In this document: in pieces, positions 1 to 64,000 of the stretch
How the letters are laid out: every line of letters starts with the position of its first letter
Position numbering within the stretch: position 1 is the stretch's first letter
NCBI RefSeq assembly: GCF_009662475.1
Contig: NZ_CP045571.1
Location: 1,672,501-1,736,500 of the forward strand
Origin: Acidithiobacillus thiooxidans ATCC 19377
GTDB taxonomy: Bacteria; Pseudomonadota; Gammaproteobacteria; Acidithiobacillales; Acidithiobacillaceae
Direction of reading: 5' to 3'
Length of the DNA stretch: 64,000 nucleotides
Position numbers and translations under genes: made by a program
The notes under the pieces: generated by a model
Database searches by the model: none
What the model was told of the DNA's origin: nothing
The model's input: only the letters and a program-made list of their open reading frames with translations

Positions 1-1103
1 ACGGTCAGCAGCGGATTCCTTTCTGGTTTCTTTCTCCGGAAAACCAGGATGGCACAGGAAACCGGGAAACACTCGGGCAACGCGTCCTGGTACTGCGCCA
101 TCCCGAATACCTGCTCGATATTGTCCCCCCCCTTTCTGCACGCAGTCTGTACAGCGTCCGCAAGGCCGATGCCCCGGCAGCCACATCCGTCTCTCCCGCA
201 TCTCCTGCCCCTTCTGCATCTTCTGCAACTGTCACACCCGCCGCCAGACCCGCAGAAAAAAATACGACCGCACGGTCATCAGCCTCTGTGACCCCGACCG
301 CTTCTCAGCCTGTGCCCGCTTCGCCACAACCACAACGGAAAACGGCCAGTCACCCCGTAGCACCGCCTCCCGTGGCAGAACCCCAGACGACAGCGAAGAC
401 GTCCACCCCACACACGCAAGCCGCAACCGCCTCTCCAGAAGCGGGCCGCCAAGCGGACAAGGCCGTACAGGATGTACACACCGCCGACCGCACGGCACCC
501 CCCTCTGCACGGGATGACCGTCAAATCAGTCTGGGCTTACGCATACTGCGTACCATCATTCGGGAAATTCTGATACAGCGCCGGGATGCCGCGATCCTTA
601 TTCCCGGCGGAGAGGAAGCCGCCTATCTCCAGTTTCCAGAGGCATTTCGGGATATGGGTATGAAACCCATTGAAATGCTCGGCATCCTGAACGATGAACA
701 CCTGTTGATACCCTCACCTGACAGCCCGGAAAAACTCACGCAAAAAAAGACCCTGCCCGGCCAAAGCAAGGAACGGACAGTGGTAGTGCTCTCTCCCACG
801 GCCCTGAAAAAATTGCCTTGCCTGAAAATGCCGTTGAGTCTTTTCCCGAAAGAACAGCGCAGGACCTACCATCGCTACCTGATCGAACAGGCCCGGGACT
901 ATTCAGCCGCCCAGTTTTCCGCCAACAAGGACACCCAAAAAGGCTACTGGTTTATCCCCCTGGAATGGGTCGTGGAAACCCTGTCCAGACAATTCCCGGA
1001 TGATCCCTGTCCAGAGCGGTTTTTGCGGGAATGCACCATTGGACCGGGCGGCTCTGAGGGCGGCGGTCTGTTGTTGCGGCTGGATAGCGACTTACCCAGC
1101 TAA
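1..1103 (+). CDS. traI: MobH-type relaxase, C-terminal part (partial, TraI_2 family)
   Basis: The reading frame is open from base 3, so the gene starts left of the window; about 366 residues are visible. Relaxases of this class nick DNA at oriT and lead the strand into the transfer channel. The first ~60 residues precede a long Ala/Pro/Ser/Thr-rich linker (roughly residues 60-180). A folded C-terminal domain follows, with a repeated pattern of the kind seen in TraI_2 C-terminal domains (segments around RQISLGLRIL, AILIPGGEEAAYLQFPE and LLIPSPDS). The HD-type catalytic part lies outside the window. It stops 14 bases before the TraD gene, the relaxase-coupling protein order of SXT/R391-like and related ICEs. 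The family call rests on the C-terminal domain plus the neighbour, so it is good but not certain. Confidence 0.7.
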   Translation, partial: GQQRIPFWFLSPENQDGTGNRETLGQRVLVLRHPEYLLDIVPPLSARSLYSVRKADAPAATSVSPASPAPSASSATVTPAARPAEKNTTARSSASVTPTASQPVPASPQPQRKTASHPVAPPPVAEPQTTAKTSTPHTQAATASPEAGRQADKAVQDVHTADRTAPPSARDDRQISLGLRILRTIIREILIQRRDAAILIPGGEEAAYLQFPEAFRDMGMKPIEMLGILNDEHLLIPSPDSPEKLTQKKTLPGQSKERTVVVLSPTALKKLPCLKMPLSLFPKEQRRTYHRYLIEQARDYSAAQFSANKDTQKGYWFIPLEWVVETLSRQFPDDPCPERFLRECTIGPGGSEGGGLLLRLDSDLPS

Positions 1104-1117
1104 AAGGAGATTCTGTC

Positions 1118-2992
1118 ATGGCCCTACTGCAGCGCAAAACCCAATATCAATCCAAGGTCGCTCCTTACGAAATCCCTTTCCGTCCGGCCTATGAACTGCA
1201 TGCGTCGGCGGCCTGGGCGGCGGCCGGCCTGAGTGGTCTATCCCTGGGTTTGCTGACAGGGATTCCTTTATCGCCCCTATTCATCAGCGCGGGCGTTGCC
1301 GGTTATTTCTCCTGGAATCGCTATAAAATCGGTCAGGTCTATCGTCAAAAACTGCTCAATATCCGGCAAAACGGCGGTCTCTGGTTCATGGACCGTGAAA
1401 GCGCCAATACGGTCTATCAGTACGCCCGCGAGCATCAAGCGGTCTGGTACGGGCGCGGTTTTCGCTGGAATAAAAAAGCCGCCGAAAGCATGTATTACTT
1501 ATTGGGACCCGGCGCCCCGCTGATTGAACCGCTCAAAGCCTATGAGACCGACGATCAAGGCGAATTTCTGGGGAAAGCCTGGATACACGCGCTGGGTCAG
1601 GAAAGAGACATCTTTCTGCCTCTGGATGCCTTGAAAGGTCAAACCCTGATTCTCGGTACCACGCGCGCCGGCAAAACCCGTCTTTACGATCTGCTCATCA
1701 GTCAGGCCATCGAACGGGATGAGCCCGTCATTATCATCGATCCCAAAGGAGACAAAGAACTCAAGGAAAACGCGCAAAAAGCCTGTGAACGCATTGGCGC
1801 GCCAGAACGTTTTGCCTATTTCCATCCCGCCCATCCAGAAGACTCTTGTGCCATAGATGTGATGGGGTCCTGGAATCGGGCTACGGGTCTCGCCTCTCGC
1901 ATTGCGGCGTTAATCTCTGCCGGAGGGGACTCCAATTCTGACCCTTTTATCAGCTTCGGTTGGCGCGTCATAAACAACTTCGTTCATGGCCTGCTCATCC
2001 TGGGGAAAAGACCCTCCATTAAAGCTTTGCGCACTCTGGTAGAATCCGACCCGACGGAATTTGTCCTGCTTGTACTGAAAGAATACGTCCAGCAGAACAA
2101 TGTCAAACCGGAAATTCTGCATTCCTACCTCACCGGCAAAACCGGCAAGGTAGCTGAGGATATTCCCGGCCAGTTGACGGCCTACAAAAAGTTTTATCGG
2201 GAAGTGCTCGCCAAGACGGCCCCATCACCGGAACTGGAAGGATTGATTGCGGATCAGGAGCACGACAAAGAGCATTTCAGTAAGATGATTTTGTCGCTCA
2301 CCCCGTTATTGGCGATGCTCACCAGCCGTCCCCTGGATACCCTGCTCTCGCCGGATCCCAAGAACTTCCATGGGCGCATCCTCACCGCACAGCGCGCCAT
2401 AGACCAGAAGCTGGCTCTGTATATTGGATTGGACACCCTCTCGGATACCGCTGTAGGTCAGGCCATCGGGTCCATTATTCTGGCGGATTTGGCTTCGACT
2501 GCAGGGGATATTTACAACTATCAGGACCCCAAACCCGTCAATATATTCATTGATGAAGGGGCCGAAGTGCTTAACCAGCCGGTTATCCAGATCCTCAACA
2601 AAGGGGGCGGGGCCTTGTTCCGTGTGTTCCTCGCCACGCAAACCATTTCCGATATCGCCACCCGCCTCAATGGTTCCAAGGACCGGGCCAACATGGTCAT
2701 CGGTAACACCAACAACATCATAGTGCTGCGCATTATTGATCAAAACACCAAGGAAGAAGTCTCGAAAAGAATGGGGAAAATCCCTATGGAGCGCATGACC
2801 AGCACCATGGGTAGTGGCATCAGTCCCCATCCCATGGACATGAATAATGGCAGTTATAGTGAAGGATTGACGGTCACCGATACCGAGGTTTTCCCGCCAA
2901 GTGAATTTGCCAGCCTGCCCGCTTTGCAATATATGGCCCATTTTTCGGGCGGCGCCATTATCAAAGGACGGATTCCCATTGTCACCGATTGA
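1118..2992 (+). CDS. traD: TraD-type conjugative coupling protein (VirD4-like ATPase)
   Basis: Coupling protein that links the relaxase-DNA complex to the secretion channel at the inner membrane. The 624-residue protein has an N-terminal membrane hairpin (about residues 25-65), a Walker A motif GTTRAGKTR near residue 180 and the following IIIDPKGDKEL strand, then a Walker B-like NIFIDEGAEVL near residue 475. Length and the DPKGD motif fit the SXT/TOL TraD subfamily better than F-plasmid TraD. A strong Shine-Dalgarno AAAGGAG lies 8 bases before the ATG. It is co-directional with the upstream relaxase gene and almost certainly in the same operon. All key motifs appear intact. Confidence 0.93.
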   Translation: MALLQRKTQYQSKVAPYEIPFRPAYELHASAAWAAAGLSGLSLGLLTGIPLSPLFISAGVAGYFSWNRYKIGQVYRQKLLNIRQNGGLWFMDRESANTVYQYAREHQAVWYGRGFRWNKKAAESMYYLLGPGAPLIEPLKAYETDDQGEFLGKAWIHALGQERDIFLPLDALKGQTLILGTTRAGKTRLYDLLISQAIERDEPVIIIDPKGDKELKENAQKACERIGAPERFAYFHPAHPEDSCAIDVMGSWNRATGLASRIAALISAGGDSNSDPFISFGWRVINNFVHGLLILGKRPSIKALRTLVESDPTEFVLLVLKEYVQQNNVKPEILHSYLTGKTGKVAEDIPGQLTAYKKFYREVLAKTAPSPELEGLIADQEHDKEHFSKMILSLTPLLAMLTSRPLDTLLSPDPKNFHGRILTAQRAIDQKLALYIGLDTLSDTAVGQAIGSIILADLASTAGDIYNYQDPKPVNIFIDEGAEVLNQPVIQILNKGGGALFRVFLATQTISDIATRLNGSKDRANMVIGNTNNIIVLRIIDQNTKEEVSKRMGKIPMERMTSTMGSGISPHPMDMNNGSYSEGLTVTDTEVFPPSEFASLPALQYMAHFSGGAIIKGRIPIVTD

Positions 2993-3002
2993 GTCAACAC
3001 CC

Positions 3003-3485
3003 ATGCTACATACCAGTACCGCTACGGCCCTGCACAAAAACATCCGGAAATTACCGCATCGGGAGAGCTTCCGATTTCTGCTGGCGGTCTGGCCGGATAC
3101 CTGGTGGTGGTTCATGCGCCTGCAAAACCGGCTGGAAGGTTTACCTTGCCTGCATGCGGAGCACCCGCAAACAGAGGAAATTTACTGCCTGCTGGAACGC
3201 TGCTCTGAGCATGGGACACGACTGGGGAATGGACAGTTACGTGAAGCGGTTCTGTCCGAAATAGAGGACACCGCCAGAAGGCTGCAACAACAGCCCATCA
3301 TTTGTGCCGCATCCCGCGATAACATTTGGGATTGGATGCACACCCCTTTTCCGGAATGGCGAGGGACCTGTCCTGGCGGTTTTCTTCGCGGACCCGACAC
3401 GACAGAGAAGAATGCGGACCAAGGATCTGCACAGATACATGCCTTCATCCAGCAACTCCTCATGCAGCAACCCGGGTATCCATAA
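3003..3485 (+). CDS. Hypothetical protein in the traI-traD operon
   Basis: A 160-residue soluble protein that I do not recognise. It has Trp-rich stretches (VWPDTWWWF near residue 29, NIWDWMHTPFPEW near residue 110) and a helical middle. The frame is open further upstream inside traD, but the ATG 11 bases after the traD stop is the natural start; no clear Shine-Dalgarno precedes it, which suggests translational coupling to traD. It ends directly against the ATG of the DUF4400-like gene. Position between traD and DUF4400 suggests a small transfer-associated protein. Confidence 0.6.
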   Translation: MLHTSTATALHKNIRKLPHRESFRFLLAVWPDTWWWFMRLQNRLEGLPCLHAEHPQTEEIYCLLERCSEHGTRLGNGQLREAVLSEIEDTARRLQQQPIICAASRDNIWDWMHTPFPEWRGTCPGGFLRGPDTTEKNADQGSAQIHAFIQQLLMQQPGYP

Positions 3486-4121
3486 ATGTCGAGCTTTATC
3501 AGCGAAGAACGTTCTGCGGTCAAATTCATGATTGCCATCATCGGCTTTGAATTTGCTATGGCCCTGATTTTTGGCACCGGTTTACCCATTGCTTACTATC
3601 AGAACTTGCAGCAACTGTTGGTGCGCCAGGAGATGGGGATAGCCGCGCTGCAAACCCTACTTCACTTGACCAGCCACCTTTACTCCATGGTTTTCATTCA
3701 AACCGGACTGGCCCATGCCATGACACCCGCGCCGCCGCCAACGCATCAGGTCGCGGACCTCAGCCTGACTGAAAAACTGTCCTGGGCCGCTCGGGGCCGG
3801 ATACTCACCATACTGGCGATTTTTTATATTGCCATTTTTCGGGTGCTGGTCTTTTTCACCTGGGCCATTGCCCTGATCCCGCTGGTTATCGCCGCTGCTT
3901 ACGATGGTTGGGTGCAACGCAAAGTGGCCCAGTTCCGGTTTGTGTATCAGAGTGGGCAAAAACATTTCATCGGCAACCGGGCCAGTAAAATCATCACCTA
4001 TGGGTTATTGCTGATATTTTTCCTGCCTATCCCCATTCCACCCATCGCGATTATTTTCTGGGCCGTTTTTCTAGGCCTGTTCAGTTATCTTTGGATGCGC
4101 AACATGCCGAAGCGGATATGA
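3486..4121 (+). CDS. DUF4400-like integrating-conjugative-element membrane protein
   Basis: A 211-residue inner-membrane protein with four predicted helices (about residues 13-33, 60-80, 105-140 and 165-205) separated by short polar loops. Length, helix spacing and position right after a TraD of the SXT/TOL type match the DUF4400 membrane proteins that follow traD in many ICEs; their exact role is unknown, though location suggests a part in coupling or channel assembly. Its stop codon is followed within a few bases by a GC-flanked palindrome (4124-4147) that may end the operon. Confidence 0.65.
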   Translation: MSSFISEERSAVKFMIAIIGFEFAMALIFGTGLPIAYYQNLQQLLVRQEMGIAALQTLLHLTSHLYSMVFIQTGLAHAMTPAPPPTHQVADLSLTEKLSWAARGRILTILAIFYIAIFRVLVFFTWAIALIPLVIAAAYDGWVQRKVAQFRFVYQSGQKHFIGNRASKIITYGLLLIFFLPIPIPPIAIIFWAVFLGLFSYLWMRNMPKRI

Positions 4122-4123
4122 AC

Positions 4124-4147
4124 GGCGGGATCAAATTGATCCCCGCC
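4124..4147. repeat. GATCAAATTGATC palindrome, copy 1
   Basis: Core 4129-4141 with G/C flanks (GGCGGG on the left, CCCGCC-like on the right). It lies just after the DUF4400-like stop codon and could act as an operator or as a bidirectional hairpin. One of seven copies in the window. Confidence 0.8.
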
Positions 4148-4191
4148 CTTTCCAGACTGGCGGACCAACATCGCTACTCAGGGGAAGCGCG

Positions 4192-4377
4192 GTGACCATT
4201 TTCCAGGAACTGCGCCAACAGCGATGGTTGGCCATTGCCCTGACCAGGTGGCCTGTATCGGCCTAATTTCCCTCACTCACCTGATTTTATGGGGCTATTC
4301 CTGGGCAGGTGCTGATCGGCGACTATGCCATGCGGGGCATCGAGGCAGCGAAACCGGCGGTCTGCAATCCGCTGTGA
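4192..4377 (+). pseudogene. Possible frameshifted remnant of a membrane protein gene
   Basis: No intact gene is seen between 4122 and 4503. From a GTG at 4192 with GGGGAAGCG upstream the frame reads MTIFQELRQQRWLAIAL and then hits a stop near 4266. Shifting frame twice gives a hydrophobic run (VACIGLISLTHLILWGYS) and then LIGDYAMRGIEAAKPAVCNPL before a TGA at 4375. This looks like a small membrane protein broken by two small indels, but it is short and could be chance. Confidence 0.3.
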
Positions 4378-4503
4378 TGCCCGTATGACCGCCATAACCA
4401 AACGAAACACTAAACTATGGCTGGGAAAGCGGAATTGCCTAGGCAAGTCACCGTGACTATACTTATAGCATATTACCTTTGAGATTGATCGAATGGGGTT
4501 TTA

Positions 4504-4884
4504 ATGGGTACTGATGGGTGCCGATGCGAATCTGGTTTGCAACTTGCGGTATGCCAACGCATTTATTCGGCTAAGAAATCGACACACAAAAGAAATCCTG
4601 AGGGACGTATTGTGGCGTGTGTGGATGCTGAAGACGAGGGTATTGTAACAAAATATGCGTTGTCACTTATTCTTTATGGCGCATGTGACAATCGCAAAAC
4701 AAATCGTTTTTTAGGTTACGATACGGCGCATGATGATTACCATAGGGAAACTTATGGAGGCTGCCATCGTCATTTCTGTGAAACATGCGTAAGTTACTCG
4801 CCCTGTGATTACTTGACTGTAGCAAGCGTGTTTTTCTCAGAAGTGGACTATGAAATTAACCAGAGAGGGTTTCGTCGTGGGTAA
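4504..4884 (+). CDS. Hypothetical Cys-rich protein
   Basis: A 126-residue open frame with nine cysteines, including GGCHRHFCETCVSYSPC near residue 95, which could bind metal. I do not recognise it. The start has only a weak GGGG ribosome site, and a promoter-like TATACT/TATAGCAT stretch lies at 4456-4470. It overlaps the next gene by 35 bases in another frame. Amino-acid composition looks natural, but no independent support exists, so a non-coding interpretation is possible. Confidence 0.4.
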   Translation: MGTDGCRCESGLQLAVCQRIYSAKKSTHKRNPEGRIVACVDAEDEGIVTKYALSLILYGACDNRKTNRFLGYDTAHDDYHRETYGGCHRHFCETCVSYSPCDYLTVASVFFSEVDYEINQRGFRRG

Positions 4885-5734
4885 TCCGGATACATCTAGA
4901 GCACCATTGGGGTGGGTGATGAGTGACGGCCCCGGTTGTATGGAGCGATTGACGAAAAATCCAGCGACTCTTCCGGCTCTTCGTACCTTCATCTTCCAGG
5001 AAGAAGAAGAGCGAATCGACATGGAAACTGCACTATTGCTGCATCGTTATCATCGCAAAGCGATCACAGAGTTCCCCGAATTTGCTTCTGATCGTATGGA
5101 TCCTTTGGCCGGTTTCTCACGAGAAGAACTTTTGGGGATTACTCATAACACCTGCCCAGGAATGAGCACTATCGGCAAGTCATCGTGGCCTTGGAAGAAC
5201 ACAGACCCAGGGGTCACTTTCGATGCTGGTATCACTCTAGGAATTCACGCAAATGGCGCCGATAAATCCATTATTGTAATTACCATGTCTGCCAGATACC
5301 CCATGATACATCTGGCGTGGCTTTGGGCATTACAAACGCAAGCGATTCGGTTACTGCCTATATTCGTTCTAAAAAGGCCAATGCTTATCATGGGCGTTGA
5401 TCCTGAAAAATCGGACGCTACTCAAATTGAGGTGGCTTATACCGATCAATTAAGCAAAACAAACTTTGGGCTTTTTCGATCTCAATATTTTCAGGAACAA
5501 TCACAAGTTGTAGTGGCCGCTCCTCGCACCTTAGATGCTTGGCTTGCATCTGATGTTGGTAAACCCGTAAGTCATGAATGGACACATCACGCACTGTTTA
5601 CTTTGGTGCGTGTAGGCAAAAAAAATGTGTTCCGTCCTGTTCGAGATGATAACAGTATTCTTAGCAAACTCAGAAAGATGTCTTTTCAGTCATCTGAAAT
5701 AGGAACATCGGATATGTCTCAACAGGCGGCTTAA
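4850..5734 (+). CDS. Hypothetical protein, 294 residues
   Basis: Unrecognised soluble protein, probably a real gene by its length and natural composition. A mildly hydrophobic stretch is present around residues 140-190 (IIVITMSARYPMIHLAWLWALQTQ). An internal Met at residue 25 (MSDGPGC) is an alternative start that would avoid the overlap with the preceding frame. It is followed by a clear intrinsic terminator at 5755-5789. Base composition is a little more A/T-rich than the traD operon, in line with accessory cargo. Confidence 0.6.
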   Translation: MKLTREGFVVGNPDTSRAPLGWVMSDGPGCMERLTKNPATLPALRTFIFQEEEERIDMETALLLHRYHRKAITEFPEFASDRMDPLAGFSREELLGITHNTCPGMSTIGKSSWPWKNTDPGVTFDAGITLGIHANGADKSIIVITMSARYPMIHLAWLWALQTQAIRLLPIFVLKRPMLIMGVDPEKSDATQIEVAYTDQLSKTNFGLFRSQYFQEQSQVVVAAPRTLDAWLASDVGKPVSHEWTHHALFTLVRVGKKNVFRPVRDDNSILSKLRKMSFQSSEIGTSDMSQQAA

Positions 5735-5754
5735 ACTATCGCTGCTAAAATTCG

Positions 5755-5789
5755 AAAGCCCCTGATCTACGGATGCAGGGGCTTTTCTT
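5755..5789 (+). terminator. Intrinsic terminator
   Basis: Ten-base stem AAAGCCCCTG / CAGGGGCTTT (5755-5764 with 5776-5785) followed by a T-rich tail. It ends the 4850-5734 gene and faces the convergent minus-strand operon. Confidence 0.8.
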
Positions 5790-5899
5790 TGGATAATCCG
5801 CCATGATAAAGAAACGAATGCACGCCTAACGTCACAGGCTGCAGAAAGGATAACCAGGCGCGCTGATTTTAGTCTGAGACCACTACTGCTTTTATCCTC

Positions 5900-6784
5900 T
5901 CAGTGGATAGCGTCTTGCATATCGGCAAGCCACACCAAAACACAGGGATGTTCGGGACTGTCAATGCCTCGTTGGTACCTCGCCAACGGCAATCCCATAC
6001 GGATAATAACGACTAACCAGGAAAAAATCAGTAATAAGCACCCGACAAATTGGAGAACTAACAAGGCGATGGAGCCGATGTTCCAACTGACCGGAACGTC
6101 TTCCACCAGCCAAAAAAACAAGAAAACAACAGGCACCGAAGCGCCGATAAAATACACAAACTCCAGGAAAAATTTTCCGCGTCGTTTGGGATGCACAAAA
6201 TCGGGTATGGGCAAAACAGGCGATAGGTTTGCAGACGTCATGATGGCGCGGAATGCCGCTGATGAACGACCGGACGCATTGCTGAGGGCTTGTGCCTGGT
6301 TGGGTAGGCTCTTGGTGTGCATCAAAAGCCATCCCGCAAAAACGCTCAGCATGTAAGATATTATGGCTATCTGTGTGAGGGGAATATTTCCCGCAAGAAT
6401 GGAAAAAATCAGCAACGGCCCAATAATCAGAGCGCACAACCAGATAGCCCACAACCTATTCCTGCGGTCTTCGCGGACCATATAATGCGCCTGCCAATAT
6501 TTTCTGGCGGTTACGGCCCAGAACGCTTCGTCTGGCACAGCCTTGCCCAGGACAGGGTCCAACAAGGCAGAATCCCATATGGGTGCCAGTAATGCAGAAA
6601 GTGCATGATCCCAAAACTCGGTCCAGAATCGATTAAATTTTTCGATAAAAAACAGGGCGAATAAGGCAGCTAAAAACAGATCGGCCACCCAGGATGCATT
6701 CCAGGCATTCTCAATACCGATCAATATCAAATACAGAAAGAACCAGTAAGACAAGCCAGCCATTTGATGGGGTTTTTCGGACAT
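5900..6784 (-). CDS. Polytopic membrane protein of unknown function
   Basis: A 294-residue protein with about seven hydrophobic helices: near residues 10-25, 33-48, 110-130, 137-155, 210-228, 238-258 and a weaker one around 65-75. The loop after residue 165 is polar and Ala/Ser-rich. I do not recognise the family. It is the last gene of the minus-strand operon and starts 12 bases after the methyltransferase stop, so it is co-transcribed with it. A link to DNA modification is not evident; it might be a membrane-bound partner or simply cargo. Confidence 0.7.
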   Translation of the reverse strand: MSEKPHQMAGLSYWFFLYLILIGIENAWNASWVADLFLAALFALFFIEKFNRFWTEFWDHALSALLAPIWDSALLDPVLGKAVPDEAFWAVTARKYWQAHYMVREDRRNRLWAIWLCALIIGPLLIFSILAGNIPLTQIAIISYMLSVFAGWLLMHTKSLPNQAQALSNASGRSSAAFRAIMTSANLSPVLPIPDFVHPKRRGKFFLEFVYFIGASVPVVFLFFWLVEDVPVSWNIGSIALLVLQFVGCLLLIFSWLVVIIRMGLPLARYQRGIDSPEHPCVLVWLADMQDAIH

Positions 6785-6796
6785 GCTCGCCCCCTT

Positions 6797-7891
6797 TTAA
6801 TAAACGTGCGTGTTCTCTTCGTTAAAGCAGGCAAACAGCGTTGGCTGTACCTGATTCCCAAAAGTCGTCCAACCACTGTTCTGTTCCCGCCCGAACATTT
6901 CCAGATAGGGTCCATCGACTACGGAAGCAATCATCTCGCGGAAATAAGACGGCTTGGCAGAGTGCCGTGTAGCCGGAAAGACCGCCCAGCTACTAATATC
7001 ATGGCGACACCAGCCCGCAGGTTTACCGCGAATCCCAAGACACAAGAGTTCATGCGCCGAACGCCAGTAATTGCCCATGCCGAAGCGCGGTTTGTTCCAG
7101 ACCATATGCGTCTTGTAATCAAAACCCCATGCCTGCATCAAATCCAACGCTTCCCGCAAGAGCGGAGCCGTGGCCCATAAAAACAGGTAGGCATCGGGCA
7201 AAGCCAGTTGCGGAACCGGCAAGCCCCGCAATTCATCCATGCTCATGGTGGGGTAATGACGATCTGCAGCCCCGTTGGAAACGGTATTGCTGTATCTCCA
7301 CGGCGGATCTGCCAGAATAGCGCCGAATCGGCATTCATTCTTTATGAGGGTATCCAGACTATCCGTAGCTATAGGATAGCCTTCGGGTCGCACTGCAGGA
7401 GGGCGAATACTTTGAGCCAATTCCTCACCATAAGCCGTCGGCACTAAAACCAGCCCATCGGCTGTTGATTCGCCGCCATAGACGGCGGGTACCGATGTAT
7501 GCACCGCATCCATTGACGACTGCTTGGATAGGCCGGCGTTGTTGCCAGAACTGTTTCGTGGCTTTTCACGCAATTTCACCAGTTTTTTGCTGCGAATAGG
7601 TGCCCCTGGAGGGGGCTCCAACAAGAAACCAGCCACTATCAGGGCATCCCTTTCCGCGTCACACTTCCCTTGCTTGATTTGGTGCCGCATCAAATTCGCC
7701 CAATGCCCCAATCCAGTTTTTGGTTCAGTGTCATATCGGGCAGGAATCCAGCCATGCCCGTTTTCCACACAAAATCGCCGAATTTGATCCAACCGTTTTT
7801 CAAACCGGATATAGGATCTTTTTTGGTTTTTTTTAGGTAGGCTTGGTGCCCTCTTATCCACCCCACTTGAGCATTCTTCCGTTGACATCAT
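6797..7891 (-). CDS. MT-A70-family DNA adenine methyltransferase with N-terminal helicase-associated-like domain
   Basis: Predicted S-adenosylmethionine-dependent N6-adenine methyltransferase. The catalytic DPPW motif is in ILADPPWRYSN, followed by family features YLFLWATAPLLREALDLM, MVWNKPRFGMGNYWRSAHELLCLGIRG and HSAKPSYFREMI. The N-terminal ~60 residues form a domain beginning RFEKRLDQIRRFCVENGHGWIP that is like the helicase-associated (HA) domain and nearly repeats the whole of the upstream 102-residue protein. Start: an ATG pair at 7891/7888 with AAAGGA upstream is preferred; a GTG at 7954 overlapping the upstream gene is possible. Without a cognate nuclease nearby it looks like an orphan methylase that could protect the element from host restriction. 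Confidence 0.88.
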   Translation of the reverse strand: MMSTEECSSGVDKRAPSLPKKNQKRSYIRFEKRLDQIRRFCVENGHGWIPARYDTEPKTGLGHWANLMRHQIKQGKCDAERDALIVAGFLLEPPPGAPIRSKKLVKLREKPRNSSGNNAGLSKQSSMDAVHTSVPAVYGGESTADGLVLVPTAYGEELAQSIRPPAVRPEGYPIATDSLDTLIKNECRFGAILADPPWRYSNTVSNGAADRHYPTMSMDELRGLPVPQLALPDAYLFLWATAPLLREALDLMQAWGFDYKTHMVWNKPRFGMGNYWRSAHELLCLGIRGKPAGWCRHDISSWAVFPATRHSAKPSYFREMIASVVDGPYLEMFGREQNSGWTTFGNQVQPTLFACFNEENTHVY

Positions 7892-7937
7892 TTTTAATAA
7901 CCAATCCTTTAACAAGACCAAATAGCGCAGCCGCACA

Positions 7938-8246
7938 TTACCGGGCGGCGTCACCCGCAGAAGTATTGCCGCCCTGCGATTTCCGAATCGTTTTCAGATT
8001 TTTGACCCGCACGGAAAAACCCATCCCGGCACGCTCAAAGCGAAAGCCCACCGCACGCAGCTGTTCTTCGTGGTTTTTGGCTAGTTCGCCTTTTTTGTAT
8101 TTGTAGCGCACATCATTCGCCCAATATCCCATACGGGTTCTGGGTTCCGTGTCATAACGCACCGGAATCCAGCCTGTACCATTCTCCGCACAGTACTGTT
8201 TCACCTGTTCCAGTCGTTCTTCAAACCGCAGGTTATGCCGTGACAT
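7938..8246 (-). CDS. Small HA-domain-like (putative DNA-binding) protein
   Basis: A 102-residue protein, RFEERLEQVKQYCAENGTGWIPVRYDTEPRTRMGYWANDVR at its core, strikingly similar to the N-terminal domain of the downstream MT-A70 methyltransferase. Helicase-associated domains of this type bind DNA, so this may be a detached targeting domain or a regulator that binds the same sites. It overlaps both neighbours by a few bases, the mark of a tightly coupled operon. The similarity to the methylase domain is directly visible; the function is inferred. Confidence 0.75.
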   Translation of the reverse strand: MSRHNLRFEERLEQVKQYCAENGTGWIPVRYDTEPRTRMGYWANDVRYKYKKGELAKNHEEQLRAVGFRFERAGMGFSVRVKNLKTIRKSQGGNTSAGDAAR

Positions 8247-8952
8247 TTAACGCCTCCTTATTGACAATCAACTCCAAAAAACCACCGCGATGATCGTAAT
8301 TCGCCAGAACTGCTCCGTTAAAAGCCTGCCGGCGTTTGGCGACCACGCCTTTGCGAAAAACAATGCGCAACATTTTTTCGGTCTGCTCGATTTCCGCCTG
8401 GGACACGTCCTCACACAAGTGAAAGAGGTCCATTTGCGTTTCCTTGCCTATCCAGTAGCGGCGCTTTCGTCCACTACCCTCTCCAATCACACGGCCATGG
8501 GCGACCATTTCCGCAAGGATTTGCGACACCTCATGTTCAGAACGGGCACTGGGGCAGGCTCGCAAAATATCCTGCTTACTGCGTACAGGTTTGGTATCCG
8601 TCTCAAAAACGGGTGGCTTTAAACACGCCAGGATTTCCGTACGCACCGCATCCCGATCGGAATAAAGCGCAACCGGTTCACGCGCGGTATGTTCAATCTG
8701 CTGAACCATTGCCAACAAATCATCTGAAGCGACAAAAGCATGGTCCACCAGCTTCCAAACCGGTTTTCCACGTGCACCTGTTCCTAACTTTTCGACAATT
8801 CCTCTACGCTTGAGCACATAAACCTGCTGTGAAACATGATGGGGTTCTGGGTGGGCAGGAATGAGCCGGCTTAATCGTTCGACGGTGGTCGGTGCTCCCT
8901 CGAACTTTAACGCGGCGCATATCCAGCGTTGTATTGATCTTCCGGTTAACAT
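8233..8952 (-). CDS. Putative winged-helix DNA-binding protein
   Basis: A 239-residue protein, first gene of the minus-strand operon with the HA-domain protein and the methyltransferase. The N-terminal half (SIQRWICAALKFEGAPTTVERLSRLI ... QVYVLKRRGIVEKLG) reads as a winged-helix fold, and a second similar segment occurs around residues 105-165 (VRTEILACLKPP ... VSQILAEMVAHGRVIGEG). The C-terminal ~60 residues are unrecognised. It may regulate the operon or be part of a modification system. No family name can be given with confidence. Confidence 0.65.
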   Translation of the reverse strand: MLTGRSIQRWICAALKFEGAPTTVERLSRLIPAHPEPHHVSQQVYVLKRRGIVEKLGTGARGKPVWKLVDHAFVASDDLLAMVQQIEHTAREPVALYSDRDAVRTEILACLKPPVFETDTKPVRSKQDILRACPSARSEHEVSQILAEMVAHGRVIGEGSGRKRRYWIGKETQMDLFHLCEDVSQAEIEQTEKMLRIVFRKGVVAKRRQAFNGAVLANYDHRGGFLELIVNKEALNVTA

Positions 8953-9185
8953 GGTTCGATTCCTTGTTCCAATGACCTTATAAACAGATTACCACGCCCT
9001 TTTTGACACAAAATTTTTTGGTCATATTCCGTCGTAAATCCTCTGGCCTGAACTCTCTGCGCAATAGACTGGCACATGGATGATCGGTTTTTGCGCACAA
9101 TAAACCGCTTTTTTAGCGTTTATTCGAAAAGTGGATCGTCCTCATCATCGCTCAGCGGGCAGGACACCGGACCGATAACTTCCCA
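8953..9185. promoter_or_regulatory. Divergent promoter region between the methylase operon and virB11
   Basis: On the minus strand a TTTATAAGG (8977-8985) lies upstream of the 8952 start and may be its -10 box, with TTTGTGTCAA-like sequence upstream. On the plus strand, A/T-rich inverted segments around TTTTTTAGCG (9110-9120) precede the virB11 promoter module. No gene is visible here. Confidence 0.45.
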
Positions 9186-9189
9186 ACAA

Positions 9190-9250
9190 AACGCCAAAAA
9201 GCCGGTTTTTTTCTTACCTAAACACCCTAGATCGGGCGCATGCTTTATAA
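9190..9250 (+). promoter_or_regulatory. Promoter module copy A (before virB11), diverged
   Basis: Contains CCAAAAAGCC followed by a T-run and TTTATA at 9244-9249. It resembles the repeated A-tract/GCC module of copies B-H but with poorer spacing. The TTTATA box abuts an in-frame ATG at 9251, which argues that translation of virB11 begins later, at 9275. Confidence 0.45.
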
Positions 9251-9274
9251 ATGCCATGCAGCGAGGATAGATTT

Positions 9275-10330
9275 TTGAGTCTCACGCCCTTTTCCAGCAG
9301 TTCAGCATCACAAAGCGAAGCAGAAGACCGCGAGGCACTTTTGCGCATCTATTTAGGCGAGCTATTACCCTACCTGGGATTACCCGGATTGCACGGGGAA
9401 CCCCCCGTCGATGGTGTAGCAGAAATCATGATTAACACACCGGACGATATCTGGATGGAACAGTATGGGAAAATGCAACGCTTGGACCTGCGGATCACTC
9501 CACCGGAAAAACTCGAAAACCTCACGGTACGTCTCGCGGCCATGGCCCGTAACATCGGTGGTGAAGGGGCTATTTTAACCGTGTATCACTGGGGCCTGCG
9601 CATTGCCGCCACACTGCCGCCCACGTCCATGAAGGGCATCAGTCTGTCCATCCGCCGCAAGGTGCGCATCCATGTGCCTCTGGAGGAATATGCCCAATCG
9701 GCCAGCCCCAGAGAGGAACTGGTTATCCCGGCTCCGCGAACGCGAGCGGAACTCCTCCAGTTTCTGCGTACCATTGTTGAACAACGCAAAACCATTTTGG
9801 TGGCCGGCGGTACCTCCAGCGGAAAAACCACGTTCCTGAATGCCCTCCTTTCCTGTATTCCGCCGCATGAACGGTTAATCACCATTGAAGATTCCCCAGA
9901 ACTGGAACCCACCACCGATAACTGTGTGCGCTTCATAACCAGTGAATCACTCGGCATTGATGCCAAGATGCTCATTAAGCAATGTCTGCGCTACCGACCT
10001 GACCGTATCGTGGTCGGTGAAGTGCGTGGAGCCGAAGCCCTTGATATGCTGGACGCCTGCAATACCGGACACGATGGCTCCATGACCTCCATTCATGCCA
10101 ACAGCCCCATCGAGGCATTGGAACGGCTGGAAACGCTGGTCTTGCGCTCCGGCGTTCCCTGGCCACACAGCGCTATCCGGCAAACGGTTTCCCAAGCCAT
10201 TCATTACGTCATCCAAATGCGTCTGAACGCCGAGGGCAAAAGAGCCATCAGCGCCATTATGGAAATTCAGGGCATGGATCCGCAAAGCCAGACCTACCGA
10301 TATCAAAGCATTGCCATTCCCGAAGCCTGA
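9275..10330 (+). CDS. virB11: VirB11/TrbB-type secretion ATPase
   Basis: Hexameric cytoplasmic ATPase that powers assembly and substrate transfer of the type IV secretion channel. Visible motifs: Walker A GGTSSGKTT near residue 177, Asp box EDSPELEP, Walker B region DRIVVGEVRGAEALDML and His box TGHDGSMTSIHAN. The N-terminal domain is of normal length. I prefer a TTG start at 9275 with a well-placed GAGGA 7 bases upstream; an in-frame ATG at 9251 lacks a ribosome site and overlaps the promoter. It stands alone upstream of the remaining vir-like genes, separated from them by two repeated promoter regions. Confidence 0.93.
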   Translation: MSLTPFSSSSASQSEAEDREALLRIYLGELLPYLGLPGLHGEPPVDGVAEIMINTPDDIWMEQYGKMQRLDLRITPPEKLENLTVRLAAMARNIGGEGAILTVYHWGLRIAATLPPTSMKGISLSIRRKVRIHVPLEEYAQSASPREELVIPAPRTRAELLQFLRTIVEQRKTILVAGGTSSGKTTFLNALLSCIPPHERLITIEDSPELEPTTDNCVRFITSESLGIDAKMLIKQCLRYRPDRIVVGEVRGAEALDMLDACNTGHDGSMTSIHANSPIEALERLETLVLRSGVPWPHSAIRQTVSQAIHYVIQMRLNAEGKRAISAIMEIQGMDPQSQTYRYQSIAIPEA

Positions 10331-10383
10331 AGGATTTGCGGGCCAAAACGTGTCTCCAGGGATTGGCGTTTCGTTGCGCAAGC

Positions 10384-10402
10384 GGGGATCAATTTGATCT
10401 CT
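10384..10402. repeat. GATCAATTTGATC palindrome, copy 2
   Basis: Core 10387-10399, followed by TCTTGATCG, a second half-site. It sits about 38 bp upstream of promoter module B, a position typical of an operator or activator site. Confidence 0.8.
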
Positions 10403-10429
10403 TGATCGTTTTTCGACGTACTACTTTCA

Positions 10430-10497
10430 GGAAAAGCCAGAAAAAAAACCCGTTATTGACGAACAGACCGCCGGATTTACCCCCTATTCTCCTGAAT
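10430..10497 (+). promoter_or_regulatory. Promoter module copy B
   Basis: CAGGAAAAGCCAGAAAAAAAAC begins the module, with the reference G of the second A-tract at 10440; TTATTG follows, and a -10-like TATTCT at 10485-10490 then CTGAATC. Together with the upstream palindrome it closely parallels copy C 476 bp downstream. Confidence 0.7.
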
Positions 10498-10557
10498 CGG
10501 ACCCTTCACTTTTCTAGGAAAATTTGCGTAATGATGATTCCAACAAGGAGAAATTCA

Positions 10558-10719
10558 ATGAAGATAGCATTAATAATGATGCTCATCATAGTGGCAATTT
10601 TTAGCGGCTTTATCGCTGGTTCTGTGTATGAACTCAAAACCTTAAATAAAAGATGTCAATCGTCCGTCTCGCATATAGTGACATATGAAAACCATAAAAC
10701 GGTAACCACAAATCGGTAG
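10558..10719 (+). CDS. Small single-pass membrane protein
   Basis: A 53-residue protein with one N-terminal hydrophobic helix (residues 2-25, MLIIVAIFSGFIAG) and a short polar tail. An AAGGAG is centred 8 bases before the ATG, so translation is likely. It has its own copy of the repeated promoter module and lies between virB11 and the VirB2-like/M48 gene. I do not recognise it; the size would fit a small inner-membrane accessory of the channel, and it lacks the two-helix pattern of a VirB2 pilin. Confidence 0.55.
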   Translation: MKIALIMMLIIVAIFSGFIAGSVYELKTLNKRCQSSVSHIVTYENHKTVTTNR

Positions 10720-10860
10720 CGCGCATCAAGTAGCTGATCTGTCGCCAGTGCTACAGATACGGGCGTCAACCACGAATCTAAACTTTTAAGGCGCGTGCCG
10801 CGTGGATATATCCAGCACAACATTTAGATACCCAAAAAACGCATGCGTTCCCGCAAGAAC
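10720..10860. other. Intergenic spacer without visible gene
   Basis: No coding potential seen. It duplicates the arrangement in front of 10558: short G/C-rich inverted segments, then the palindrome and promoter module C. Confidence 0.4.
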
Positions 10861-10879
10861 GGGGATCAATTTGATCTCT
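10861..10879. repeat. GATCAATTTGATC palindrome, copy 3
   Basis: Core 10864-10876, followed by TCTTGATCGGTTTT exactly as in copy 2, and about 40 bp upstream of promoter module C. Confidence 0.8.
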
Positions 10880-10899
10880 TGATCGGTTTTGGAATTTCT

Positions 10900-10975
10900 A
10901 CTTTCAGAAAAAACCAGAAAAAAGCCGTTTAATGCCACACCATAATCACGCTGCACCCATTATTCTCCTGAATCA
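10900..10975 (+). promoter_or_regulatory. Promoter module copy C (before the VirB2-like/M48 gene)
   Basis: CTTTCAGAAAAAACC, then GAAAAAAGCC starting at 10917, TTTAAT, CACAC and a -10-like TATTCT at 10961-10966 followed by CCTGAATC. It likely drives the virB2-M48/virB3/virB4/virB5/virB6 operon. Confidence 0.75.
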
Positions 10976-11007
10976 GCAATCCATACTTACTGTTCAGGAA
11001 GGCCATC

Positions 11008-12054
11008 ATGGAACTATTTAGCCCATCTACACAAATGATCGTGTTACCGCTACTCGCTCTGGTGTATCTCTTCACCGCGATGGTGGATAGCCGATGTGAA
11101 ATCAAAGGCCATTTCTCGTTTTTCGCCAAATTGATTATGGGTTTTTGTATTGGCGCATTCGCGGTCGATATTATCGCTTATATCGCTTCTGGTCGGCAGG
11201 TCTCCCTATCCGGTGTAACAGGAATGTCCGACTACACCAGCAGTTCCGGATTGAGCGCGCCAATCCCCTCTTCTTCTGGTAATGGCATGCCATGGGATGG
11301 GATCTTGGATGAGATTTTTAAGGACCTGGAAGATTATGTCGTCATTGTTGTCGGCGGCATTGCTTTCGTCGTTGGCGGCATTGTGTATATGTTTGGGGTA
11401 GGCAGTCGGGCCATGCGGTTTGCCCTGACCTCAAGCCACTCCACCGAAAACCAGGCTACATTTGCCGAATGGAAAAACGACCTGGACAAAATGGTCCGTT
11501 CCGATGTGTCCCTGACGGAACTGAAAGGCTGGCGTCGGGTTTTTCGGCACATCCACCCCAAATTGATGATGCTCCCCGCTTGGTGGCCCTGGCAGGGTTA
11601 TGGGGCCTGGAGTTACATGCGGTATATCCTCATTTCCGGAAAACTGGCCAAGGATGCCCCGCCTTCCGTGCGCCGGTATGTACTCGGGCATGAGCTCGGA
11701 CATATCCGCTTCGGGCATACGGCGCTGAACTATATGTATCCCGTCACTTCGGTCCTGTTCCTGACCGCCATGGGCGTGTTTCTGGACAGTACCGTCCCGG
11801 AAACCAAAACCATCGCGGCCTTTATTCTGCTCGCTTTGCTGGTACCCAAAAGCGCCCTGCTCTGGTTCCCAAACCGCCGGGAATATCAGGCGGATCGCTA
11901 TGCAGTAGCCGTCAACAGTACCCAGGAGGCCATTGAAGGCTCTCTCTGGATGGCGGAGCACGGCCAGGACCGTTCTGCTTTGCGCCAAAAACGATTGTTG
12001 AGATTGGGCTACGGCAAAACGCACACAGCGGCAGTCGCCGTTAACCGGGAATAA
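11008..12054 (+). CDS. M48-family metalloprotease with an N-terminal VirB2/TrbC-like segment
   Basis: A 348-residue membrane protein. Two hydrophobic helices lie at about residues 10-25 and 38-60. Residues 93-138 read PWDGILDEIFKDLEDY then a Gly-rich helix and a basic end, which strongly resembles the PW...-helix start of VirB2/TrbC pilins. An M48 zinc protease domain follows, with HELGH (His228, Glu229, His232) and the third-ligand region REYQADR (Glu292). It lies directly before virB3, the normal place of virB2, and no separate virB2 is seen. The protease assignment is firm; the pilin-like segment is my reading and the fusion would be unusual. It may process its own pilin part or another secreted subunit. 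Confidence 0.82.
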   Translation: MELFSPSTQMIVLPLLALVYLFTAMVDSRCEIKGHFSFFAKLIMGFCIGAFAVDIIAYIASGRQVSLSGVTGMSDYTSSSGLSAPIPSSSGNGMPWDGILDEIFKDLEDYVVIVVGGIAFVVGGIVYMFGVGSRAMRFALTSSHSTENQATFAEWKNDLDKMVRSDVSLTELKGWRRVFRHIHPKLMMLPAWWPWQGYGAWSYMRYILISGKLAKDAPPSVRRYVLGHELGHIRFGHTALNYMYPVTSVLFLTAMGVFLDSTVPETKTIAAFILLALLVPKSALLWFPNRREYQADRYAVAVNSTQEAIEGSLWMAEHGQDRSALRQKRLLRLGYGKTHTAAVAVNRE

Positions 12055-12057
12055 CCC

Positions 12058-12393
12058 ATGCAAACCGGAGAAAGTCGCGCAGAACGACTGCGAAAAAGCC
12101 CCGTGCATCGTGCCGTCATTGGTAAAAAGCGCGTGATGGGCGTGCCTTTCAATTACACGGTCATGCTCTTTTCTGGCAGTTTTTCCTTCGCGTGGGTCAC
12201 GCAACAATGGCCCCTTGCGTTGCTGCCTTTTATTTTGTTCGCCGGCTTGCGGTACATCTACAAAGACGAACCTTATTTTGTCGAGGTGTATTTCCGGTAT
12301 ATCCGCCAACATGAGCGTTACGAACCCTGGCCGCATGCCAGCTTTCAGGATCAGCGCCCTAAAGACCTTATAGGACATGGAAAAGCATGGTAA
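12058..12393 (+). CDS. virB3: VirB3/TrbD-like channel protein
   Basis: A 111-residue inner-membrane protein of typical VirB3 size. It begins with a basic N-terminus containing SPVHRAVIGKKRVMGVPFNYT, then two close hydrophobic helices (about residues 38-52 and 55-72), then RYIYKDEPYFVEVYFRY, the conserved end of the family. VirB3 works with VirB4 in channel assembly. The gene follows the M48 gene by three bases and overlaps the virB4 start by 7 bases. Confidence 0.85.
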   Translation: MQTGESRAERLRKSPVHRAVIGKKRVMGVPFNYTVMLFSGSFSFAWVTQQWPLALLPFILFAGLRYIYKDEPYFVEVYFRYIRQHERYEPWPHASFQDQRPKDLIGHGKAW

Positions 12394-14891
12394 TTGCCGT
12401 CGATAATGCCCGCAAAGAAATCGAGCATGCTCATTCACTGGCAGAGATTATCCCCTGGCTGGCCCCGTGGGACCATCAAACGGTGCTGTGCAAAGATCGG
12501 GGGTTGCTCGCGGTTGTGGAGTATTTCCCCAAGGACTACGACGGCATTTCACCTGAAGAGGTCAATGTCAATGCGGAGGCCATGGAGCGCATGCTCATGA
12601 AGCTCCGGCGCGATGATATTTATCTTTGGTTTACTCACACCCGACGCAAAGAAAGCATCCCGGTTCCAGAAACCGGAGAGACTGTGGCCGATGCTATTGC
12701 TCATAGCTACTACGAACATTTCACAAGCAAAAATCATTACCGTCATCGCCATTTTCTGTCGGTTCTGGTCCTGCCACCCTCTGGTCCGGGAAAATTTGTG
12801 GAAACCTTTAAAGCGGCCTATCAAAAGCATCCCAGCGTCATCGCCAGCATGGCCACCACCTTCAAGACCAGCCTGGGTTTTAAAGCGATGGATGCCGCTT
12901 TGGGTGAGCATTTGGAAAACCAGTCCATGCAACTGGAAAAAATCGTGCATCTCATTGAGAACAGCGTCACCGCTATGGGAAGCTTCAAACGCTTGCAGGA
13001 AAAGGACTTGTGGGGTTTTCTCAATCAGATGGTCACGCCCACAGAACCCGATCCCCGCCCTATCGCTTTACCTCGATATGCCTTGCTGGATAGTTATTTG
13101 GGGATGGATACCTTACAGGTCACGGAAGATGCCCTGCATTTTTCCGGCCCGACACAGACCAAGGATGTAGCGGTGTTCTCCATTAAGGGCGAACCCGAGG
13201 CTTACCCGGAACATACCCAGCCGGGCATGCTGGATGTGCTATATCAGGTGGATGCAGAATGGACACTCAGTTTTGCCTTGCGTATGACGGACGTCAATGC
13301 GGCGAAAAATTACATGAAAAAATTCCGCAGTTTTTACAACAACACCCGAAAAAACATTCTCTCTGCTGCCGGTGAGGCCATCACCGAACAAGAGACGGAG
13401 AATATTAACGACGATGCGGATGTGCGCTCCGGGCAAACCAGTCAGGCCATTAAGAGCTTTGCCACCGGCAACGCCCTTGCTGCCTATACCAATATCTCCA
13501 TTTTGGTGTACGGCGATAAAACGTCTCCGCTCAACGAACAGGTGGATGAGGTCTACAAGGCCCTCACCGAGAAGGAATTCACGCCCTTACGCGAACACAT
13601 CCACGCCCTTTCGGCCTGGGCCGGAACCCTCCCCGGGCAATGGGCGCTTCCGGTACGCTGGATATTTTTGACCGGCAGCCCCATCGCCGATTTGATTCCT
13701 GTCCACGGCATTTATACCGGGCGCCCGCAAAACGATTATCTTAGCGAGCAACTCAACACCCCAATCCCGGCACTGGCCAAATTTGAAACCAAAGAACAAG
13801 CCACCTTTGATTTTAATTTCCATGTCGCGGATCTGGGGCATACCTTAGTCGCCGGACCCAGCCGCTCCGGTAAATCTGCCTTCGTCAATTTCCTGATTAG
13901 TCAGTGGATGCGTTACCCACGGTCCCGGGTTTTTGTCTTTGACAAAGATCAAAGCAACCTGATCACCTGCCTGAAAAATGGTGGGGTGTACATGGATTAT
14001 GCCAGCGAGGACGGGATGCCCCTTAACCCCATCCAGAATCTCGAAACCGCCAGCGATGTAGAATGGTTGGGCCAATGGCTGGAGCAATTACTGTCCACCA
14101 AAGAACCCCTCAACAGTGAGGAAAGTATTGAACTGGCGGCCTGCGTACAACGCATGATGGCCGTACCCGAAGAATTCCGACGCTTGAGCGTATTGGGGGA
14201 ACACTTTACCGGCCCCCAGGCCCCTGCCCTGCGCAACCGACTGGCTATCTGGACAACGGGGATATGGGCCAAGTTCTTTTCCGCGAAAGAGGACAAATTC
14301 CAGCTTTCCCGATACACGACCATTGCGATGGATGAGGTCACGAATATGGAGCTCAAAGCGCCCGCGCGGGCTTTTTTGAGCTATATGTTTCACCGCATCG
14401 AAAAGTCACTGGATGGCAGCCCCACGCTGATATATTTGGAGGAAGCCTGGTTTGCTTTTGAAGACCCTGTTTTCTCAGACCGCTTAAAACAGTGGCTGAA
14501 ACGATTGGCAAAGAAAAACGTTATTGTCGTCATGGCTACACAGTCTGCATTCGAGAGCCAGGACAGCGCTTCTTTTTCGTCCATTATTGATAATGTTCCG
14601 ACGCTGATTCTCTTACCACATCCCAAAGCTTCTGCGTTCAAGGACTTTTATCGGAAGAATTTTCAGATTGACCCTTACCAGGTAGAAGAGCTTCAGAAAT
14701 TAACGCCAAAAAGGGACTATTATGTCATCCAAAACGGTATTCCCAAGGTGATACAATCTACTTTCGATCGGGAAACACTGGCTTATTTGCGTTCAGATTC
14801 GGCGGCCAGGGATATTTTTAAACGGTGGCAAAAATCCGGAGACCCGGAGTGGAGAGCACGATATGTTCAAGAAGCGCAACGTCTTGGCTAA
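12387..14891 (+). CDS. virB4: VirB4/TrbE-like secretion ATPase
   Basis: An 834-residue ATPase, the largest energy component of the type IV secretion system, cytoplasmic and attached to the inner membrane. The N-terminal ~400 residues form the CagE/TrbE/VirB domain. Walker A GPSRSGKSAF is near residue 490, Walker B LIYLEEAWFAF near residue 681, and the following VVMATQSAFESQDS matches the family. Length is normal. It overlaps virB3 and the following virB5-like gene, so the three are translationally coupled. Confidence 0.95.
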   Translation: MVIAVDNARKEIEHAHSLAEIIPWLAPWDHQTVLCKDRGLLAVVEYFPKDYDGISPEEVNVNAEAMERMLMKLRRDDIYLWFTHTRRKESIPVPETGETVADAIAHSYYEHFTSKNHYRHRHFLSVLVLPPSGPGKFVETFKAAYQKHPSVIASMATTFKTSLGFKAMDAALGEHLENQSMQLEKIVHLIENSVTAMGSFKRLQEKDLWGFLNQMVTPTEPDPRPIALPRYALLDSYLGMDTLQVTEDALHFSGPTQTKDVAVFSIKGEPEAYPEHTQPGMLDVLYQVDAEWTLSFALRMTDVNAAKNYMKKFRSFYNNTRKNILSAAGEAITEQETENINDDADVRSGQTSQAIKSFATGNALAAYTNISILVYGDKTSPLNEQVDEVYKALTEKEFTPLREHIHALSAWAGTLPGQWALPVRWIFLTGSPIADLIPVHGIYTGRPQNDYLSEQLNTPIPALAKFETKEQATFDFNFHVADLGHTLVAGPSRSGKSAFVNFLISQWMRYPRSRVFVFDKDQSNLITCLKNGGVYMDYASEDGMPLNPIQNLETASDVEWLGQWLEQLLSTKEPLNSEESIELAACVQRMMAVPEEFRRLSVLGEHFTGPQAPALRNRLAIWTTGIWAKFFSAKEDKFQLSRYTTIAMDEVTNMELKAPARAFLSYMFHRIEKSLDGSPTLIYLEEAWFAFEDPVFSDRLKQWLKRLAKKNVIVVMATQSAFESQDSASFSSIIDNVPTLILLPHPKASAFKDFYRKNFQIDPYQVEELQKLTPKRDYYVIQNGIPKVIQSTFDRETLAYLRSDSAARDIFKRWQKSGDPEWRARYVQEAQRLG

Positions 14892-15768
14892 ATCACTACG
14901 TCGGGCCTTATGGGCGGCTGGGTTTGTTGGGATCAATTTGATCCCGGGCACAGCGAATGCGACATCCATCATCGGCGCAACCCTTCCGGAACAGATCGTC
15001 CAGGAAGTGACCCAATTGCAGACCTATGCCAAGGATGTCACTACCGCCTTATCTTCGGTGCAAACGCAGATCAATACGCTCAACGGATACATGACCGATT
15101 TGCAGAATCTGGCCACATTACCGTCTCGGGAGATCTCCAAAATAACCACGCCTATCCAGCAAATGGAATACAATTATGATGAGGTGATGGGACTCAAAAA
15201 TGAATACGAAGATCTCTATGGGAACCTCGCCAATATCCAGCAAACCGTCGAGCAGCAGAATCTAGATATACTGAACTCTTCCCTCACACCGGAAGACTAT
15301 CTGAACACGGTGGAAACCGCACAAACCAACACAGCGGCGCAAACCCGTGCGACGCTTCAGGAAGCCGCCAACTCCATGCGGGCTGTGGATAAACTCGCGC
15401 CAGAGATTGAGGCGCAATCTCACATGGCCAGCAGAATTGACGGGAACACCAGCGGGCAGATGGAAATGGCGAAGGAGCTGAATACCATCGAGCAGCAAAA
15501 TCAGATTTTGTTGCAGGATATTAATAGTGCGCAGATGGCGGCCAGCAAACGGCGCGCAACCAGAGAAGTCGAATATAGCACGATGAACTCAACAGCTTCC
15601 CTCCAAGCGCTCCAAAAATCTAATGAAGAAGCCGTAAAAAACACGAAAAAAGAGATAAAAGATTCAGAATCAACCGCCAAGGGTTTTGCCGATGCAGAAA
15701 CAACATTCATGGATTGCGTAGCCAATGGTGAAACTTATCTCTATTGCGCCAGTAAGAATAAACAATGA
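14863..15768 (+). CDS. virB5: VirB5/TrbJ-like minor pilus component
   Basis: A 301-residue secreted protein. Signal peptide residues 1-34 end at TANA-TSIIG; the mature part is helical, Gln/Asn/Thr-rich, with the VirB5/TrbJ pattern LPEQIVQEVTQLQTYAKDV and long coiled helices. Two cysteines near the C-terminus (CVANGETYLYC) may form a disulfide. VirB5 proteins sit at the tip of the conjugative pilus. The start overlaps virB4 by 29 bases. The palindrome GATCAATTTGATC falls inside the signal-peptide codons (GINLIP). Confidence 0.85.
   Translation: MFKKRNVLAKSLRRALWAAGFVGINLIPGTANATSIIGATLPEQIVQEVTQLQTYAKDVTTALSSVQTQINTLNGYMTDLQNLATLPSREISKITTPIQQMEYNYDEVMGLKNEYEDLYGNLANIQQTVEQQNLDILNSSLTPEDYLNTVETAQTNTAAQTRATLQEAANSMRAVDKLAPEIEAQSHMASRIDGNTSGQMEMAKELNTIEQQNQILLQDINSAQMAASKRRATREVEYSTMNSTASLQALQKSNEEAVKNTKKEIKDSESTAKGFADAETTFMDCVANGETYLYCASKNKQ
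14929..14946. repeat. GATCAATTTGATC palindrome, copy 4 (inside virB5)
   Basis: Core 14931-14943 with GGG/CCC flanks, within the coding part for the virB5 signal peptide, 68 bases after the start codon. The only copy clearly inside a gene. Confidence 0.8.
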
Positions 15769-15781
15769 GGAGCAATAATTC

Positions 15782-16954
15782 ATGTTAAAAACGATGGCAT
15801 ATATTCTGATGGTTATGTTTCTTGGTTTATTCAGCATCACAGCTTTTGGTGGAACACCCCCAACAGCGGCTCCGACAGATGGTGAAAAGATGCAGCAGTA
15901 CGATCCTTCCTGCGCGAATAATGATTATTCACACTCCTGCAAGATCGCATGGGCCGCGTTAAATCATGAGTATCAGAAAAACAATTCGGTCAGCCAAAAA
16001 ATACAAGACGTCTTAGGTGGAGTTGCGACAAAAATACACGGCGGGAAACTGATAGGCATTGTCACCACTGTGATGGTTACTGCAGATGGGATGGCCTCGC
16101 ATTTCATCAAATATGCGGAAGGAATTGCCGGACTTTTAGCAGGGATTGCCTTCGTCTGGCTCGGCATCATGATTATGCTTTCTCAAGCCGATATATGGCA
16201 CATGGGATTACGTCCCCTCTTTTCCTTAATCTTTGTCACAGGTTTTACTTACTTTTTATTGTGGAAATATAATTTTTTCACCTCTTCCGTGGTGGATGGA
16301 TTCATTTTTACTGCAAAAGTACTTATTGGCGGAAACTCATCAAAAAGTGTTATAGTGGAAACAATTGATAAATTTCAAAGCAATTTTTTCCTGATGATTC
16401 ATATATTAACAAAAACTATTAACGAAGGCCATTTTTCCGGATCTTTATGGAGTATGGCTGGCGAATTTTTTAGTAATATTTTTAATTTTTTCATTGATAC
16501 GATGGCGATCGGTGTCACATCTTTAATCTCATTGATTTTGTTCGTGTTATTCATTGCCCTTTACCTCACCTATCAAATGGTCATTGCGGTTGCTATTGCG
16601 GTAGGCCCTGTTTTTATTCCATTCCTGATATTACCGGTTACTCGAGGTCTTTTTGAAGGATGGATGAAAATGCTGATTATGGGCGGTATCTATTTAATGA
16701 CCAGCACCGTCATCGTTGGTCTGGTAGGCACCGCTTTAGTGAGTATTACGGCTCAAATGGGTCCTTCAACAAGTGGTGTTATGATTAACTATGGTGCTTA
16801 TTTGGAATTAGTGATCTTCGAAATTGTAGGCATTTTGGCATTACTGAAATCCCATGAGTTCGCCCATGCCATTGGTGGTAGTGTGAGTATCGGCGGGATG
16901 AATGCGGGTAGCGCTCTCGTCAAGATGGGTACAGGAGCCATAAAAGGAGGTTAA
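15782..16954 (+). CDS. virB6: VirB6/TrbL-like polytopic channel protein
   Basis: A 390-residue membrane protein with a cleavable signal sequence (about residues 1-23), a periplasmic part with two cysteines (CANNDYSHSC) and at least six hydrophobic helices between residues 105 and 355. The family core is visible around FIALYLTYQMVIAVAIAVGPVFIPFLILPVTRGLFEGWMK. VirB6 forms the inner-membrane part of the channel. A GAGGAGCA ribosome site lies 7 bases upstream. The region is more A/T-rich than virB4, common for membrane proteins. Confidence 0.9.
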   Translation: MLKTMAYILMVMFLGLFSITAFGGTPPTAAPTDGEKMQQYDPSCANNDYSHSCKIAWAALNHEYQKNNSVSQKIQDVLGGVATKIHGGKLIGIVTTVMVTADGMASHFIKYAEGIAGLLAGIAFVWLGIMIMLSQADIWHMGLRPLFSLIFVTGFTYFLLWKYNFFTSSVVDGFIFTAKVLIGGNSSKSVIVETIDKFQSNFFLMIHILTKTINEGHFSGSLWSMAGEFFSNIFNFFIDTMAIGVTSLISLILFVLFIALYLTYQMVIAVAIAVGPVFIPFLILPVTRGLFEGWMKMLIMGGIYLMTSTVIVGLVGTALVSITAQMGPSTSGVMINYGAYLELVIFEIVGILALLKSHEFAHAIGGSVSIGGMNAGSALVKMGTGAIKGG

Positions 16955-17035
16955 TCATAATGCTCCTATCAGAATGTCCGTAGCACTCCACCCATATCCG
17001 TGAGGCTTGGGTGGTATTGTTCACAGGAGAACAGA

Positions 17036-17290
17036 TTGATAAAGATAATACGATTATTAGAGGAACGTGCCGATGTGCGGGCGGTTCTTTCCGTCCTCAA
17101 AAGAAGAGTTTATGAACCCTATCCAGAAAGGTTATCCATGGCTATGGACCAGGATGCCGGGAAAACATGGATAGGTATCATTCTGTGGAATACGGGAACT
17201 TTAATTCAAGACTACCCTAATGCATTTATTGTCTGCGGTTTCGTGTTCTTGTCTGTACCGATTCTGTATCTCATCCGGGCTATTTTTTAA
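17036..17290 (+). CDS. Small membrane protein downstream of virB6
   Basis: An 84-residue protein from a TTG start with AGGAG 6 bases upstream (the frame is open from an ATG at 17000 without a ribosome site). The N-terminal half is basic and helical (LLEERADVRAVLSVLKRR), and the C-terminal 22 residues form one hydrophobic helix (AFIVCGFVFLSVPILYLIRAIF), so it would be tail-anchored. I do not recognise it. Its last 11 bases overlap the convergent zinc-ribbon gene. Confidence 0.5.
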   Translation: MIKIIRLLEERADVRAVLSVLKRRVYEPYPERLSMAMDQDAGKTWIGIILWNTGTLIQDYPNAFIVCGFVFLSVPILYLIRAIF

Positions 17291-17783
17291 CCGACGCTTT
17301 TTCAGCTTTTATGGCTTCATCCCTACTGAATATGTCGCCGCATCTTTCGCACATAAATAGTCCATTCCATTTTTCTAGGAGCTCTGGATATTGACTGTTG
17401 TAATGCACTCCATGAATGAAGATCCATATAGGCAACCCAAAAAGCGTAACCGTAAATATCATGCCAAATATACCTTCAACAGCCCTGCTAATAGATGCAC
17501 CAATCAATATGACCACAGGGAAGGCAAAAAACAACATCCCCAAAAACACGATAACCGCAGAAAGTACAGGGCGCATCTTTTGTGGCGGGCCAAGACGCTC
17601 TGCCGTCAAAGTTTTATTGGTTCCGCGCGTGACTGCAGCGCCTAAGCCCAGCATGGGACCCAATAACCCCAGCAGCCCTCCACCAAAAAGTGTTTTACTC
17701 CGCGTTTTCTGTACGCCATTTTCATAAATTAACGACACCTTGCGAATATCCTCTGTGCCGCATCCAGGGCAAGTCAGTGCCAT
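17280..17783 (-). CDS. Zinc-ribbon membrane protein
   Basis: A 167-residue protein with a zinc-ribbon half at each end: CPGCGTEDI at residues 5-13 and CERCGDIFSRDEA near residue 145. Between them lie a Gly-rich hydrophobic stretch (residues 34-52) and two membrane helices (about residues 72-95 and 100-122). The two CxxC pairs may together bind one zinc. It is on the opposite strand to the transfer operon. Function unknown; the arrangement resembles small membrane proteins that sense or anchor. Confidence 0.65.
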   Translation of the reverse strand: MALTCPGCGTEDIRKVSLIYENGVQKTRSKTLFGGGLLGLLGPMLGLGAAVTRGTNKTLTAERLGPPQKMRPVLSAVIVFLGMLFFAFPVVILIGASISRAVEGIFGMIFTVTLFGLPIWIFIHGVHYNSQYPELLEKWNGLFMCERCGDIFSRDEAIKAEKASVKK

Positions 17784-17824
17784 AAATAGTACTCCTCTGC
17801 TCTAACATTCACGCATACAGAATA

Positions 17825-17890
17825 ACACGGAAAAAAGGCACTTAATAAAACCAAAAAGAGCGTTGACCCGTGCCAAGCTATGCACTCCAA
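17825..17890 (+). promoter_or_regulatory. Promoter module copy H (before the 18033 gene)
   Basis: ATAACACG then GAAAAAAGGC starting at 17830, then TTAATAAAA, with a TATGCA-like box at 17879. The A-tract and TTAAT match the other copies; the distance to the -10-like box is a few bases longer. Confidence 0.55.
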
Positions 17891-18032
17891 GCTCTCTCGA
17901 CTTTCTTCGAGGGCGACCGTCCAGGGCGTTACACTGGAAATTTCCGCAGACAGGTCGCTCCTGTTTGCCTTTTGTCCCTTGGGGGTCATGTGCCCTCAAG
18001 GCCATGATCCCCTCCTACGTAGGAGAGAAACC

Positions 18033-18539
18033 ATGGAACTGTTGTTTATTTCGTTATTTTTCTGGGCAGCTGTTATTTGGGCCATTAGAACGGCCATTGT
18101 GTCCCGCAAAACCGGCCATGAGGCCACTATCGCCAAGGCGCAGGCGGAAATCGCTCGCCTCAAGGCGGAACAAGCCGGCGTAGTTCAGCCGGCCGCACCA
18201 GCCCCTGCTCCCAAGGTAGGTCCGTCAAAGGCTGCCACCGCTGCGAAAGCAGTAGGTAAGGCTGCCGCCTGGACTGCTCCACGCATCGTTGCTGGGACTG
18301 CAGTCGTTAGCAAGGCCTCCGTCAAGGGAGCCAAAGCAACCATCGTTCAAGTGAGCGAATGGAAAAAGGCCAAAGCAGCGGCGAAAGCCCCTGTGCAGCC
18401 TGCCGAAACCCCTGCCTCTGGCGGCAATGTGTTGACGCCTGAACAGGAAAAAACCATGACCGAAACCCCCGCATTTATGCGCGCTGGTAAGGTCATCAAC
18501 CTCGCAGAACAACGCGATTCTCGCCATACGCTGCACTAA
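18033..18539 (+). CDS. Single-pass membrane protein with Ala/Lys-rich tail
   Basis: A 168-residue protein starting at the ATG preceded by TAGGAGAG; the frame is open 153 bases further upstream but that part has no ribosome site. Residues 1-20 form a membrane anchor, residues 25-50 a charged helix, followed by a Pro/Ala linker and an Ala/Lys-rich region resembling histone H1-like tails (KAATAAKAVGKAAAWTAPR). Such a tail could bind DNA or form a flexible helix. It has its own promoter module and terminator, so it is a one-gene transcription unit. Confidence 0.65.
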   Translation: MELLFISLFFWAAVIWAIRTAIVSRKTGHEATIAKAQAEIARLKAEQAGVVQPAAPAPAPKVGPSKAATAAKAVGKAAAWTAPRIVAGTAVVSKASVKGAKATIVQVSEWKKAKAAAKAPVQPAETPASGGNVLTPEQEKTMTETPAFMRAGKVINLAEQRDSRHTLH

Positions 18540-18554
18540 GCAGTTGTATGAGGG

Positions 18555-18580
18555 AAAGGGGCTTCGGCCCCTTTTTTTTG
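18555..18580 (+). terminator. Intrinsic terminator
   Basis: Perfect stem AAAGGGGC-TTCG-GCCCCTTT with a run of eight T, right after the 18033-18539 gene. Confidence 0.93.
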
Positions 18581-18592
18581 TCCCGCAAAAAC

Positions 18593-18616
18593 GATCAAGA
18601 GATCAAATTGATCCCG
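18593..18616. repeat. GATCAAATTGATC palindrome, copy 5
   Basis: Sequence GATCAAGAGATCAAATTGATCC, the reverse orientation of copies 2 and 3 (the TTGATC half-site is now on the left). It lies between the terminator at 18580 and the 3' end of the EexN-like gene. Confidence 0.8.
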
Positions 18617-18766
18617 CGATTACCAATCCGCCCTCGCATGCAGCCGCATTCTTCAAGCAGCAAGCAGTCTTCACACAGCATTTTGTTAACGTCAAAAAGC
18701 ACAGGTCCATTGCGCTTTATCACATCCAAACGCAGCATTAGTGGATAGCCTTTGAGCAATAGGGAA

Positions 18767-19162
18767 TTATCCTGATTTTTTATCTCCAGTTTTATCGCAG
18801 CTAGCAAAATTACCACCATTTTCAAGGCAATTATTATATGCACGCATCTGTGCTTCGCCTTGCTGTGCCTCTTTCGGCAAGGCTGCCATTCCTTTATCTA
18901 TGGATTTGATTGTATTCAGATATGATTGATGTTCTTTTTGGCTAATGATATTGGATGCTGCCCTTTCAGCTTGCGTACAAGACTTACTATGCATTTGGGT
19001 GTCAAGGGATTGGCCTGCACACCATTTGTTTTCTGCGCGCATGTCCGCTGTATGCTTCTCGTACCATTTTTCACTGTGCCCGCCGTACGGTCCGTTGTTG
19101 GCACATCCGGCAAGAGCCAGAACCGTAAAGATGGCGGCGATATGAGCAATTTTCACATTCAT
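18767..19162 (-). CDS. EexN-like entry-exclusion lipoprotein
   Basis: A 131-residue lipoprotein: N-terminal signal with lipobox LALAGC (Cys at residue 20), then a short mature domain. The mature start SEKWYEKHTADMRAENKWCAG...CTQAERAASN has the W-Y...H, K-W-C and C...A pattern of the EexN family, which blocks entry of a second copy of the element at the mating-pair channel. A second Cys pair (NNCLENGGNFASC) lies near the C-terminus. It is transcribed opposite to the surrounding transfer genes. The assignment is by motif recognition. Confidence 0.7.
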   Translation of the reverse strand: MNVKIAHIAAIFTVLALAGCANNGPYGGHSEKWYEKHTADMRAENKWCAGQSLDTQMHSKSCTQAERAASNIISQKEHQSYLNTIKSIDKGMAALPKEAQQGEAQMRAYNNCLENGGNFASCDKTGDKKSG

Positions 19163-19380
19163 GTTGATTCAATCTCCTTGTTTCGTGCCTTGATGAACCC
19201 CAAACAATAGCCGTACATGACAATAACTTCTCTGCTTTGGCTGGTCATTATGCGATCATTCTACCATGCTTAGAAACGACCTCTTGTTGGCTCCTGGATC
19301 TGTAGCAAACAAAGCGCGCCCAGAGCACACTCTGCATTCACGCCGTCACCAGCATGGACAAAACGATATCGGTTATATAC
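19163..19380. other. Intergenic region upstream of the EexN-like gene
   Basis: Contains an AAGGAG ribosome site for the minus-strand EexN-like gene (19168-19180 region) and A/T-rich promoter-like stretches. No gene seen. Confidence 0.4.
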
Positions 19381-19386
19381 AAAAAA

Positions 19387-19410
19387 CCGATCAAGAGATC
19401 AAATTGATCC
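19387..19410. repeat. GATCAAATTGATC palindrome, copy 6
   Basis: Same orientation and flanks as copy 5 (AACCGATCAAGAGATCAAAT on the left), about 55 bp upstream of promoter module D of the virB8 operon. Confidence 0.8.
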
Positions 19411-19449
19411 CGCAAAACGCGGCTATTCACTGCAAATACCCTACTGCAT

Positions 19450-19520
19450 CAGAAATAACGCGAAAAATACCCGCTTTATTACACACCATTTGACTGGACA
19501 TCCCCCTATATTGGCTCATC
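19450..19520 (+). promoter_or_regulatory. Promoter module copy D (before virB8)
   Basis: CAGAAATAACGC then GAAAAATACC starting at 19462, TTTATTACACAC, and a -10-like TATATT at 19507-19512, 45 bp after the reference G as in copies B and E. Confidence 0.7.
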
Positions 19521-19550
19521 AGCAATTTTCATCCAATACAGGGGCCGATT

Positions 19551-20234
19551 TTGGCGAAAGAACCGGAGAACATCCCAGCGACACACCGCACCGAAGCGGT
19601 TAAAGGCTTATGGTATGAAGCCTATGGCAAACCCATCGTAGAAAGAAATCGCATGTTCGTGCTCTTTTTACTGATTCTGCTGGCTTTTATCTCCCTCAGT
19701 TGGACCATCATCTTACTGATTCCCCGACATGTGGATGTGCCCTGGACAGTGCCTGTCAATCCCAAAACCGGCGAACCCATCAGCCGCCCGATTGAAATTA
19801 CCCGAGCCTACACCCCATCCCAACTGCAGATTCAGTATTTCGCGGCGAAATGGTTGCGGGATCTTTTTACCATCAACCCTGCCCTGACCATGAAATACAT
19901 CACCCATGATTATTTGCAAACCACGCACGATGGCACTAAAGAAATCAAACAATGGGAGCATGTCCATCAGCCCATCGCCCGCATGGAAGCCCATCCCGGA
20001 TTCTACGCGACGGCCTCCATTCTCAGTACCAGCTTCATGGGTAACGGCAACCTGTTTATTCGTGTCCAGCAAAACCTCCATCACCACAGCGGCAATAATA
20101 CGGTACGACTCTGGAATTGCACCCTTTCCTACACGCTGATTCCGCCAACTACGGTTTCGCAAGCCTATCAGGATCCTATCGGCTTTTATGTCGATGAATT
20201 TGTCTGCACCCGCAGCCTTCAAAACCCGTCGTAA
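19551..20234 (+). CDS. virB8: VirB8/TrbF-like channel protein
   Basis: A 227-residue bitopic inner-membrane protein that scaffolds the secretion channel. It starts at TTG with AGGGG upstream. A single membrane helix lies at about residues 35-57, then a periplasmic VirB8 domain with LQIQYFAAKWLRDLFTINPALT and a C-terminal beta-rich part. Length and topology are normal. First gene of the virB8-virB9-virB10-transglycosylase-pil operon. Confidence 0.87.
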   Translation: MAKEPENIPATHRTEAVKGLWYEAYGKPIVERNRMFVLFLLILLAFISLSWTIILLIPRHVDVPWTVPVNPKTGEPISRPIEITRAYTPSQLQIQYFAAKWLRDLFTINPALTMKYITHDYLQTTHDGTKEIKQWEHVHQPIARMEAHPGFYATASILSTSFMGNGNLFIRVQQNLHHHSGNNTVRLWNCTLSYTLIPPTTVSQAYQDPIGFYVDEFVCTRSLQNPS

Positions 20235-20243
20235 GAGGAAAAC

Positions 20244-21092
20244 ATGATTATGCGCCATTCTCTTTTCGCTTCTCGCAAAACCCCTGCCGCCGCGCGGAAA
20301 CCGAGCAGAATCGGTACCCGTTTACTGGTACTGACAGCGCTGTCACTGGGCACCATACCCATCGCCTACGCACAAGGGGCTATTCCTATCTTTTCACCCG
20401 ACAGCCGCCATGTCGTGCATTTCGATTACAGTCCGCAGGATGTGTTCCATATCAAAACACAACCGCACATGGTCACCGACTTGCGGCTGAGCCCTGGTGA
20501 GGTCATGGAAATGCTTATCCTGGGAAATACCAAACAATGGATTTCCGCCGATGCACCGGGGAATGTTTTTCTGAAACCCACCCAACCCGGGCTGACGACA
20601 TCCGGTACCCTGGTCACCAATCTGCGTACCTACCAACTGCTCATTACGTCTTCCAATAACCAGAACTGGTATCAACAAGTCTCCTGGAACACCGGAACCA
20701 TGATTGCCTTACAGAATCATGCAGTCAGCAATATGGCGGCCCTGACTGATCTACAGAAAATCCCTACACTACCGCACCTCCCCACCCCAAAGCCTGCTGT
20801 GCATCCTGGACAGTCAGCCAGCATCAAGGCGGTCAGTAATCTGCATTTCGATTACCGCATTTCCGGCCACGCCAGTTTCCGGCCCAGTGAAGTTTTCGAC
20901 AACGGGACCTTCACCTGGATCAAAATCCCCGATAGAGGGAACGGGGCCATGCCGGTTGTATTTGTGCGGGAACATGGCGAATACGTGATTACCAATTACA
21001 CCGTAAAAGGCCGCTATCTCATCGTGCAGCAGCTTTTCCATAAAGCCAAGCTACGCATTGGCGACCGCGTTGTCACCATCACCCGGCAGTAA
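20244..21092 (+). CDS. virB9: VirB9/TrbG-like outer channel protein
   Basis: A 282-residue exported protein with a signal peptide (residues 1-44, cleavage near AYA-QGAIP). The N-terminal domain shows the CagX/VirB9 pattern (VHFDYSPQDVFHIKTQPHMVTDLRLSPGE), and the C-terminal domain includes FDNGTFTWIKIPDRG...PVVFVREHGEYVITNYTVKGRYLIV, the conserved end of VirB9. With VirB10 it forms the periplasm-spanning core. A GAGGAAAAC ribosome site precedes the ATG. Confidence 0.92.
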   Translation: MIMRHSLFASRKTPAAARKPSRIGTRLLVLTALSLGTIPIAYAQGAIPIFSPDSRHVVHFDYSPQDVFHIKTQPHMVTDLRLSPGEVMEMLILGNTKQWISADAPGNVFLKPTQPGLTTSGTLVTNLRTYQLLITSSNNQNWYQQVSWNTGTMIALQNHAVSNMAALTDLQKIPTLPHLPTPKPAVHPGQSASIKAVSNLHFDYRISGHASFRPSEVFDNGTFTWIKIPDRGNGAMPVVFVREHGEYVITNYTVKGRYLIVQQLFHKAKLRIGDRVVTITRQ

Positions 21093-21101
21093 GGAGCAAT
21101 C

Positions 21102-22508
21102 ATGGCGGACAATAATGACGACATCTTAAGCCTGGGTCCGGAAACGCCGGATTCGGGATCCTCCGGCAGCGCGAACACCGGGGGAGCACCATCCCAAAAA
21201 GGGCCGGCTTCACGAAAGATTGCGGGCAAGCCGGCTACAGGCGGCGAAAGTACCCATCGCCGCCTGTACAAGCGCCTGCCTTTCATCCTGCTTTTTCTGG
21301 TGATAGCGATTATTTTCATGCTCTTTATCGTCAAAGGCATGGTCAGCGCCGGTATTCATCAGGCCATACAAAGTCCCTCCTCCCAGGCAGCGAAGCAGAA
21401 ACGGCTGTCTTATGCGCATGAGCAACAAAATGAAATCAACAGCATTAAAAGAATGTTGCGAGAAGAACAGGAGGAAAAACCGTCAACGGCACAGCCGCAC
21501 CATACCCATCATACGCATGCGCAACAACCTGCAGGCCCCACCTTAGGGCCGGGTATTCCGGGCAATGCGACCAATGCCAATGCGGCAGCCGCCCAAGTGA
21601 AAGCCGTAGAAATTGCCGACAGTCCACTCGTTTCCCTGCGCGGCACGATTCCTCCGCCCCAAACTCGTTCAAGTACCTCTGGTTACGCGCCCAATTCGCC
21701 TGAAGCCATAGAAAAAAAGATCCAGCAACTGCAGGCCGAAAAACAGGCGGCCTACAAAAGCTTATCCGATAACAATCTGGGCATTACCAAAATGGAAAAG
21801 CTGGCCATGGATGCTGCGGGATTGCATGGACAGGCCTCAGCCGCACAAAGCGATTCTGGAACCGACACGGACTGGGAAAAACAAAATGCGGGAAGCGCCG
21901 GATATGGCTCAGTCATCCCGACGCTGCCCAAATTGCACGGGGTCGCCTTGTACCCAGGCGCCATTATTCCTGCTGTGACCATTGGCCGGTTGAATACGCA
22001 AATCCCGGGACAAATCACCGCCCAGGTCACGCGCACGGTATATAGCCCCACCGGAGAACGGGCTATCCCGGCCGGCTCAAGATTGGTCGGTCGCTATGAC
22101 GGTCAGGTTTTTGATGGACAAAACCGCGTCATGATGGCCTTTACCCGCGTCATATTTCCCGATGGTAAAGAAGTGGCTCTGCATGGCATGAACGCTACCG
22201 GCCCCAAAGGGACCACCGGGGTGAATGGTAATCTACACACCCATTTCTGGACAGCCTTGGGGTCTTCCCTGCTCGTAGCCCTGATTACCGATGGGGTAGA
22301 CAGCATTCCTAATCCCAACAACTCCACCACCGGGAACACCTATATTGGCGGAGGTTCGTCGCCTACCCAGGCCGGCGCACAGGTCTTACAGCAACAAGCC
22401 AATAACTTGCTGCAGCCTTACACCAATATCCAACCCACGGTCACCATTCCGCCCGGCACCCCCTTTCGGATCATGGTGAACAAAACCATTCTGCTGCCAA
22501 CAGATTAA
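21102..22508 (+). CDS. virB10: VirB10/TrbI-like core channel protein
   Basis: A 468-residue protein spanning from inner to outer membrane. A cytoplasmic start rich in Gly/Ser is followed by one membrane helix (about residues 50-75), a His/Pro/Ala-rich periplasmic linker, and the conserved TrbI domain from about residue 270 (VALYPGAIIPAVTIGRLNTQIPGQITAQVTRTVY and RAIPAGSRLVGRYDGQ). The C-terminus ends IPPGTPFRIMVNKTILLP, as in the family. Order virB8-9-10 is canonical. Confidence 0.94.
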   Translation: MADNNDDILSLGPETPDSGSSGSANTGGAPSQKGPASRKIAGKPATGGESTHRRLYKRLPFILLFLVIAIIFMLFIVKGMVSAGIHQAIQSPSSQAAKQKRLSYAHEQQNEINSIKRMLREEQEEKPSTAQPHHTHHTHAQQPAGPTLGPGIPGNATNANAAAAQVKAVEIADSPLVSLRGTIPPPQTRSSTSGYAPNSPEAIEKKIQQLQAEKQAAYKSLSDNNLGITKMEKLAMDAAGLHGQASAAQSDSGTDTDWEKQNAGSAGYGSVIPTLPKLHGVALYPGAIIPAVTIGRLNTQIPGQITAQVTRTVYSPTGERAIPAGSRLVGRYDGQVFDGQNRVMMAFTRVIFPDGKEVALHGMNATGPKGTTGVNGNLHTHFWTALGSSLLVALITDGVDSIPNPNNSTTGNTYIGGGSSPTQAGAQVLQQQANNLLQPYTNIQPTVTIPPGTPFRIMVNKTILLPTD

Positions 22509-22521
22509 ACGGGTAAATAGC

Positions 22522-23367
22522 ATGTTTATAACAAACAACACCCATCCATCCCGTGGAATGATAGGCCGCAAGGGAAAGATTTTAAGGCGGCCCGTATCCC
22601 TATTAGGCCCGGTTTTACTGAGTCTGTGGGCAGGGTACCCAGTATCGGCCTATTCGGACACAGGGATTATTGCATTGAGCCAATATACACAAGCGTCACC
22701 CGCCCAGAGAACGGGGGCAGAAGCTGCCCAACCGAGCTCCACCGCATTGCCAGCCTCTGATGCCCATGACGGTTTAACCGGGCGGATTGCGTCGGCTATG
22801 GTGGCCGTATCCCGGCTGTACCACATTCCGTTAGGCCTGCTGCATGCCATCAGCCTGACGGAATCCGGCATTGGCAATCAGCCGTGGCCCTGGACCTTGA
22901 ATGTGTACGGCGTCCCCTATCGCTTTTCCTCCGCCCAACAAACCAGAGCCGCCGTGCGCGACTTTCTGGCCAGGGGGATTCAACTGGTCGATATCGGTCC
23001 CATGCAGGTAGATTGGCAATACCATCAAAACCAGTTGGGCAGCGTTACGGCGGCGGTCAACCCCCTGCGCAATGTAGCCGTGGCAGGACGTATTCTGAAA
23101 ACGGATTATGACCAGACCGGAACCTGGAGCGCGGCGGTCGGGTTATATCATGGCGGCGGCCCACAACGTCAAAACACCTACATTCAGGAAGTCTTTTCCC
23201 GCTGGCATCGAGCAAATAGCGCCGTGGATGGATACCCGGAAATCGGCACACTCCAACGTGTGCGTAGCCGTCCTATTTTCACGACCACCGGCGCTGCTCG
23301 TCAGCCCGCTGATTCCATTGTGGCCCTGGTGGGTCCACGCACTGCCCCATCGGCCACTCATAGTTAA
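22522..23367 (+). CDS. Lytic transglycosylase (VirB1/PilT-like)
   Basis: A 281-residue exported murein hydrolase. A signal sequence covers about residues 1-43. The SLT catalytic region has SLTESGIG with the catalytic Glu, then the motif QPWPWTLNVYGVPYRF seen in conjugation-associated transglycosylases, DIGPMQVDWQYH and the end motif SAAVGLYHGG. It opens the peptidoglycan for the channel and the thin pilus. It lies at the junction between the virB and pil gene sets and could serve both. Confidence 0.86.
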   Translation: MFITNNTHPSRGMIGRKGKILRRPVSLLGPVLLSLWAGYPVSAYSDTGIIALSQYTQASPAQRTGAEAAQPSSTALPASDAHDGLTGRIASAMVAVSRLYHIPLGLLHAISLTESGIGNQPWPWTLNVYGVPYRFSSAQQTRAAVRDFLARGIQLVDIGPMQVDWQYHQNQLGSVTAAVNPLRNVAVAGRILKTDYDQTGTWSAAVGLYHGGGPQRQNTYIQEVFSRWHRANSAVDGYPEIGTLQRVRSRPIFTTTGAARQPADSIVALVGPRTAPSATHS

Positions 23368-23382
23368 AGGAGCCTCTTCCTT

Positions 23383-24672
23383 ATGATTCCCCTGTACAAA
23401 AAAACGCTGTTTATAGCTTGCAGTGCTACCTTGAGCCTGTTCCTGGTGGGATGTGCCCAGACGCCATTACCCCAGGCCGCCGCTATCGGGCATTATCAAT
23501 TCGGTTATCGGGTCAATTCGCCCTCTGATATTGCTGCCCAAGTCTTTTCCGGGCAAAAGCACACCTATATCAGCCTGCCACAGAACGTCACTTTGCAGGC
23601 CGCCACAGGCAATGGGAAACTTTACGCGCCGAAAAAGCATGGCCCGTACTGGAGCGTCGATGGTCTGGCTACCCAATGGACCTTTGCCACCACGCGCGGC
23701 ATTGTCGTAGCCCAGGCAACGGGTGCTGCACGGGGAATGGCCCAGGTCAGTCAGGCCATTTCTGTTGTTCAATCGACAGCGCCCAAAATGACGCATCCAT
23801 CCGTACAGGTTTCTTTGCCCGATACAAAGAAAGCAGCCCATCCAGCCAAAAGCCTGGATGTTCCTGCCGATTGGTTGAAACCGACAAAAACCACGTCCAT
23901 GCAACCCGCTATCGACAAAAAGGTGAAAGCGGCGAAAGCAAAAACGCCGGTAAATGCTGCACCGCCCATGGCGCAACCACACCATCATGTCATCCTGATC
24001 CCCGGTTCCTATGGCCGCTCACTGCCCTTGGCCCAGGCGTTACAACGCATCCTGCCCGCCGGCTGGTCCAGCGTGATTCATCAACCTGTTTCCGGCTCGC
24101 TACCTGTGCTTTGGCATAAAGGCCCATGGACCCAAAGCCTGCAAAGAATGGCTCGAGACAATTTGTTGGTTGCGCAGGTTTCCTGGGCCAAAACACAAGT
24201 CTCCGTCAGTGCGTCTCCGGCGATGATGGCGGGCATTCCCCATCAGCATCCCGCGCCGAAAGTGACCCCCAAAGTGAAAAAAGCGGTGCAAACGTCATCC
24301 CACGTTCATCCTGTTGTGTCCGAAAAAAGACCCACACCAAAGCCGCATAACACGCATGAACCCAAAACCTTCCCGTGGGCACAAAGCGCTATTCTGCCCG
24401 CGCCAACGCCGATACAGCCTTTGCCGCCTGCACCCATTCATTTTGTGGCCAAACACCGGCAGATGCTGTCCCACGATCTGCGGGTTTATCTCCACAAAAA
24501 AGCCTGGCATCTGGCCTGGAATCTAACCAAGGATTATCCCATCAGCGTCGGCTTTACATTACAGGGAGACACCCGCCAGATCCTGCAAAAGCTGATGAAC
24601 CTCTACCCCATCATGATCACGGTGGATGCCGGCAATCGTACGGTGGTGGTGACCTCCAACACGCAATTTTAA
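23383..24672 (+). CDS. pilL: PilL-like lipoprotein with TcpQ-type C-terminus
   Basis: A 429-residue lipoprotein (lipobox LVGC, Cys at residue 24). Residues 35-110 (FGYRVNSPSDIAAQVFSGQKHTYISLP...) look like the N-terminal domain of VirB9/TrbG. A middle domain near residues 205-285 and a C-terminal domain near residues 355-425 (LRVYLHKKAWHLAWNLTKDYPI...QILQKLMNLYPI) both resemble TcpQ/PilL pilus-assembly repeats. Long Pro/His/Lys-rich linkers join them. PilL/TcpQ proteins help the secretin in the outer membrane. The VirB9-like start suggests a physical bridge between conjugation core and pilus. Confidence 0.72.
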   Translation: MIPLYKKTLFIACSATLSLFLVGCAQTPLPQAAAIGHYQFGYRVNSPSDIAAQVFSGQKHTYISLPQNVTLQAATGNGKLYAPKKHGPYWSVDGLATQWTFATTRGIVVAQATGAARGMAQVSQAISVVQSTAPKMTHPSVQVSLPDTKKAAHPAKSLDVPADWLKPTKTTSMQPAIDKKVKAAKAKTPVNAAPPMAQPHHHVILIPGSYGRSLPLAQALQRILPAGWSSVIHQPVSGSLPVLWHKGPWTQSLQRMARDNLLVAQVSWAKTQVSVSASPAMMAGIPHQHPAPKVTPKVKKAVQTSSHVHPVVSEKRPTPKPHNTHEPKTFPWAQSAILPAPTPIQPLPPAPIHFVAKHRQMLSHDLRVYLHKKAWHLAWNLTKDYPISVGFTLQGDTRQILQKLMNLYPIMITVDAGNRTVVVTSNTQF

Positions 24673-24692
24673 TCATCAGGAGCTTGAAAGCG

Positions 24693-26336
24693 ATGCGTAA
24701 AACCTTACAACACTTTCCCGTACGCTCATTGGGTATTGCCGTAGGGGCTGCTTTGGCCCTCAGCGGTTGCGCGCAGCCCAGTTTGCACACTATTGCCAAG
24801 CATCAACACCAAATGCTTGCACAAGCACAGGTTAATCGTCATGCCCTGCAATGGAATAATGACGGCATTTACGTGTCCCATCAGGCCGTAAATTACACAC
24901 CGGGGACCGGCAGCATCACGTTCAATAGCAACCATGCCCCGATTGGCGTCACCCTCAGCGCCCTGCTCCAGAAGCACGGGTATTCCCTGTTTTTTGCGGG
25001 TTCTGCATCCCCTTTGACCCATATTACCGCCAACATCGCCGGTGCGTCCTTCGAAAATGCTGTGCAACAACTGGCGTTATCAGCAGGTTATTGCGCGATT
25101 ATCCATCCCAACAGCCGTCGTGTGGTTATCGCAACGCATGGCACCTACTATTTCCGTTTGCCCACGGCCCTTTTCGGGAAATCGGCCACGTACAATGTGG
25201 GCGGAGATGCGGCAGCGGGGGGCAGTTCTTCCAGTGGCAGTTCCAGCGGCAGCATGGGTGGCGATATAGGTGGCAGCATGGGTGGCAGCACCGGTGGTAG
25301 CAGTTCTTCGGGCGGATCCTCCATCACGGCCGATTTCAACATCAGCGGAAAATCCCATAAGTCCACGATTTCCAGCCTCAAGAGCAATATTCAGGCATTA
25401 TTGGGGGCTGGTACGGTCACCATCAATCAAGGAACTGGCCTGGTCGCGGTAACGGGGGGCGCGCAAGGGCTCGCGCGTGTAAATGCTTTTATGCAGGAAT
25501 ATGTCCGCAGCGCCGGACGCACCGTTTCCCTGCATGTCGCTTTCCTTCAGGTGAGTCTCAACAATTCCATGCAGTACGGGATCAACTGGAGCAAAATCGT
25601 TCAGATTGCGGGAAACAATGCCCTCGACTTTTCTTTCCCGAACGCCGCCCCCGTTCTGAATAATTCCACGACCATTGGCAGTTCCGGGGCGTCCAGCAGC
25701 ACCAGTACCACATCCGGAGGCTCAGGCAGTACCAGCATTACCTATACCGGACAGAGCATCAGTAGCGTCGTCAAGGCCCTGCAATCCGTGACCAACACCC
25801 GCGTAATCTCTGCGCCTTACCTCTCCGCCCAGGATGGAACGCCGGCGACCATTTATTCCGGCCAGCAGTTGCCCTACATTGGCTCGGTCAGCAGCAATGT
25901 CACCGGTTTGTCCGGCACGTCGTCAACGGGGGCATCCTTTCAATATGTCTTGAATGGCATGTCGCTTTCCTTCACGCCGGATATTTTGAATGACCGGCTG
26001 GTTTCTCTGTCCATTATTCCGGTACTGTCTGAAGTCAATCGCTTTGTGGATGCTACTGTAGATGGCACACAACTGCAGGGGCCTGTGCAGGATCTGAAGC
26101 TAACCTATATGCACACCACGGTCCCCAATGGAAAGACCCTGATTATGGGCGGGGCCGATCAAATGACAGGCACCGATGATAACAGCGAAACCCCGGGCCT
26201 TGGAAAAATCCCGGTATTGGGTGACCTCTTCAAAGGCATTAATGACGAGGGCAAACGTAGTCAACTGGTGATTCTGATTCATGCGCAGATTCATCACGCA
26301 CCCGATTACAATCCGCTCATTGGGGAATCCCTGTGA
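24693..26336 (+). CDS. pilN: PilN-type outer-membrane secretin lipoprotein
   Basis: A 547-residue secretin forming the outer-membrane gate of the type IVb pilus. The start is the ATG after CAGGAG; the frame is open further upstream without support. Lipobox ALSGC (Cys at 26), N-domains (PIGVTLSALLQKHGYSLFF), a Gly/Ser/Met-rich linker at about residues 170-210, then N3-like and secretin domains ending GLGKIPVLGDLFKG. Order pilL-pilN-pilO-pilP-pilQ-pilR follows R64-type thin-pilus clusters. Its stop overlaps the pilO GTG start. Confidence 0.92.
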   Translation: MRKTLQHFPVRSLGIAVGAALALSGCAQPSLHTIAKHQHQMLAQAQVNRHALQWNNDGIYVSHQAVNYTPGTGSITFNSNHAPIGVTLSALLQKHGYSLFFAGSASPLTHITANIAGASFENAVQQLALSAGYCAIIHPNSRRVVIATHGTYYFRLPTALFGKSATYNVGGDAAAGGSSSSGSSSGSMGGDIGGSMGGSTGGSSSSGGSSITADFNISGKSHKSTISSLKSNIQALLGAGTVTINQGTGLVAVTGGAQGLARVNAFMQEYVRSAGRTVSLHVAFLQVSLNNSMQYGINWSKIVQIAGNNALDFSFPNAAPVLNNSTTIGSSGASSSTSTTSGGSGSTSITYTGQSISSVVKALQSVTNTRVISAPYLSAQDGTPATIYSGQQLPYIGSVSSNVTGLSGTSSTGASFQYVLNGMSLSFTPDILNDRLVSLSIIPVLSEVNRFVDATVDGTQLQGPVQDLKLTYMHTTVPNGKTLIMGGADQMTGTDDNSETPGLGKIPVLGDLFKGINDEGKRSQLVILIHAQIHHAPDYNPLIGESL

Positions 26337-28114
26337 GCTGGCTAAAACGCATCGGTCTCGGGAAAAAGGATCCGTCCACCCCCAGGCAGGCACCCCGCCT
26401 GGGGAAAGGCACCCCGTCTATCAAGGCAGAGCGCTTGCGGGACAGTGGTCCTATACTCTCAGCGACCATATCCGCACGGAAAGCTCCCTCCACGACACCT
26501 ATAGAATTAGAGTCGCCAGACCCTTTTGAGGGATTGGACCTATCCGCTACGGCTGCACGAGATACAACGGAATCTACAAACCCTGTAGACACGACAAAGG
26601 CCACAGAAAGCCGCCTGGACCCCAGCGGGGATACAGCCAGCCGCACGGACCCCTTGCATGGCGCGAACCCCTTGCATGGCGCAACCCCTTGGCAGGAAGC
26701 AACCACCATCCCGGAACACCAGGCGGCACCCGCAGACATTCCAGAGGACACACTTTTTTCCGCCGAGGCCGAATCGCCTGCACCTGTGCAACGTAAAAAT
26801 CGCGAAAATCCTGCCATGCGGATACTACGGCGCGGCCGTCAACGCAAGTCGATTCAGACGCCACCAAACGCGCAACCTGAAGCGAAGCAGAAAAAGACCT
26901 CGCGCCCAAAGAAGGGTAAAAAAGCCGGTCGCAACGTGGAATCTGTGGCCTTGGGCGTCACCCTGAACAAGGCCGATTTTTGGATTCGATTGCGCCCAGA
27001 TGGCACCGGTGAAAATCTGAATATCAGCAACCTGAACACATCGGATGCAGCAGGCTCCGAAAGTATGCCATTTTTCCGCCTCACCGAGTATGACAAAGGG
27101 ATCCTGCTTTCTAAAAAATTACGCGGTAAAAATCTCCGCAATGCCATGATTCGTGAAAGGGAAATCTCGGATATCCCCGTCAGTTTTCTAGCCTACAATA
27201 TTCGCTGGTTCACGCGGAAAACCACTGCACAAGTCGCCCATCAACCGGTACATCCTTTAGGGGCCAGCCTTTTTGCCTATGCCAAGGCACAGGGCTGGCA
27301 TCCGGAAAAAGGTATTTTGCTCTATACCGGCATCACCATGCAGGATTACACCCTCTGGGTTTATCTGGCTATCGGCAAAAATGGCATAGGCACCCCGCAA
27401 GTCGCCCAAATCAACGCCGAAGCAGATCGCCCCTTATTTAACATGTCTTACTCGGCGGGACTCCTGGCCAGCAAGGATTACGAAACGCATGCCATTCCAC
27501 CGGAAGCGCTTTTCCATTGGCTATCCAAGGGTCGCCATCGCCGTTACCCGCAACCCGACGAGTGGTTTGGCCTGGAAAGGATATATGTTGGTCGAGGCGT
27601 CATGGCATTAGGCATCACCGCCTGTCTGGCGGGGGGCGTCCTCTGGTGGTTTGGAAACGGCGCCTTGCATGCCGCGAATCTTCGCATGGCCCGCATTCAA
27701 CAGGAAACGGTTAACCTGAATCGGGAAAAGCAAACCTTTTTGCGTGCGCATTTACCAGTCATCGCCTACAGCTTCCAAATCCCTTTGAGAAAAGACCTGC
27801 AAGCCGCTTTTGCGCTCTGGAAGCCGGGCACACAGGTCATCTTGGCGGACGGGCTCCCCTTGCCTTTCAGTAGCGGAGGCTTTCAGTCACCGCTCATGGC
27901 TAACCGGGGGCCAGAACAGGCCCACGCTCCGGCGAAAATCGCCATCATCATCCCCGAAAGCAAAAATCTGGGCGACGGACAAAGCGCCTGGGTCTCTCCC
28001 AAAATTCTTTCTGCGGTTATCCAACAACCGGCACGGGATGGTTTCCATTTACAACACATCATCCGAAATTCTACAGGAGGTGGCTATGTCGTTATTTTCG
28101 GCAAGCGTCGTTAA
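26333..28114 (+). CDS. pilO: PilO-type pilus accessory protein (PilO2-like)
   Basis: A 593-residue inner-membrane protein starting at GTG inside the pilN stop. The first ~190 residues are disordered and rich in Pro/Thr/Arg, including an 18-bp DNA repeat (26651-26686) coding PLHGAN/PLHGAT. The middle is a globular part (VTLNKADFWIRLRPDG ... SLFAYAKAQGW) typical of type IVb PilO, followed by one membrane helix near residues 422-440 and a periplasmic C-terminus. It is longer than R64 PilO because of the N-terminal extension. Confidence 0.8.
   Translation: MSWLKRIGLGKKDPSTPRQAPRLGKGTPSIKAERLRDSGPILSATISARKAPSTTPIELESPDPFEGLDLSATAARDTTESTNPVDTTKATESRLDPSGDTASRTDPLHGANPLHGATPWQEATTIPEHQAAPADIPEDTLFSAEAESPAPVQRKNRENPAMRILRRGRQRKSIQTPPNAQPEAKQKKTSRPKKGKKAGRNVESVALGVTLNKADFWIRLRPDGTGENLNISNLNTSDAAGSESMPFFRLTEYDKGILLSKKLRGKNLRNAMIREREISDIPVSFLAYNIRWFTRKTTAQVAHQPVHPLGASLFAYAKAQGWHPEKGILLYTGITMQDYTLWVYLAIGKNGIGTPQVAQINAEADRPLFNMSYSAGLLASKDYETHAIPPEALFHWLSKGRHRRYPQPDEWFGLERIYVGRGVMALGITACLAGGVLWWFGNGALHAANLRMARIQQETVNLNREKQTFLRAHLPVIAYSFQIPLRKDLQAAFALWKPGTQVILADGLPLPFSSGGFQSPLMANRGPEQAHAPAKIAIIIPESKNLGDGQSAWVSPKILSAVIQQPARDGFHLQHIIRNSTGGGYVVIFGKRR
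26651..26686 (+). repeat. 18-bp tandem repeat in pilO
   Basis: Two near-identical 18-bp units (CCCTTGCATGGCGCGAAC form) plus a partial third, coding P-L-H-G-A-N/T. A related 18-bp repeat occurs at 36313-36348. Confidence 0.75.
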
Positions 28115-28721
28115 CACCCTAACGGGTGTTGTCGCCAAAAAAAGCGCAGAAGTGGCCGCCGCATCCGGTGCCCTACTGACGTCAGCGGGTATTCTCATCG
28201 GTGCCCATGGCATCGGTTTATGGAATAGTGCCCATACCGTGCAAAGTCAGGCAACCAGCGCCAGACAATCGCTCTTCAACACGCAATCCCATCTGCAAAA
28301 CATGGAAATGCGGATAAAATATCTGTCCAAAAAAATGCCAGCTGTATGCGCGACGTCATCCATCCGCGCTGCCTCTGCCCCCGTTTGCACGTCATCCTCG
28401 CACCGGGCCTATAGCGCCATCACGGAAAACCTGCGGGCGCTTTACCTCGATTTACCCCAATGGGCGGCACAGAATGGGGTCACCATCAGCAATATCATGA
28501 GCAATCAGGGTTTGATGTCTGGACCAGCCACGCGTGTTACGCCGGTACCGGGATATCCCGGTATTTCCCAGCAGGTCATCAAAGTCAGTGGCAGCTATGC
28601 CACGCTCTCCGGTTTGCATCATTTTGTGCAGGCGATGCCCACAGGGATTGAATTGACGGGAATCACCATTCAGAAAAAACACTTTACAGGAGAGATAACG
28701 GTCTATGGCATCACTGCTTGA
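28086..28721 (+). CDS. pilP: Pilus assembly protein, PilP position (GspM/PilO-like fold)
   Basis: A 211-residue protein starting at the ATG after ACAGGAGG. A single hydrophobic segment lies at about residues 24-45, followed by a coiled stretch and a C-terminal domain ending VIKVSGSYATLSGLHHFVQAMPTGIELTGITIQ, which resembles the alignment-complex fold of PilO/GspM. It occupies the pilP place between pilO and pilQ, so I use that name for position; sequence likeness to R64 PilP itself is not clear. It overlaps pilO at its start and pilQ at its end. Confidence 0.7.
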   Translation: MSLFSASVVNTLTGVVAKKSAEVAAASGALLTSAGILIGAHGIGLWNSAHTVQSQATSARQSLFNTQSHLQNMEMRIKYLSKKMPAVCATSSIRAASAPVCTSSSHRAYSAITENLRALYLDLPQWAAQNGVTISNIMSNQGLMSGPATRVTPVPGYPGISQQVIKVSGSYATLSGLHHFVQAMPTGIELTGITIQKKHFTGEITVYGITA

Positions 28722-30783
28722 ACATTTCCGTCCATGGACCTCTTCGGATCCTATTCCCGGGTTTCAGGGCTTACTCATACCAGAAACTTTTGGTCAGGGT
28801 CTGAGCAGCTTACATGAAGCCATGTTCATGGTCGGATACAAAAAACACGAAATCTTTTACATCCATGATTATGTACGGGTCACCGGCGTCCATGAACAAG
28901 AGGCGGTCCTCCATTTAGGCATCGGCGGCCATGACCGCATCGCGGCCGCCCTGGCCTTATGGAAAGGTCACGCATGGCTCCCTTTGGGTACCGCGAAAAA
29001 TCTTGATATCCGCTATTTGCGCCCATACGCTGTACCTTTACAAACCTATGAACTCAACGCCGGTTCCATACCCCTTGCCGCCTCACCAAAAGGGTTGCTC
29101 TACGGGGTTGCCCATACCGACGCTTTCAAGGGTCCACTGATTGAAACCCATCTGAATGTCTCCATACAGTACCAGATAGATCGGGTTAAAAATCTGGTAA
29201 AGGATGGCATCAATCCCGCACTGTCTTTGCGGGATGTGCTGGAACGGCTGGAAATCATCGCACCCGACATACTGGAATATCTGGATGAGCAATGGGCGGG
29301 CGAAACGGCGGCAGGCACACATCCCCAATTTGCTGAAATGGTTTACCGTGAAGGCGAAGTGGCCGCACCGATTCTCGCCCTGATTATGGGAAAAATACCA
29401 GGCAGTTCTCTGCCGGAAGGGGTATCGCAGGACCCCTTTGTGTGCCGTGAAAATCCGGCCCATATTCCGTCGATTCATTATGCCATCACCACCACCGGCT
29501 CCGTAGAATCCTTGTATCAAAAAGGGATTCGTGACACGGAACGGGATTTTGTCAATGCCTGCAAAATGGAAGGTGAAGATCGTTACAATGAAATCATCAA
29601 CCGCCTCCTGGTGCATGCCTCCTATCAGGGCTTTTCCGATCTGCATTTCTCTCCGGTCCAGGAAGCAGGCATTGTGGAGCGGCGCAAAGATGGCACCAAA
29701 GGACTGGTTCGGTCTTTTCCCAGGGAAGAATACATCCGTCTGGTCGGCATCATCCTCAACCGGATGGGCAATGTCGATACCCGCCTGCAAGCCGAAGGAC
29801 GCATCCCCGAAGAAGAACTGCCACCGGAACTCGCGGGACGTTTTGAGTTCCGCATAGAGTATATGTCGGTCGTGCAAGGTCGCGGGGAAACCGGTTCACT
29901 GACGCTGCGCGTACTCAATCTGATGAATGAAACCGCCGTCCTGGAAACCCTGGGGTTCACCGACGATGATCTGGATTATATCTACAAGGTGCTGCATACC
30001 GGCAAGGGCCTGGTTCTGGCCACAGGACCCACCGGCAGCGGTAAAACGACCACGCTCTATGCCATGATGCGCGCCATTGATGCCATACAGACGTCCGTGC
30101 AGAGTGTCGAAAATCCCGTAGAAATTCGGGTGGGTCTCTGGCGTCAGCATCAACTCATTCGCGAGAGAGCGGAACATCTGGAATGGGCCGACTGGAATAA
30201 AGGGTTATTGAGAAATGACCCTGATGTCATCCTGCAAGGCGAAGTGCGTAATGCCGATTTGTTTGAGCAGGTAGCCGATATGGCCAATACCGGCCATCTG
30301 GCGTTTGCCACCTTTCACGCGTCCAGTGCCGCGCTAGCCGTTGGACGCTTACGGCAAATGCGCACGACACATGGCGATCCGCTGGATATCGATATGATCG
30401 CCAGCCTGATGCATTGTATCATCGCCCAGGGCCTGGCCCGGCGTCTTTGCCCGCATTGTGCCATTCCCGATGAACGACCAAGCACCCAACTTTTTCTCAG
30501 CACATTGCCCGAGGCCATCCAAAAAACGGCCACTCCGAAAATGGCCGCCGATATGGGTTGCACCCATTGTGGAGATACCGGATATGTCGGGCGCTTTCTG
30601 GTCTACGAAATACTGCGTTTTACCAAAGCCGTGCGTGAACAAATCACCAGCGGCTGCACACTGGCTGACATAGAAAAGGCCATGCCCGCAGGCAGCAGCA
30701 TGATGGACAAGCTCAAATCCCATGTGGCCCAGGGAGATACCAGTGTGGAAGAAGCCTATCGGCTCAGTGGAGAAATTTTCTAA
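28705..30783 (+). CDS. pilQ: PilQ-type pilus assembly ATPase (GspE/PilB family)
   Basis: A 692-residue ATPase that drives thin-pilus extension. Walker A GPTGSGKTTT is near residue 441, Asp box QSVENPVEIRV, Walker B-like VILQGEVRNADLFEQ and His box TGHLAFATFHASSA follow. A tetracysteine zinc site (CPHC...CTHCGD) occurs near residues 581-620 as in PilB/GspE proteins. The ~280-residue N-terminal part is longer than in R64 PilQ and unrecognised. Co-transcribed with pilR, which starts at the overlapping TAATG. Confidence 0.93.
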   Translation: MASLLEHFRPWTSSDPIPGFQGLLIPETFGQGLSSLHEAMFMVGYKKHEIFYIHDYVRVTGVHEQEAVLHLGIGGHDRIAAALALWKGHAWLPLGTAKNLDIRYLRPYAVPLQTYELNAGSIPLAASPKGLLYGVAHTDAFKGPLIETHLNVSIQYQIDRVKNLVKDGINPALSLRDVLERLEIIAPDILEYLDEQWAGETAAGTHPQFAEMVYREGEVAAPILALIMGKIPGSSLPEGVSQDPFVCRENPAHIPSIHYAITTTGSVESLYQKGIRDTERDFVNACKMEGEDRYNEIINRLLVHASYQGFSDLHFSPVQEAGIVERRKDGTKGLVRSFPREEYIRLVGIILNRMGNVDTRLQAEGRIPEEELPPELAGRFEFRIEYMSVVQGRGETGSLTLRVLNLMNETAVLETLGFTDDDLDYIYKVLHTGKGLVLATGPTGSGKTTTLYAMMRAIDAIQTSVQSVENPVEIRVGLWRQHQLIRERAEHLEWADWNKGLLRNDPDVILQGEVRNADLFEQVADMANTGHLAFATFHASSAALAVGRLRQMRTTHGDPLDIDMIASLMHCIIAQGLARRLCPHCAIPDERPSTQLFLSTLPEAIQKTATPKMAADMGCTHCGDTGYVGRFLVYEILRFTKAVREQITSGCTLADIEKAMPAGSSMMDKLKSHVAQGDTSVEEAYRLSGEIF

Positions 30784-31985
30784 TGCAAAAGGTCTACCAT
30801 TACCTCGCACGGAATAACAGCGGAAAAAATCTGGAAGGCATCCTGGCCACCGAGAGCGAGGAGCAGGCTTTTCTTGAATTACGGCAAAGAGGACTGCAGC
30901 CTCTGGCAGTGGACTTCTCCATTGACGATACTTTCAATCTGTTCACCACCCCCAATTTTTCCCCCGATGCTTTAGCCGCTTATTATCTGGGATTGGGGCT
31001 GCGTATTAAAAATGGCATGGATGTCGTGGATGCCGTCGAAGATATGGCCGACCAACCTACGCACTTTCGCGTCAAACTCTGCGCCAATGAACTCGTGAAC
31101 CACATGCGCAGTGGACTCAAATTGGGTGTAGCCATGGAAAAAGCGGGATTTCCGGAACGCGACTACAACATCATTAAGGCCCTGGAAACAGGAGCCAAGA
31201 CCTCTGTGGGTCTGGAAAACATCGCCAATGATTACCGCCGTAGCGCCAGTATTCAAAAGAAAGTCAAAGGGATGTTACTGGAACCGGCCTTTATGGCCAT
31301 TGTCGGCATCATCGCTATCTGGGCAACAATGGTTTTTGCTGTCCCTATCTTCCAACGGGTTTTTAACGACCTGACCGAGGAAGGCGGAAAAATCCCCGGA
31401 TATGCGCAGGTGTTTTATCATTTATCAGATATCTTTGACAGTTTCCTGGTCTTTGACAGTATCCTGTATTTCGCCGTTTTCATCGGTCTGGCTTTTTTCC
31501 TGCAGTCCCGTACTTTCAAAAAGTGGCTGGACCATATCAGCACGCTCCGGCAATTTTCAGAAATGGTGGATAACGCAGCCTTATGGGGCGGCTTTCGCTT
31601 GTTGATTGATACCAGCATCCAACCCCAGGTTATCCCGGACATGCTCGCCAAATCCGCTTCCCGTGAAGATTCCAAACGCGCTTTCGAAGCACTGGGGGTC
31701 ATGATGAAGCGCGGCATGAAATACCCAGAAGCCATTCGTCAGTCAGGTTTTCCCAGCTATATCGGCAAAGACGCCGCATCGGCCATGGAAGCCCCGGGTT
31801 TGGTGGCGCAAACAGAAGCCCTCACCATGATGAACAATCTCCTGGCCCTGCGCGTGGAGGAAATGGCCGACAAAGTGGTCACCGTATCGCACATTATCGT
31901 CACCATCGCTTCCTCCCTCATGATTCTGGGGATTATGGCGTTGACCATAATGCCGGTCATGATTACGGAACTGCATTTAGCCTGA
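30783..31985 (+). CDS. pilR: PilR-type pilus platform protein (GspF/PilC family)
   Basis: A 400-residue inner-membrane platform protein with two GspF domains (about residues 60-185 and 260-380), each preceding hydrophobic helices near residues 170-195, 215-240 and 365-395. FAVPIFQRVFNDL and the final MALTIMPVMITELHLA match the family. It works with the PilQ ATPase. Last gene of the pil operon; promoter module E follows immediately. Confidence 0.9.
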   Translation: MQKVYHYLARNNSGKNLEGILATESEEQAFLELRQRGLQPLAVDFSIDDTFNLFTTPNFSPDALAAYYLGLGLRIKNGMDVVDAVEDMADQPTHFRVKLCANELVNHMRSGLKLGVAMEKAGFPERDYNIIKALETGAKTSVGLENIANDYRRSASIQKKVKGMLLEPAFMAIVGIIAIWATMVFAVPIFQRVFNDLTEEGGKIPGYAQVFYHLSDIFDSFLVFDSILYFAVFIGLAFFLQSRTFKKWLDHISTLRQFSEMVDNAALWGGFRLLIDTSIQPQVIPDMLAKSASREDSKRAFEALGVMMKRGMKYPEAIRQSGFPSYIGKDAASAMEAPGLVAQTEALTMMNNLLALRVEEMADKVVTVSHIIVTIASSLMILGIMALTIMPVMITELHLA

Positions 31986-31989
31986 AAAT

Positions 31990-32055
31990 TGAAAAAACCG
32001 AAAAAAAGCGGGTTAATTTTACACACATCCTCCCCGGACCCTTGCATGATAGGTC
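31990..32055 (+). promoter_or_regulatory. Promoter module copy E (before the exported protein gene)
   Basis: CTGAAAATTGAAAAAACC, then GAAAAAAAGC from 32000, TTAATTTTACACAC, and a -10-like CATGAT at 32045, 45 bp after the reference G. TAGGTCTATCATC follows. Confidence 0.7.
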
Positions 32056-32090
32056 TATCATCAATTTCGCGCCCTAACAGGAGGGTTCAC

Positions 32091-33977
32091 ATGGTTGCCC
32101 GCAAAGCTACAACAAACAAGCCGGTATTATCCAGGATCCGCAAACACGCTCTCTACATGGCGATTGCGGCAGCCATGAGCGGTACCTGCCTGTTTTCCGC
32201 GAATGCCAGCGCTGCCGGACTGGTCACCACAACGGGTGTGCAAGCGCTCATGGCAACAGAAACAGTTACCGGCAAATCACAAACCACCGTCGCCAGTATC
32301 GGTCCACTCACGAACGAAAGCAGTTCCGAGCAGCAAAGTGGTCTGGAATCCAACATGGATTCCAGCTCTCTGGCTGTGGTTCCCGTTAATGCATCTCTGG
32401 GCTCAACCATTTATTCCAGCAACCAGGATGCGGAAAACGCCGTTTCCGGATACCTGAAAAATTACGAACAACAGATAGCAGATGCCGTCGTTGGATCCAT
32501 GAAATCCAGTGGTACCGAAGTGCAATTGGGGATGTTCACCTATATTCAGAATGTACAGATTGCCAATCCGTCCGGAGCCAGCCCTTCAAAGGCGCAGGTT
32601 TACGCTACGGTACAGGTTCAGCCCAATGGCAGTTATCAGTTTTTGGGCACCAATGTGAATAACGATACACTGTATTTGCTGTATGCCATTTATCAGCAAA
32701 GCAAGGATGCCGCTTACTTGCCCGCCGGGTGGACCGTACCGTATGCCGGGGAGACCCGCTGGGAACTCGACCAGATCACGGAAGAAGGGGACACCATTCA
32801 GTCGGCACCGGTCTCCATCGATGGCAACGTGTGGCACACCATACAGGATAATGGGGCCTATGATGGCACGGAAACCGTGACCAACGGCGTTGAGAAAATC
32901 AATTATGACCCCGGTGTGGAAAGTCTGATGCAAAACCAGATTAAAGCACTGATGAACCAATACAATGCCAGCCTGGCGGTGGTGATGTATGGTGAACAGG
33001 TGAAGGTATCCCGGAATAGTGCTGGTCAGCCGTTGACTGCCATTTCTGTGAATAGCCGTGTTCTTGAAAAATCTTGCGGCAGCCCAAGTACGTTCAAAAA
33101 TACTGGGCAATACGGATATCTTCTGACGGAAGTAGAGAATGAATATATTGTGCAGCCAAGCGGTAGCTACGCTGATGCTGGACAGGTTCAAGCTAATACC
33201 ATCTCTCCGTCAGAGAACTACACAGAATCTGCTTCAGTTCCAAGCGGTGACAACGACTCACAGCTTGAACCCGACGTGGTATTCCCAATCGCCCCTGATG
33301 CCGGCGACCTCATCAACTGGCAGTCTGGATCTCCATTACCATCCAGTGATTACGTGTATATGGCGCCGATTACCGATTCATCTGGTAATGGCAATACAAC
33401 CACCGAAATTAATAGCGCATATGGTCCAATCAATGTTTGCGTGTCACCCAATGAAGACATCATTACTGGTCCAACCGAGTATTCCTCTGGAGGATGCGGC
33501 AAGGATGGGTGCTGGAATCCTTTTACATATTATCAAGCACTAAATATAGAGCCAGTGCAAATAAATGGAAACCCGGATAATTTTGTATGTGGATATATTC
33601 CCGGAGAATATCCGGACATCCAATGTGCTATGGAAATGGATACAACATATTATTATCTGGGAACCAACCCAGATTGGAACTATTGTTTCGTTGGTGCTGA
33701 CATAACTGGAGGGAGTTCCGCTGTTGCGGGACTGCCAGTAGGGTACGCATTAACACAACCAAGTTGGGGCAACTGCGCGCCATACGTTGGTCCATCAACA
33801 GCCATCGAAGAATCAGATTATTCTTATAATCCACCAGCTGTTAACGATTTTGAATTCGCAGAATATCCTGGAGCGAACAATTCAATCGGATATGATGGAG
33901 GAACAGAAACTCCCGCTATGTATAACTGCACTCCAAGTGGATGCACTTATGATCCACCATATTCATTCTACAAATGA
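32091..33977 (+). CDS. Large exported protein, possible pilus-tip or surface protein
   Basis: A 628-residue secreted protein with a signal peptide (residues 1-41, cleavage near ANASA-AG). It starts at the ATG after AGGAGGG. No prepilin GFxxxE motif is present. The N-terminal ~320 residues are Ser/Thr/Gln-rich with helical parts; the C-terminal half is Tyr/Pro/Asn-rich with about fourteen cysteines and many short motifs such as CGKDGCWNPFTYY. DNA composition becomes clearly more A/T-rich from about 33,060, inside the gene. In R64 the gene cluster ends with the variable tip adhesin PilV; this gene holds that position, so a receptor-binding role is possible but inferred. Confidence 0.7.
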   Translation: MVARKATTNKPVLSRIRKHALYMAIAAAMSGTCLFSANASAAGLVTTTGVQALMATETVTGKSQTTVASIGPLTNESSSEQQSGLESNMDSSSLAVVPVNASLGSTIYSSNQDAENAVSGYLKNYEQQIADAVVGSMKSSGTEVQLGMFTYIQNVQIANPSGASPSKAQVYATVQVQPNGSYQFLGTNVNNDTLYLLYAIYQQSKDAAYLPAGWTVPYAGETRWELDQITEEGDTIQSAPVSIDGNVWHTIQDNGAYDGTETVTNGVEKINYDPGVESLMQNQIKALMNQYNASLAVVMYGEQVKVSRNSAGQPLTAISVNSRVLEKSCGSPSTFKNTGQYGYLLTEVENEYIVQPSGSYADAGQVQANTISPSENYTESASVPSGDNDSQLEPDVVFPIAPDAGDLINWQSGSPLPSSDYVYMAPITDSSGNGNTTTEINSAYGPINVCVSPNEDIITGPTEYSSGGCGKDGCWNPFTYYQALNIEPVQINGNPDNFVCGYIPGEYPDIQCAMEMDTTYYYLGTNPDWNYCFVGADITGGSSAVAGLPVGYALTQPSWGNCAPYVGPSTAIEESDYSYNPPAVNDFEFAEYPGANNSIGYDGGTETPAMYNCTPSGCTYDPPYSFYK

Positions 33978-34543
33978 TAAAGTGCATAGCAGTTGGCGAC
34001 AATCAACAAAGGTTCGACTTTGTTGCTAAAGAAAGGGAAATGGTATTAGGTGAATCGATTAATGTTCCGTCGTTCTCATTATTGATAAAAAATTTTGGAT
34101 ATATCTTTATTGAAGACGGTAAATTTATAGGGTCTTTCGTGCTAATACCATATTCCAAATACCACTTCCCAAAGCCCAAATTCCCAGATGGATATCGGCC
34201 AAGGTCTAACTATGCTCATATCGGATTTATCACTTCTTCGTCAAAAAAGAATAATATATTCGACCTTGTTAGAGCGTTTTCTGAGGCGCTCGAGAAGAGG
34301 CCTGACTTAATATTCCCTCTAACCATTACCGCAAAAGCCTCAACAAAACATGGGCTTCTATTTCAGTATATGTGCGGTTTTCAAAGAGCCTATGGAAAAG
34401 AAGACATTGAAAATTCAGGTTATGGAGCAATCACGATCAACAAACCTTTTGACAGTTTAGCTTGGGCAAAGAAAAACTTTAGGAAAGCACTATCAGAATA
34501 CAGGAGAGACATTGATAAATATCAGCATGCCATTCATCCTTGA
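33974..34543 (+). CDS. Hypothetical protein in an A/T-rich island
   Basis: A 189-residue soluble protein, strongly A/T-rich in codon use. Start ATGA overlaps the preceding stop, so it is coupled to the exported protein gene. The middle (YAHIGFITSSSKKNNIFDLVRAFSEALEKRP) has a mixed alpha/beta look. I do not recognise it. Its fixed place between the exported protein and a SecB-like chaperone suggests a role in making or exporting that protein. Confidence 0.6.
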   Translation: MIKCIAVGDNQQRFDFVAKEREMVLGESINVPSFSLLIKNFGYIFIEDGKFIGSFVLIPYSKYHFPKPKFPDGYRPRSNYAHIGFITSSSKKNNIFDLVRAFSEALEKRPDLIFPLTITAKASTKHGLLFQYMCGFQRAYGKEDIENSGYGAITINKPFDSLAWAKKNFRKALSEYRRDIDKYQHAIHP

Positions 34544-34952
34544 GACTGATATCCAATCATCTGGCACCTATAAAGTAGACCCTGAAATAAATTCAAGGGT
34601 AGATATAAACATGAGCACAATACTATATTCTATGTCCGATGATATTACCTATCTAGCAAGCATAGAAATACTATATAGAATATACAGAGACAAAATAATC
34701 ATAGGCAAACAGATGACAAAAGCAGGCGCATTTGTGATAACTTCAAAAGAAGAGGACCCAGAAATGCTAGATGACATATTGATGGTAAAAACACCTTCTA
34801 TTTTATACGACTACGCAAGAAAAAAAATAAAGAGTTTCTGGATTTTGATGGATTACCCACCATTCGCTGTAGGTGATTACAACTTTAAAAAATCATTAGA
34901 AGATAGAAAAATATTAATGCCAAACAGGCCTCTACCAATTGCTTTAGACTGA
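34512..34952 (+). CDS. SecB-like chaperone
   Basis: A 146-residue protein with the SecB pattern: an N-terminal strand set (YKVDPEINSRVDINMSTILY), AGAFVIT matching the GGIFSI-like segment, TPSILYDYARKKIKSFW corresponding to P-NILFPYARE-I, and a C-terminal DYPPFAVGDYNFKKSLEDR corresponding to FPP-L-L-P-NF. SecB keeps exported proteins unfolded for the Sec pathway. The gene overlaps its neighbour by 32 bases and is two genes from the signal-peptide protein at 32091, with another signal-peptide protein downstream, so it may be a dedicated chaperone for them. Confidence is moderate because overall identity looks low. Confidence 0.65.
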   Translation: MINISMPFILETDIQSSGTYKVDPEINSRVDINMSTILYSMSDDITYLASIEILYRIYRDKIIIGKQMTKAGAFVITSKEEDPEMLDDILMVKTPSILYDYARKKIKSFWILMDYPPFAVGDYNFKKSLEDRKILMPNRPLPIALD

Positions 34953-34968
34953 AACCAAGGAGCTTATT

Positions 34969-35661
34969 ATGAAACCAATCGTAGCTGCAATTATGATCGG
35001 GTGCACAATATCAACAGCGCCTCTATTATCATCCGCATCAGTAACATACAATATGGTAAACCTTAAAAAAATACCAAAACTGAAAATCTCAGTCAGCCAG
35101 GGAGAATGGTTTGGTCACGGAACTTTTAATACAAACGGCGTAGTTATAAAATCAAAAAAGCCAATGCATGTTTGCATCAAAAACCCTGATGATTTCCTAA
35201 GGTTAGAATTTGGTGGCGCCAACAGTAATAAATATTTACAGAATAATTGCGCAATAAATTTAATAGAAAACGGCGTAGCTGGATTCTATGTTAAATATAT
35301 ATGTGTACCTTATGCCATGGTAGATAGAGCCATATCTTATTATAAGTCAAACAATAACCACATAAAAGGTTTCACCAATTATGTGGAGAAAATTTATAAA
35401 GTCAAAACAGACGGGCCTATTCTACATTTCATTAAAATAGAAAATACAGTCAAAAAACTTAATGGCAAAAAAACAGGTTCAACAGTTACCAGTAACGTAG
35501 ATCTGATATTTACAAATAAGCCATGCATTGAACCTGTCAAAATACCAACAAATGCAGAGATGAAGAAAGAAGGAAAAAACGTACCAACAAATAAAGAGCT
35601 TGAAAAAGAATTGGTCCACAGACTTGGCAAGGATCCTTTCAAAGAAAACAACAACCAATAA
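34969..35661 (+). CDS. Exported hypothetical protein
   Basis: A 230-residue protein with a signal peptide (residues 1-24, cleavage near SSA-SV), preceded by AAGGAGC. Five cysteines lie in the mature part (positions near 69, 94, 113, 185), likely disulfide-bonded. The C-terminus is Lys/Glu/Pro-rich. Codon use is A/T-rich as in the two upstream genes. Unrecognised; it may be a partner or substrate of the SecB-like chaperone. Confidence 0.6.
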   Translation: MKPIVAAIMIGCTISTAPLLSSASVTYNMVNLKKIPKLKISVSQGEWFGHGTFNTNGVVIKSKKPMHVCIKNPDDFLRLEFGGANSNKYLQNNCAINLIENGVAGFYVKYICVPYAMVDRAISYYKSNNNHIKGFTNYVEKIYKVKTDGPILHFIKIENTVKKLNGKKTGSTVTSNVDLIFTNKPCIEPVKIPTNAEMKKEGKNVPTNKELEKELVHRLGKDPFKENNNQ

Positions 35662-35681
35662 AGGTGATATTGATATCAAAA

Positions 35682-35708
35682 TCGCTAGGCGCGAAACTCC
35701 ACGTCTAG
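35682..35708. terminator. Possible hairpin terminator
   Basis: CGCTAG ... CTAGCG inverted repeat about 20 bases after the 34969-35661 gene. The loop is long and no T-run follows, so it may not be a terminator. Confidence 0.35.
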
Positions 35709-35928
35709 CGAAAATAAACCAATAAAAACAAATACACCATATGAACAAGATCCGCCCGACAATACTCCAGAGCAAGCAGCTAAAACGATCACTCCCGGTG
35801 CAATAGTTGAGAAACCAACCCAACCAAGTGCGCTGCTAAAGGCCCCAAACGTCCAACAAGATCTTCGGCAACACTATACAACAAATCTGATATTGCCCAT
35901 ACCCAAGGACAAAAATCCAACTTGTTAA
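35707..35928 (+). pseudogene. Coding-like remnant without a start codon
   Basis: A frame without ATG reads SENKPIKTNTPYEQDPPDN, then a Pro/Gln/Thr-rich stretch ending PIPKDKNPTC before a TAA at 35926. Composition suggests the disordered tail of a protein gene that lost its start or was split from the preceding gene. The rest of 35662-36014 shows no gene. Confidence 0.35.
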
Positions 35929-36017
35929 CATGGTTTTTGCTGGCCTATTTCCGCTAACAACGATCAATTAGATGCGGTATATGACCACACTGAGCCATAC
36001 CGCAATCAACCAACCAT

Positions 36018-36088
36018 AAAGCAAAAAACAAGAAAAAAGCCACTTTATGAAAACATTCTCCCGTTTTTCACCCGATACACTGGCATCG
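36018..36088 (+). promoter_or_regulatory. Promoter module copy F (before the 36109 gene)
   Basis: GCAAAAAACAA then GAAAAAAGCC starting at 36032, CTTTATG, and a -10-like TACACT at 36076-36081 followed by GGCATC. Distance 44 bp as in copies C and G. Confidence 0.72.
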
Positions 36089-36108
36089 TGACTTTGATAA
36101 GGAGCTTC

Positions 36109-37071
36109 ATGATGACCACTGCTTTGAAAACCGAAGGTGAATTTTCTACCGACACCCCCCTCGAAAACGTGCAGGAACAACCGGAATCCACCCAGAGCGA
36201 AACGGGGGACACCACATCCACAGCAACGGCGGCACCCGCCTCATCCAGCCAAAGCGACAAGGAAACTTCAGCGGACAATCCGCGCAATAAAGCAAACCCT
36301 GCAGGCGGCAGCCCTTCGCAGGGTGCAACCCCTTCGCAGGGTGCAACCCCTTCGCGCCGGGCCAAGCGCCCTCCGGATTCGCGGTTCCTCTTATTGCCTA
36401 TGCCGGCAGACAAGAAAACCAACAGTCGTGCAGGCATTCGCCGCACCATCCACCTCAGCACCCGGCTTTCACAGGAAATGTATTTCCGGGCCTATGAAAA
36501 AGCTTCCAATGCCAACTACTTCCTCGAACGCATTTACCCCGGGATGGTCAGTGGACGGGCCGGCGCCGATAAGGCCGTCGTGCAGGAAGGCTTTGACGAG
36601 ATCATCCGACTCTGGAAAGGCCTCTACACGGAAGCGGAGGAAACTTTCGATGGCATTATCCAGAAAGTCTCCGAGCGGCTTGAGGCTGAAGGCGTAGATG
36701 CCGAACATCTCTCGACCGATTTCAGCGAGCCTTTGGACGAAGAAGCGCTGGTAACCTCCCGCATGGACCAGCATTACCTCAATATCCTGCACAAGGTGGA
36801 TAAAACGCTGGGCTACATCTCCGCTGCCGCCCTGTATGAGATCTATGCGGACGAGGAAGCGTCCAAACTGGAACTCGAAGTGCGTAGACGCATGTTGACC
36901 CTGTATCGCTACAATATTCGTTACGCCTTTGAAACGGGTATCCTGTTACGCACGGGTAAAACCGCACAGATGCGAAAAGCGGAAAAAGAAAAACAGTCTG
37001 GCACCGCCACTGAGGGGACAAATACAACGTCCTCTGACACGGAACAGGCCGACACAGAAGCGAAGTCCTGA
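36109..37071 (+). CDS. Hypothetical protein upstream of a UvrD-type helicase
   Basis: A 320-residue protein starting at ATGATG after AAGGAGC. The first ~100 residues are disordered (Ser/Thr/Pro/Gln) and contain an 18-bp repeat coding PSQGAT. A helical folded part follows (about residues 105-285: IRRTIHLSTRLSQEMYFRAYEKASNANYFLERIYPGM), then a charged tail. I do not recognise the family. The helicase start ATG overlaps its stop, so the two are translated together and may act together on DNA. Confidence 0.7.
   Translation: MMTTALKTEGEFSTDTPLENVQEQPESTQSETGDTTSTATAAPASSSQSDKETSADNPRNKANPAGGSPSQGATPSQGATPSRRAKRPPDSRFLLLPMPADKKTNSRAGIRRTIHLSTRLSQEMYFRAYEKASNANYFLERIYPGMVSGRAGADKAVVQEGFDEIIRLWKGLYTEAEETFDGIIQKVSERLEAEGVDAEHLSTDFSEPLDEEALVTSRMDQHYLNILHKVDKTLGYISAAALYEIYADEEASKLELEVRRRMLTLYRYNIRYAFETGILLRTGKTAQMRKAEKEKQSGTATEGTNTTSSDTEQADTEAKS
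36313..36348 (+). repeat. 18-bp tandem repeat in the 36109 gene
   Basis: Two identical units CCTTCGCAGGGTGCAACC plus part of a third, coding P-S-Q-G-A-T. It resembles the repeat in pilO both in length and in DNA sequence. Confidence 0.8.
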
Positions 37072-38891
37072 TGCGTCTGAATCCAGAACAACAGCTGGCG
37101 GTTCAGCAAAAGGGGCATGTGCTCCTGCTGGCCGGTGCGGGTTCAGGGAAAACCCTGGTACTGGCGCATCGGGCCGCCTCCCTGCTCCAATCCGATCACG
37201 GCGACCTCGTTGCGGTGACCTTTACCCATGATAGTGCGGAGGAACTCAAACGCCGCATTCTCAAAATGTCCCCAGGACACGAAAAACGGATCCGGACAGG
37301 GACCTTTCATTCCCTGGCCATGCACCAGTTACGCAGTGTGGGCATGGACATTAAGTTGCTCAATAAAGGTGACCGCATCCGGCTCATATCACATGCGATG
37401 TCCAAAACAGAAGAAGAGCTCAGCTTCGAAGATATGGACAAAATTATCGACAAGGCCAAGAGCGATTTATCCCATCGGGATTATGATGGCCCCGGCTATA
37501 AAACCTTTCATGCGTACCAGGACTTGCTTCAGAACGATAAACGCATGGACTTCGCAGATCTCATCTCCAAAGCTGTGGATGGCATGCAGGACGGGTCCAT
37601 TCCACCACTTTCCATGCGCTGGATGTTAGGGGATGAATTTCAGGATGTGGATCTGGCGCAATATACCTGGATCATGCTGCACCACGAATTGACCGGTGCT
37701 GAACTCACTATGGTCGGTGATGACGACCAAAGCATTTACGCATTCCGGCATGCTTTGGGGTACACGGGCATGGAGAAATTGCGTTCAGACGTCCGTGCCC
37801 AGATTCTGCACCTGTCGCGTAACTATCGTTGTGCGCCAGAAATCCTCACCCCTGCTGCAAGGCTCATTCAGCATAATCGTTACCGCGCTGAAAAACAGAT
37901 TATCCCCGCCGCTGAGCAAGGCGGCCATATCGAATGCCTGTTCCCCCGCGACCGCGAAGAAGAAAGCGCCTGGTTTTCAACGCGGCGACGTGAGGAACCT
38001 GTGGGATGGGCTGTTTTAGCCCGCACCAACCGCTTGCTGGACGTCATGGAAATGGAACTCCAACAACATGGCATTCCCTATTTCAGAGATACCGATGATG
38101 ACTTTTGGGAAACCAAGAACCCCCGAGCGGTCTTAAGCCTGCTCACCGGCATCGTCAATGGTGCCCGTGCCCTGGCAATGCCCAGAGGGAAAAATAGTCA
38201 CAGCCTGCTCAAAAGTACGGCCATCAGTAACCGTTTTGCCGCCTACCGCCGCGATATGTTTTTTGGTTGCCGGTCCGCCCTGTTTTTATGTGGCTGGAAA
38301 GCAGACACGACGGACGCCTTGCTCAAGCAACTGGAACCGGTCCCCATGCGTGACTGGAAGCCCATACTGGACAGATTTGCAGAACAGTGGCATCAGACCG
38401 AACAAAAGAAATCCCCGCGCCTCTCCAGCGGCTTAAACTTCATGGAAAATTTACAGGGCTGGTGCACCGTATCCGTTCAGGACCCCATACTGCTCATCGA
38501 AGGCATCAAGCGCTGGAATCAAAAATTAATCCCTTCAGTCGCCGAGAATTGCGACGTTGCCTTAACGGCCATCCAGCGTTTGCGTGGGACGTTGGCCCAG
38601 CGTATCCAATTTGTGGAAGGGCTGGCCAAAAAGAAAAATGAACCGCCCCAACTCGGGCCAGAAACCGTCTTCCTGACCACCATGCACGGATCAAAAGGTC
38701 TGGAATGGCCGAATGTCTGGATTATTGGGGCCGAGGAAGGCGTGGCACCCCATATTGACGGCGAACTGGAAGAAGAACGTCGTCTCTTTTACGTCGCCAT
38801 GACCCGCGCCAAACGTCAACTCATTATTTCCGCTGTCCGTGAAGGCAGCCCTTCTCCCTTCCTGTATGAAGCGCAAATGTATGACGCCTGA
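37071..38891 (+). CDS. UvrD/Rep-family superfamily I DNA helicase
   Basis: A 606-residue 3'-5' helicase. Motifs: Q motif LNPEQQLAVQQ, Walker A GAGSGKT near residue 24, motif Ia AVTFTHDSAEEL, motif II DEFQDVD, motif III GDDDQSIYAFRHA, motif IV LSRNYRC, motif V TTMHGSKGLEWPNVW and motif VI RRLFYVAMTRAKRQL. It is somewhat shorter than UvrD (about 720). On a conjugative element it could unwind the plasmid during transfer or replication. Start overlaps the preceding stop (TGATG). Confidence 0.93.
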   Translation: MRLNPEQQLAVQQKGHVLLLAGAGSGKTLVLAHRAASLLQSDHGDLVAVTFTHDSAEELKRRILKMSPGHEKRIRTGTFHSLAMHQLRSVGMDIKLLNKGDRIRLISHAMSKTEEELSFEDMDKIIDKAKSDLSHRDYDGPGYKTFHAYQDLLQNDKRMDFADLISKAVDGMQDGSIPPLSMRWMLGDEFQDVDLAQYTWIMLHHELTGAELTMVGDDDQSIYAFRHALGYTGMEKLRSDVRAQILHLSRNYRCAPEILTPAARLIQHNRYRAEKQIIPAAEQGGHIECLFPRDREEESAWFSTRRREEPVGWAVLARTNRLLDVMEMELQQHGIPYFRDTDDDFWETKNPRAVLSLLTGIVNGARALAMPRGKNSHSLLKSTAISNRFAAYRRDMFFGCRSALFLCGWKADTTDALLKQLEPVPMRDWKPILDRFAEQWHQTEQKKSPRLSSGLNFMENLQGWCTVSVQDPILLIEGIKRWNQKLIPSVAENCDVALTAIQRLRGTLAQRIQFVEGLAKKKNEPPQLGPETVFLTTMHGSKGLEWPNVWIIGAEEGVAPHIDGELEEERRLFYVAMTRAKRQLIISAVREGSPSPFLYEAQMYDA

Positions 38892-40218
38892 ACGAAAGGA
38901 CCGATGGCGTTATTCATGGGTCACTTTCGGCAGTATCGGCGCAGCCCTGGGCTTTATTACCTGGGGAAACCTGGGCCTATTCCCCTTTTTGCTGCTTTTT
39001 GCCGTAGGCTATGGCTACGCGACCGGGAAAATCGCCCGCGCCGCTTTTGTTTTCGGTTATTTCATGGGCGGAAGCTGGATACTGGCAGGTGTTTTCAATG
39101 CCTTCTGGCCGCACGATGCGCCATTACTCGGTATTTGCGCATGGCCGGCCATCGCCTTGCTGCTGTCTCTCCCGTGGTGGCTAGTAGGTTTAATCGGTGC
39201 GGAAAAGCCTCAATACGTGGGACTACGCATGGCTGGAACCTTGATCATTACCAGCATCCCCCCTTTGAGTACATGGTCATTGCTCTCCCCTTTGTTTTTG
39301 TCCGGGGTCTATTTCCCGGGAACTGGCCTGGCCGGGCTGGTACTGGGCCTGATCACCCTGTCTTTGCTCAGCGCATTTACTGCCCATATTGCGGCATCCA
39401 GACGTGCGCATCAGATAACCATGCATTATCTCCCCAACAAGCACACACCGTCAGGCCCATTGCACCCCAACACCGCGAGGCTGTTGGCGGGTTTTCTCCT
39501 GTCCATTCTGGTCACCGCCCTCCTCCTGAATGGGACTTATACGCCCCCTGCACAACCGGCCAACATCCGTGGCGTCTCCCTGCCGTGGAAAGCGCTCCCC
39601 TTTGATTTAGGTTTTTTGAAAAACCTGGAACGACAAAACCATATTCGGCAATGGGCGCAACAATACTTGAAAACCATCCCGAAACACCAAATCGTAATTC
39701 TGCCGGAAGGCATCGGCGGGTATTATTTCCCCAACTTCTATACGGCTGGCCTTCTGGACGGTATTCAGCGTATTGTCAAAGCGAGACAGGATACCCTTCT
39801 CGTAGGCTTCTATGACATTTCTCAGTCAGGAAAGCGCTGGAGTTATACGGATGCGCTCAACGCTTATGGCCTGCATCGTGGCATTTTCCCTTCCCGGCAG
39901 CCCTGCCCGCTCAGTGAGTGGAAACCTTGGGAAAACGGATCAGCTCAAGCCTTCTGGTGGCGGTTGGGACCAGATTATCTCGGCCATCAAAAGCAACCGT
40001 TTGCCATGGCCGTCTGTTACAGCGAACTTCTGGTGTGGCCGCTCGCCAGCTACTTTATAGAGGCTCCCCGTCAACCGGAATGGATACTAGCCCCGGAGAA
40101 CCATGACTGGGAAAAAACGGCCGCAGAAAACGCCATCCAGACGAAAGCCCGCAAGATATGGGGTCGGTTGTATGGGCTTCCGGTGGTGACCGCCAATGAT
40201 TTTCCCTTGGGGGCATAA
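38881..40218 (+). CDS. traB: TraB-like membrane protein with apolipoprotein N-acyltransferase-type nitrilase domain
   Basis: A 445-residue protein with about six membrane helices in the first 220 residues and a C-terminal nitrilase-like domain (residues ~240-440): IVILPEGIGGYYF carries the Glu of the catalytic triad, and FAMAVCYSELLVWPL carries the Cys. This layout is shared by Lnt and by conjugal transfer protein TraB of Ti-type plasmids. Lnt acylates lipoproteins; the role of TraB in conjugation is not firmly known. Start at 38881 overlaps the helicase by 11 bases; a longer frame from 38839 is possible. Confidence 0.8.
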   Translation: MTPERKDRWRYSWVTFGSIGAALGFITWGNLGLFPFLLLFAVGYGYATGKIARAAFVFGYFMGGSWILAGVFNAFWPHDAPLLGICAWPAIALLLSLPWWLVGLIGAEKPQYVGLRMAGTLIITSIPPLSTWSLLSPLFLSGVYFPGTGLAGLVLGLITLSLLSAFTAHIAASRRAHQITMHYLPNKHTPSGPLHPNTARLLAGFLLSILVTALLLNGTYTPPAQPANIRGVSLPWKALPFDLGFLKNLERQNHIRQWAQQYLKTIPKHQIVILPEGIGGYYFPNFYTAGLLDGIQRIVKARQDTLLVGFYDISQSGKRWSYTDALNAYGLHRGIFPSRQPCPLSEWKPWENGSAQAFWWRLGPDYLGHQKQPFAMAVCYSELLVWPLASYFIEAPRQPEWILAPENHDWEKTAAENAIQTKARKIWGRLYGLPVVTANDFPLGA

Positions 40219-40220
40219 CC

Positions 40221-40994
40221 ATGACACCGCCAATATCCCTGAATTTCTCTCCGGAATCCCTCAAAGACATTGAGGCGCTACTTCGTCGGCAAATGCTGTT
40301 TTATGCGCAGGCCCAAGACCAGATTCTGGCGGAAGCGAAAAAACTGGCGGGAGAATTTTACATTTTTCAAAAACAACTATCCCATCAAATTCGGATGGAT
40401 AATGAAAATCGGGAATGGAGCGATTTGAGTATATCCGTACGCAAGCTACGCGGTTATGTCACGATACAATGGCGAATCCGCTACTGGTACAAGTCCTCCC
40501 GGGACGGCCGCAAAGGATTTAATGCCAAGCATCTCAGCAAATCCAAAAACAGCAGCCATTACAAGAAGTCACTGGCTAAGGAGGCTTCCGCTGCCGAATT
40601 CCAGACCGTCATGCAACTGGAAGATCAATTTATCGTCTTGCGGCACCTTTCTGGCGTAGTACGTGATGCCCAAAAACAACTCGTGGACACGATGAAATCA
40701 TTGGGTATCGACTATTCCGCCAATAGTGTCCTGTCTGCCGATCAGGAATCCGCCTATGCCCTCCATGAACGGATAGGCAATTTGTTGTTATTGCTACATT
40801 ACCGATTATGGCCGCAACACAATGCGGCGGATACACAGGCAGGATTCGTTCCCCTGATTGACCCCAAAGCGGGGGTTTCCAGAAACGTGGACCCCACGGC
40901 CTTACATGCCGCCCTATCCCGGATGGAACAGTCCTACGCAGAACTGGAACAACTCTTCATGGGAAAAAGCCAGTCAGCTGCGGGATCAAATTGA
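40221..40994 (+). CDS. Hypothetical protein in the helicase-traB operon (possibly MobI-like)
   Basis: A 257-residue helical protein starting two bases after the traB stop. The centre (VRKLRGYVTIQWRIRYWYKSSRDGRKG) is basic and aromatic and could bind DNA, and the spacing of the following segment (MQLEDQFIVLRHL) loosely recalls MobI, an oriT-associated protein of SXT/IncC elements. That likeness is weak. Its stop codon lies within the palindrome copy 7, shared with the convergent gene. Confidence 0.6.
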   Translation: MTPPISLNFSPESLKDIEALLRRQMLFYAQAQDQILAEAKKLAGEFYIFQKQLSHQIRMDNENREWSDLSISVRKLRGYVTIQWRIRYWYKSSRDGRKGFNAKHLSKSKNSSHYKKSLAKEASAAEFQTVMQLEDQFIVLRHLSGVVRDAQKQLVDTMKSLGIDYSANSVLSADQESAYALHERIGNLLLLLHYRLWPQHNAADTQAGFVPLIDPKAGVSRNVDPTALHAALSRMEQSYAELEQLFMGKSQSAAGSN

Positions 40995-41001
40995 TCCCGC
41001 G
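40981..41001. repeat. GATCAAATTGATC palindrome, copy 7
   Basis: GCGGGATCAAATTGATCCCGC, perfect except at the centre base. The TGA stop of the plus gene (40992-40994) and of the minus gene (40986-40988) are both inside it. It may also act as a bidirectional hairpin terminator. Confidence 0.85.
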
Positions 41002-41792
41002 CCCGAGCGAGAATCCGCATCCGCTAACCACTGCTTGCTCTGTGTTCTGGCCTGACGCAAACATTCCGCCATCAGGCTATCCACCATCCGGTAGGCATTC
41101 TCCGTGCCTTGCACATAGCGTTCCTGCGGCAAATCCACAATGAGATAGGCCCGGTCATAAAGGGCAATCAGTTGGTCCATGATAGAAATAGCGCGAATAA
41201 GATAGCGGTCTTGCGGCGCGGATAATGCCGCTACGAAGTCTATGCTATGGGTAAAACTGATTTTCTGGGCGTGACCATTCAAAGACTTCAAGCCACTTTG
41301 TTCCAGTAATTGGGTCCGTTCCTGACTTAAAACCAGTATGGCATTCTGGTACCTACCGACAAATTGCTGCAGCGCACTGCTGATGGCTTGGGACAAATCC
41401 TCGTATGTTTTTTTGAGATAGAGACGTTCCAGGCTATTGAGGGTGTAATGCATATCCATCATCTGATTCAGCCAACGCATCGCCAGCCGTTGACCATGCG
41501 CCGTATCCAGATGGACGGGAAATGGATAATAAGCGCGTGATGGGGTAGCAACATTCGGCAAATAAATGCGTACCCCCCGAACGGCATACGCATCCTCATC
41601 AATTTCCACTTCCCAACGGCCAGCACTCTCAACATGAGCAAGGCTAGGTCGAAGCATGGAGCTGTCCACCTGCCTATCTGCCCGCCCATGCGTGGTTTGG
41701 TAAAATTGTTCCAATAGCCCGGTATCGGTTTGTACCGGTTCCTGGTCTTTCAAAACCAATAATGGTTTCGTATTGCGCTTGCGTCTTCCCAA
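40986..41792 (-). CDS. Hypothetical protein, ICE accessory type
   Basis: A 268-residue soluble protein. Helical C-terminal half (TYEDLSQAISSALQQFVGRYQNAILVLSQERTQ and FVAALSAPQDRYLIRAISIMDQLIALYDRAYLIVD) after a beta-rich middle (EVEIDEDAYAVRGVRIYLPNV). The layout loosely resembles DUF1845/AcaB-type proteins of integrative elements, but I cannot confirm this. It converges on the helicase-traB operon and shares its last bases with the palindrome. Function unknown. Confidence 0.6.
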   Translation of the reverse strand: MGRRKRNTKPLLVLKDQEPVQTDTGLLEQFYQTTHGRADRQVDSSMLRPSLAHVESAGRWEVEIDEDAYAVRGVRIYLPNVATPSRAYYPFPVHLDTAHGQRLAMRWLNQMMDMHYTLNSLERLYLKKTYEDLSQAISSALQQFVGRYQNAILVLSQERTQLLEQSGLKSLNGHAQKISFTHSIDFVAALSAPQDRYLIRAISIMDQLIALYDRAYLIVDLPQERYVQGTENAYRMVDSLMAECLRQARTQSKQWLADADSRSGAGSI

Positions 41793-41962
41793 AGTACAAA
41801 TCCTTGCGTAACAGCCTTACACCCTCGTTATCATCCCGCCATTTCATTTCTAAAAGGCCATCATAATCCGGCAAAATACGGTGTTTTTTAATATGTACAC
41901 ACGATTTACCGGTAAAGCAGGGACTGGAACCTGTTCCCGGCATCGGCAACGGTCTCTAAACA
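41793..41962. other. Intergenic region left of promoter module G
   Basis: Divergent control region between the minus gene at 41792 and ssb. No gene seen. The minus-strand promoter is expected here, but I cannot place it. Confidence 0.35.
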
Positions 41963-42032
41963 ATCTGAAAAAACGCGAAAAAAGCCCCTTAATGATGGCA
42001 CCCACCTCTATTTCCCCCGTTAGACTGGTCCT
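41963..42032 (+). promoter_or_regulatory. Promoter module copy G (before ssb)
   Basis: CTGAAAAAACGC then GAAAAAAGCC starting at 41977, CTTAATG, CACCC, and a -10-like TAGACT at 42021-42026 followed by GGTC. Spacing 44 bp. Confidence 0.75.
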
Positions 42033-42073
42033 GTTTATAGGTACGGGCGACATCCCGAACTCAAAACACAGTC

Positions 42074-42127
42074 CCCTTTTCTGGCTCGGGGATTGTTACT
42101 CGCGCAAGAGCCGTTTCATATGGGCGC
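42074..42127 (+). repeat. Leader repeat, copy 1 (ssb upstream)
   Basis: CCCTTTTCTGGCTCGGG, a short variable part with TTAC, then GCGCAAGAGCCGTTTCATAT and GGGCGC. The same arrangement is found at 58176-58230 upstream of another small-gene operon. Likely a shared 5' leader or regulator-binding element. Confidence 0.75.
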
Positions 42128-42217
42128 ACCTCATATCCGGTTTTTTTCACTCTGAAAAAGACCCAACGGCTTCTCTTTGCCTTTTTTCAATAACTCACTC
42201 AAAAAAAGGAGTATTCC

Positions 42218-42712
42218 ATGGCTGGTGTTAACAAAGTCATAATCTTAGGCCATCTCGGGAAAGACCCGGAGATGCGCTACATGCCGGACGGTAAGGCTAT
42301 CGCCAATTTCAATGTGGCCACCTCGGAAAATTTCAAGGACCGCGAAGGGAATAAACAGGAACGTACCGAATGGCACCGTGTCGTGCTCTTTGGACGTGTC
42401 GCCGAAATCGCGGGCGAATACCTGCGCAAGGGCAGCATGGCTTTTGTGGAAGGCAAACTACAGACCCGCAAGTGGACCGACAAGGAAGGTCAGGAGCGCT
42501 ATACCACCGAAATCCTCGGTGACCGCCTGCAGCTAGTCGGGCCGCGCAATGACGGTGGTGCCAACAGTGGCAATGACCGCCAGCCTCAACAGCAGCGTGC
42601 GAACAACGCCCCATCCAATAACCGGAGTAGTCAGCCGCCGGAAGATCCGTTTGGCGGCGGTAACACGGGAAACACAAACTACTCAGAATTTGACGATGAT
42701 ATCCCATTTTGA
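42218..42712 (+). CDS. ssb: Single-stranded DNA-binding protein
   Basis: A 164-residue SSB with the OB-fold start [21 protein letters not shown], the core [27 protein letters not shown], a Gln/Asn/Gly-rich linker and the acidic tip DDDIPF that binds partner proteins. It protects single-stranded DNA during transfer and repair. An AAAAAGGAG ribosome site precedes the ATG. It heads the DNA-metabolism region. All conserved parts are present. Confidence 0.96.
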
Positions 42713-42749
42713 GCGGTAACTTGTTGTTTATTTGTATTTTTTGTATAAG

Positions 42750-42773
42750 CACCCCAGATGGATTGACGGGGTG
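42750..42773 (+). promoter_or_regulatory. Leader hairpin before the 42795 gene
   Basis: CACCCC (42750-42755) pairs with GGGGTG (42768-42773), a 6-bp stem in the short leader, about 20 bases before the likely start codon. Confidence 0.5.
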
Positions 42774-42794
42774 CCTATGCACATGGAGGGCATG

Positions 42795-44162
42795 ATGTTG
42801 AAAGTTATCGGTAGAATCCGCCCAGGGACCAAGGTCCTGAAGCGGTCTATTACAGACCCCAAAGCCAAACAAATTGTGGAACGTGGTATTTTGGCGGGCG
42901 TTGGATACCCGGCTATTGATTCCGCGCTGACCAAGGCGGGATTTAAACACGCATTGGTTCCCAAGAATGAACCGTTTTTTTCTGTTTGGCCGGGGGAATT
43001 CAAGAACCCGGAAACAGCGAAACGGATACTCGATTTGTACGGCGAACAACGGGAAGGGGATCTGGTAAAAAAGCTCTACGAGTTTCCAGTTGTTTTCCCC
43101 CATTCGGATCCCGCACAGATGGTGATGACGCGAATGGAGTGCTATACGGCAAAAGGCCTCAAGTACCATTCCGAAATCAATGGGAACGGTGACGTCCTCT
43201 GTATCACCAAAGATGATGTCCCGAAAGTTAATGGACGTGCCATACGCATTTATGGCGGCCGTAAAGACAAGGTGCGTGGACACTGTGATCCGGAACATTG
43301 TCCGGAATACCAAAAACGGGAATGCAATGTCCGCTCAAAAATCCACGTCATGATTCCTGGGGAAAAAATGACAGCGGAATTGGTAGAAATCCCTACGGGG
43401 AGCTTCTATGCCGTCGATGACATTGAGAACACCTTGAGATACACCGCCGCACTTTGTGGCGGCAAAGTGCCCGTGGAAGTCCAGATGGGATGGAAAGGCC
43501 AACCCATATTTTGGATGACCAAGGTGCGCGAAAAAGTAAAGCACATGACCGATGAAGGGGATACAGAAATGGTCCCCCAAATTATCGCGCATCTCAATTG
43601 CAAAGCGGAGTTAGCGCATTTGCTGGCCATGGCTGACGCTGTTGCGGAAAAACACCGCAAATTATCAACGGCATTCTTGCCGCAAGGTGCAGCGCAAGCC
43701 CCGGCTGCCCTGGAACATCAACCCGCTCTACGGCCAGAAGACTTCGTATCCAGCAATGTAGTGGATATGGCTCAGGCCAGAGCAGAGTCCGTGGTACCGG
43801 CGGAACAACCATCTGCCGCACCTATACCAGAAGCGGCACCCTCTGACCACCAGCCCGAGCAAACGGCTTCTGAGCCCGCGCCCGCGCCGGAAGCAGCACA
43901 GCCCACAGAAAACACAGAAGACATTGCCCCCCTGCGCCAGCAAGCATCTCGCTTGTGCAAACAGGTAGGATTGAATCCTGTCGATCTGCTGGAATACGGC
44001 AATGCCCGATTTGGAACAAATTGGGGCAAAACGCTCAAGCATCTGAATGCCATGGTTCATGAGCTGAAACAGGCTTTGGAATCAGACGATGTGGAAGGCT
44101 ATATTGCCGAAGTCAACAATGTCATTTTCGAAGAAAGGCAACGGAATACCGAAAGCGCCTAA
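42795..44162 (+). CDS. Recombination-directionality-factor-like / zinc-binding protein
   Basis: A 455-residue protein. The start is set at the ATG following GGAGGG (ATG 42792 or 42795); the frame is open back to 42732. The core GHCDPEHCPEYQKRECN has the Cys pattern of phage Gp3-like recombination directionality factors often labelled hydrolase or metal-binding protein in ICEs and IncC plasmids; IPTGSFYAVDDIENTLRYTAALCGGKVPVEVQM matches the segment after it. A Pro/Ala/Glu-rich linker leads to a helical C-terminus. Function in the element is not known; it may be a ssDNA-associated factor given the adjacent ssb. Confidence 0.7.
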   Translation: MLKVIGRIRPGTKVLKRSITDPKAKQIVERGILAGVGYPAIDSALTKAGFKHALVPKNEPFFSVWPGEFKNPETAKRILDLYGEQREGDLVKKLYEFPVVFPHSDPAQMVMTRMECYTAKGLKYHSEINGNGDVLCITKDDVPKVNGRAIRIYGGRKDKVRGHCDPEHCPEYQKRECNVRSKIHVMIPGEKMTAELVEIPTGSFYAVDDIENTLRYTAALCGGKVPVEVQMGWKGQPIFWMTKVREKVKHMTDEGDTEMVPQIIAHLNCKAELAHLLAMADAVAEKHRKLSTAFLPQGAAQAPAALEHQPALRPEDFVSSNVVDMAQARAESVVPAEQPSAAPIPEAAPSDHQPEQTASEPAPAPEAAQPTENTEDIAPLRQQASRLCKQVGLNPVDLLEYGNARFGTNWGKTLKHLNAMVHELKQALESDDVEGYIAEVNNVIFEERQRNTESA

Positions 44163-44182
44163 TTCTTCCCATAACCCACTGC

Positions 44183-44203
44183 GGCCCCTTCGGGGGCCTT
44201 TTT
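44183..44203 (+). terminator. Intrinsic terminator
   Basis: GGCCCC-TTCGG-GGGCC type stem (44183-44198) with a T5 tail, 20 bases after the preceding gene. Confidence 0.9.
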
Positions 44204-44385
44204 CCAAAAAATTTGTGCGGATACCTGCAAGCAAGTATGCGCACAGATTTTTTGTGGAAAACCACCCGGGCGGCACCCGGTCAAAACGGCCTAATCACAC
44301 GCCGGATATTGCTCCAATATCGCGCATATCCAGCCCATCCATTGCATTTTTTCATTTCAGGATTATCCTAAAAAGGAGGTACATC
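44204..44385 (+). promoter_or_regulatory. Hairpin-rich leader of the DUF1640-like gene
   Basis: Contains a long imperfect stem GTGCGGATAC ... GTATGCGCAC (44216-44244) with A/T flanks, and the hairpin CCGGG-CGGCA-CCCGG (44266-44280) followed by AAAACGGCCTAATCAC. The latter hairpin recurs at 46581 and 50316. Confidence 0.6.
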
Positions 44386-44928
44386 ATGGGAGGCCCCATG
44401 CTCAATACATTGGCAGTTTCCAAACGCCTAACTGATGCTGGCATGACCAGAGACCAGGCAGAAGCCTTGACGTTGGCCATTAATGAGGGACTCACCGACA
44501 CATCAGCTACTAAGGACGATCTCTCTCAAACTGAAACGGTTCTGCGGGCAGACATACAGGCTACGGAGAAAGCCTTGCGGGGAGAAATCGCCTCTACTGC
44601 TGAGTCACTGCGTGCAGAGATTCAGGCTACGGAGAAAACCCTACGGGGAGAAATCGCCTCCACTGCCGACGCACTGCGGGCAGAGATTCAGGCTTCGGAG
44701 AAAACCTTACGCGCAGAAATTGCGTCGTCTGCTGATAATGTCAAAACAGAACTGCGAAAAGAAATCGTCGATGTCAAAACTGAACTACGGAAAGAAATCG
44801 TCGATGTCAAAACTGAACTACGGAAAGAAATCAATGATTCGCATATATCCGTCATCCGATGGGTCATTGGCGTAGGCATCAGCCAGACCGCTATCATTCT
44901 GGCGGTAATTTCCATTATAAAGTTTTAA
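44386..44928 (+). CDS. DUF1640-like coiled-coil membrane protein
   Basis: A 180-residue protein starting at the ATG after AAAGGAGG. Residues 5-45 (LNTLAVSKRLTDAGMTRDQAEALTLAINEGL) match the start of the DUF1640/CCDC90-like family. Residues 50-145 form a coiled coil built from near-identical repeats (LRAEIQATEKTLRGEIASTA and VKTELRKEIVD units), and residues 155-178 a C-terminal membrane helix. The DNA repeats are recent. Such proteins are common on phages and plasmids; their role is unknown. Confidence 0.8.
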   Translation: MGGPMLNTLAVSKRLTDAGMTRDQAEALTLAINEGLTDTSATKDDLSQTETVLRADIQATEKALRGEIASTAESLRAEIQATEKTLRGEIASTADALRAEIQASEKTLRAEIASSADNVKTELRKEIVDVKTELRKEIVDVKTELRKEINDSHISVIRWVIGVGISQTAIILAVISIIKF

Positions 44929-44938
44929 CCCCCCAAAT

Positions 44939-44975
44939 ATTTCACTCCACAATAACCAATGTGGGGTGAAATTTC
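44939..44975 (+). terminator. Intrinsic terminator
   Basis: Imperfect 13-bp stem ATTTCACTCCACA / TGTGGGGTGAAAT (44939-44951 with 44960-44972) followed by TT. Downstream of the DUF1640-like gene. Confidence 0.7.
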
Positions 44976-45079
44976 CTGAAATACAATTTTCTTTTACAGG
45001 CGATTTCTCCTGTAGTTTTGTTTAGCACAAACATGACCGAGCGAAACAACATGGAAGAGGTTACGCCTTTTGATCCTTT

Positions 45080-45183
45080 GACATCCTCCTCGCCCTGAAG
45101 GACGAGGATTCCTTTCTGCCAGCAGCGGCCCTACCTCAGCCGCTTCGATTGCATTACCTCTTTTGAGACAATGCAACTCCCCG
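45080..45183 (-). ncRNA. Candidate TnpB omega (right-end) RNA
   Basis: TnpB nucleases use an RNA whose scaffold overlaps the 3' end of tnpB and the right end of the element, with the guide read from flanking DNA. Here the region after the tnpB stop holds the end hairpin 45088-45107. The scaffold probably also extends back into tnpB. Placement follows from known biology; no separate signal proves transcription. Confidence 0.45.
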
Positions 45184-46410
45184 TTACTCTGGAGAACAGA
45201 CTACCCCGACAAGCCCTGCCGTTGACGCAACCCCATGTGAGGTTGCTAGTCCTCTTGCGAGGATGTTCTGTGCCGCATTCACGTCGGCATGTGCTTCATG
45301 CCCACAGTGCAGGCAGCGAAATACCGCCTGATCGGGGCGATTTCCGGCATCCACCACACCACAAACCGAACAGGTCTGCGAGGTATAGGCCGGATTCACC
45401 AAAAATAGCATGCCACCGGCCCACTGGAGCTTATAGTCCAGTATCCGTTTGAGTAGGCCCCATCCCTGATCAAGGATGGATTTGTTCAATCCTGATTTCT
45501 GCCGGATATTGCGTCCGGGTTTATCCACGGTACCCTTTGCGGATGCCGTCATGTTCCGCACATTCAGGTCTTCCAGCACCACGACCGCGTGGTTTTTGCT
45601 GATGGTGGTGCTGACCTGATGAAGCACGTTTTTCCGTATTTCCGCGATACGCTGGTGCAATCGCGTAATTTTGGCCTTCTGTTTCTTCCAGTTGGCCGAA
45701 AACTTCACTTTGTGCGCGAGCTTTCTTTGCTCCCGCGCTAGTTTCTTCTGCAAATCCCGATAGGCGGTTACTGGCAGAAACATGGTGCCATCGGACAATG
45801 TAAGCAGGTTCGCTACTCCCCGGTCGCCACCGACCGCTGTAGTGGAGGGATGCACGGGGTCCGGCACTTCTTTTTCGGTCTGTATGGCGACATACCAGTG
45901 ACCACCCGACCGGCTGACGGTGACATTGCGGATTTCGCCGCCAATGATGCAGGATTTGCGAAATTTCACCCAGCCAATACACGGCAGGAAGATTTTGGGG
46001 AGCACCTTACGGCCATCCCGATCAACGGGATTCAGATCAAAGTGAATATGGCCCGGTTCTGGGTAGCGCATGCTGTCGTGGACGAACTTCTTTTTGAAAT
46101 TCGGGAATTTTTTGACCGAGTTCTTATTAAATGCCTCTTTCAACGCCTGCGTCAGATATCTGAGGGTCTGCTGTTGCGGCATCGACGGGGATTCTGCGAG
46201 AAACCCAAAGGCTTCCGAATTGCGCCAGGACGTGAGTAGTTCGCACAGACCGGCATAATTCAGGGTGCCGCAATGTTGATCGAGATAGCTCTTCTGCACG
46301 GCCAGCGCCCGGTTCCAGACGAAGCGCACGCAGCCGACCGCACGGGCCAGAAGATTGTCCTGCTCCGGAGTGGTTTCGAGACGGTAGCGCACGGCTTTGC
46401 GAATCAGCAT
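45184..46410 (-). CDS. tnpB: TnpB RNA-guided nuclease (IS200/IS605 family)
   Basis: A 408-residue TnpB. The RuvC catalytic residues appear intact: Asp196 in GGDRGVANL, Glu280 in VVLEDLNVRNM and Asp376 in HADVNAAQNI. The zinc ribbon CSVCG...CLHCG is at residues 347-370. N-terminal helix-turn part VRYRLETTPEQDNLLARAVGCVRFVWNRAL is typical. TnpB cuts DNA at sites matching its omega RNA and helps retain the element. A TATAATTATAC promoter-like box lies just upstream (46416-46426, minus strand). Coding is full length without stops, so it is likely active. Confidence 0.95.
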   Translation of the reverse strand: MLIRKAVRYRLETTPEQDNLLARAVGCVRFVWNRALAVQKSYLDQHCGTLNYAGLCELLTSWRNSEAFGFLAESPSMPQQQTLRYLTQALKEAFNKNSVKKFPNFKKKFVHDSMRYPEPGHIHFDLNPVDRDGRKVLPKIFLPCIGWVKFRKSCIIGGEIRNVTVSRSGGHWYVAIQTEKEVPDPVHPSTTAVGGDRGVANLLTLSDGTMFLPVTAYRDLQKKLAREQRKLAHKVKFSANWKKQKAKITRLHQRIAEIRKNVLHQVSTTISKNHAVVVLEDLNVRNMTASAKGTVDKPGRNIRQKSGLNKSILDQGWGLLKRILDYKLQWAGGMLFLVNPAYTSQTCSVCGVVDAGNRPDQAVFRCLHCGHEAHADVNAAQNILARGLATSHGVASTAGLVGVVCSPE

Positions 46411-46540
46411 GGTGTATAATTATACAGTGACAGTCATTGGATGGCAAAATCTATCGGTAGACAGACGGCTTCGACGGCGTTGAGCCGTCTCGCCGCCGCG
46501 CTATCCATCCCCGGCCTGAACGCCGGGGCTTTTCGCGCTT

Positions 46541-46680
46541 TTTGGTAAAAGAAAATCCTGCTTTCTCCCCATTTATTGGGCCGGGCGGCACCCGGTAAAA
46601 ACAGTCTTTTTACTCACCCTATAGGGACAAATCCCTATGGGGGATTTAGTCCCTTTTCATTGCAAAAGGAGACATATCCC
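46541..46680 (+). promoter_or_regulatory. Hairpin leader of the 46681 gene
   Basis: Holds CCGGG-CGGCA-CCCGG (46581-46595) followed by TAAAAACAGTC, then CCCTATAGGGA ... TCCCTATGGGGG paired segments, then AAAAGGAG. Same hairpin family as 44266 and 50316. Confidence 0.6.
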
Positions 46681-46971
46681 ATGTTAAGTAAAGGCACCTA
46701 TCAGTTTGTTATGTCCAAAATCCAGAGCGCCAATAATGGCGAACTCCTGGTAATGAAGGACCAATTACGCGAGCTTTTGCGTCATCCCATTTCGGTAGAT
46801 GCAGAACTCATGCGCGACACCAAGAAATTGTTGAAAAAAATCGATGAAGAATTGGATGCGCGGTATGACCTGTATCTTAGCGACCAGCGTCAACGCCAGC
46901 GTCAGCAGGCGAAGCATACACCAGCTTCGGCTTCGGGCGCCCGCATTTACCCATTTCGTAATCTCTCTTGA
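46681..46971 (+). CDS. Small helical protein, unknown function
   Basis: A 96-residue protein starting at the ATG preceded by AAAAGGAG. Highly charged helices (residues 5-70) and a Gln/Arg-rich segment (DQRQRQRQQAKH) end in a short tail. No family recognised. Its last 95 bases overlap the convergent gene 46877-47101 on the other strand, which is unusual for this compact region. Confidence 0.65.
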   Translation: MLSKGTYQFVMSKIQSANNGELLVMKDQLRELLRHPISVDAELMRDTKKLLKKIDEELDARYDLYLSDQRQRQRQQAKHTPASASGARIYPFRNLS

Positions 46972-47101
46972 GGTATTCGTAAGCCGCTTTATCGTCCGGA
47001 TTCTTCATCACGCGTATTAGCTGTTGCGTCCAATATTTGGCCCCTGAGATTTCCGGACTATCGGTACTGGGGTTTTCGATAACTTGCATTCTTGCAGACA
47101 T
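46877..47101 (-). CDS. Small protein, convergent and overlapping
   Basis: A 74-residue protein from an ATG with a perfect AAGGAG 7 bases upstream on the minus strand; the frame is open further upstream without such a site. The sequence ISGAKYWTQQLIRVMKNPDDKAAYEYLKRDYEMGKCG is natural-looking. The overlap with 46681-46971 is tail to tail. Unknown function; could be a small regulator. Confidence 0.5.
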   Translation of the reverse strand: MSARMQVIENPSTDSPEISGAKYWTQQLIRVMKNPDDKAAYEYLKRDYEMGKCGRPKPKLVYASPADAGVDAGR

Positions 47102-47167
47102 TTGAAACTCCTTGCTGTGGTCATTCCTGCTTCCATTCATTTCATTATACCAGAGGAGAAATCCATC

Positions 47168-47467
47168 ATGAACAAACAAGGACTCACCACTGCCCTGGCG
47201 GAGACATTGCGCGTGGATAACGCCAATGCATCCCGCTTGGCGGGGCGGTTTATTCTTTTGGGGAAAAAGTACCGAAAGAACCTGCTCCGCCAAGTAAACG
47301 GCGCACCCATGGCTGCGCAACTCAGCAAGACGGAAGCGGAGATTAAAAATCTCTGCGACCGCTTGGCCCTCCGCTACAAAATTGTCGAAGATGTCAGAGG
47401 TCCTATCCTCAGACTGTATCTCAACAACTTTTGGAGGGAAGGTTGCGTGGTGGAGGACGGGCTATGA
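47168..47467 (+). CDS. Small protein upstream of sbcD
   Basis: A 99-residue protein from the ATG after GAGGAGAAA. Begins MNKQGLTTALAETLRVDNANASRLAGRF and ends overlapping the sbcD start by four bases (ATGA). Basic middle (LLGKKYRKNLLRQVNG). No family recognised; translational coupling to sbcD suggests a nuclease-associated role. Confidence 0.65.
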   Translation: MNKQGLTTALAETLRVDNANASRLAGRFILLGKKYRKNLLRQVNGAPMAAQLSKTEAEIKNLCDRLALRYKIVEDVRGPILRLYLNNFWREGCVVEDGL

Positions 47468-49041
47468 AGATCGCCCAATTCTCCGACCTACACTATTGTC
47501 CTGAACATCTGGACGAGGTGGATCGTTGCTTCTCTGCAGCCGTCGAAGCGGCCATTGAGGAAGGCGTGGAAGTGGCCGTTATCAGCGGCGATTCCACGGA
47601 CCACCGGGTCGATCTGCATAGTTTGTCCGTGCAGAGACTCTCGGAACGCATTCACACCCTGTCCAATCATTGTCCGGTACTGATGTTGCAGGGCACCTTT
47701 TTCCATGAACCATTGGGTACGCTCGAAGTGTTTCAGTATGTGGGCGGCAAATACCCGATTTTTGTGGCGACCGATATTCAACAGGTCGCTCTTACCGAAG
47801 ACAATGCCTGGGTCAGTTCTCTCTCTGGGGAAACTCCCCATTTTGTGTTTACCGAGGAAACCTTACCCAAAAATACCAAGGCCTTGTTTTCTTGCCTGCC
47901 GACCGTGAACAAAGCAGAAATGGTCTCCGCCATTGCGGCAGACGATCATGCTGCACTGGGAGATGTATTGGCCGAATTGTTGTCGGCCTTCGCACCCATA
48001 AACACCGTGGCCCGGGAAAAGCATATCCCGACCATCGGGGTTTCGCACGGCACGGTGCATGGTTGCCTCACAGAGCATGGGGTCCCAATGATTGGATTCG
48101 ATCATGAATTCACAACGGGAAGCCTGTTTGCCAGTAAAGTACAGGCTTACATGCTCGGTCACATCCACAAACACCAGGTCTGGGAAAACGCATTGCCGCA
48201 ATATGGCACACAACGCATTGCCTACCCAGGTTCCATTGGTCGTCTGCATTTTGGTGAAGAAGGCGACAAAGGCTGGCTGTTTTGGGAGATCGATTATCGC
48301 AATGCCGCCTGTATGCTGATGCCTGCTCCGGCAAAGCAACTCTTGCATATCGATTTTGAAGCAGCACCGGACGTTGCGGAGATACAGAAAGTGGTCGGGG
48401 AAAACCCGGGGGCTTTTGTCCGTATCCGCTACAACATTCCGGAAGACCAGCGTCATACCGTGGACCGCGATAGTTTGCAAAAAATCGTGGAACAGGCCGG
48501 CGCCAAATCCGTCAAGATTGAAGGTCGCATTATTCCTGTCGTGCGGGTCCGCGCACAAGGTATCAGCCAGAGCAAAACGCTCGAAGAAAAACTGCGCAAA
48601 TGGTGTGAAAACACCCATTGCGAGGCGGCCCCTCTGGTCGGTCGATTGCCCTTATTGGTCAACGACGATGCAGAGACCATAGCGAGCGATCTGATGCACG
48701 GGAAACCACCGGTTCCCCCAACATCCGCTGATAACGGGCCTGCAGTATCCGTAACAGACAATCCGGTTTCGGTAACGCCCGATGTAATGCCGGTAACGCC
48801 AGGTGTAACGCATGTAACGCCTGATGTAACGCCTGATGTAACGCCTGATGTAACGCCTGATGTAACGCCTGATGTAACGCCTGATGTAACGCCTGATGTA
48901 ACGCCTGATGTAACGCCGGTAACGCCCGATGTAATGGACGCTGTAACGCATCCTGACAAGCCGGCCGACCATCCTGTGGAAACCCGGAACGCAAAGAAAC
49001 AAACACCCCAGCAGGAAGTTGACCTGCTCGATCTTTTTTAA
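47464..49041 (+). CDS. sbcD: SbcD/Mre11-like nuclease subunit
   Basis: A 525-residue calcineurin-type phosphoesterase. Motif I is DLH (Asp8, His10), motif II GDSTD (Asp43, Asp46), motif III GTFFHE at residues 77-82 in place of the usual GNHD/E, then His195 in GVSHGTVHG and GHIH at 232-235. A capping domain reaches to about residue 410. A linker of VTPD repeats follows (coded by a 12-bp tandem repeat), and the protein ends QQEVDLLDLF, which looks like a clamp-binding motif. Next to it are the clamp gene and sbcC, forming a phage T4 gp45/46/47-like set for end processing in recombination. Confidence 0.88.
   Translation: MKIAQFSDLHYCPEHLDEVDRCFSAAVEAAIEEGVEVAVISGDSTDHRVDLHSLSVQRLSERIHTLSNHCPVLMLQGTFFHEPLGTLEVFQYVGGKYPIFVATDIQQVALTEDNAWVSSLSGETPHFVFTEETLPKNTKALFSCLPTVNKAEMVSAIAADDHAALGDVLAELLSAFAPINTVAREKHIPTIGVSHGTVHGCLTEHGVPMIGFDHEFTTGSLFASKVQAYMLGHIHKHQVWENALPQYGTQRIAYPGSIGRLHFGEEGDKGWLFWEIDYRNAACMLMPAPAKQLLHIDFEAAPDVAEIQKVVGENPGAFVRIRYNIPEDQRHTVDRDSLQKIVEQAGAKSVKIEGRIIPVVRVRAQGISQSKTLEEKLRKWCENTHCEAAPLVGRLPLLVNDDAETIASDLMHGKPPVPPTSADNGPAVSVTDNPVSVTPDVMPVTPGVTHVTPDVTPDVTPDVTPDVTPDVTPDVTPDVTPDVTPVTPDVMDAVTHPDKPADHPVETRNAKKQTPQQEVDLLDLF
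48766..48944 (+). repeat. 12-bp tandem repeat in sbcD
   Basis: Units of GTAACGCCTGAT, at least eight nearly perfect (about 48819-48915) with degenerate units on both sides, coding V-T-P-D. Clean tandem copies point to recent slippage and probable length variation. Confidence 0.93.
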
Positions 49042-49047
49042 GGAGAT

Positions 49048-50199
49048 ATGATGAAGATCAATCACGATGATTTTTTAAGTGTGGCCAAGATAGCCGCTAT
49101 CCTTGGCGAAAATGGGTTTGATTTTAAACCTGAGTATTTTCTGGCGCTCTCGCCTGACACGGCGGAGAACATTATGGTCCATGTGCAGTCTGGACCGATA
49201 CAGGCCAGAATCTCGTTGCCCGTCACCGAAAACACGATGGGCGATAAAGGCTTTTGCCTGCCCAGAAATGAATGTGTGCGCTTTTTGGGGGCATCCAATA
49301 GTGACACCGTGAGTATCCAGGTGGATAATCAGATAGCCAGAATACGTTCTGGCCGGTCCTCCATGAAGGCGGTCACCATTTCGATAGATTCTTTCCCATT
49401 GGCCGTGCCGATTGGAGATACCTTGTTGAGCACCGAAGTAGATGCCACAACACTGCAAGCCGCCTTGGCCCTGGCCGTTGTCGGCAATAATGGCGTCGCT
49501 GAATCTCTCGGGGTCTATTTCCACCCATATCTTGGCGATTTGCACGTCTATTCCACAGACGGAAAAATTTTCAGCCATAGCGCCATCAAGATGGATACGT
49601 TGAAAACTGACGGTGGAAAGCATGAGGATGCGGCGGTCGTTCCTATCAAAACGGCCCAATCCTTGTTGAAAGCGTTCAAGCATTTTGATGTAGAACGCAT
49701 CCAGATACACTTCACCGAGAATGACCTCATCTTTTCGGATGTAGGCAATACCTGGAACATTCATACACAAAAAGTGGCTCACCCCAAGCCGGTTGCCTGG
49801 GATCGCATGTTGAATGCCGAATCCGTAACGCTTTGCACAATTCTGGATAATGAGGCCATGACCGAAAGCCTGGATATCTCCACATCCATTAGTAGTGACA
49901 AGCAAAACGTGGTCACCTTGAAAGTTTCCGAAGACAACATCTTGAGTCTGTTCATGAACAACGATCGTGGTGAATCCAAAAGTGAGTTTGAGGTGGAAAC
50001 CCACAGCCCTTACCAGACATTCACCCCCAGCGCGCCCGTTTATGCCTTTCTCGGGTTTTGCCGCAAACATGGCAACAATGGCGTGTTTCATCTGGGTAGA
50101 TTGGATATGTCCAATTCTAACCCCTTGAAACTTTCCTACGATGACGATGATCGCTTTGTGGCCTCGCCCTCTATGATCATTGCCCCTTATAACGGCTAA
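49048..50199 (+). CDS. DNA sliding clamp-like protein (DnaN family)
   Basis: A 383-residue protein with three-domain beta-clamp length and rhythm. Recognisable parts are the central LGVYFHPYLGDLHVYSTDGKIFSHSAI (clamp VxFxxxxxxLxxxATDGHRLA type), a third-domain region VVTLKVSEDNILSLFMN, and a C-terminus ending MIIAPYNG analogous to the clamp end. Identity to chromosomal DnaN appears low. It starts after AAGGAGATATG, six bases after sbcD. A clamp encoded next to SbcCD could tether them or a polymerase to DNA. Confidence 0.72.
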   Translation: MMKINHDDFLSVAKIAAILGENGFDFKPEYFLALSPDTAENIMVHVQSGPIQARISLPVTENTMGDKGFCLPRNECVRFLGASNSDTVSIQVDNQIARIRSGRSSMKAVTISIDSFPLAVPIGDTLLSTEVDATTLQAALALAVVGNNGVAESLGVYFHPYLGDLHVYSTDGKIFSHSAIKMDTLKTDGGKHEDAAVVPIKTAQSLLKAFKHFDVERIQIHFTENDLIFSDVGNTWNIHTQKVAHPKPVAWDRMLNAESVTLCTILDNEAMTESLDISTSISSDKQNVVTLKVSEDNILSLFMNNDRGESKSEFEVETHSPYQTFTPSAPVYAFLGFCRKHGNNGVFHLGRLDMSNSNPLKLSYDDDDRFVASPSMIIAPYNG

Positions 50200-50216
50200 A
50201 TAAAGCCCTCTCCCCG

Positions 50217-50262
50217 ACTCCCCTGCTTCAGCTGCCTTGCTGAAGCCCTGGGGGAGTTTTTA
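50217..50262 (+). terminator. Intrinsic terminator
   Basis: Two-part stem ACTCCCC...GGGGAGT (50217-50223 with 50251-50257) with inner CTTCAG/CTGAAG, followed by T5. Ends the sbcD-clamp unit. Confidence 0.9.
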
Positions 50263-50402
50263 GACGGTATGCCCACGCGTATCGCCCAAAAACTCCCTTT
50301 ACCTGCCTCGCGCAGTCGGGTGGCACCCGATAAAAACGGCTTCTTACAAGGTGCTTTTTCACCTTCAACCCACTGATTACCCCACAAGGAGTTTTTTATT
50401 GT
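50263..50402 (+). promoter_or_regulatory. Leader of sbcC, interrupted by the IsrB element
   Basis: Contains hairpin TCGGG-TGGCA-CCCGA (50316-50330) then TAAAAACGGCTTCTTAC, a second stem AAGGTGC-TTTTTC-ACCTT-like, and an ACAAGGAG Shine-Dalgarno at 50385-50392. The sbcC start codon it must once have served is now at 51837, beyond the insertion. Confidence 0.65.
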
Positions 50403-50689
50403 CAAGTAGCCCGCCCTAAAGGACGGGGCTTGTTGCAAGCCTTGAAACCAACAGGGTTTGTGGCAGGAACCAAGCAGTTTCTGGTGCGAAAGACTAGCCT
50501 GGCAAAGACCGTGGAGTCATGCGGTGCGTAACTGCGAAAGCAGGGACGTTGGAATGCAACTGAGCCGTCGCGGGTGGTGCCGCAAGTCGTAGTAGGAACA
50601 CCCCTCTCATTCCTGCGCAAGACGACGGATAGTGGCGAAGAGGTGTACACACGGTTCGCAAGAACCGGCTTATTGTTATAGGAGAATTT
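50403..50689 (+). ncRNA. IsrB omega RNA (HEARO-like)
   Basis: A 287-base non-coding stretch from the left end hairpin to the isrB ribosome site, with many short inverted repeats (for example GGTTTGTGGCAGGAACC and GCGCAAGACG). HEARO/omega RNAs are about this length and lie directly upstream of iscB/isrB. The guide would be read from bases just upstream of 50403. Identity is by position, length and structure, not by covariance search. Confidence 0.75.
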
Positions 50690-51754
50690 ATGAATCAGCA
50701 ATCTCAAAAAACAGGAAAAACGGTGTTCGTTCCGGTCATGGACCGGGACGGAAAAACACCGTTGATGCCGACAACGCCTTCGCGGGCACGACGGTGGATA
50801 CAGCGCGGAGAGGCCACGCCTTTTTTCAAAAAGGGCGTGTTCTGCATACGCCTGAACCGTGCGCCATCCGGTCAGAAAACGCAGTCCGTCGTGGCTGCTG
50901 TGGATCCGGGTTCCAAACGGGAAGGGTTTACCGTCAAGTCACGGGCGCACACTTATCTGAACATACAGACAGAAGCCGTCACCCAGGTCAAGGATGCGGT
51001 GAAAACCCGATCCGAAATGCGGCGCGGGCGGCGATTTCGTAAGACCCCGTGTCGCAAGCCGGGACCTGCCAACGCCATGATGCGTAAAGAAAACCGGATA
51101 CCGCCCTCAACAAAGGCCCGTTGGGGCTGGAAGTTGCGGGTGCTCCACTGGCTCTGCGCCTTATTTCCAGTAACGGATATTGGCGTAGAAGATGTGCAGG
51201 CGGCTACCCGAAAAGGTAAACGGAAATGGAATGTGTCCTTTTCGCCTCTGCAAGTAGGCAAGGACTGGTTCTACGAAGAAATCCGGCACATGGGCGTGAC
51301 CTTGCATCTGCGGGCTGGATTCGAAACGAAGACGCTGCGGGACAGGCTGGGATTGAAAAAGACCAGCAATAAACTCGCAGAGACCTTCGCTGCGCATTGT
51401 GTGGATTCCTGGGTAATCGCCTGGGACATTGTGGGTGGAGTGGAATCTCCGGACAATCGGGATCTGCTCTGCATCCAACCGATTCGGTTACATCGTCGGC
51501 AACTACACCGTCTGCAACCGCAAAAAGGCGGTGAACGGCTACCCTACGGCGGCACCCGCAGCCACGGCTTCAAGCGCGGCTCTCTGGTGCGTCATGCCAA
51601 ATGGGGACTGGCCTATGTCGGCGGAATTCTGAAAGACCGAATCAGCCTGCATTGCATCGAAAATGGAAAACGACTCACACAAAAAGCGAAACCAGCAGAA
51701 TGCCGGTTTCTCACGTTCAATGCTTGGAAGTTTCACTGCGTAGCGCATACTTAA
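50690..51754 (+). CDS. isrB: IsrB RNA-guided nickase-like protein (IscB relative lacking HNH)
   Basis: A 354-residue protein. The N-terminal PLMP domain is clear (PLMPTTPSRARRWIQRG, residues 24-40). RuvC-I Asp72 (AAVDPGSKREG), an Arg-rich bridge helix (RRGRRFRKTPCRK, residues 111-123), RuvC-II Glu167 (IGVEDVQAAT) and RuvC-III His236/Asp239 (AAHCVDSW) are all present. RuvC-II and III are only about 70 residues apart, leaving no room for an HNH domain, which defines IsrB against IscB. IsrB uses an omega RNA and nicks one strand. Start after ATAGGAGAA. Confidence 0.9.
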   Translation: MNQQSQKTGKTVFVPVMDRDGKTPLMPTTPSRARRWIQRGEATPFFKKGVFCIRLNRAPSGQKTQSVVAAVDPGSKREGFTVKSRAHTYLNIQTEAVTQVKDAVKTRSEMRRGRRFRKTPCRKPGPANAMMRKENRIPPSTKARWGWKLRVLHWLCALFPVTDIGVEDVQAATRKGKRKWNVSFSPLQVGKDWFYEEIRHMGVTLHLRAGFETKTLRDRLGLKKTSNKLAETFAAHCVDSWVIAWDIVGGVESPDNRDLLCIQPIRLHRRQLHRLQPQKGGERLPYGGTRSHGFKRGSLVRHAKWGLAYVGGILKDRISLHCIENGKRLTQKAKPAECRFLTFNAWKFHCVAHT

Positions 51755-51768
51755 AAGGAGATGCGGGA

Positions 51769-51837
51769 ATGGGGCGGTCATCGACCGCCGCGCTATCCAC
51801 CCCCGGCATGAATGCCGGGGTTTCCCGCGCAAACTGA
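51769..51837 (+). CDS. Short ORF at the IS end, possibly coupling sbcC translation
   Basis: A 22-codon ORF from an ATG with AAGGAG 8 bases upstream, running through the right-end hairpin of the IsrB element. Its TGA overlaps the sbcC ATG (TGATG at 51835-51839). The product is probably unimportant; the arrangement could feed ribosomes to sbcC, which has no Shine-Dalgarno of its own here. Confidence 0.4.
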   Translation: MGRSSTAALSTPGMNAGVSRAN

Positions 51838-54269
51838 TGAATCCGCTGAAACTCACTCTTGAAGGGTTCGCCGGCATTTACTCGGGCCGGAAACGGGACA
51901 AACTCACGTTGGATCTGCCCGATCTTTCTGCGGGCCTGCTAGTCGCCCTGGTTGGGCCTAATGGGTCTGGAAAGTCCACCATCATGGACAACTTACACCC
52001 GTATCGCATCATGCCCTCCAGGGCCGGCGGCTCTTACAGCCCGAACGCCTTCAGTTTTTATGAACAACTCAGTAGTGAGGAAGCCTGCAAGGAACTTTTT
52101 TGGGAGCATGCTGGCATTCGCTATCGGTCTTTATTCAAATTCCAGAACGGCAAACGTCGCAAGACAGAAGCCTATCTTTTTGTGCTGGATGAAAACGACA
52201 ATAGCGAACCGGCCGCAAACGGCAACCTCGTCAGCGATGGGAAAACGGATACCTACGATAAAGTGCTGGAAAGCATTCTCGGCAGTCCGGACACCTTTTT
52301 CACCAGCGTTTTCTCCGCGCAAAATCGCAAACCCATTTCCAGTTATGGTAATGCCGAAATCAAGGGACTCATGGCGGAGTTACTCGGCCTGGATTCCATC
52401 AAGGAACTCGGCAAAAAGGCGGCCCAGGTCAAAAACCTGCTCAAGGCAGAATTGTCCACGCAACAGGAAAAACTGGGTATGGCCCAAATGGCCAAACGCC
52501 AACACGAAGCCGCTCTGCATCAAGTCAGCGAAATGGAAAACACCATTGCGCAACTACAGACCGAAAAGCAGACCGCCCATACGCAGCTGCGCGAAGCGGA
52601 GCGGCAATTGGCGGCCATCACGGCACAAATCCAGCAAAGCGAAAGCGTCATTGCCCGCAAAGCCAGTCTGGAACAAAGCAAAGCCCACCTGGAAGAGCGT
52701 CTGCGTAAATTGCAGGCGCAACAGGTACAAAAGCAACAGCAACTGGAATCCGAGCATCAACGGGAAACCATCAGCCTGGAGCGGGATATCCTCTCTCTGC
52801 AAAAGTCCATGGAGACAGCTGAAGCGGAAATACAAAAGCTCCAGGATTTGCAATCTCGGGCGAAGTCCATTCAAGACGCTGTTCAGCAGGAACAGGCTTT
52901 ACGCGTGCAAATGGAGCATACCCAGCAAGAGATTGAAAAAAGGGAGTCGGCCTTATCCGCGCAAATTGCGCATGCTCAGGCATTGCAAAACACCATCACC
53001 CAACAAGCCCAGGATCTCAGCGTCATCAAGGCCAACGGCGAAAACCTGTCGCGGGAAAAAGCCGATGCAGAACGCCAATCGGCCTTGATTCAGGAAGTCC
53101 CCTGTTCGGGTACGGACCTGGCGCAACGCTGTAAATTGTTGGCGGATGCCCGCGCTGCGGGCGAGAAAATCCAGCCCATCACCATCCAGATATCGACGTT
53201 GCGGGAAAAATATCGTGCGGCGAAAGAAGCACTGGACCAAAAACGGGCCGCTTTAACAGCGGCCTCCGCCGAGGATCCGGAGCTGGTCGCCTGCAAAAAC
53301 CGGTTAAAGGCCATACAATCGACCCTGGCCAGTATCCATCCTTTAGTGATGGAAGCATCACTGCTGGAACAGGCTGAAAAACAGTTGGCGCAATGGTCAG
53401 AAACGCTCGCGGCTAAACAGCGCGAGCAGGCCGAAAAAACCGCGCGCAAAGCCCAGGCAACCACCGCATTTCAAGCGGCAATCACCGCCTTACCCCAGGA
53501 ATTTGCAGAAGAGACGGCGAATCTGGATGCGGAAATTCAACGGATTGTCACAGAATTGTCCGCCATCGTTCTGCCGGATATACAGTCAAAAGCAGAGAGA
53601 GAAAGCGCCTGCAAATTGGCAAGTGATACCCTGGAAAGGATAGAAACGGCTATCCAGCAAAGCCAGAACCGCTTGATTGATGCCAAGGCGCAAGCGCAAT
53701 CCCTGCTTTCCGCAGCGAACGACATATCCGCGCTCCAAGACCAGGTAAACCGGATGGGAGAGGAAATGAGGCACTGGGAAATGTTCATCAAAGCCTTCGG
53801 CAATGATGGCATTATCGCGCTGTCCATTGACGATGTAGGGCCAACCCTGTCGGCGTATGCCAATGATTTGTTGATGGCCTGTTATGGACCGCGTTTTACG
53901 GTATCTATCCAGACCCAAACCACCAATGCCAAGGGCGAAGACCGCGAAGGTTTTGATATTGCGGTGTTCGATGCGGAAACGCAGGAATCCAAGAGCGTTG
54001 AAAAAATGTCAGGCGGCGAGCGCGTCTGGATTAATGAAGCCATGACCCGGGCCATTGCCCTGTTCCTGGCCAAGGAATCCGGTCAGCAATACGCCACACT
54101 TTTTACCGATGAAGCCGATGGCGCCTTGGACCCCGACCGCAAGCGCCGTTTCATGCACATGAAGCGGGAAGTGCTCAAGTTGGGTGGTTACACCCGTGAG
54201 TATTTTGTCAGTCAGACCCCGGAACTATGGGAAATGGCCGACTACATTCTGGATGTTTCCAAGCTGTAA
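51837..54269 (+). CDS. sbcC: SbcC/Rad50-like ATPase subunit
   Basis: An 810-residue SMC-like protein. Walker A GPNGSGKST at residues 40-48, long coiled-coil arms (about residues 190-660) rich in Gln/Glu/Ala, and a C-terminal head with signature KMSGGERVW near residue 722 and Walker B TLFTDEADGALDP. The hook position carries CSGTDLAQRC near residue 422, a Cys pair with eight residues between rather than CxxC. It pairs with SbcD in DNA end processing. Its start is now separated from its leader by the IsrB element. Confidence 0.9.
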   Translation: MNPLKLTLEGFAGIYSGRKRDKLTLDLPDLSAGLLVALVGPNGSGKSTIMDNLHPYRIMPSRAGGSYSPNAFSFYEQLSSEEACKELFWEHAGIRYRSLFKFQNGKRRKTEAYLFVLDENDNSEPAANGNLVSDGKTDTYDKVLESILGSPDTFFTSVFSAQNRKPISSYGNAEIKGLMAELLGLDSIKELGKKAAQVKNLLKAELSTQQEKLGMAQMAKRQHEAALHQVSEMENTIAQLQTEKQTAHTQLREAERQLAAITAQIQQSESVIARKASLEQSKAHLEERLRKLQAQQVQKQQQLESEHQRETISLERDILSLQKSMETAEAEIQKLQDLQSRAKSIQDAVQQEQALRVQMEHTQQEIEKRESALSAQIAHAQALQNTITQQAQDLSVIKANGENLSREKADAERQSALIQEVPCSGTDLAQRCKLLADARAAGEKIQPITIQISTLREKYRAAKEALDQKRAALTAASAEDPELVACKNRLKAIQSTLASIHPLVMEASLLEQAEKQLAQWSETLAAKQREQAEKTARKAQATTAFQAAITALPQEFAEETANLDAEIQRIVTELSAIVLPDIQSKAERESACKLASDTLERIETAIQQSQNRLIDAKAQAQSLLSAANDISALQDQVNRMGEEMRHWEMFIKAFGNDGIIALSIDDVGPTLSAYANDLLMACYGPRFTVSIQTQTTNAKGEDREGFDIAVFDAETQESKSVEKMSGGERVWINEAMTRAIALFLAKESGQQYATLFTDEADGALDPDRKRRFMHMKREVLKLGGYTREYFVSQTPELWEMADYILDVSKL

Positions 54270-54333
54270 GCAACCCAAAAGATAAGCGCCAGAGGATGGC
54301 GCTTATGTCACCTCTCTATTTCAGGAGAAAACC

Positions 54334-54582
54334 ATGCAAGACGAAATTGAAATCCCAATTAGCACGTTTGACGACGAACTGATTATGGAGAATGGTACTA
54401 AAAAAGTATCCCTTTCCACGGATCAGATATCCGACATCATCAGTCATGCCATTCAACTTACCATCATTAATCGGTTCGATGACATGAACATGAGCAAAGA
54501 TCGTGTTAGCGATGAGCTTCATGAGGCCCTTTTTTCTGCAGGACTTTTGGATAGCTACAAACATATTTTGTATAATTTTTAG
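54334..54582 (+). CDS. Small acidic protein, unknown
   Basis: An 82-residue acidic protein from an ATG after CAGGAGAAA. It begins MQDEIEIPISTFDDELIMENG and has a helical C-terminal half. No family recognised. A strong terminator follows, so it forms its own unit or the end of the sbcC unit. Confidence 0.6.
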   Translation: MQDEIEIPISTFDDELIMENGTKKVSLSTDQISDIISHAIQLTIINRFDDMNMSKDRVSDELHEALFSAGLLDSYKHILYNF

Positions 54583-54588
54583 TCATAA

Positions 54589-54622
54589 AAAACACCCTAC
54601 GCTTTTGCATAGGGTGTTTTGA
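54589..54622 (+). terminator. Intrinsic terminator
   Basis: Perfect 11-bp stem AAAACACCCTA / TAGGGTGTTTT (54589-54599, 54610-54620); symmetric, so it may work in both directions. Confidence 0.9.
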
Positions 54623-54761
54623 GTAGCCCCTACCGCTACTCAAAGCACCTTTTTAAGGCAACGGCGGCCCACGCCGATTGAATCTATTGGCCTATCAGCA
54701 GCAGGCCAATACCCCTCACCATGCCCTGCATGGTCAATCACCCCATAAAAGGAGTATGACA
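54619..54761 (+). promoter_or_regulatory. Four-hairpin leader of the 54762 gene
   Basis: Consecutive stems: TTGAGTAGC/GCTACTCAA (54619-54643), CGGCG/CGCCG (54662-54676), TTGGCCT/AGGCCAA (54687-54709) and ACCATGC/GCATGGT (54718-54734), then AAAAGGAG. Not obviously homologous to the three leaders at 61-64 kb but built on the same plan. Confidence 0.65.
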
Positions 54762-54995
54762 ATGTTTAATCCCTACCAAAAAGCCGTCCTCAGAATTTAT
54801 GAAGAGGGCGAATATGCCGAGATGACCACCATGGATGAAGTGGAGCAAGCCGGTGACGGACTGTTTACCTTCATCATGCGCGAACTGGGCGACGATTGCG
54901 ACTCTCAGGCGGAAGCCGAACGGCGTATTGAAGTCGCCATCAGCCAACTTGACGAGATTTATGATCGTCTTGAACAGGAGATTGAAGATGAATAA
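54762..54995 (+). CDS. Small acidic helical protein
   Basis: A 77-residue acidic protein (MFNPYQKAVLRIYEEGEYAEMTTMDEVEQAGDGLF) from an ATG with AAAAGGAG. Almost all helix, ending in Glu/Asp. Unrecognised. It overlaps the next gene by eight bases, and a four-hairpin leader precedes it. Confidence 0.65.
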   Translation: MFNPYQKAVLRIYEEGEYAEMTTMDEVEQAGDGLFTFIMRELGDDCDSQAEAERRIEVAISQLDEIYDRLEQEIEDE

Positions 54996-55122
54996 AGTCA
55001 TCGTGAAAGGCGAGTTACCTCGCCTCAAACCGCGCTTTGGTATCCACCCTACCCGGGTGGAGAAAAACGCCAAAGCTTACAGCCGCAAGTCCAAACACAA
55101 AAACCGTGGAGGTGCTGAATGA
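54988..55122 (+). CDS. Small basic protein
   Basis: A 44-residue very basic protein (KNAKAYSRKSKHKNRGG near the end) starting in the preceding gene's tail, with AGGAG upstream. The charge suggests nucleic-acid binding. It overlaps the next start by four bases, so three small genes are chained here. Confidence 0.55.
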   Translation: MNKVIVKGELPRLKPRFGIHPTRVEKNAKAYSRKSKHKNRGGAE

Positions 55123-55397
55123 TTAAGGAAAAGTGGTCTTCCTGCGGAAAATTTTTGATTGTATTTTCTGGGAGTATTTTTACAGATCGTCCAGGAAAAT
55201 TCGATGTGCGCATCAAAAAACAAGACACCTGGGGTGGTCGCCGAAAAGAGGATGGCAAGCTCTATAACACCTCTATTTGCAAGGCTGCAGAGAGTGGAGA
55301 AACTCTCAGTCATTACAGCTATGTGCCACAGTCCGTTATTGATGAAGCAATGGTCTTTGCGCGTGAATGCATACAGCAGCAACAAAGCGCAGCCTAA
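55119..55397 (+). CDS. Small protein, unknown
   Basis: A 92-residue protein in the ATGA-coupled chain of small genes; GGAGG lies upstream of its start. Beta-rich start (GKFLIVFSGSIFTDRPGKFDVRIKKQD) and helical end. Not recognised. Confidence 0.65.
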   Translation: MIKEKWSSCGKFLIVFSGSIFTDRPGKFDVRIKKQDTWGGRRKEDGKLYNTSICKAAESGETLSHYSYVPQSVIDEAMVFARECIQQQQSAA

Positions 55398-55426
55398 CAA
55401 GCTGCTTTTCTCAACAAGGAGCAACC

Positions 55427-55566
55427 ATGAGTGAATTAAACGATGTAGCCAAAAACCGAGTCGCTGAAATTGGCCTCGAAATGGTCAGCTGGTGAGCAAC
55501 ACCGATCATGATTGGGCATGGTTCGCCGCGTCGCATTTTGGTTGTGAATTTTCTGATGAGGAATAA
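55427..55566 (+). pseudogene. Two coupled micro-ORFs or one frameshifted small gene
   Basis: An ATG at 55427 with AAGGAG gives 22 residues (MSELNDVAKNRVAEIGLEMVSW) ending TGA at 55493-55495. A GTG overlapping that stop (55492) gives 24 residues (SNTDHDWAWFAASHFGCEF...). Either they are two micro-genes or a single ~47-residue gene with one frameshift; the second part resembles a natural protein end. Confidence 0.4.
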
Positions 55567-55598
55567 CACATAACCAAGCTTTCGCTTCACCACATTAC

Positions 55599-55633
55599 AA
55601 AGCGCATGCACTGAAAAGTCCATGCGCTTTTTC
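55599..55633 (+). terminator. Intrinsic terminator
   Basis: AAAGCGCATG / CATGCGCTTT stem (55599-55608, 55621-55630) with T5, just before the next ribosome site; may also be a leader hairpin. Confidence 0.7.
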
Positions 55634-55647
55634 TTGGAGAAAACTCT

Positions 55648-56004
55648 ATGAATCATGAGGAACTCACTCAGCAAATTGAAAAATTTGCTGCTATCGCTAC
55701 ACGCGGTTGTGGTCAGTCCGATATCGTCTGGGGCACACTTTTCCACACCAATTTTGACGGTTGGGTAGAGATGATGTCTGTAGAAGATACAGAAGCCGCC
55801 ATCGCTATCGCCAAACAACAGGGCTATTACTGCGAGGAAAACGACGATGAATTAGGTAGCGAATATTGCTGCCATGGACTCACTTCCGACACCTGCCCTT
55901 GTGGGTGTTTTGAAGATCCCCCTGAATTGGAACAACAGCAATGGGATGATTACTGGGAACACCAGGCATCATTACAGACTGACGCTGATCTTCACCATAT
56001 TTAG
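55648..56004 (+). CDS. Hypothetical Cys-rich acidic protein
   Basis: A 118-residue acidic protein. The C-terminal half has a Cys cluster (YYC, YCCHGL, CPCGC) able to bind metal. The DNA gives a clear TTGGAG ribosome site. I do not recognise it; the N-terminal half (FAAIATRGCGQSDIVWGTLFH) is globular. Confidence 0.6.
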   Translation: MNHEELTQQIEKFAAIATRGCGQSDIVWGTLFHTNFDGWVEMMSVEDTEAAIAIAKQQGYYCEENDDELGSEYCCHGLTSDTCPCGCFEDPPELEQQQWDDYWEHQASLQTDADLHHI

Positions 56005-56039
56005 TCCATAAACGGGACTACAACCTCAAGGAGACCATA

Positions 56040-56420
56040 ATGGCCAAGTGTCATACGCAGTCCGCGTCTGAAGTGGCGCGGATATTTAACATGAAAACTG
56101 GAACAGCTTTATTGATCCGGTCTGACCGAAAAGTGCTCAGGCGCAATATCGTTTCTGGGAAATGGCAGGAATATCGCAAAATTAAGGAAGGTGTTTCTGT
56201 GGAAGCGTACATCGCGCACCGCATGAATGATCACAGTGGTGGATATTGGGTGACACTCAAACGCGGCATGATTCCGTGCTTTGACGTTATCAGCGCCATG
56301 GAAAGAAACGGTGTTGCTGAAGCAACGGATGGATGTGAAAACATTGAGCCTGACGGAAAATGCCTACATGGTTACCCCGCTTGGCCATTGGTAGCGATAC
56401 ATCACTGCCTGGCCGGGTGA
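56040..56420 (+). CDS. Hypothetical protein, 126 residues
   Basis: Unrecognised soluble protein with AAGGAG upstream. The N-terminus (SASEVARIFNMKTGTALLIRSDRKVLRRN) could be a DNA-binding helix-turn-helix, but this is weak. It ends seven bases before the PAPS-reductase-like gene and is probably co-transcribed with it. Confidence 0.6.
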   Translation: MAKCHTQSASEVARIFNMKTGTALLIRSDRKVLRRNIVSGKWQEYRKIKEGVSVEAYIAHRMNDHSGGYWVTLKRGMIPCFDVISAMERNGVAEATDGCENIEPDGKCLHGYPAWPLVAIHHCLAG

Positions 56421-56426
56421 AGCATC

Positions 56427-57416
56427 ATGGAAGCCCTATCCTGTCAGCATCCCAACTTTGCCGACTATGACCGTATTGTCATTGGTTTCTCGGGCGGCAA
56501 AGATTCCCTGGCCTGCTTGTTAACAGTTCTGGAAATAAGCCAAGAATCGCGCAGCAAAATCGAATTGTGGCACCACCTGATTGATGGTAAATCAGGTGGC
56601 AGTCATTTCATGGATTGGCCCATCACGGAAAGCTATTGTCGGGCTGTAGCTAAACACTTCGGCATCCCCATTTATTTTTCCTGGAAAGATGGTGGTTTCA
56701 AGCGTGAAATGTTGCGCGACCAAACACCTACGGCCAAGACCTATGCGGAAACACCAAACGGTCTTGTGTCCTCTGGTGGCAACGGGCCTGACGGCACGCG
56801 CATGAAATTTCCACAAGTGTCTGCCAACCTCAGTGTCCGCTGGTGTAGTGCCTACCTCAAAATTGACGTGGCCGCATCTGCTTTGCGCACGGATCCGCGT
56901 TTCGAGCACAGTAAAACGCTCTTTATAACCGGCGAACGCGCCGAAGAATCCCCAGCCAGAGCAAAATATGCGACGATGGAAGTGCATCGTGCAGACTGTC
57001 GGAATGGCAAGAAGGCACGGCACATCGACCATTGGCGCCCTGTTCATCACCTGGATGAAAAAGCCGTGTGGGACATAATCCAGAAATATCAGATCAATCC
57101 ACATCCTGCATACCATCTTGGCTTTTGCCGAACCAGTTGCATGAAATGCATCTTTGGTAATGACAACCAATGGGCAACCGTACATGCGATGGACCCTGAT
57201 GGCACCGAAAGCTTGATGTACTACGAAGAGCGTTTCGGTTGCACGATCCATCGTGTTTACCCCATCAAGGAACGCATCAAAAAAGGCACCCCCTACCCAA
57301 CAAGTAAAGGTTCTTACGCAGGCATCGCCATGCGGGATTATTACGAAGAACCGATTGTGCTGAACCATTGGGAACTGCCTCCCGGTGCTTTCGGGGATAG
57401 TTGCGGACCCAGTTAA
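56427..57416 (+). CDS. PAPS-reductase-like PP-loop protein
   Basis: A 329-residue member of the adenine nucleotide alpha-hydrolase superfamily. The PP-loop SGGKDS is at residues 22-27. Further parts include SVRWCSAYLKIDVAASAL, TGERAEESPARAKY and a Cys triad CRTSCMKCIF near residue 235. Phage and plasmid members of this family, like DndC, are linked to nucleic-acid modification or sulfur transfer; here no dnd-type partners are visible, so the substrate is unknown. Start is close behind the 56040-56420 gene. Confidence 0.85.
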   Translation: MEALSCQHPNFADYDRIVIGFSGGKDSLACLLTVLEISQESRSKIELWHHLIDGKSGGSHFMDWPITESYCRAVAKHFGIPIYFSWKDGGFKREMLRDQTPTAKTYAETPNGLVSSGGNGPDGTRMKFPQVSANLSVRWCSAYLKIDVAASALRTDPRFEHSKTLFITGERAEESPARAKYATMEVHRADCRNGKKARHIDHWRPVHHLDEKAVWDIIQKYQINPHPAYHLGFCRTSCMKCIFGNDNQWATVHAMDPDGTESLMYYEERFGCTIHRVYPIKERIKKGTPYPTSKGSYAGIAMRDYYEEPIVLNHWELPPGAFGDSCGPS

Positions 57417-57420
57417 ACCC

Positions 57421-57456
57421 AACACCCCCCCACAAACATCTTTGTGGGGGATGTTC
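57421..57456 (+). terminator. Intrinsic terminator
   Basis: CCCCCACAAA / TTTGTGGGGG stem (57427-57436, 57441-57450) shortly after the PAPS-reductase-like gene. A second hairpin AGCCGTGTAAAACGGCT follows at 57480-57496 in the next leader. Confidence 0.75.
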
Positions 57457-57518
57457 TCTCAATAAAACCGATATTACCAGCCGTGTAAAACGGCTATCAG
57501 CAAAAAGAGGATTTATTT

Positions 57519-58094
57519 ATGACAAAAAAATATGTAGTAGCTTACTCCCCAAACGAAGCGGTTTCAAACGATGAATGTGGTTATTGGTCCAACGAAAAAG
57601 GATGGACGATTATCGAAGAAGCCACCCGTTTCCAGGCAGATGAGGTCAATAAATTACATCTGCCAGAGGTCACAGGTAGTGATGCAATCTGGCGAGAATT
57701 AGGACTGGATTACATGACTTCTGATGACAGAGACCCTTTGACCGTGGCATATATAACCATGGGATTCGTCAACACATTTGAAAAGCTAACGAATGAGCAA
57801 AAAGACACCCTAACAAGCACATCTGGTCAGAGTGAATTGGTCAGCAAGATCGTTTGCCACAGCGCATTTCTGGATGCCATTTTCTACATGGGAGAGCCTT
57901 ATTTCGACGGTGTATTGTTCTATTATGAAATCGCTGAACCTTTTGGTGCGGAATACACAAAAGCCCTGGCACAGCCTGAAAACTATGATCTAGGGCCTAA
58001 CGGGATGAAAAACCTCGCTGTCAAAGTTCTCCTGTCTGTATGTGAAAAAGCACTCTCTGAAGAATGCTTTGCCGGAATTTTGCTTCCTGTCTAA
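57519..58094 (+). CDS. Hypothetical protein, 191 residues
   Basis: Acidic soluble protein of mixed structure, start after AGAGGA. Begins MTKKYVVAYSPNEAVSNDECGYWSNEKGW. A helical middle (FLDAIFYMGEPYFDGVLFYYEIAEPFGAEYTKAL) is present. No family recognised. It has its own hairpin leader and a following hairpin terminator. Confidence 0.65.
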   Translation: MTKKYVVAYSPNEAVSNDECGYWSNEKGWTIIEEATRFQADEVNKLHLPEVTGSDAIWRELGLDYMTSDDRDPLTVAYITMGFVNTFEKLTNEQKDTLTSTSGQSELVSKIVCHSAFLDAIFYMGEPYFDGVLFYYEIAEPFGAEYTKALAQPENYDLGPNGMKNLAVKVLLSVCEKALSEECFAGILLPV

Positions 58095-58144
58095 AGCATA
58101 AGATGCCCGTTGCTTTACCACATGGCAACACAATTGACAATCAC

Positions 58145-58178
58145 CGACACCATGATATATTTAGTCATGGTGTCGCCC
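58145..58178 (+). terminator. Intrinsic terminator or leader hairpin
   Basis: Perfect 11-bp stem CGACACCATGA / TCATGGTGTCG (58145-58155, 58165-58175) followed by CCCTTTTC. Confidence 0.7.
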
Positions 58179-58230
58179 TTTTCTGGCTCGGGCGGCGTTA
58201 CACCAGGCGCAAGAGCCGTTTCATATGGGC
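58176..58230 (+). repeat. Leader repeat, copy 2
   Basis: Repeats the element upstream of ssb (42074-42127): CCCTTTTCTGGCTCGGG, a variable part with TTACAC, GCGCAAGAGCCGTTTCATAT, GGGCGC. Confidence 0.75.
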
Positions 58231-58455
58231 GCTTTCAAAAAACGGGCATTCCGTTTCTAGGGATGCTTTGTCTTTTCTCTAGAAAACAAACTCTATCTCT
58301 AAGCAATCCCCAAGAATCTGCATGCAGAAGCCTATCCACTAGGGTGTGTTTCTGCATGCCCGCATTCTGCGGCCATCCTGTTTTTTAAACGCTACCCGGG
58401 CGTACCGGGATTTCCACAAAGGCCTCTGCCTTTCGCGTTTTCACAGGAGACACCC
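58231..58455 (+). promoter_or_regulatory. Long structured leader of the 58456 operon
   Basis: No gene seen. It contains a stem GCATGCAGAA ... TTTCTGCATGC (58320-58360 region), CCCGG-GCGTA-CCGGG (58397-58411) and AAAGGCCTCTGCCTTT before CAGGAG. The CCCGG hairpin resembles hairpin 2 of the 61-64 kb leaders. Confidence 0.6.
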
Positions 58456-58803
58456 ATGACTACTAAAACATACCTACCTGTCCGGCTGTTTATGGACAAA
58501 TTTCTCTGGGCCGTGCGTATTGTTCACCAAGGCGACCACTATGGGCGAAACCTTTGCCTGGTTCATGGAAGGACTGAACCAATGGTTGAGTTTTATGACA
58601 CACGCTACCTCTTCTCCGATCTGGGGCAATTTGTTTCCAGATATAACCTGTCCACCCTGCTCGACAATCACCCTTTTGGGCACGGCCTCTGCCTCGATGG
58701 TGGCGTGCCTGACTGGACCCTTACCGATGCATGTTTCGGCAAGGTTCAGGGTTGGTTAAAGAACCTGGACCTGATGCCCGAAAAGGAGCTGGATCATGTT
58801 TGA
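58456..58803 (+). CDS. Hypothetical protein, 115 residues
   Basis: Unrecognised soluble protein starting after CAGGAG, with a compact fold suggested by alternating patterns (FLWAVRIVHQGDHYGRNLCLVHG). It ends KELDHV, overlapping the next gene by eight bases. The end of its reading frame and the next ribosome site were duplicated together with the next gene. Confidence 0.6.
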   Translation: MTTKTYLPVRLFMDKFLWAVRIVHQGDHYGRNLCLVHGRTEPMVEFYDTRYLFSDLGQFVSRYNLSTLLDNHPFGHGLCLDGGVPDWTLTDACFGKVQGWLKNLDLMPEKELDHV

Positions 58804-59053
58804 AATGACTGAAGCCCTTATGCATCATGCCCGTTTCTTGATTCTGCGCATGACCAGCGCCGAGTTCCATGACATTGAATGGGAACTCATCACCGCACAA
58901 AATTTCGCCTACAAAGCCGGGCAATCTGCCGGTGCAAGACAGTCCTCAGCACCCGGATACCTGCCTGCACACCTTCGTAAGGCCTACCAGGAAGGTTACG
59001 ATGACGCCAGATACGAAGCCCTCTGTCTGGGAAAGGAGCTGGATCATGCTTGA
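58796..59053 (+). CDS. Small protein, first copy of a tandem duplication
   Basis: An 85-residue protein beginning MFEMTEALMHHARFLILRM, closely matched by the next gene's MLEMTEALIHHARFCILNM. Both are preceded by the same AAAGGAGCTGGATC ribosome site within an upstream reading frame. Ends KELDHA like the gene before it. Function unknown; the duplication is plain in the DNA. Confidence 0.65.
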   Translation: MFEMTEALMHHARFLILRMTSAEFHDIEWELITAQNFAYKAGQSAGARQSSAPGYLPAHLRKAYQEGYDDARYEALCLGKELDHA

Positions 59054-59492
59054 AATGACCGAAGCCCTTATCCATCATGCACGCTTTTGCATACTGAATA
59101 TGACCCATGCGGATTCATTCGAAATTGAGCAGGCCATCAAAACCGCTCAAGCATGGGCTTTCGATGCTGGCAAGGCGGCCTTCACCACCAAAACATCCCG
59201 GCCCAATGATCTCCCTGTCATGCTTCACGCGGCGTACGACGATGGTTTTTTCGAGGCGCAACTCGCCGATTCGGAAGAACGGGAATATGCAGAATGGAGC
59301 CGAGAATTTGAGGAAGAACTGGAAGAGTTTCGGCAGAACTATCCAGACTCTCCCGAAAAACGGTTCATCTTTTGCCCTAACGGTCATAACTCGCTTTTCA
59401 CCAAATCTGGGTATAAGGAATGCGCTGAATGCGGTTGCTTGATGACCGAAGACGCTGAAGAATCCTTCTACAACGCCGGTCAGTGTAAGTGA
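59046..59492 (+). CDS. Paralog of the preceding gene with C-terminal zinc ribbon
   Basis: A 148-residue protein. Residues 1-70 match the previous gene; residues 70-115 are acidic helix (EEREYAEWSREFEEELEEF); residues 115-140 hold a zinc-ribbon-like CPNGHNSLFTKSGYKECAECGC. The extra domain suggests the shorter copy lost it or this copy gained it. Function unknown. Confidence 0.65.
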   Translation: MLEMTEALIHHARFCILNMTHADSFEIEQAIKTAQAWAFDAGKAAFTTKTSRPNDLPVMLHAAYDDGFFEAQLADSEEREYAEWSREFEEELEEFRQNYPDSPEKRFIFCPNGHNSLFTKSGYKECAECGCLMTEDAEESFYNAGQCK

Positions 59493-59498
59493 GCATTT

Positions 59499-59714
59499 AT
59501 GGCTATCACGCGCGTAAACAGCACAATGCCAGGGGCCGTCACCCCCATCTGCAATACCTGTGGCATTCTTCTCTGTTGGGACATTTCAGAGGAGGAATAT
59601 CAGGATGACAAAGCATTCTGGGATGACTGGATTTGCCAAGACTGCAACGGTGGAAAGCCGAAATCGCTAAAATCATGGCGATTGCAGCACAGAAATAAAC
59701 CAACCAACCAATGA
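59499..59714 (+). CDS. Small zinc-ribbon protein
   Basis: A 71-residue protein with CNTCG at residues 18-22 and CQDCNGG at about 46-52, a four-Cys zinc site separated by an acidic loop. Seven bases after the preceding gene, and ribosome site weak, so probably coupled. Unknown role. Confidence 0.6.
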   Translation: MAITRVNSTMPGAVTPICNTCGILLCWDISEEEYQDDKAFWDDWICQDCNGGKPKSLKSWRLQHRNKPTNQ

Positions 59715-59732
59715 ACACGCATAAATAAGTGT

Positions 59733-59866
59733 TTGCCAGCCTCACGCTGGCAAGCCCTTATTCCCATGCTTCTCTTTATGGGAATAAGGCATTATCACGC
59801 CACCTGGGGCATCCAGGATTCTCACTTCCTATTTGCGCGCTTACTACCGCAAAAAAGGAGCAACCC
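59733..59866 (+). promoter_or_regulatory. Three-hairpin leader of the 59867 gene
   Basis: Stems TTGCCAGC/GCTGGCAA (59733-59753), CCTTATTCCCAT/ATGGGAATAAGG (59756-59789) and CCTGG/CCAGG (59803-59817), then AAAAAAGGAG. Same plan as other leaders here. Confidence 0.65.
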
Positions 59867-60094
59867 ATGAAAATTACCATTCACCATACCGAGGTAGGGC
59901 GTTACGCCCATATAGCCGCTACCACCGGGCAGGAGATTGATCTGCCCCTGGAAGATGGATTACCCACAGCGCAAAGTTTGCGCATGCACGCTGAAATGCG
60001 TCGCCATCAACAATGTGACTCTCGTATCGCAGCAATTATTCAGGAAGCTGCAGACCACTACGAAAGTCCATTTAACCGCAGCAACATAACCTAA
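59867..60094 (+). CDS. Hypothetical protein, 75 residues
   Basis: Small soluble protein from the ATG after AAAAAAGGAG; begins MKITIHHTEVGRYAHIAATTG with beta strands and ends in helix. Unrecognised. Precedes the 60109 gene by 14 bases and is likely in its operon. Confidence 0.6.
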   Translation: MKITIHHTEVGRYAHIAATTGQEIDLPLEDGLPTAQSLRMHAEMRRHQQCDSRIAAIIQEAADHYESPFNRSNIT

Positions 60095-60108
60095 ACAGGA
60101 GAATTTTT

Positions 60109-60906
60109 ATGAATGAAAGCGAAGCCGTTGCCATTATTCGCCGTGCCGCCTACAGCGTGGGTGGAAATTTTCGCAGATACCAATACCGCGTTTGCGACCC
60201 CATCAACGGCGGAAACAGCATGCTCGGTTTGAGTGACTTCCAAGCGGTCGAAGGAAAAGTCATTGCCATCGAAGAGGATGTTGTTGTTGTCCAGGAAGGC
60301 CGAAAAGCGATTTTTGTTGCCTTTGACCTGAACAACCTTGACCAGGTGCCTTCGGTTGGGGACAAGGTGAAAGTCACCCCGTATCAAAGACGCCGTTTTG
60401 ATGGCAAGCGCTTGAGCGACCCCGTTGAAGAGAAGCACGAAAATGGTTTTGTCTCCAAGGTGTACCATCTCGGAGAACAAGCCTCTAAAATTCCTGGCAT
60501 TACCGCCGATGCTTCACAATATCTGCAGGATATGGCCGAACAACTGGCGAATTTGCCTGCCGATTCGCGCCGCCGTATCACTCAGGTACTAATTGATGCC
60601 GGTGCATGGAAAAAACCTGTTCAGATCTTTGATGTGACCGAAGATGCGGACACGCATCTTTTGCCAAAACTGGTTTTTCATATTGAACAGGAAAACCAAA
60701 AAGGCACCTTGTCCGTCACTCTGGACCGTGCTGCAGATGCCTATGTGGTCGCCCTGGAAGAGGACGGTAAGGAACCCGTCATCCGTGAAGATTGTTATTT
60801 TGACGATCTTGGTTCGGTCATCAACGAGTTTATTGTGCATAACGATGACTGGTTAAAAGACCGTGTTGAAATCATCAAGAAGGCCGCTAAGAAGAAGGCC
60901 AGTTAA
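60109..60906 (+). CDS. Hypothetical protein with a KfrB-like beta domain
   Basis: A 265-residue protein starting after CAGGAG. Residues 45-95 (VEGKVIAIEEDVVVVQEGRKAIFVAFDLNNLDQVPSVGDKVKV) look like the small beta domain found in KfrB and related plasmid proteins. The remainder is helical (SQYLQDMAEQLANLPADSRRRITQVLIDAG), with a basic C-terminus (KKAAKKKAS) that could contact DNA. The domain match is by pattern only. Last but one gene before a hairpin at 60917-60946. Confidence 0.65.
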   Translation: MNESEAVAIIRRAAYSVGGNFRRYQYRVCDPINGGNSMLGLSDFQAVEGKVIAIEEDVVVVQEGRKAIFVAFDLNNLDQVPSVGDKVKVTPYQRRRFDGKRLSDPVEEKHENGFVSKVYHLGEQASKIPGITADASQYLQDMAEQLANLPADSRRRITQVLIDAGAWKKPVQIFDVTEDADTHLLPKLVFHIEQENQKGTLSVTLDRAADAYVVALEEDGKEPVIREDCYFDDLGSVINEFIVHNDDWLKDRVEIIKKAAKKKAS

Positions 60907-60916
60907 TCATTACCAG

Positions 60917-60946
60917 ATCAGCGTGACATATTCATGTCGCGCTGAT
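60917..60946 (+). terminator. Hairpin between 60906 and 60971
   Basis: ATCAGCGTGACAT / ATGTCGCGCTGAT stem (60917-60929, 60934-60946). No T-run follows, so it is a leader hairpin or weak terminator. Confidence 0.5.
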
Positions 60947-60970
60947 TCAAATCGCTATGGAGACACTTTG

Positions 60971-61378
60971 ATGAAAAAAGATTTTTCTGATTTGAACGAA
61001 TCAGTGTTAATTGAGGATCTGGTGACTCACCAGCGCAGATTCATTAGCTTGCGTCAGACCGGAAACGGGGATTTTTACCTGGTTGTTTGGATGGATTGCG
61101 TGCCTAGTGAATCAATCAATATTTGGCTTTGGGTGGCGGTAGACCCAGACATGGCCATCCAGTATGTCACTGGCAAGATGAGTCTTTATCAGTGCATGCA
61201 AATGGCCGAATTACTTGTCCGCGAAACACAAATGGACAATGGAGATTCAACATGGGAAGAAATACCCGAAGCCGAGCAGCTTCGCGGTAATCCAATTGGC
61301 GAAAACAGCTACATTACGGACATCATGGATAGTGACGTTGATGTTGACGCGCTCGTACATTCGATAAACGATGCTTAA
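60971..61378 (+). CDS. Hypothetical acidic protein, 135 residues
   Basis: Start at the ATG after TGGAGACAC; the frame is open further upstream inside the previous gene. Acidic, beta-rich first half (FISLRQTGNGDFYLVVWMDCVPSESINIWLWVAV) and a disordered acidic tail. No family recognised. Confidence 0.65.
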   Translation: MKKDFSDLNESVLIEDLVTHQRRFISLRQTGNGDFYLVVWMDCVPSESINIWLWVAVDPDMAIQYVTGKMSLYQCMQMAELLVRETQMDNGDSTWEEIPEAEQLRGNPIGENSYITDIMDSDVDVDALVHSINDA

Positions 61379-61399
61379 TCAAAGCAATAAATTTTCCGA

Positions 61400-61427
61400 A
61401 ACTCCCCAGACCATTCTGGGGTTTATC
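61400..61427 (+). terminator. Intrinsic terminator
   Basis: AACTCCCCAGA / TCTGGGGTTT stem (61400-61410, 61415-61424), 22 bases after the preceding gene. Confidence 0.75.
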
Positions 61428-61443
61428 AAAACTGCGCGTAAGC

Positions 61444-61627
61444 AATATCAAAATACCTAGAACCAAGATATTTTGATATTCCCTACTCTTACGGTTTATC
61501 AAGAGCGACTACCCGGAGCGTTATACCGGGGATTCCATCCGCAGGTTATCGAGCCTGCTATCCACCCTATAGGGTACACCAACCCTATAGGGCCATGGTG
61601 TGCCCTTCTATTTAATGGAGACACATC
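61444..61627 (+). ncRNA. Five-hairpin leader RNA, copy 1
   Basis: Stems in order: AATATCAAAATA/TATTTTGATATT (61444-61480), CTCTT/AAGAG (61486-61505), CCCGG/CCGGG around an AGCGTTATA-like loop (61512-61530), GCAGG/CCTGC (61541-61558), and GGGTACACC/GGTGTGCCC (61572-61605) with an inner CCCTATAGGG. The gene's ribosome site follows. Homologous to the leaders at 62511 and 63569, with compensatory changes in stems 1, 2, 3 and 5. Confidence 0.82.
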
Positions 61628-61840
61628 ATGAACATCATCGAAGCTAAAAGGCAAAAAGGACTTAAGTATATGGCTCTAAAGATGGCTTTGGAGGCACCCA
61701 ACGAAACATTAAACGCCATATATCAATCGGGAATGCCGGAAGATGAGATAAAAGATTTAAAGTATATTATAAATGCTGCCCGGCGTGCTCCTGGCTACGA
61801 TCCTGAGAAGGATCTCATCTTAAAAATGAATATAGCCTAG
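61628..61840 (+). CDS. Small protein behind leader copy 1
   Basis: A 70-residue protein with TGGAGAC upstream. Mainly helical (NIIEAKRQKGLKYMALKMALEAPNETLNAIYQSGM). Not recognised and not obviously related to the proteins behind leader copies 2 and 3. It converges on the minus-strand gene 61837-62079 with a four-base overlap. Confidence 0.65.
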   Translation: MNIIEAKRQKGLKYMALKMALEAPNETLNAIYQSGMPEDEIKDLKYIINAARRAPGYDPEKDLILKMNIA

Positions 61841-62079
61841 TCGGGCATATCAATGTCATCAATGGCCGGCAAGTTTGGATTCTCCATTCTTGCTGCCTCA
61901 TAGATTTTTTCAAGCACATCATATCTGCCAACATCGGCAATGGCTTCTATGGATTTTGCAAGCGCTTCCCCAAGTTCTGCTTCATTGAAAACCACTTTGT
62001 CAGCAGATGTACCACCTAGTTGGATGAACTCTTTTTCTTGTTGCGCAGTAAGAATTGTTTTTCCAGCGAAATGCAACAT
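61837..62079 (-). CDS. Small protein, minus strand
   Basis: An 80-residue acidic protein, start ATG at 62079 with GAGAGG upstream (a TTG at 62088 is possible). It begins MLHFAGKTILTAQQEKEFIQLGG and has a helical middle and acidic end (IDDIDMPD). Unrecognised; faces the leader-RNA gene in convergent orientation, an arrangement repeated twice more in the next 2 kb. Confidence 0.6.
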   Translation of the reverse strand: MLHFAGKTILTAQQEKEFIQLGGTSADKVVFNEAELGEALAKSIEAIADVGRYDVLEKIYEAARMENPNLPAIDDIDMPD

Positions 62080-62166
62080 GGCAATCAACCTCTCAATGTG
62101 AATGCTACATTAGAAGTGTATCACACAAAGTATCCCAACCTCTTTCATGGTTTGGCATACCCATTA

Positions 62167-62478
62167 TCAAGACCCATGCCCAGATTGGATAAGTCTGTCA
62201 AACGCTAAACTATTAGCCCTACGGAACGCCTTAAAAAAGGTATTACGGTTTCTCAAATAATCATGCATATTCATCCCCGCCAGGGCAAACAATCGCGCGT
62301 ACTCTGGCTCAGCCCTTCTCGTGATTCTGAAAGTTCCGCTATCCGTGTCTTGTATCAGGTTTTCCGAAATGGTTCGCAAAGAGAAACTGCCTAATTCTTT
62401 CTCCATGTCAACCAGCAGCGCCTTTGCTTGCGTATCGGAAAAACCACACTCCTGTAACAATTCCTGCATACTTTTCAT
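62167..62478 (-). CDS. Small protein, minus strand
   Basis: A 103-residue protein from an ATG after AAGGACTG; the frame is open 27 bases further upstream. It begins MKSMQELLQECGFSDTQAKALLVDMEKELGSFSLRTISENLI and contains a putative helix-turn-helix-like region around ARLFALAGMNMHDYLRNRNTF. DNA-binding is possible but unproven. Confidence 0.6.
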   Translation of the reverse strand: MKSMQELLQECGFSDTQAKALLVDMEKELGSFSLRTISENLIQDTDSGTFRITRRAEPEYARLFALAGMNMHDYLRNRNTFFKAFRRANSLAFDRLIQSGHGS

Positions 62479-62510
62479 AAAACAGTCCTTAAAAGCAACC
62501 CACAAAAGTC

Positions 62511-62700
62511 AGAATACCACAGCGATCGTCATCCGCTCGATCCCTTTGGTATTCCTTACCTTTGTGGTTCAACAAAGGCGACCACCGGCAGCGTTATAGC
62601 CGGGAATCACTCAGCAGGCCACCCGGTCTGTTTTCCGCCCAATGGGCTACACCACCTCCATTGGGGGCCATGGTGTGCCCTTTACTCAAAGGAGAAACAC
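62511..62700 (+). ncRNA. Five-hairpin leader RNA, copy 2
   Basis: Stems: AATACC...GGTATT (62513-62553), CCTTTG/CAAAGG (62559-62578), CCGGC/GCCGG around AGCGTTATA (62585-62603), CAGGCC/GGTCTG (62615-62630) and GGGCTACACC/GGTGTGCCC (62644-62680) with an inner CTCC...GGGG. Stems differ from copy 1 but pairing is kept. Confidence 0.82.
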
Positions 62701-62701
62701 C

Positions 62702-62896
62702 ATGATTACCATTGAAGAAGTTTTTGCCATGGATGAGCGGCATTGGGATGACTTCCTGATGCGTGCATCTAAAGATGAAATACGACCGCTTATTTTAGCG
62801 TTCCAACGAATGATCCAGGATAATGGAGAATCCAATATATCTAAACGGTATATCCGCCGGTATAAAGAAGCGGTTTCCGTTTACAAGGTCATTTAG
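62702..62896 (+). CDS. Small protein behind leader copy 2
   Basis: A 64-residue protein starting after AAAGGAGAAAC. Helical, charged (MITIEEVFAMDERHWDDFLMRASKDEIRPL). Unrecognised. Its end overlaps the convergent minus-strand gene by eight bases. Confidence 0.65.
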   Translation: MITIEEVFAMDERHWDDFLMRASKDEIRPLILAFQRMIQDNGESNISKRYIRRYKEAVSVYKVI

Positions 62897-63245
62897 TGTC
62901 ATTTCTGACCTGCTCATACTCATTGACTGCCGCTACCAGTTCTTCTGGTGCGGCTGTCAGACATTTCAATGCCGCGCGCTCACAAGGACTCATAAAACGC
63001 TTTATCCGTAAATCTTTTTCAGACTCGTCAGTCGTCTCTCGAAAAGCTATAACCGCGACACGACGTACGGCATATTGTAAATCTGTCTTGGTTTTGATTT
63101 TTCGTGGGTCAACCCCTGCATACCTGAATTTTGGCCACCAGAATTTCTTGCCATTACCAGTGAACAAAATGCGTCCATCCTCAGCTTCTATAAAAGCCTG
63201 AGTAATATCACTTCCTTCAGAAAGCATCACCTCTGCTGGATCCAT
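62889..63245 (-). CDS. Hypothetical protein, minus strand
   Basis: A 118-residue protein with a mixed fold; begins MDPAEVMLSEGSDITQAFIEAEDGRILFTGNGKKFWWPKFRY and has a basic middle and helical end. Unrecognised. Convergent to the gene behind leader copy 2. Confidence 0.6.
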   Translation of the reverse strand: MDPAEVMLSEGSDITQAFIEAEDGRILFTGNGKKFWWPKFRYAGVDPRKIKTKTDLQYAVRRVAVIAFRETTDESEKDLRIKRFMSPCERAALKCLTAAPEELVAAVNEYEQVRNDTK

Positions 63246-63332
63246 AGAATCACCAACCTGATTTTAGAAACAGAAACCAATGACATATTTTGACAAACCA
63301 ACGTCAAAAGCCATGTTCATGAGCAAGAAATA

Positions 63333-63521
63333 CTATCTCGAATCCATTTTGACAAGCGACAGTTTCATCGCATTTCTTTTACGCATCATGTCAACCAAAC
63401 GATCTGCATCATCAGGCCGACCTTCCAAAATAGCCAATAAAGCATTTTTCTCTATCTCACTGCCACCCTTGCGGTTTCTGATGCGCTGAGCGGCCTCACA
63501 AAATTCAAAAATTGGTTTCAT
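63333..63521 (-). CDS. Small protein, minus strand
   Basis: A 62-residue basic helical protein from an ATG after GTGAGG (frame open 12 bases further). MKPIFEFCEAAQRIRNRKGGSEIEKNALLAILEGRPDDADRLVDMMRKR. Could be a small DNA-binding or regulatory protein; unrecognised. Confidence 0.55.
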   Translation of the reverse strand: MKPIFEFCEAAQRIRNRKGGSEIEKNALLAILEGRPDDADRLVDMMRKRNAMKLSLVKMDSR

Positions 63522-63568
63522 GAAAAACCTCACTAATGATTAAAGCAATTGTTTTACCATAACGGAGA

Positions 63569-63757
63569 GCATACCACAGCAACTGTCACAAACACGGTTC
63601 CTGCGGTATTCCCTACTCTTGTGGTTTATCAAGAGCGACCACCAGCAGCGTCATAGCTGGGATTCCATCAGCAGGCCATCCGGTCTGCTTTCTTACCCAA
63701 CGGGGTACACCTACCCCTTTGGGGCCATGGTGTGCCCCTTTTTCTAGGAGATACACC
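63569..63757 (+). ncRNA. Five-hairpin leader RNA, copy 3
   Basis: Stems: ATACC..CAG..AAC / GTT..CTG..GGTAT (63571-63609), CTCTTG/CAAGAG (63616-63635), CCAGC/GCTGG around AGCGTCATA (63642-63660), AGCAGGCC/GGTCTGCT (63670-63689) and GGGGTACACC/GGTGTGCCCC (63702-63738) with inner CCCC-TTT-GGGG. Confidence 0.85.
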
Positions 63758-63976
63758 ATGCATAATCCTCGCAAAATATTTGAAAATTGGTTAAAGAGCG
63801 CCAGTAATGGCGCAATTTATGCCAAAGCAGACGAAATCAGGTGCCAGTTCGGCACCGACAGCAGCATGAATAGGGCTTGCAGAGTTTTTCTAAAACTCTG
63901 TAAGGAAGAACTCCAGGTCCGTGAGGACTTGGGAGCCCTCGAAAATCGCCGCCAACTCTTGGGAGGTGCAGCATGA
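63758..63976 (+). CDS. Small protein behind leader copy 3
   Basis: A 72-residue helical protein from the ATG after TAGGAGATAC. MHNPRKIFENWLKSASNGAIYAKADEIRCQFG followed by a Cys/Leu-rich helix. Not recognised. It overlaps the next start by four bases (ATGA). Confidence 0.65.
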   Translation: MHNPRKIFENWLKSASNGAIYAKADEIRCQFGTDSSMNRACRVFLKLCKEELQVREDLGALENRRQLLGGAA

Positions 63977-64000
63977 ACCAATATGTGGTTACCAACCGTG
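63973..64000 (+). CDS. Start of a truncated gene at the window edge
   Basis: An ATG overlapping the previous stop, with GGGAGG upstream, begins MNQYVVTNR and runs off the window. Too short to identify. Confidence 0.5.

Follow-up and report, generated by a model that had tools for sequence, protein, structure and literature searches.

Our analysis of a 64,000-nucleotide stretch of Acidithiobacillus thiooxidans ATCC 19377 (contig NZ_CP045571.1, positions 1,672,501 to 1,736,500; hereafter the window) reveals that three leaders preceding small genes, named here A, B, and C, are a genuine set of homologs, strongly folded and covarying. The 3′ part of each leader can form either of two competing helices, one of which covers the start codon. 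We propose that the leader is probably a cis-acting RNA element whose 69-nt core would control translation of the gene that follows by adopting one of two mutually exclusive folds. The original prediction, which had recognized the leaders, is partly supported in its interpretation; what it missed is this functional core, in which one strand has two alternative partners, an upstream arm and the start codon.

Leaders A, B, and C Are Homologous and Covarying

All three leaders lie on the forward strand, at the positions where they had been predicted. Leader A (61440–61630) displays the hairpins P0 (61444–61480), P1 (61486–61505), P2 (61512–61530), P3 (61541–61558), and P4 (61565–61592), followed by a switching strand (61593–61605), a GGAG Shine-Dalgarno sequence (61617–61620), and the start codon at 61628. 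The same order is found in leader B (62508–62704), with P0 at 62512–62554, P1 at 62559–62578, P2 at 62585–62603, P3 at 62613–62632, P4 at 62638–62665, the switching strand at 62668–62680, GGAG at 62691–62694, and the start codon at 62702. Leader C (63565–63760) consists of P0 (63571–63609), P1 (63616–63635), P2 (63642–63660), P3 (63670–63689), P4 (63696–63723), the switching strand (63725–63737), GGAG (63747–63750), and the start codon at 63758. The leaders align over about 150 nt with a mean column identity of 87%, which confirms their predicted homology, and the stem pairs quoted in that prediction are correct. Their folding energies of −64.6 (A), −76.4 (B), and −77.6 kcal/mol (C) correspond to z scores of −5.75, −5.40, and −5.82, and for each leader none of 200 dinucleotide shuffles was as stable.

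Within the alignment of A, B, and C, 96.1% of 102 cells are paired, as opposed to 36–50% in slid versions, and both sides have changed in 5 of 34 pairs. The covariation score was reached by none of 500 shuffles and the number of further pair types by 30 of 500. The compensatory change that had been claimed thus holds overall, the exception being stem 3, where change is mostly one-sided and both sides have changed in one of eight pairs. Adding a fourth copy, leader D (see below), to the P1 and P2 part of the alignment gave 97.7% of cells paired and two-sided change in 7 of 11 pairs; shuffling leads one to expect 3.0 such pairs, and seven were reached by 1 of 500 shuffles.

In line with the earlier view that no described family has this layout, the whole window contains no Rfam match at the gathering threshold, and at relaxed thresholds no match overlaps any of its leaders. 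Near leaders elsewhere, the relaxed matches were all below gathering, with E values of 0.03 or weaker. No reading frame that looked conserved by eye, as a leader peptide would be, runs through A, B, and C. Sequence searches with leader A against plasmids and with leader C against E. coli genomes returned no match.

A Fourth Copy and a Candidate Fifth in the Window

The count of three copies proved to be an underestimate. Leader D (17889–18037, forward strand), found with our model R1 (E 3.6e-11), has P1 at 17894–17913, P2 at 17920–17938, P4 at 17977–18001, a switching strand from 18002, and the start codon at 18033; model R2 gives it 19.9 bits (E 0.21). This leader sits among conjugation genes, about 3 kb after a VirB4-type gene. 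Candidate leader E (46614–46683, forward strand) is a core without the upstream hairpins, with a P4 of CCCTATAGGGACAAATCCCTATGGGGG, a switching strand of GGATTTAGTCCC, and a start codon at 46681. It was picked by a permissive fold filter and by eye and missed by both R1 and R2, and it stays a candidate. By comparison, R2 scores 62.0 bits on leader A (61564–61630), 53.5 bits on leader B (62637–62704), and 66.0 bits on leader C (63695–63760), these three cores being among those on which R2 was trained.

The Core Can Form Two Mutually Exclusive Helices

The switching strand CCATGGTGTGCCC is invariant in A, B, and C and can pair either upstream, in competition with hairpin P4, or with the start-codon region. 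Searching the window for this pattern with up to two mismatches yielded three sites against 2.19 expected, a number not beyond chance by itself; all three are exact copies. In computed folds, the core has two mutually exclusive helices, one of them over the start region, as a translational RNA switch would.

In the first of the two putative states, S, P4 would hold segments 1:4 and 2:3 together and leave the switching strand X′ free to pair with the start-codon region X2 in a helix that we call P5. The start codon would then be in a stem and the Shine-Dalgarno sequence in a loop or stem, and translation would be OFF. In state T, X′ and segment 5 would instead pair upstream with segment 2 and the P4 loop (X1), leaving the Shine-Dalgarno sequence and start codon more open and translation ON. 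Homology, arrangement, covariation, and the competition of the two helices are features of the sequences themselves; the assignment of OFF to S and of ON to T is suggested by the position of the start codon.

We assessed these helices in two sets of cores. The RNA-found set (n = 43, candidate E included in this and in the strand, two-state, U-tract, and segment-1 tests) was selected with a model containing P4 and P5. The protein-found set was collected through the DUF3577 protein and comprises 27 of the 32 distinct leaders among 79 starts. Left out were L121 and four leaders whose start had been chosen wrongly; no start was obtained for L076, and L067, one of the 27, duplicates the record of an RNA-found leader. 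Switching sequences vary from copy to copy, and pairing is better between segments of one copy than between swapped ones. For helix T, which is part of neither R1 nor R2, own X1:X′ pairs exceeded swapped ones with z −12.0 in the RNA-found set and z −4.6 in the protein-found set (0 of 5,000 swaps in each). For P5 the values were z −6.8 (0 of 5,000) and z −2.6 (49 of 5,000), the latter a modest gain over swaps. The automatic placement of segment borders in this test went wrong in some copies, such as L133, L140, and L050.

State S is lower in energy than T in 35 of 43 RNA-found and 22 of 27 protein-found copies, with a median gap of about 5.5 kcal/mol. For 24 of 43 and 15 of 27 copies the gap is above 5 kcal/mol, and T may thus seldom form unaided. 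The unpaired fraction of the ribosome site is 0.35 in S versus 0.62 in T for the first set and 0.45 versus 0.67 for the second, and 36 of 43 and 22 of 27 copies have the more open site in T. Because most copies are more stable in S, and because P4 emerges first during transcription, the default would be OFF. The energy model makes leader D an exception, with T slightly lower than S (−26.2 versus −24.0) and a start region computed to be already 69% unpaired.

Blocking segment 1 or P4 would be expected to shift the RNA to T; plausible blockers would be the upstream P0–P3 domain once a factor has bound it, or transcripts initiated within the leader. The accessory and establishment genes of an integrated element would in this way be silent and later released together. 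When segment 1 was blocked computationally, the unpaired fraction of the ribosome site rose from 0.15 to 0.62 in leader C, from 0.24 to 0.39 in leader B, and from 0.08 to 0.25 in leader A, and fell from 0.48 to 0.38 in candidate E. Average effects are small, from 0.30 to 0.35 in the RNA-found set (P = 0.027) and from 0.36 to 0.43 in the protein-found set (P = 0.13), with a rise of more than 0.02 in 18 of 43 and 12 of 27 copies.

The Core Recurs in Other Elements

Searching with a model for further copies, as the original prediction had suggested, recovered the core elsewhere. R2, built from 35 of the 43 distinct cores (eight were left out), finds the 69-nt core where the DUF3577/STY4534 gene begins in 34 of 37 loci (E ≤ 0.5), these being the 37 on which it was run among the best 80 of 196 DUF3577 loci. 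The DUF3577 RNA motif of Weinberg et al. (2017) is reportedly a structured RNA located before DUF3577 and other nonhomologous genes; the core may overlap it. In a segment of pY89, a conjugative Pseudomonas aeruginosa plasmid that we take to be of the pKLC102 kind, 9 of 10 R2 matches (E ≤ 1) reach as far as the ATG with which an annotated coding sequence begins. A placement independent of gene starts, as for a MITE or another mobile repeat, was thus not seen there, a weak test given that the model includes the ATG. Many Pseudomonas core matches are weak (E 0.001 to 0.2), and no R2 match at E ≤ 1 turned up in segments from two further conjugative plasmids that carry radC or DUF932 genes (L167 and L168).

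Across 105 distinct core matches, two-sided change affects 150 cells, where shuffling gives 68.7 (SD 6.5) and slid controls never exceed 40; the alignment was fitted to the model. With so many more homologs, the claims that selection acts on the folded leader and that the leader is the conserved part are strengthened. Tallies from genome draws are lower bounds, because just the best 8 or 12 first-look candidates were scored per genome. Two other detectors were rejected: a plain X-X′-X repeat scan recovered a part of the copies, and a fold filter over all start codons passed 684 of 3,544 starts, which is why our counts rest on model matches and protein-found leaders. Of five stretches picked out of viral contigs by the pattern ACACC-GGTGT-GGAGNNACACCATG, two had weak R2 matches (E 0.14 and 0.68) and the other three had none, and we therefore claim no viral home.

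Alternative Explanations

We weighed a switch in the RNA against readings in which the leader acts at another level. The idea that it is a promoter or other structure on the transferred single strand, active on entry into the recipient, draws on Frpo/ssi, in which repeated structured leaders likewise precede the anti-defense genes of conjugative elements (PMC11541004); genes associated with our leaders include ArdC, antirestriction proteins, RadC, and DUF932. Frpo/ssi differs in that its promoter lies in a DNA hairpin and acts on single-stranded DNA (PMC11541004). Limited tests gave no sign of such traits here. A simple consensus scan detected no sigma-70-like site on the forward strand within leaders A–C, and promoter-like sites on both strands of the leader region number 3 against 4.8 expected; R2 had no match at E ≤ 5 in F 48000–67000, a part that carries ssb, psiB, and antirestriction genes and in which the place of Frpo is unannotated. 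Folding is better for the sense than for the antisense strand in 33 of 43 (P = 0.0003; a set itself selected with a sense-strand model) and 17 of 27 copies (P = 0.049), and a count of G-U versus A-C, which should have favored sense RNA, leaned neither way (observed/expected 0.87 and 0.88). Moreover, the core is fixed to a ribosome site and start codon, and copy D lies among conjugation genes. A single-stranded DNA structure seems very unlikely and a template-strand promoter is not supported; of the two roles first suggested, regulatory RNA and a structure used in transfer, the former is the better supported. Transcription attenuation, with helix T (2:5) as an intrinsic terminator and P4 as antiterminator, finds some encouragement in a U run (TTTTTC) after the stem in leader C and some homologs and in two terminator-like sites at 61589 and 63721, albeit with short alternative stems. 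Two such sites are not above chance for the region (2.9 expected), at least five T in the eight bases after helix T occur in just 11 of 43 and 6 of 27 copies, and the conserved pairing of the start codon would be left unexplained. We regard attenuation as quite unlikely, with a terminator role at most occasional.

Two further readings are compatible with the S and T folds. Static masking of the ribosome site on read-through is described for some transposases and phage genes, and the leader could be such an insulator, responding to no signal, with the gene made solely from transcripts that start inside it. The stability of S in most copies, the dense arrays of genes with short spacers, and the opening of leader C when segment 1 is blocked would suit this; no promoter-like site is present within leaders A–C, and a plain hairpin would suffice for insulation, so the conserved helix T and the P0–P3 domain would have no explanation. 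We consider it unlikely. The folds might otherwise be triggered by a CsrA/RsmE-type RNA-binding protein that recognizes GGA in loops. The GGA of the Shine-Dalgarno sequence does sit in the P5 loop, and CsrA paralogs are reported on some conjugative elements, plasmids and ICEs among them (PMC7366521). A GGA is present in most Shine-Dalgarno sequences, however, and a simple search for the N-terminal motif in the window and in four flanking 20-kb stretches that partly overlap it, a weak test, detected none; such a trigger seems very unlikely.

A Possible Establishment Regulon

Translational riboswitches and attenuators oppose an anti-sequestor to a sequestor of the ribosome site. The leaders would work in the same way and differ in having several copies per element, unrelated genes, and copy-specific switching sequences. 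EGeRS1 of the pLS20-family plasmids of Bacillus is similar in that conserved multihairpin leaders precede several operons that carry establishment genes, ardC among them, and in that no strong promoter was found (PMC8708921). By its description it differs in that it spans 400–600 bp in a host of another phylum, and a start-codon switch is not among the features described there (PMC8708921).

More tentatively, and with considerable doubt, we suggest that the leaders may represent a new class of regulatory RNA, an RNA-level establishment regulon of Gammaproteobacteria conjugative elements (single records are labeled otherwise). The same two-state switch might precede as many as about ten anti-restriction, replication, and accessory genes that are unrelated to one another, its switching sequences drifting, and one physical cue of entry or excision could free all of these genes without a protein regulator. 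How establishment genes are silenced in the host and briefly expressed on entry is open beyond the cases of single-stranded DNA promoters and repressors, and a shared, computable switch on integrative elements and a plasmid, Pseudomonas included, would make this question testable. The covariance signature of the leader could also find establishment and anti-defense genes whose proteins are unknown.

Genes Downstream of the Leaders

The genes downstream of leader cores are mostly unrelated among themselves. In the window, all on the forward strand, those behind leaders A (61628–61840, 70 aa) and B (62702–62896, 64 aa) belong to no family and that behind leader C (63758–63976, 72 aa) to no Pfam family; leader D precedes a gene of 168 aa (18033–18539) and candidate E one of 96 aa (46681–46971). 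A KfrB-like protein used as a single query found no relative in genome contigs. The genes behind A, B, and C, which had originally not looked related, show no mutual BLASTP match at E ≤ 0.01, but gene C and the gene at 46681 behind candidate E are homologous (BLASTP E 6e-5). BLASTP also ties gene C to leader-bearing genes in two other genomes, G005 and G329.

Homologous structured leaders in the window

The three leaders predicted in front of small genes (A, 61440-61630; B, 62508-62704; C, 63565-63760; all on the plus strand) were each found in place. All fold far more stably than shuffled sequence (z = -5.75, -5.40 and -5.82, respectively, with 0 of 200 shuffles as stable in every case), and approximately 150 aligned columns are common to them. 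In their stem alignment, 96.1% of 102 cells pair, against 36-50% in slid controls, and 5 of 34 pairs are changed on both sides, giving a covariation score reached by no shuffle; the compensatory stem changes are thus borne out. Rfam release 15 gave no match anywhere in the window at the gathering threshold, and at relaxed thresholds none overlapping a leader rose above gathering, in line with the original prediction, which knew of no described family with this layout.

A covariance model built from leaders A-C (R1) recovers matches in other genomes and a fourth copy in the window, leader D (17889-18037; E = 3.6e-11), which precedes a 168-aa gene ~3 kb after a VirB4-type gene. Across A-D, 97.7% of the cells of hairpins P1 and P2 are paired, with 7 of 11 pairs changed on both sides compared with 3.0 by shuffling. 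Folding and inspection by eye pointed to a candidate fifth leader, E (46614-46683), which is picked up neither by R1 nor by a core-only model, R2; the gene behind it is homologous to that behind leader C (E = 6e-5). The element encodes a TraG/TraD-type coupling protein, a VirB4-type ATPase and an SSB. Since these conjugation-type genes lie in a 3.4-Mb single-contig genome, we infer that the element is integrated.

A core with two competing folds

The 69-nt core is ordered CCC-GGG-X1-CCC-GGG-X'-CCC-spacer-GGAG-X2-ATG. Its X' strand, CCATGGTGTGCCC, is invariant in leaders A-C and has two possible partners, one upstream, GGGTACACCA or a close form (segment 2 plus the P4 loop, X1), and one downstream, ACACCATG (ACACATCATG in leader A), a region (X2) that contains the start codon. 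In state S, helix P4 would form (segments 1:4 and 2:3) and X' would pair with the start codon (helix P5); in the alternative state T, X' and segment 5 would pair instead with segment 2 and X1. D and E keep the same pairing logic with different letters, X' of leader D being CCATGATCCCC.

We compared each copy's own segments with segments swapped in from other copies, the borders being set automatically and wrong in some copies. Helix T, which is contained in neither R1 nor R2, scores -15.5 kcal/mol with own segments versus -10.9 with swapped ones in 43 RNA-found copies including candidate E (z = -12.0, 0/5000), and -10.7 versus -8.8 kcal/mol in 27 copies found through DUF3577 proteins, one of which is also in the first set (z = -4.6, 0/5000). 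The values for P5 are z = -6.8 (0/5000) and z = -2.6 (49/5000), respectively. For 35 of 43 and 22 of 27 copies, S has a lower energy than T, with a median gap of ~5.5 kcal/mol, and the unpaired share of the ribosome site rises from 35% in S to 62% in T (from 45% to 67% in the protein-found set). Leader D is an exception, with T lower than S and a start region 69% unpaired. When segment 1 is blocked in silico, leader C opens from 0.15 to 0.62 and candidate E closes; averaged over the copies, the effect is small. A U tract follows helix T only exceptionally (11/43 and 6/27 copies).

The upstream domain, P0-P3, is common to A, B and C, partly present in D and, by eye, absent from the copies in G005, a second genome of the genus; it may be the sensing part. 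A hairpin with a GGTT loop recurs upstream in some other genera (13 of 66 upstream regions, a raw count without control). In four leaders (L060, L053, L064 and L066), a GGATCG loop can pair by eye with a downstream CGATCC across a second hairpin, a possible pseudoknot in the upstream domain.

Spread beyond the window

With E-values taken per genome, R1 matched 23 of 369 genomes of the class at E ≤ 0.1, against ~37 expected by chance, and 11 (own included) at E ≤ 0.0027, where ~1 is expected; several carry multiple copies (G295, 7; G105, 4; G141 and G138, 2 each). Of 398 genomes drawn from the phylum, 7 (counting the own genome) show a match at E ≤ 0.001, with 0.4 expected. As both draws scored a subset of the candidates, these tallies are lower bounds. 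Within the genus, 2 of 17 genomes are clear (own and G005), and a third, with E = 0.048, is no better than chance.

R2, built from 35 cores, gave 112 matches at E ≤ 1 in 23 stretches, its own training copies among them. In the 105 distinct rows, 150 cells are changed on both sides versus 68.7 (sd 6.5) when shuffled and at most 40 when slid, so that the predicted covariation holds with more homologues, in an alignment fitted to the model. Because of this fitting, a second route was taken via DUF3577 proteins, which led to the best 80 of 196 loci. R2 was applied to 37 of these 80 and matched at the DUF3577 gene start in 34 (E ≤ 0.5; the misses are L087, L121 and L137); some of the matches are weak, with E values as high as 0.2, and many of the loci are closely related ones in Pseudomonas. 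The P. aeruginosa plasmid pY89 is typed as conjugative (MOBH); in the one segment of it that was scanned, 9 of the 10 matches at E ≤ 1 stop at an annotated CDS's ATG, an STY4534-family replication gene being among these. Two further conjugative plasmids, with radC or DUF932 genes, yielded no R2 match in the segments scanned.

Genes behind the leaders

Among 44 leader-gene proteins scanned, we found DUF3577 in three (two 96% identical), RadC in three and DUF932 in two (94% identical), with one each of an ArdC N-terminal domain, antirestriction, DUF3150, DUF6573, AAA and others; gene C, also scanned, was assigned no family. The original view that the genes are unrelated stands for A, B and C among themselves (E ≤ 0.01), but BLASTP at E ≤ 0.01 joins six of the 44, C and E among them, into a small family with the motif [ES]EL..R.D[LI].

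The leader array is closely preceded by a gene for a KfrB-domain protein (60109-60903, plus strand; E = 2.2e-7). Within the array, the plus-strand leader genes alternate with four small frames on the minus strand (83, 112, 118 and 66 aa; 61837-63533), which have no accepted Pfam family and one match below cut-off. Outside the window, a transposase-like frame, IS30-like by eye, follows the leader array at a short distance (L004 7971-8983).

RNA switch or transferred DNA

The prediction had left open whether selection acts on RNA or on single-stranded DNA during transfer. We favor RNA, chiefly on the ground that the core is anchored to the ribosome site. After shuffle correction, folding is better for the sense than for the antisense strand in 33 of 43 copies (p = 0.0003), which had been selected using a sense-strand model, and in 17 of 27 protein-found copies (p = 0.049). 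The count of G-U versus A-C cells is neutral between strands, no promoter-like site was seen on the plus strand inside leaders A-C, and the F leading region gave no R2 match. The rival explanations are not exclusive of a switch. With its demonstrated anatomy, covariation and competing helices, the leader would work like a translational RNA switch, by default OFF in most copies; S would be the OFF and T the ON state, and a trigger and a link to establishment are likewise presumed.

A DUF3577 RNA motif was reportedly published in 2017. If it is this RNA, its existence and position would not be new; judged against the open-licence literature, novelty would then lie in the spread and in the two-state start-codon mechanism. 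In role, the closest analogue is EGeRS1 of Bacillus plasmids (PMC8708921); a likeness to Frpo (PMC11541004) is unsupported by the tests made.

Other features in the window

A TnpB/IS605 OrfB gene (45187-46410, minus strand; OrfB_IS605 E = 4e-25, Cas12f1-like TNB E = 2e-23) lies ~200 bp from candidate leader E. Further along on the plus strand are an SbcD-like metallophosphatase that carries a TPDV repeat at its C terminus (47464-49038) and an SbcC/SMC-like ATPase (51837-54266). Between these two lie an unassigned 383-aa gene and a gene for an RRXRR protein (50690-51751, plus strand; E = 9.5e-34), RRXRR being the N-terminal part of IscB-type proteins.
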